Shown here: positions 1 through 12,015 of the stretch, piece after piece
How the letters are laid out: each line of letters begins with the position of its first letter
Numbering within the stretch: position 1 is the stretch's first letter
Assembly: GCA_031270525.1 (NCBI GenBank)
Contig: JAISXN010000150.1
Coordinates: 1-12,015 of the forward strand
Length of the DNA: 12,015 bases
DNA from: Candidatus Symbiothrix sp.
Lineage (GTDB): Bacteria > Bacteroidota > Bacteroidia > Bacteroidales > Azobacteroidaceae
Direction of reading: 5' to 3'
Translations under genes and position numbers: made by a program
The notes under the pieces: generated by a model
Told to the model about the DNA's origin: nothing
The model's database searches: none
The model's input: the letters and a program-made list of their open reading frames with translations, nothing else

Positions 1-159
1 GTAGAACTGGTCAGCGTTTTGGGACAAACAATAAGAGTTCCCAATCCGTCTGCTATTTACACCGGCAACTTAAGCAAGGGGGTTTACATTGTGAGAATAA
101 GTAAAGGGCGTGAAATTATGACGCAAAAGGTGCTGGTATATAAAAGCGCATATCAGTGA
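1..159 (+). CDS. C-terminal end of a type IX secretion system cargo protein (T9SS type A sorting domain), 5' truncated by the window
   Basis: Reading frame 1 is open from the first base to a TGA at 157-159 and gives 52 residues. They follow the pattern of the Por-secretion/T9SS type A C-terminal sorting domain. An early VxLxxxxGQ-like strand (VELVSVLGQT) is followed by the hallmark turn and strand NLSKGVYIVRIS, about 25 residues before the end, and then a final K-V-L-V-Y-K strand. In this family the domain directs export across the outer membrane by the Por/Spr machinery and is then cleaved, leaving cargo released or attached to A-LPS. Only the tail is visible, so the passenger (protease, glycosidase, adhesin) is unknown. 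The gene converges on gltD, with 29 bp between the two stop codons. The short extra tail SAYQ after the last strand is slightly unusual. The family call is fairly secure; the cargo cannot be named. Confidence 0.78.
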   Translation, partial: VELVSVLGQTIRVPNPSAIYTGNLSKGVYIVRISKGREIMTQKVLVYKSAYQ

Positions 160-188
160 ACATATCAAGCATATATATGCACTCATAA

Positions 189-1610
189 TCATTTACGAAG
201 CAAAAAATCCCCCATAGCTTCCGCCGCCTTCCGCCCCGAATCCAGGGCGCGAACCACCAAACTCGCTCCGGTAGTAACATCCCCGGCTACAAAAACTTTT
301 GCCACCGATGATTCATTCGGTTTCACGGCCGCCACATTTCCGCGGGCGTCGTATTTCACGCCCAAATCGTCCAGCAAACCTTCATGCACCGGTTGCGTAA
401 ATCCCATGGAAAGCAATACCAAATCGGCCGGAATAACTTCGCGGACGCCGGTTTCTTTCATCGTGAAACGACCGGATTCGTCTTTTGTCCATTCCACGTT
501 AACGACTTCCACGCCGGTTACTTTCCCTTTGCTTCCGATAAAACGTTTGGACGCCAGCGACCAACGGCGCGTAACTCCTTCTTCGTGGGAGCTGGACGTT
601 TTTAATATATTCGGATAATGGGGCCAGGGTGTATCGGGATTCTCTCCCACAGGCGGCTGAGGAAGGATTTCTATCTGCGTCACGCTCGCCGCTTTCCGGC
701 GAACAGACGTTCCGACACAATCCGAACCGGTATCTCCGCCGCCGATTACCAGCGCTTTTTTGCCTTTGGCCGAAATCTGCTCGGCAACCGGAATCGTTTG
801 TCCGGCGACAATGCGATTCTGTTGTTTCAAAAAATCCAGGGCAAAATGAATGCCTTTCAAATTCCTTCCCTCGATGGGTAAATCGCGTGGAACTCCCGCG
901 CCCATCGTCAGACAAATCGCTTCGAACGAGGAAAGTAACTCATCGACGGAAAGGTCTTTTCCGACTTCCGTATGGGTCTCAAAAATAATGCCTTCCGCTT
1001 CCAGAAATTTCAAACGCCGGTCGATAATCCCCTTGCTCAGTTTGAAATCGGGGATTCCCAAACGCAGTAAACCGCCAATGGCTTCGTCTTTTTCATAGAC
1101 CGTTACCAAATGACCTTTCCTGTTCAGCATATCGGCGGCGGCCAGGCCGGCAGGTCCTGAACCTACGACAGCTACTTTTTTACCTGTCCGGATTTTAGGC
1201 GGATAAGCTTTCACAAACCCTTCCAAAAAAGCATGTTCCGCTATCGCCGCCTCGTTTTCGCGAATCGTCAAAGGCTGATGTTGCATGTTCAACACACAAC
1301 TTTTTTCACACAATGCGGGACATACCCGGCCTGTAAACTCCGGAAAATTATTTGTGGCATTCAACACTCGGTAGGCTTCGAACCATTTTCCCTTGTACAG
1401 CAAATCCTGCCATTCGGGAATCAGGTTGCTTAAAGGACAGGACCAATGACAAAAAGCAACCCCACACTCCATACAGCGGGAGGCTTGCAGCATCCGGTCT
1501 TCCATGTTTAAAGTCTGCTCCACTTCACTGAAATCGGCAATCCGTTCACGTACGGCACGATAGCCGGCTTCTTTTCTATTTATCGTTAAAAATGCTTTTG
1601 CGTTCCCCAT
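189..1610 (-). CDS. gltD: Glutamate synthase (NADPH) small (beta) subunit
   Basis: GltD takes electrons from NADPH onto FAD and passes them through iron-sulfur centres to GltB, where 2-oxoglutarate and glutamine-derived ammonia become glutamate. The 473-aa length matches the family (about 470). The N-terminal domain carries cysteines for two 4Fe-4S clusters: C46, C49, C54 and C58 (CMECGVAFCHWSCP), then C97, C101 and C105 (RVCPALCEKSC). An FAD-binding Rossmann motif VAVVGSGPAGLAAA spans about residues 146-159, followed by EKDEAIGG. The NADPH-binding fold has VIGGGDTGSD at about 288-297. The C-terminal FAD contact is VFVAGDVTTGAS at about 439-450. The start is an ATG at 1608-1610. It is the second gene of the glt operon, 95 nt after the gltB stop, and that gap is an inverted repeat reaching the start codon, with no Shine-Dalgarno sequence. 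The terminus is TGA. Related oxidoreductases share this fold, but adjacency to gltB fixes the assignment. Confidence 0.97.
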   Translation of the reverse strand: MGNAKAFLTINRKEAGYRAVRERIADFSEVEQTLNMEDRMLQASRCMECGVAFCHWSCPLSNLIPEWQDLLYKGKWFEAYRVLNATNNFPEFTGRVCPALCEKSCVLNMQHQPLTIRENEAAIAEHAFLEGFVKAYPPKIRTGKKVAVVGSGPAGLAAADMLNRKGHLVTVYEKDEAIGGLLRLGIPDFKLSKGIIDRRLKFLEAEGIIFETHTEVGKDLSVDELLSSFEAICLTMGAGVPRDLPIEGRNLKGIHFALDFLKQQNRIVAGQTIPVAEQISAKGKKALVIGGGDTGSDCVGTSVRRKAASVTQIEILPQPPVGENPDTPWPHYPNILKTSSSHEEGVTRRWSLASKRFIGSKGKVTGVEVVNVEWTKDESGRFTMKETGVREVIPADLVLLSMGFTQPVHEGLLDDLGVKYDARGNVAAVKPNESSVAKVFVAGDVTTGASLVVRALDSGRKAAEAMGDFLLRK

Positions 1611-1710
1611 ATTAATTGAGAATTGAGAATTGAGAATTGAGAGTTGAGAATTAAGAATAATCTACATAGGCAATTAATTCTCAATTCTCAACTCTCAATT
1701 CTCCATTAAT
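1611..1710. repeat. Inverted repeat built from TGAGAAT heptamers filling the gltB-gltD gap
   Basis: On the + strand, five tandem heptamers (TGAGAAT, one variant TGAGAGT) lie at 1617-1651. Four heptamers in inverted orientation (ATTCTCA, with ACTCTCA and ATTCTCC variants) lie at 1677-1704. Both arms are bordered by ATTAAT, at 1611-1616 and 1705-1710. Positions 1624-1654 pair with 1674-1704 at 28 of 31 positions around a 19-nt loop. The gltB stop codon (1706-1708) lies inside the outer border, and the gltD ATG begins at 1610, directly next to it. In the gltBD transcript this would be a long A/U-rich hairpin immediately before the gltD start. It could be a non-autonomous mobile repeat, a slipped-strand expansion, or a structure that tunes gltD translation or mRNA stability. 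Confidence 0.9.
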
Positions 1711-4700
1711 AATCTGATTCAACCATTTCTATTTTCTTTTTTATTGCTTCCATTTTCTCTTCCTGCAACACTTTTTTATATTCAATCGGCGTGATTTTGA
1801 TGAAATGTTTGAGGTATTCGTCCCAATTGTCCAGAATCTTTTTCGCCAAAGCACTTTGCGTATAATAAAAATGTTGCGAAATCAGACGGTTTAATTCCAA
1901 ACTGTCCGATTTATCTTCAATCAGCGTCAGTTCAACCATCTCCATATTACAGAAATAATCGAAATTGCCTTTCATATCCAGGACGAAAGCCAATCCGCCG
2001 CTCATACCCGCAGCGAAATTCTTTCCGGTCGAACCCAAAACTACGGTTCGCCCACCGGTCATGTATTCGCAGCAATGGTCGCCTGCGCCTTCCACAACGG
2101 CAATGGCGCCCGAATTTCTCACGCAGAAGCGTTCCCCTACCCGACCGTTGATATATACTTCCCCGGAAGTTGCACCATATAATAAGGTATTGCCGGCTAT
2201 GATGTTGTCTTCGGGAGCAAACATGCCGGATTTGGGCGGAACAAGCGAGATGCGTCCACCCGAAAGCCCTTTGCCGAGGTAATCGTTGGCTTCGCCTTCC
2301 AGGTAAAAAGTGATTCCGGCAGCAAGGAAAGCGCCGAAACTTTGTCCGGCCGAGCCTTTGAAGCTAACGGTAATCGTACTGTCCTGCAAACCTTTGTTTC
2401 CGTAACGTTTGGCAATTTCGCCCGATAACATAGCGCCCACCGCCCTGTCGGTATTCGCAATTCCGACGTTCATTTCCACCGGAAGCGACTTTTCGATGGC
2501 GGGTTTGTTTTTACGAATCAACTCCCTGTCTAAAACCTGTTCGATTTTATGGTCTTGTTTTTTCGTGCAACGAATATCGTTTCCGTTATCTACAAAATAA
2601 GTCAATTTGGAAAAATTCAACTTAGCCGTTTTATCATTGATTTGCAAATCTTTCCGAATTTCTATCAAGTCCGAGCGGCCAATGATTTCCTCCATGCTCC
2701 TGAAACCCATTTGCGCCAGGTGTTCGCGGACTTCCTGCGCAAGGAAGGTGAAAAAGTGAAGCAAGTATTCGTATTTCCCCTTGAAGCGTGCGCGAAGCCT
2801 TTCGTCTTGCGTTGCAATGCCCACCGGACAAGTATTCAAATGGCATTTACGCATCATCACACAACCGAGGACAATCAAAGCGCTGGTCGCAAATCCAAAT
2901 TCTTCCGCGCCCAGCAAAGCCGAAACAATAATGTCCTTGCCCGACTTCAACTGACCGTCGGTTTGCAAACGGACAAATCCGCGCAAATCGTTCAGGACTA
3001 AAGTTTGTTGTGTTTCCGCCAATCCGAGTTCTCCCGGAATACCCGCATGTTTGATGGAACTCATCGGGCTGGCGCCTGTTCCGCCTTCCGAACTGCTGAT
3101 GAGAATCATATCTGCTTTGGCTTTAGCCACACCTGCGGCAATTGTTCCCACGCCCGTTTCCGCAACCAGTTTCACGGAAATTTGTGCGGACGGATTGATG
3201 TTTTTCAAATCGAAAATCAATTGCGCCAAATCTTCAATCGAATAAATATCGTGGTGCGGAGGCGGCGAAATCAAAGTAATTCCCGGAATGGAGTGGCGCG
3301 TTTTTGCAATGACTTTATCTACTTTAAATCCCGGTAACTGACCGCCTTCGCCCGGCTTAGCACCTTGTGCGATTTTGATTTGCAACTCATCGGCGTTAAT
3401 CAAATATTCGGCAGTCACGCCAAAACGTCCCGAAGCAATTTGTTTGATGGCCGAACGACGGCTTAAGCCGTCCTCGCCGGTGTTGAAACGCGCCGGGTCT
3501 TCGCCGCCTTCGCCGGTATTGCTTTTTCCGTGAAGGATATTCAGGGCGATGGCCATCGCTTCATGCGCTTCCTTACTGATAGACCCGAAAGACATTGCCC
3601 CTGTAACAAAGCGTTTTGTGATTTCATCGACCGGTTCTACCTTGGAAATATCAATCGGTTTTCGTTTGTAAGTCATAAAATCGCGCAGGAATACCGGTCG
3701 CATTTTGTTATCGACAATATCGGTATATTCCTTGAATTTATTGTAATCGCCCAGGCGAACGGCTATCTGCAATTTGGAAATGGTTTCGGGATTCCACGAA
3801 TGGTATTCGCCTTCTTTACGGTAGGTATAAATACCTGCATTCTGCACGGTATAAGTGGATTGCAGTTTGAAATCGGGAACGCCGTGGTCATCAAAAGCTT
3901 CATGATGCGAAAGCAAAGCGTCTTTGGCAATATCGGACAATTCGACGCCGCCTATCCGCGAAGTCATTTCCCGGAAATAAGTATCCAGAACTTTCTGGCT
4001 AATGCCGACAGCCTCAAAAATCTGAGCGCCCCGGTAACTCCACAAAGTGGAAATGCCCATTTTCGAGAGTACTTTTAACAGGCCTTTGGATACGGCTTTG
4101 ATATAATTTTTTTCCGCCGTATGGTAATCCAATTGTATCTCGTGCAAATTCACTTTTTCATACAAAACGGCAAAAGCCATATACGGATTCACAGCCGTCG
4201 CCCCGAATGCAAACAAAAGGGCAAAATGATTGACTTCACGGGCTTCGGCGGTTTCAACCACAATGGCAATCTGCATTCTTTTCCGTTTTTCAATCAAGTG
4301 GTGGTGAACTGCCGAAACAGCCAGTATGGAAGGAATTGCCGCATGTCCGGCGTCCACTCCCCTATCGCTCAAAATGATATAATGATAACCTTCATCTACG
4401 GCTTTTTCGGCACGCTGACAAAGATTGTTCAAAGCGTCGGACAAAGATTTAACGCCTTTGGAGGATGAGGTGGCGTCAAACAGCATCGGAACAGTGAGCG
4501 ATTTAAAGCCTTTGTAACCCAAATGCGTCAAAATATCCAAATCAATATTGTTGATAATCGGCACCGGCAATTTTACCATTTTACACAATTCCGGCGAAGG
4601 TTCGAGCACATTACCGTCCTGACAGCCGATATACAGCGCCAGAGACATGACCAATTCTTCACGAATCGGGTCAATCGGCGGATTGGTTACCTGAGCGAAT

Positions 4701-6229
4701 AATTGCCTGAAATAGTTGAACATGCGTTGCGGTTTATCCGACAAAACAGCCAAAGGCGTATCGTTACCCATCGAGCCTATCGGCTCTTTTCCTTCAACGG
4801 CCATCGGGATAATCAATTTTTCGATGTCTTCCTGCGTATAGCCGAAAGCTTTGAGTTGCGCCGACTGGTTATCTACGTCATACCGGACTGTTCTTCCGGA
4901 AGATATATTGCTCAATGAAATCCGGTTCTTCGACAGCCATTCCCGGTAGGGATGAGCGGAGGCTAATTCCGCTTTCAATTCGGGGTCGTAGTACACTTTT
5001 CCTTTTTTGGTATCAATCATCAACATTTTGCCGGGTTGAAGACGCCCTTTTTCCTTTATTTCGGCGGCTTCAAACGGTAAAACGCCCACTTCCGAAGCAA
5101 TGACCATAATGTCGCCGTGCGTAATCAAATAGCGGGCGGGACGGAGGCCGTTCCGGTCAAGCATTCCTCCGGCGTAGCGGCCATCGGTAAACAATAAGGT
5201 CGCCGGACCGTCCCAGGGTTCCATGATGATACTGTTGTATTCGTAAAACGCTTTCAAATCGTCGGAAATCGGGTTTTTTTCATTCCAGCTTTCGGGTACG
5301 AGCATCGACATGGCGTGCGGAAATGAAATGCCCGCCATAATCAAAAATTCCAAAACATTATCTAAGGATGCACTATCGGACATTCCCGGTTGAATAATCG
5401 GAAACAATTCGTCTAATTTTCCCAATCCGGGGACTTTCATTACACTTTCACGCGCTTTCATCCAATAGCGGTTTCCGCGAATGGTGTTGATTTCGCCGTT
5501 ATGCCCAAGCAAACGGAAAGGTTGCGCCAAATCCCAACTGGGGAATGTATTGGTGCTGAAACGCGAATGAACCAATGCTAATCCGCTGGTAAAGTATAGA
5601 TTGGTCAGGTCGGTAAAATAATCGCGCAATTGCACGGAAGTAAGCATTCCCTTATACACAATGCGTTGCGTGGAAAGACTTACGATATAAAAACTTTTTT
5701 TGTCGGTCAGGGAAGATTTGAGGATTTTGTTTTCCATTTTCTTCCGGACGATATATAATTTCCGCTCCAAAACATCGGAACGGTCTTCGCCTACTATAAA
5801 AATCTGTTTGATAGCCGGCTCGTTCGCCCTTGAAATTTCGCCCAGAATATCGCTGTTGACCGGAACATCGCGGACGGCAAACATTTTCAGACCTTCCTGT
5901 TCGACGATATTTTGCAACACTTCCATATACAAAGAAGCCTGTTCGTCGCCTTTGGGGAGAAAAACCAGGCCTGTTCCGTATTTTCCCCGCTCGGGAACCG
6001 GAATACCTTGTAAAAGGATAAATTCGTGGGGGATTTGCAGGGTAATTCCCGCGCCGTCTCCGGTCTTGTTGTCGGCGCTTTCCGCTCCGCGGTGAAGCAT
6101 GTGTTCAAGCACCTGCAAACCTTTTTCTACAATATCATGCGACCTATTTCCATGTATATCAACCAACAAACCAACACCGCAAGCATCATGTTCATATTCG
6201 GGCCGGTATAAACTTGTATTATTAACCAT
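1706..6229 (-). CDS. gltB: Glutamate synthase (NADPH) large (alpha) subunit
   Basis: GltB hydrolyses glutamine in an N-terminal class II amidotransferase domain, channels the ammonia, and reductively aminates 2-oxoglutarate on FMN. The product from the ATG at 6227-6229 is 1507 aa, the usual GltB size. The nucleophile is C17 in EHDACGVG, so a 16-residue propeptide would be removed. The amidotransferase domain runs to about residue 430 (HSRFSTNTFPSW, HNGEINTIRGN, DRNGLRPARY) and the central domain to about 760. The FMN/synthase domain spans about 840-1210, including GAMSFGSISKEAHEA and SEGGTGASP. The 3Fe-4S cysteines are C1123, C1129 and C1134 (CVMMRKCHLNTCPVG). The C-terminal GXGXG beta-helix includes TGGRTVVLG and GMSGGLAFV. 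An in-frame TTG at 6266-6268 would add 13 residues but overlaps the promoter -7 element, so the ATG is preferred. Forms an operon with gltD. Confidence 0.97.
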   Translation of the reverse strand: MVNNTSLYRPEYEHDACGVGLLVDIHGNRSHDIVEKGLQVLEHMLHRGAESADNKTGDGAGITLQIPHEFILLQGIPVPERGKYGTGLVFLPKGDEQASLYMEVLQNIVEQEGLKMFAVRDVPVNSDILGEISRANEPAIKQIFIVGEDRSDVLERKLYIVRKKMENKILKSSLTDKKSFYIVSLSTQRIVYKGMLTSVQLRDYFTDLTNLYFTSGLALVHSRFSTNTFPSWDLAQPFRLLGHNGEINTIRGNRYWMKARESVMKVPGLGKLDELFPIIQPGMSDSASLDNVLEFLIMAGISFPHAMSMLVPESWNEKNPISDDLKAFYEYNSIIMEPWDGPATLLFTDGRYAGGMLDRNGLRPARYLITHGDIMVIASEVGVLPFEAAEIKEKGRLQPGKMLMIDTKKGKVYYDPELKAELASAHPYREWLSKNRISLSNISSGRTVRYDVDNQSAQLKAFGYTQEDIEKLIIPMAVEGKEPIGSMGNDTPLAVLSDKPQRMFNYFRQLFAQVTNPPIDPIREELVMSLALYIGCQDGNVLEPSPELCKMVKLPVPIINNIDLDILTHLGYKGFKSLTVPMLFDATSSSKGVKSLSDALNNLCQRAEKAVDEGYHYIILSDRGVDAGHAAIPSILAVSAVHHHLIEKRKRMQIAIVVETAEAREVNHFALLFAFGATAVNPYMAFAVLYEKVNLHEIQLDYHTAEKNYIKAVSKGLLKVLSKMGISTLWSYRGAQIFEAVGISQKVLDTYFREMTSRIGGVELSDIAKDALLSHHEAFDDHGVPDFKLQSTYTVQNAGIYTYRKEGEYHSWNPETISKLQIAVRLGDYNKFKEYTDIVDNKMRPVFLRDFMTYKRKPIDISKVEPVDEITKRFVTGAMSFGSISKEAHEAMAIALNILHGKSNTGEGGEDPARFNTGEDGLSRRSAIKQIASGRFGVTAEYLINADELQIKIAQGAKPGEGGQLPGFKVDKVIAKTRHSIPGITLISPPPHHDIYSIEDLAQLIFDLKNINPSAQISVKLVAETGVGTIAAGVAKAKADMILISSSEGGTGASPMSSIKHAGIPGELGLAETQQTLVLNDLRGFVRLQTDGQLKSGKDIIVSALLGAEEFGFATSALIVLGCVMMRKCHLNTCPVGIATQDERLRARFKGKYEYLLHFFTFLAQEVREHLAQMGFRSMEEIIGRSDLIEIRKDLQINDKTAKLNFSKLTYFVDNGNDIRCTKKQDHKIEQVLDRELIRKNKPAIEKSLPVEMNVGIANTDRAVGAMLSGEIAKRYGNKGLQDSTITVSFKGSAGQSFGAFLAAGITFYLEGEANDYLGKGLSGGRISLVPPKSGMFAPEDNIIAGNTLLYGATSGEVYINGRVGERFCVRNSGAIAVVEGAGDHCCEYMTGGRTVVLGSTGKNFAAGMSGGLAFVLDMKGNFDYFCNMEMVELTLIEDKSDSLELNRLISQHFYYTQSALAKKILDNWDEYLKHFIKITPIEYKKVLQEEKMEAIKKKIEMVESDY

Positions 6230-6265
6230 TTTTTCAACGTCTCTTTTTTTATATTTTTCCGGCTG

Positions 6266-6273
6266 CAAAGTTA
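6266..6273 (-). promoter_or_regulatory. Bacteroidetes-type -7 promoter element of the gltBD operon
   Basis: On the minus strand this reads TAACTTTG, an exact match to the Bacteroidetes primary-sigma -7 consensus TAnnTTTG. It lies 36 nt before the gltB ATG, so transcription would start near 6258-6260 and give a leader of about 30 nt. The leader is A-rich (GGAAAAATATAAAAAAAGAG), as is usual for translation initiation in this phylum. No convincing -33 TTTG/TTG box is seen at the usual distance, so strength is uncertain. Confidence 0.72.
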
Positions 6274-6324
6274 CACTTTTCTGCTTAAAATCCTATAATA
6301 ATTAGCAATAAAAAATTGTTTTTA

Positions 6325-8709
6325 TTAAAATGACGGCATTTTGTATTTTTCCCCTTCCACCACATTGTAGGTTCGTTTATAATTTTTGAGGAAAGTTTTG
6401 GCTTCTTCTTTTTTTCCCAGCTTATTGTAAGCTTTTATACAAATATTCAATACTTCTTCATTCAAAGGTTCGATTGCGAAGAAAGTTGCGGATATGGAAA
6501 TTATTTTCTGATATTGTTTTTTCTTACATAAATAAAGGATATACTCTTTCAGCAAGCGTTCCAGTTTTTCTTCTTCTTTTGATTTATAATGGTCGATTCC
6601 GGCGTCGTGTATGCTTAAAAGGAACGAACCGTTACGGACAATGGCGTAAAGTTGTTCCATTAATAGAGGATACGATTCGCGGTCGGCATGTTGCAAACGA
6701 TTCAGCAAGCCGGTATACACTAAGTAATCGCAATAAAAAGACCGGTTGAATGTGAAAAACCATTGGGAATTTTGATGAACCAACTGAATGTCGCCAATGT
6801 CTTCCAATATATTCCGCAACCGGTTTATCGTTACGCCGCGAGTACTTTTTGCTTCGTTTACATCTTTATCCGGCCATAAAGTCTGCGTAAGTTTTTCGGT
6901 AGAAATTCCGGTTTCATCTTTTGTATTCAAAAGTATAAGCGAAAACAAAACTTTTAATTTTGTACTGAAACGATAGGTTATGTCCACTCCTTTCTTGTCA
7001 TATACCATAAAGGCGCCAAAAACATAAACCGCCGATTGTTTTTGTATTTTCCCGTCATATTCATCTTCTTCATCTTCGCGGGATAAACGGAACATTTCGG
7101 GTTTTTGGGTGATTGAGCGTGTCAAAAAAACAATTGCAACGATAAGAAAAGCAATAAGAGCAGCTATCCATGCAAGTATGCGGTAGGGTTTCGCCAAAGG
7201 GGCGGAATTTTCCAACTGCGATTTTGTAATGGACGGCGATAACAAAGAATAAACCAAAACACGGGTTTCGTTTTTGTCCGAGAAATCACGTATCACAACA
7301 TAAAATTCGTGCATCTCTCTGTTGTAAAACAAATTGACGGAAGTATTATTCATTCCCTCCGACGAGAAATTGATGGAATCGCTTACAAGCTCGTATTTCC
7401 CGTTTTGTAAGTCGAAACGGTATAAATATCCGAAAGTCTTCGGTATATGATGTGCATAGCAAAAGGCATAGAAATATTTTTTATCTTCGCTCAGTATCAG
7501 ATTGTTGCCCGGAATAAATTCGATTGTGGGAATCTCATGCAGCCGCCATAAATTGGTAATCGTTTTTTGTTTGAGATTCAGCACATACAAATCGTAAAGG
7601 TTGTGCCCGCTGTGTTCCTGTTTCCCCGTTTCATTCCCGAATCCGCCGAAAATCAATTTTTCATCCGGCAGAACTCCGTCGCCTACTGCGGAATAAAAAC
7701 GCGGCGTTATCCGGTCGCCTTTGAACTCGACAGGTTCCCATTGCCGGGTTTCCTTGTCGTAGCGGGATATTCTGTCGGAATAAGAATGATTGCTATATCC
7801 TCCGAATTGATACAGGTCGCCGGCGGATGAGTAGAAAACGTTGCTGTGCAACAAATGTTGTTCGTCAACCGGAACATCACTCTTTATTTCCGCAATTTCG
7901 GCACGGTCGTAGCGTGGATAATAAGACAGCACGGAGTCGCCGCCGTTGATAACAATTCGATTATCCGCTTCGTCGAAACTTACCGACGCCTTGCCGGAGG
8001 TCCGGAACGATGATTTTTCCTGCCAGTAAAAGTGTTTGTTAATAATCCAACCGGGATTTTTTACCCGGGCTTTCACTTTACCTGTTTTGTCGTAAGCAAA
8101 TTCGCCTTCCGATTCTTCTAAGGGAAAGGAAAATGATTTGCCTTCTTCCTCCTGAATATGCAAGTTCCCGATTAGCATTTGCGGTACGTCCATATTCAAA
8201 CCGTACAGTCCGAATGTGAACTGAAGAAAAGAAGGATTTTCAAGCCCGATAGGCGCACAGGTATAGGTAGAATCTCTAACGGTAATACTTGCTTTGTCGT
8301 CTTTTAAATCGAAACAGATAGTAAGATGTAAGGACTTTTTCTTGTTAATATCTTCTTTTGTAATAGGAACCTGGACGGATTTATGAGTAATAGGGCTATG
8401 GAAATCGAGATACATGCTGTCGATTCCGTAGAAGTTGACAAAAACAAATTCGACTTCCTGTTTTTGTTCGTTAATCGCACGGAAAATATGTCCGAACTGG
8501 TTGGCATCCCAAATCGACAAATCAAATCCAATCGTGAATGAGTTTTCAAATTTCTGAAGTTTATTGCCGAAAAGTACAAGCGACGTTCTTTTATCTACTT
8601 TTTCCGCACTGGAAGTAAATAAAATTCCGCCTAACGACTCTTCCGAATAAGAATAAAAAGAGCAGATGCAGAAAAGGATAATTGTATTTAATCTCCTTAT
8701 TATTTGCAT
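6325..8709 (-). CDS. Membrane-spanning one-component regulator: LamG-like plus Kelch-propeller sensor, one TM helix, SARP-like winged helix
   Basis: I do not recognise a named gene; the architecture is readable. Residues 1-22 (MQIIRR plus a hydrophobic stretch) form a signal peptide. Residues about 40-225 look like a LamG/concanavalin-type beta-sandwich. Residues about 285-490 carry Kelch-type blades: LYQFGGYSNHS with RYDKETRQWEPV (299-327), then KLIFGGFGNE with LYVLNLKQKT (351-383), then LYRFDLQNGKYELV (429-442). A single transmembrane segment is ILAWIAALIAFLIVAIVFL (511-529), followed by a charged EDEEDEYD linker. Residues about 560-655 form an OmpR/SARP-type winged helix (STKLKVLFSLILL, LTQTLWPD, GVTINRLRNILED). 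Residues about 660-790 are helical, like the TPR/BTAD part of SARP regulators. The order predicts a periplasmic sensor and a cytoplasmic DNA-binding domain. It follows the GtaA-like lipoprotein gene after 2 nt (TAA, TC, ATG), with no Shine-Dalgarno sequence, implying translational coupling. Ligand and targets are unknown. Automatic annotation might call it galactose oxidase-like or Kelch protein, which would miss the regulator half. Confidence 0.9.
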   Translation of the reverse strand: MQIIRRLNTIILFCICSFYSYSEESLGGILFTSSAEKVDKRTSLVLFGNKLQKFENSFTIGFDLSIWDANQFGHIFRAINEQKQEVEFVFVNFYGIDSMYLDFHSPITHKSVQVPITKEDINKKKSLHLTICFDLKDDKASITVRDSTYTCAPIGLENPSFLQFTFGLYGLNMDVPQMLIGNLHIQEEEGKSFSFPLEESEGEFAYDKTGKVKARVKNPGWIINKHFYWQEKSSFRTSGKASVSFDEADNRIVINGGDSVLSYYPRYDRAEIAEIKSDVPVDEQHLLHSNVFYSSAGDLYQFGGYSNHSYSDRISRYDKETRQWEPVEFKGDRITPRFYSAVGDGVLPDEKLIFGGFGNETGKQEHSGHNLYDLYVLNLKQKTITNLWRLHEIPTIEFIPGNNLILSEDKKYFYAFCYAHHIPKTFGYLYRFDLQNGKYELVSDSINFSSEGMNNTSVNLFYNREMHEFYVVIRDFSDKNETRVLVYSLLSPSITKSQLENSAPLAKPYRILAWIAALIAFLIVAIVFLTRSITQKPEMFRLSREDEEDEYDGKIQKQSAVYVFGAFMVYDKKGVDITYRFSTKLKVLFSLILLNTKDETGISTEKLTQTLWPDKDVNEAKSTRGVTINRLRNILEDIGDIQLVHQNSQWFFTFNRSFYCDYLVYTGLLNRLQHADRESYPLLMEQLYAIVRNGSFLLSIHDAGIDHYKSKEEEKLERLLKEYILYLCKKKQYQKIISISATFFAIEPLNEEVLNICIKAYNKLGKKEEAKTFLKNYKRTYNVVEGEKYKMPSF

Positions 8710-8711
8710 GA

Positions 8712-11201
8712 TTAATTAGATTGAGAAATCAACTTGTCTTCCATCATTTTAATAAAATAACCGCCCAACACCGACCTCGCACGGAACGACACGTGTTCCG
8801 GACGGTCTGTCCAATACCAGTCGGACATGGGAATCCGGTCTGTCGTTTCGTTTACAAAACAATAAAGCGGAGCAATAAACTGCCGGAAATCGGAGGTGTT
8901 GCGCGACAGTGCGGCAGACCAAACTATCCAGTCGGCTTTTGTGTAAAGTTGTTTACTGTTCAACGGCAAGCCATATTTGTTCTGTTTAGTCAGATAATAA
9001 GCAATTTCTTTCTCAGGCACTTCGTGGGGGAAAACATTTATTTTCATAATCTTGTCCCAGACCAAGTTGTACTTTTGGCTCCATGTTCCGGCCTGGTCGA
9101 ACGCAAAACGGTAATGGTCTCCGTCGCTCGCTTTTTTCACCCATTCCAAAGCCATTTTACGCGCCATGGCTGTATATTTTTGTGCGGTATCATTTTGTTT
9201 CAACATATCGGCCAGACGTCCGTAGGAAGCAATGCCCAGAATAGCTTTGATGGAAAGATTGGCATTGTGTGCGGAACTTCCGGTAAATACATCCGTATTT
9301 TCCTGGTAATCAGGGTCGAATCCTTTTTTCACAAGAAAATCAGCCCATTGCGACAATGTTTCCCAATGTTGTGAAGCGTATCCGGCGTTTCCTTCCATTG
9401 TGGCAATTGCAGCACAGAGTATCAGCATATTACCGGATTCTTCAACGGGAAGGACGGGTCCTGCAACTTGTCCTTCGGCAATGGGATAAATGCCGACGTC
9501 GTGCGGAGCATAAGGATGTTTCCATTTCCCGCTTTCCACATAATAAAAAATGGGGTTCAACATTCCTTTCAGTAAATCGACATTATATAACAAAAACAAG
9601 GGCGAAGAAGGATAAGTGACATCGACGGTTGCAATCGAACCGCTGCTGTAATTTTCTTTCGAGAGAAACAGCAAATCGCCGTTAGGAGCTTGCAGTAATT
9701 TGTGGGCGGATACCGATTGCCGGTAAGCCAGCGCACACAGTTCGGCATATTCCTCGCCTCCACAGCGGGCTGCTTCTTTCATAAGTCTGTTGTCGAATCT
9801 GTCGCAGTCTTTTTTCAACGATTTATATTCTTTCGCCGCACTGGAGAAAAGTTCATAAATATTCCTGTCACCCTTTCTGTTCCAATAAGGACGAAGATTT
9901 TCGCCGAAATACCGGATGGAATAAATATCGTCGTATCCCAGCATAAAATAGCCGCTTGCCGTTTTCTTTACTTTTCCCAAAGAACGGATAAAAGCAAGCC
10001 TGTCCTGTTCATCGGGCGAAGCCGGATTATTTCCGGAAAAAGAACCTGTATTGCGGAAATCCGCCCGCATGGAATAAGGATTTCCTGTTGCCGGTTGCGT
10101 ATATTCTTTTTCTGCACACAAATAAAAATATCCCCAGTCGATACGTACATTATCGCCTTTTTTCCCTAAGATATGCTGTTTTTTACTTCCTGTTTTCAAA
10201 TATAATAAGTTGTCTTTCTCGAAAGTTTCGCTTTCGCTTGGCTGGTTAAGTACATCCAATGCCCATGAAGTGCCGGCTTCCAGATATAAATCGACCGTAT
10301 GAAATTGGGAATCGTTGGAGGAAATATGATAAGTGATATAGTTGACCGGACGGGATAACAAGTCGAGATTGTCCATTAACAGAGGCGCTGTAAAAACCAG
10401 TTCCATATCCACCGGCCCGCAAGTGAAACGATACCGGGTTTGGGTAGGAAGCGCTTCGACGGAATTTTGCACTGCCGTTTCCGCAAAACAGGTTTGTCCT
10501 TCTACTTCCACATTCAGTCCGAAATCGAGATAGGCCTCTCCTCCTGTGTTTCTACAATGAGCTGCGATGACATTTTTCCCTTCCTGCAATGACGAGCGGA
10601 CTTCTTCCGAAAGTTCCAGCAACGCGTTTTCCCTGCATATTCCGTTTACCCTGATTACTTCTATTCCATTGAGATAGATTTCCACGTCGTCGTCGTGGGA
10701 GTATTCCAAAAAGACTTTTTTGTCATGAAGGTCATCATCCAGGGTAAATTCCCTTCTGACCCAAATATGTTCACTTTCCCATGCCGTATTGATGTTTTGG
10801 TTTTCACGTTTTCCGAAAGCGGCTTTTCCATGCTTCCACAGGTTGTCGTCGAAATCCCTCGTCATCCAATTATCATGCGGCTTCTCATATATATACCGGG
10901 CGTACCATTCCTCGTTATCACTCATTTTTTCCACCGGTTTGAACAAGTTGCTTTCAACGCCCATAAACCGGAATATCTTTCCGTCGACACGGACAACTCC
11001 CAACAAAGGAAATTCTTTCCCCGTCCAATGGGACAATTGCTTATTATATAAGGTATCGCCAAACAACCAGGCGTTGGTATAAGTATCAATGTTAATCAAA
11101 GGATATGCAGGCGCCCGCAACCGGCTTGAAATGCGGGATTCGTTTTGCTCCGTACATGCACACACAATAAGAATTAATAGGAGGTAAATACTGTTTTTCA
11201 T
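8712..11201 (-). CDS. Glutaminase-A-like (DUF4964-DUF5127-DUF4965-DUF1793) lipoprotein with inserted galactose-binding-like domain
   Basis: The 829-aa product begins with a lipoprotein signal peptide (MKNSIYLLLILIVCAC), lipobox V13-C-A-C16, so it should be anchored in a membrane facing the periplasm or surface. Residues 25-85 match the DUF4964 style (LRAPAYPLINIDTYTNAW, HWTGKEFPLLG). Residues about 95-235 are a galactose-binding-like beta-sandwich (DFDDNLWKHGKAAFG, IWVRREF, VEIYLNGIEV, GKNVIAAH). The DUF5127-type domain follows at about 250-475. The GtaA six-hairpin domain runs to the end, with hallmark motifs PHDVGIYP (566-573), LPVEESGNMLI (584-594), YNLVWDK (711-717), YGLPLNSKQLYTKADWIVW (743-761) and SDWYWTDR (793-800). 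Fungal members are called glutaminase A. The bacterial ones sit in glycan-related contexts and the (alpha/alpha)-barrel fold is glycosidase-like, so the substrate is open. It starts at an ATG at 11199-11201, is first in the operon, and is followed after 2 nt by the membrane regulator. Confidence 0.92.
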   Translation of the reverse strand: MKNSIYLLLILIVCACTEQNESRISSRLRAPAYPLINIDTYTNAWLFGDTLYNKQLSHWTGKEFPLLGVVRVDGKIFRFMGVESNLFKPVEKMSDNEEWYARYIYEKPHDNWMTRDFDDNLWKHGKAAFGKRENQNINTAWESEHIWVRREFTLDDDLHDKKVFLEYSHDDDVEIYLNGIEVIRVNGICRENALLELSEEVRSSLQEGKNVIAAHCRNTGGEAYLDFGLNVEVEGQTCFAETAVQNSVEALPTQTRYRFTCGPVDMELVFTAPLLMDNLDLLSRPVNYITYHISSNDSQFHTVDLYLEAGTSWALDVLNQPSESETFEKDNLLYLKTGSKKQHILGKKGDNVRIDWGYFYLCAEKEYTQPATGNPYSMRADFRNTGSFSGNNPASPDEQDRLAFIRSLGKVKKTASGYFMLGYDDIYSIRYFGENLRPYWNRKGDRNIYELFSSAAKEYKSLKKDCDRFDNRLMKEAARCGGEEYAELCALAYRQSVSAHKLLQAPNGDLLFLSKENYSSGSIATVDVTYPSSPLFLLYNVDLLKGMLNPIFYYVESGKWKHPYAPHDVGIYPIAEGQVAGPVLPVEESGNMLILCAAIATMEGNAGYASQHWETLSQWADFLVKKGFDPDYQENTDVFTGSSAHNANLSIKAILGIASYGRLADMLKQNDTAQKYTAMARKMALEWVKKASDGDHYRFAFDQAGTWSQKYNLVWDKIMKINVFPHEVPEKEIAYYLTKQNKYGLPLNSKQLYTKADWIVWSAALSRNTSDFRQFIAPLYCFVNETTDRIPMSDWYWTDRPEHVSFRARSVLGGYFIKMMEDKLISQSN

Positions 11202-11228
11202 TGTACTACTATGTATAATATTGTTTCA

Positions 11229-11236
11229 CAAAGGTA
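11229..11236 (-). promoter_or_regulatory. Bacteroidetes-type -7 promoter element of the GtaA-like lipoprotein/regulator operon
   Basis: The minus strand reads TACCTTTG, a full match to TAnnTTTG, ending 27 nt before the lipoprotein ATG. About 21 nt further upstream is CTGTG, a weak counterpart of the -33 TTTG box. The predicted leader is about 20 nt and lacks a Shine-Dalgarno sequence. No second promoter is apparent between the two genes, so the regulator is probably co-transcribed from here. Nearby operator repeats for autoregulation are not obvious. Confidence 0.68.
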
Positions 11237-11306
11237 ATTAAAGTTTTGGATATATTTCACAGTTTTACCGGAAAAACATTAGTATATTTCTAATGAATTC
11301 ACTGTC

Positions 11307-11332
11307 GGGGCTGTCTCAAAAGAGTCAGCCTC
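11307..11332. repeat. Short imperfect hairpin resembling an insertion-sequence terminal repeat
   Basis: GGGGCTGTCTC (11307-11317) and GAGTCAGCCTC (11322-11332) pair at 9 of 11 positions around an AAAA loop. The outward-facing motif GGGGCTGTCTCAAAA resembles the ends of insertion sequences often seen in Bacteroidales, from memory only; the IS family cannot be assigned here. No transposase lies nearby, so this would be a remnant or a non-autonomous element. It could also be a weak plus-strand terminator, since A/T-rich sequence follows, but there is no plus-strand gene to end. Confidence 0.4.
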
Positions 11333-11370
11333 AATTTTCCTTTTCAGGCGACGAGTTTTAGATTTACCGG

Positions 11371-11405
11371 ACAAAAAAAATCGTGGCGAGGATGCTTTTT
11401 TTTGT
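11371..11405. repeat. A8/T8 inverted repeat (10-bp perfect stem, 15-nt loop)
   Basis: ACAAAAAAAA at 11371-11380 is exactly complementary to TTTTTTTTGT at 11396-11405, with a GC-richer 15-nt loop between. The right half overlaps the left edge of the 46-bp inverted repeat by 6 bp, so the two structures would compete. Its role is unknown. It may be part of the same mobile or degenerate segment as the IS-end-like hairpin. Confidence 0.55.
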
Positions 11406-11503
11406 GCATTGGGTACACGGTGATTTCGACAGGCTCAATCACCGGCGGCCTCACAAACCGGTGATTGAGCCTGTCGAAATCACCGTGTACCCAATGCACA
11501 AAA
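11400..11503. repeat. Perfect 46-bp inverted repeat with nested hairpins (REP/BIME-like)
   Basis: The left arm 11400-11445 and right arm 11458-11503 are exact reverse complements over 46 bp, separated by a 12-nt loop (CGGCCTCACAAA). Each arm contains its own stem: CGGTGATT/AATCACCG at 11418-11425 with 11437-11444, and again at 11459-11466 with 11478-11485. Each inner stem encloses TCGACAGGCTC or its complement GAGCCTGTCGA. The TTCGACAGGCTCA core is a recurring palindromic repeat core in many bacterial genomes (general knowledge, not checked). Two REP-like units placed head to head form a BIME-like unit. It starts 20 bp beyond the stop of the glycosyltransferase gene and could protect or end that transcript. 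Neither side has the T-tract placement of a classical intrinsic terminator. Confidence 0.92.
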
Positions 11504-11523
11504 CCATGCCGCACATAGTATAA

Positions 11524-12015
11524 TTAATATTTAACACTCTTGTGGTGATCGCCGGGAAGTTGGGTCAATTGTTTTTTTAACTTCAGTAAAAACGGAATAA
11601 GTTTTTTCTGAACGCCTAACGGCATAAGCGAAAAAAGATAAAAGGAAAAAAGGATCGGACTTTTCCAAATGTCTTTATCCTGTAAATAAGCAGGGTTCAA
11701 AAAATGTTTGATATATTCTTCATAAACTCCACCGATTACCCAGACACAAAAAATCAACCGTTGCGCACAAAATTTTTCTTTTATTTTAATTCGATAAATC
11801 GGTTCTAATGTTTGTATTTTATTGTATGCATTCGAGAAAAAGGAATCCAATGCCAATACAATGTGGATATTTTTTGTCCCATCGTAATTTAAACCGAATG
11901 AAGTGGGGCGTCCATGATGAAAATAAGTAATATCGGATAAATCGCAGCAACTATGAACGATTGAAAATATTTGAAAAGATATATTAACATCTTCCAAATA
12001 TCGTCCCGAATAGTA
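11524..12015 (-). CDS. C-terminal part of a probable family 2 glycosyltransferase, 5' end outside the window
   Basis: The frame stays open from the window edge at 12015 to a TAA at 11524-11526, giving 163 residues. It has no start inside the window: the TTG at 11995-11997 is just an internal leucine codon, since the frame continues upstream with YYSGRY. The visible beginning, GRYLEDVNISFQIF, resembles the acidic ED motif (catalytic-base region) of GT2 enzymes, and YFHHGRPTSFGLNYDGTKN resembles the following loop. The rest is mostly helical with hydrophobic patches (LIFCVWVIGGVYEEYI; LFSFYLFSLMPLGV) and a lysine-rich end, as in the C-terminal extensions of many Bacteroidetes polysaccharide GT2 proteins. 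A role in capsule, LPS or exopolysaccharide synthesis at the inner membrane would fit. The DNA is visibly more A/T-rich than gltBD, as is common for surface-polysaccharide genes. The identification is tentative because most of the GT-A core is not visible. Confidence 0.5.
   Translation of the reverse strand, partial: YYSGRYLEDVNISFQIFSIVHSCCDLSDITYFHHGRPTSFGLNYDGTKNIHIVLALDSFFSNAYNKIQTLEPIYRIKIKEKFCAQRLIFCVWVIGGVYEEYIKHFLNPAYLQDKDIWKSPILFSFYLFSLMPLGVQKKLIPFLLKLKKQLTQLPGDHHKSVKY

Follow-up and report, generated by a model that had tools for sequence, protein, structure and literature searches.

The gene at positions 6325..8709 (minus strand) of the window, the whole 12,015-nucleotide stretch of DNA that was analysed, is an intact ORF of 794 aa whose product has a predicted periplasmic LamG/Kelch sensor, a transmembrane (TM) helix and a cytoplasmic SARP module consisting of a winged helix and a BTAD. 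With a probability of roughly 80%, the protein is a transmembrane one-component activator of glycan-use genes or polysaccharide utilization loci, which follows the logic of SusR with a SARP as output. The domain anatomy, its conservation, the gene context, a repeat pattern and the co-occurrence of that pattern with the regulator were each established by computation; the gene context points to a carbohydrate as the ligand of the sensor. The outcome is a family of probable glycan-sensing regulators, apparently not described before, together with a concrete candidate operator.

The window is an entire contig of a 1.49 Mb assembly which is 53% complete. The genome contains three copies of the regulator family, and the closest named relatives are from Dysgonamonadaceae and Symbiothrix bins.

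Domain architecture and distribution

All features of the protein are encoded on the minus strand. A signal peptide (residues ~1-22, 8644..8709) is indicated by a helix at residues 2-19 of the structure model and by hydropathy. It is followed by a LamG/LNS-like beta sandwich (residues ~24-220, 8050..8640), a Kelch beta-propeller (residues ~224-495, 7225..8040), a TM helix (residues 507-530, core 511-529; 7120..7191), an OmpR/SARP-type winged helix (residues 556-655, 6745..7044) with its third helix at residues 617-638 (6796-6861), and a BTAD-like helical domain (residues ~656-790, 6340..6744). The sequence-only reading had proposed LamG, Kelch, TM and SARP-like domains in this order, and structure prediction and conservation agree with it. 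Its winged helix at residues 555-655 appears in the structure model at 556-655, and its TM helix at 511-529 is predicted by both hydropathy and the model. Alignments comprised 50 of the 99 relatives (A1) and 42 C-terminal pieces (A2).

In a fold comparison the C-terminal part has, over its full length, the winged helix and BTAD fold of the SARP activators AfsR and EmbR. In the predicted structure the OmpR-type winged helix leads straight into the helical BTA domain, the arrangement that identifies a SARP. Sequence searches are weak in this region (the Trans_reg_C and BTAD Pfam models remain below cut-off in the window protein, and a profile search of PDB reached AfsR only at E 0.47), so that the SARP identity of this part rests on its fold. 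AfsR and EmbR are soluble, come from actinobacteria and carry other accessory domains, whereas the SARP module described here is C-terminal, is preceded by a periplasmic sensor and a TM helix, and occurs in Bacteroidota. Within the BTAD region, residues 708-779 give a weak match to DUF4919 (PF16266), which at E≤1 is shared by 24 of 50 relatives.

Among solved structures, those nearest in fold to the propeller are protein-binding Kelch domains, as taken from fold lists where the absence of a family does not exclude that family. LamG and Kelch folds are also found in sugar-binding proteins. An NCBIfam search assigned no family to the window protein and gave only weak, sub-cut-off Kelch matches for relatives. 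The propeller folds would suit a regulator that takes its signal from a protein partner, with a SusC plug or envelope stress as examples, in place of a glycan, or one that acts as a repressor. Such a role is considered unlikely; in 4 of the 5 relatives scanned, models of sugar mutarotase or N-acetylneuraminate epimerase match weakly and below cut-off, which counts against it.

A DNA-binding domain and a TM segment are predicted in one chain, as in one-component transmembrane regulators. Pfam searches at E≤1 gave no match to histidine kinase, receiver or AraC-type domains in the window protein, as had been claimed for kinase and receiver, and neither of these two is among the 25 commonest of the 78 Pfam families matched by 50 relatives. 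Bacteroidota hybrid two-component systems, which according to sections of PMC3878776 are often linked to SusC/SusD genes, likewise carry a large periplasmic sensor, a TM segment and a DNA-binding end in one polypeptide; the window protein differs from them in these missing domains.

The closest known system in logic is SusR of Bacteroides. Sections of PMC3878776 describe it as a membrane protein that senses in the periplasm, binds DNA through a cytoplasmic C-terminal domain and activates glycan-use operons, report no significant similarity of that DNA-binding domain to other known ones, and give its predicted motif as a direct repeat with a long spacer. The same order of periplasmic sensor, TM segment and C-terminal cytoplasmic DNA-binding domain, beside glycan-use genes, is predicted here. 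Measured against that published description of SusR, the differences are the SARP output, the LamG and Kelch sensor and a 12-bp repeat period, and the KTAACCY half-sites reported below lie 5 bp apart and not at a long spacing. Transmembrane transcription regulators are widespread and enriched in Bacteroidota (parts of PMC10269533). Because SusR is so described and such regulators are widespread, the principle of a periplasmic sensor, a membrane passage and a cytoplasmic DNA-binding domain without a kinase is not new. The novelty lies in the domain combination and its candidate operator. ToxR and CadC carry their OmpR-type winged helix at the N-terminal side and are not known to have a BTAD; here the order is reversed, with the winged helix at the C-terminal side (residues 556-655). 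Common to all is a DNA-binding domain that works from the membrane in a single chain (for ToxR and CadC, parts of PMC10269533), and neither SARP nor Kelch occurs as a term in the main text of that source.

A protein search at E≤1e-3 listed 99 proteins, among them that of the window. Among 97 genomes (window's included), 28 have a regulator match at E≤1e-3, 24 of them strong and four weak and partial. Some gut Bacteroidota genomes carry several paralogues, and genome G005 has seven matches. Named genomes account for 48 loci, with Mucilaginibacter, Pedobacter, Puia, Parafilimonas, Paludibacter, Alistipes, Flavobacterium, Muribaculum and Melioribacteraceae among them. A query made of only the last 240 residues found 63 proteins, every one Kelch-annotated, among length-limited candidates in which short soluble relatives would be undetectable. 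A C-terminal profile run against 58 genomes found the same long architecture, besides fragments and a few weak partial matches. Open-access literature on SARP, ToxR-like or Kelch proteins together with Bacteroidetes, membrane or glycan loci yielded no paper on such proteins and no described regulon for close homologues, in line with the sequence-only reading, which knew of no characterised member with this domain order. The LamG/Kelch-TM-SARP proteins are apparently an undescribed Bacteroidota family.

Genomic neighbourhood

Upstream of the regulator lies the gene of a GtaA-type six-hairpin protein of 829 aa (8712..11201, minus strand; PF16334, PF17168, PF16335). The regulator ORF starts 2 bp 3' of it on the same strand, and because of this short distance the two genes are probably on one transcript. 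A 1520-aa ORF on the same strand begins 56 bp 3' of the regulator and is presumably the glutamate synthase large subunit; the two ORFs in 189-6268, both on the regulator's strand, are taken to resemble the small and large subunits of that enzyme. A functional tie between the glutamate synthase genes and the glutaminase-named neighbour was considered and dropped, as these genes are absent from all neighbour clusters with at least three members, and they are treated as unrelated. At the other end of the window, 11524-12015 holds an incomplete ORF of 163 aa or more, which matched nothing in Pfam or NCBIfam at E≤1.

From the 48 loci, the truncated L031, L039 and L049 were excluded from neighbour and motif counts, and L009, where there are no gene calls, additionally from the neighbour count. 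With the window included, this resulted in 46 sequences for motif scans and 45 loci for neighbours. Neighbours were grouped by BLAST clusters, and the families were named from examples scanned with Pfam. Within four genes of the regulator, SusC relatives occur in 24 of 45 loci, SusD in 22 and GtaA-type genes in 10. SusC is the immediate downstream gene in 16 of 45 loci, and a GtaA-type gene is the immediate upstream gene in 8 of 45, window included. No SusC was present among the genes examined in 21 of the 45 loci, several of which are on contigs that end early. Approximately 602 first-look SusC candidates were counted in 31.2 Mb from six genomes, roughly one per 52 kb, so that the adjacency of regulator and SusC is well above background.

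Further neighbours named by Pfam are GH92, GH125, GH2, GH3 and a GH43-GH95 protein. Many of 20 additional loci, which hold more distant paralogues from the window's family and order, have similar neighbour types. The neighbourhoods of the regulator are polysaccharide utilization loci. Isolates of Mucilaginibacter, Pedobacter, Puia and Parafilimonas have relatives beside SusC/SusD in their genomes, which makes the family testable. In L014 (17993-21044), susD is followed by the genes of a DUF3823_C protein and of a 728-aa protein without a Pfam match at E≤1e-5; both genes recur across Mucilaginibacter-type loci and are a lead to the glycan.

Candidate operator

Alignment of regulator-to-SusC intergenic regions showed a conserved TTAACCC-N5-TTAACCC-N5-TTAATAC within otherwise diverged DNA. 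A strict scan for two KTAACCY half-sites (at most 1 mismatch, spacers 0 to 20) covered the 46 loci (829 kb). At spacer 5, 37 sites were found in 26 of 46 loci (30 intergenic, 7 within called genes), many of them derived from related Mucilaginibacter loci; the remaining spacers in this range gave 2-9 each. Exact matches numbered 20 at spacer 5 vs 4 at all remaining spacers combined. A -7 box TAnnTTTG (at most 1 mismatch) follows the first repeat at a distance of 39 or 40 bp at 22 of the 37 spacer-5 sites, compared with 6 of 93 sites at other spacers, and at 22 of 26 hand-chosen strict sites. The strict pair adjoins the regulator in Bacteroidales, Mucilaginibacter, Pedobacter, Puia and Parafilimonas, and a Melioribacteraceae genome has it there with a single mismatch. 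A like layout built of TTAAY units is seen in some promoters of more distant paralogues. A triple GTAACCT repeat in L090 was set aside as an operator, since it apparently lies inside a coding sequence.

The general pattern is KTAAY-N7-KTAAY-N7-KTAAY-N10/11-TAnnTTTG, that is, three direct repeats with a 12-bp period, the third unit ending 8-9 bp before a Bacteroidota -7 box. In 64 loci at up to 3 mismatches, period 12 gave 43 matches in 30 loci with the box at 40 and 34 in 23 loci with the box at 39. Other box distances at this period gave 13-35 matches (35 at gap 36), a count that is raised because the AT-rich repeats match themselves; the box distance is less sharp than in the strict-pair scan. 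Periods 9-11 and 13-15 gave 1-15 matches at the distances tested in the same 64 loci. Of 20 promoter regions picked by hand, seven fit this general pattern with up to 3 mismatches (L034, L051, L112, L113, L116, L124, L125). On this sequence evidence the KTAAY triple repeat is the probable operator of the regulator, and if this is true, regulons can be predicted from sequence.

The described SARP sites are direct repeats with 11- or 22-bp spacing whose last repeat lies 8 bp from the -10 element, and the AfsR SARP dimer sits on a box overlapping the -35 element and contacts sigma region 4 (parts of PMC10936776). The putative repeats resemble those of the AfsR/EmbR group in being direct and in ending 8-9 bp before the -7 box; they differ in their 12-bp period, which was seen in relatives, the window having no site. 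Their position is the one described for SARP activators, and so argues against the repressor or protein-partner role raised by the propeller folds. That role has a second point in its favour, a zero-mismatch operator-like site (L025 6870-6917 / L152) that is set between a regulator gene and a divergent gene of sigma-70 type (209 aa, with the size of an ECF factor). Some regulators may feed into a sigma factor.

The pattern was then counted in eight genomes picked for carrying the regulator, at up to 1 mismatch and with the reversed pattern as control. It gave 18 matches vs 3 for the reversed pattern. Seven of the 18 are the known regulator-adjacent sites from which the pattern was built, and the 11 others are distinct from these, three of them overlapping earlier strict-pair matches. 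SusC (two), GH2, GH3, GH76, GH92 or a sulfatase follow 7 of the 11; the GH3 site falls in a called ORF of 75 aa, 90 bp ahead of the GH3 start. The remaining four precede a GtaA-like fragment and a TIG-domain ORF, precede a Pfam-less ORF, lie at a contig end and lie inside a coding sequence (one each).

A scan of 97 genomes (window's included) was made with gap 39 only. The 24 genomes with a strong regulator match gave 26 matches in 11 genomes (controls 2), and the 73 others gave 11 matches in 9 genomes (controls 11), so that the pattern is present in 11/24 vs 9/73 genomes (Fisher p 0.001, gap 39 only) and 13 of the 24 have no match at this one gap. Within the window's genus it is present in 8 of 17 regulator genomes vs 0 of 21 without the regulator (Fisher p 0.0005). 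These tests and the count in the eight genomes are partly circular, as some pattern-shaping loci sit in the tested genomes, and genomes of the same genus are not independent. Genes were examined in 27 fetched loci for the 37 listed matches. Sites inside a called ORF were 1 of 17 (75 aa) in regulator genomes vs 6 of 11 in the others. The regulator-genome sites precede SusC, GH92, GH3, GH43 and DUF5128 propeller genes among others, some having no named downstream gene.

These counts also bear on whether the repeats belong to a different factor of the same loci, the membrane protein controlling something else. Binding of the repeats by the regulator is a prediction and the window's own copy is without such a site, which would fit a separate owner; the restriction of the pattern within the genus to regulator genomes, the recurrence of the strict pair beside the regulator from Bacteroidales to Melioribacteraceae, and the binding of SARP modules to direct repeats at this position make it highly improbable. 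Repression, protein sensing and a different owner are all less likely than activation by the regulator.

As an activator, the protein would bind, with its LamG/Kelch part in the periplasm, a glycan fragment imported by an outer-membrane system, and the single TM helix would relay this binding, probably as the chains dimerise or change their orientation. The cytoplasmic SARP module would occupy the three head-to-tail KTAAY repeats with their 12-bp period just upstream of TAnnTTTG (the half-site in the window's subfamily being KTAACCC) and, by analogy with AfsR, would contact sigma and recruit RNA polymerase to a promoter whose -33 element is poor. The targets would be SusC/SusD and glycosidase operons, neighbouring or distant. 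This raises the question of how a SARP could make its contacts with sigma and RNA polymerase from an anchored position in the membrane. In a broader proposal, somewhat less probable than the activator role and still favoured on balance, membrane-anchored SARPs are a further class of Bacteroidota glycan regulators beside SusR-like proteins, hybrid two-component systems and ECF/anti-sigma pairs. The LamG/Kelch head would read periplasmic glycans, the three-repeat operator would replace the -33 element at housekeeping promoters, and paralogue-specific half-sites would give each paralogue its own glycan loci.

The regulator copy in the window

The window contains no KTAACCY pair at up to 1 mismatch, and neither of its two promoter regions matches the general pattern at up to 3 mismatches. 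A possible -7 box, TACCTTTG (11229..11236, minus strand), lies upstream of the GtaA-type gene and has no KTAAY repeats with it there. When the upstream regions of seven GtaA-type genes were aligned, no block was common with the window. A KTAACCC operator was sought in the window and in the rest of its assembly and was not found; in this 53%-complete genome the strict pair gave three 1-mismatch matches vs 21 for controls. The general pattern at up to 3 mismatches was not in excess in the assembly (7 vs 14 for controls at gap 40, 11 vs 9 at gap 39). At up to 1 mismatch it occurs at two distinct places only, one of which is present a second time at the end of another contig, and in this assembly these matches alone stand out. 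The two places are upstream of SusC-SusD-DUF4998/5000-GH3 with a pectate-lyase-like gene, and upstream of GH2-GH95.

The regulator of locus L005 is 88% identical to that of the window. There, a called ORF of GtaA type has three perfect GTAACCC repeats at its start and heads a same-strand run in the order GtaA-type, small ORF, GH92, GtaA-type, regulator. The upstream part of such a run is missing from the window, and a single GtaA-type gene was found in the assembly. Upstream of that gene, 11400-11503 is a perfect inverted repeat with 46-bp arms and 12 bp between them, possibly a mobile element remnant or junction. Either the window copy has been displaced, or its target operon falls in a stretch that the assembly lacks. 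Taken together, the headed run in L005, its truncation in the window, the lone GtaA-type gene and the inverted repeat lend some weight to a displaced or decaying paralogue, whose ancestral L005-like operon was broken by rearrangement and whose present promoter is outside its own control. This is entertained as a tentative explanation; the gene is intact with a C-terminal part 87% identical to that of L005, and the missing genes may fall in the absent part of the assembly. Displacement of this one copy is compatible with the family acting as glycan regulators.

The GtaA-type proteins of the window and L005 are 94% identical across 602 residues, and the window's protein (8712-11201) has ~142 additional residues (~86-227) that are absent from the L005 relative.
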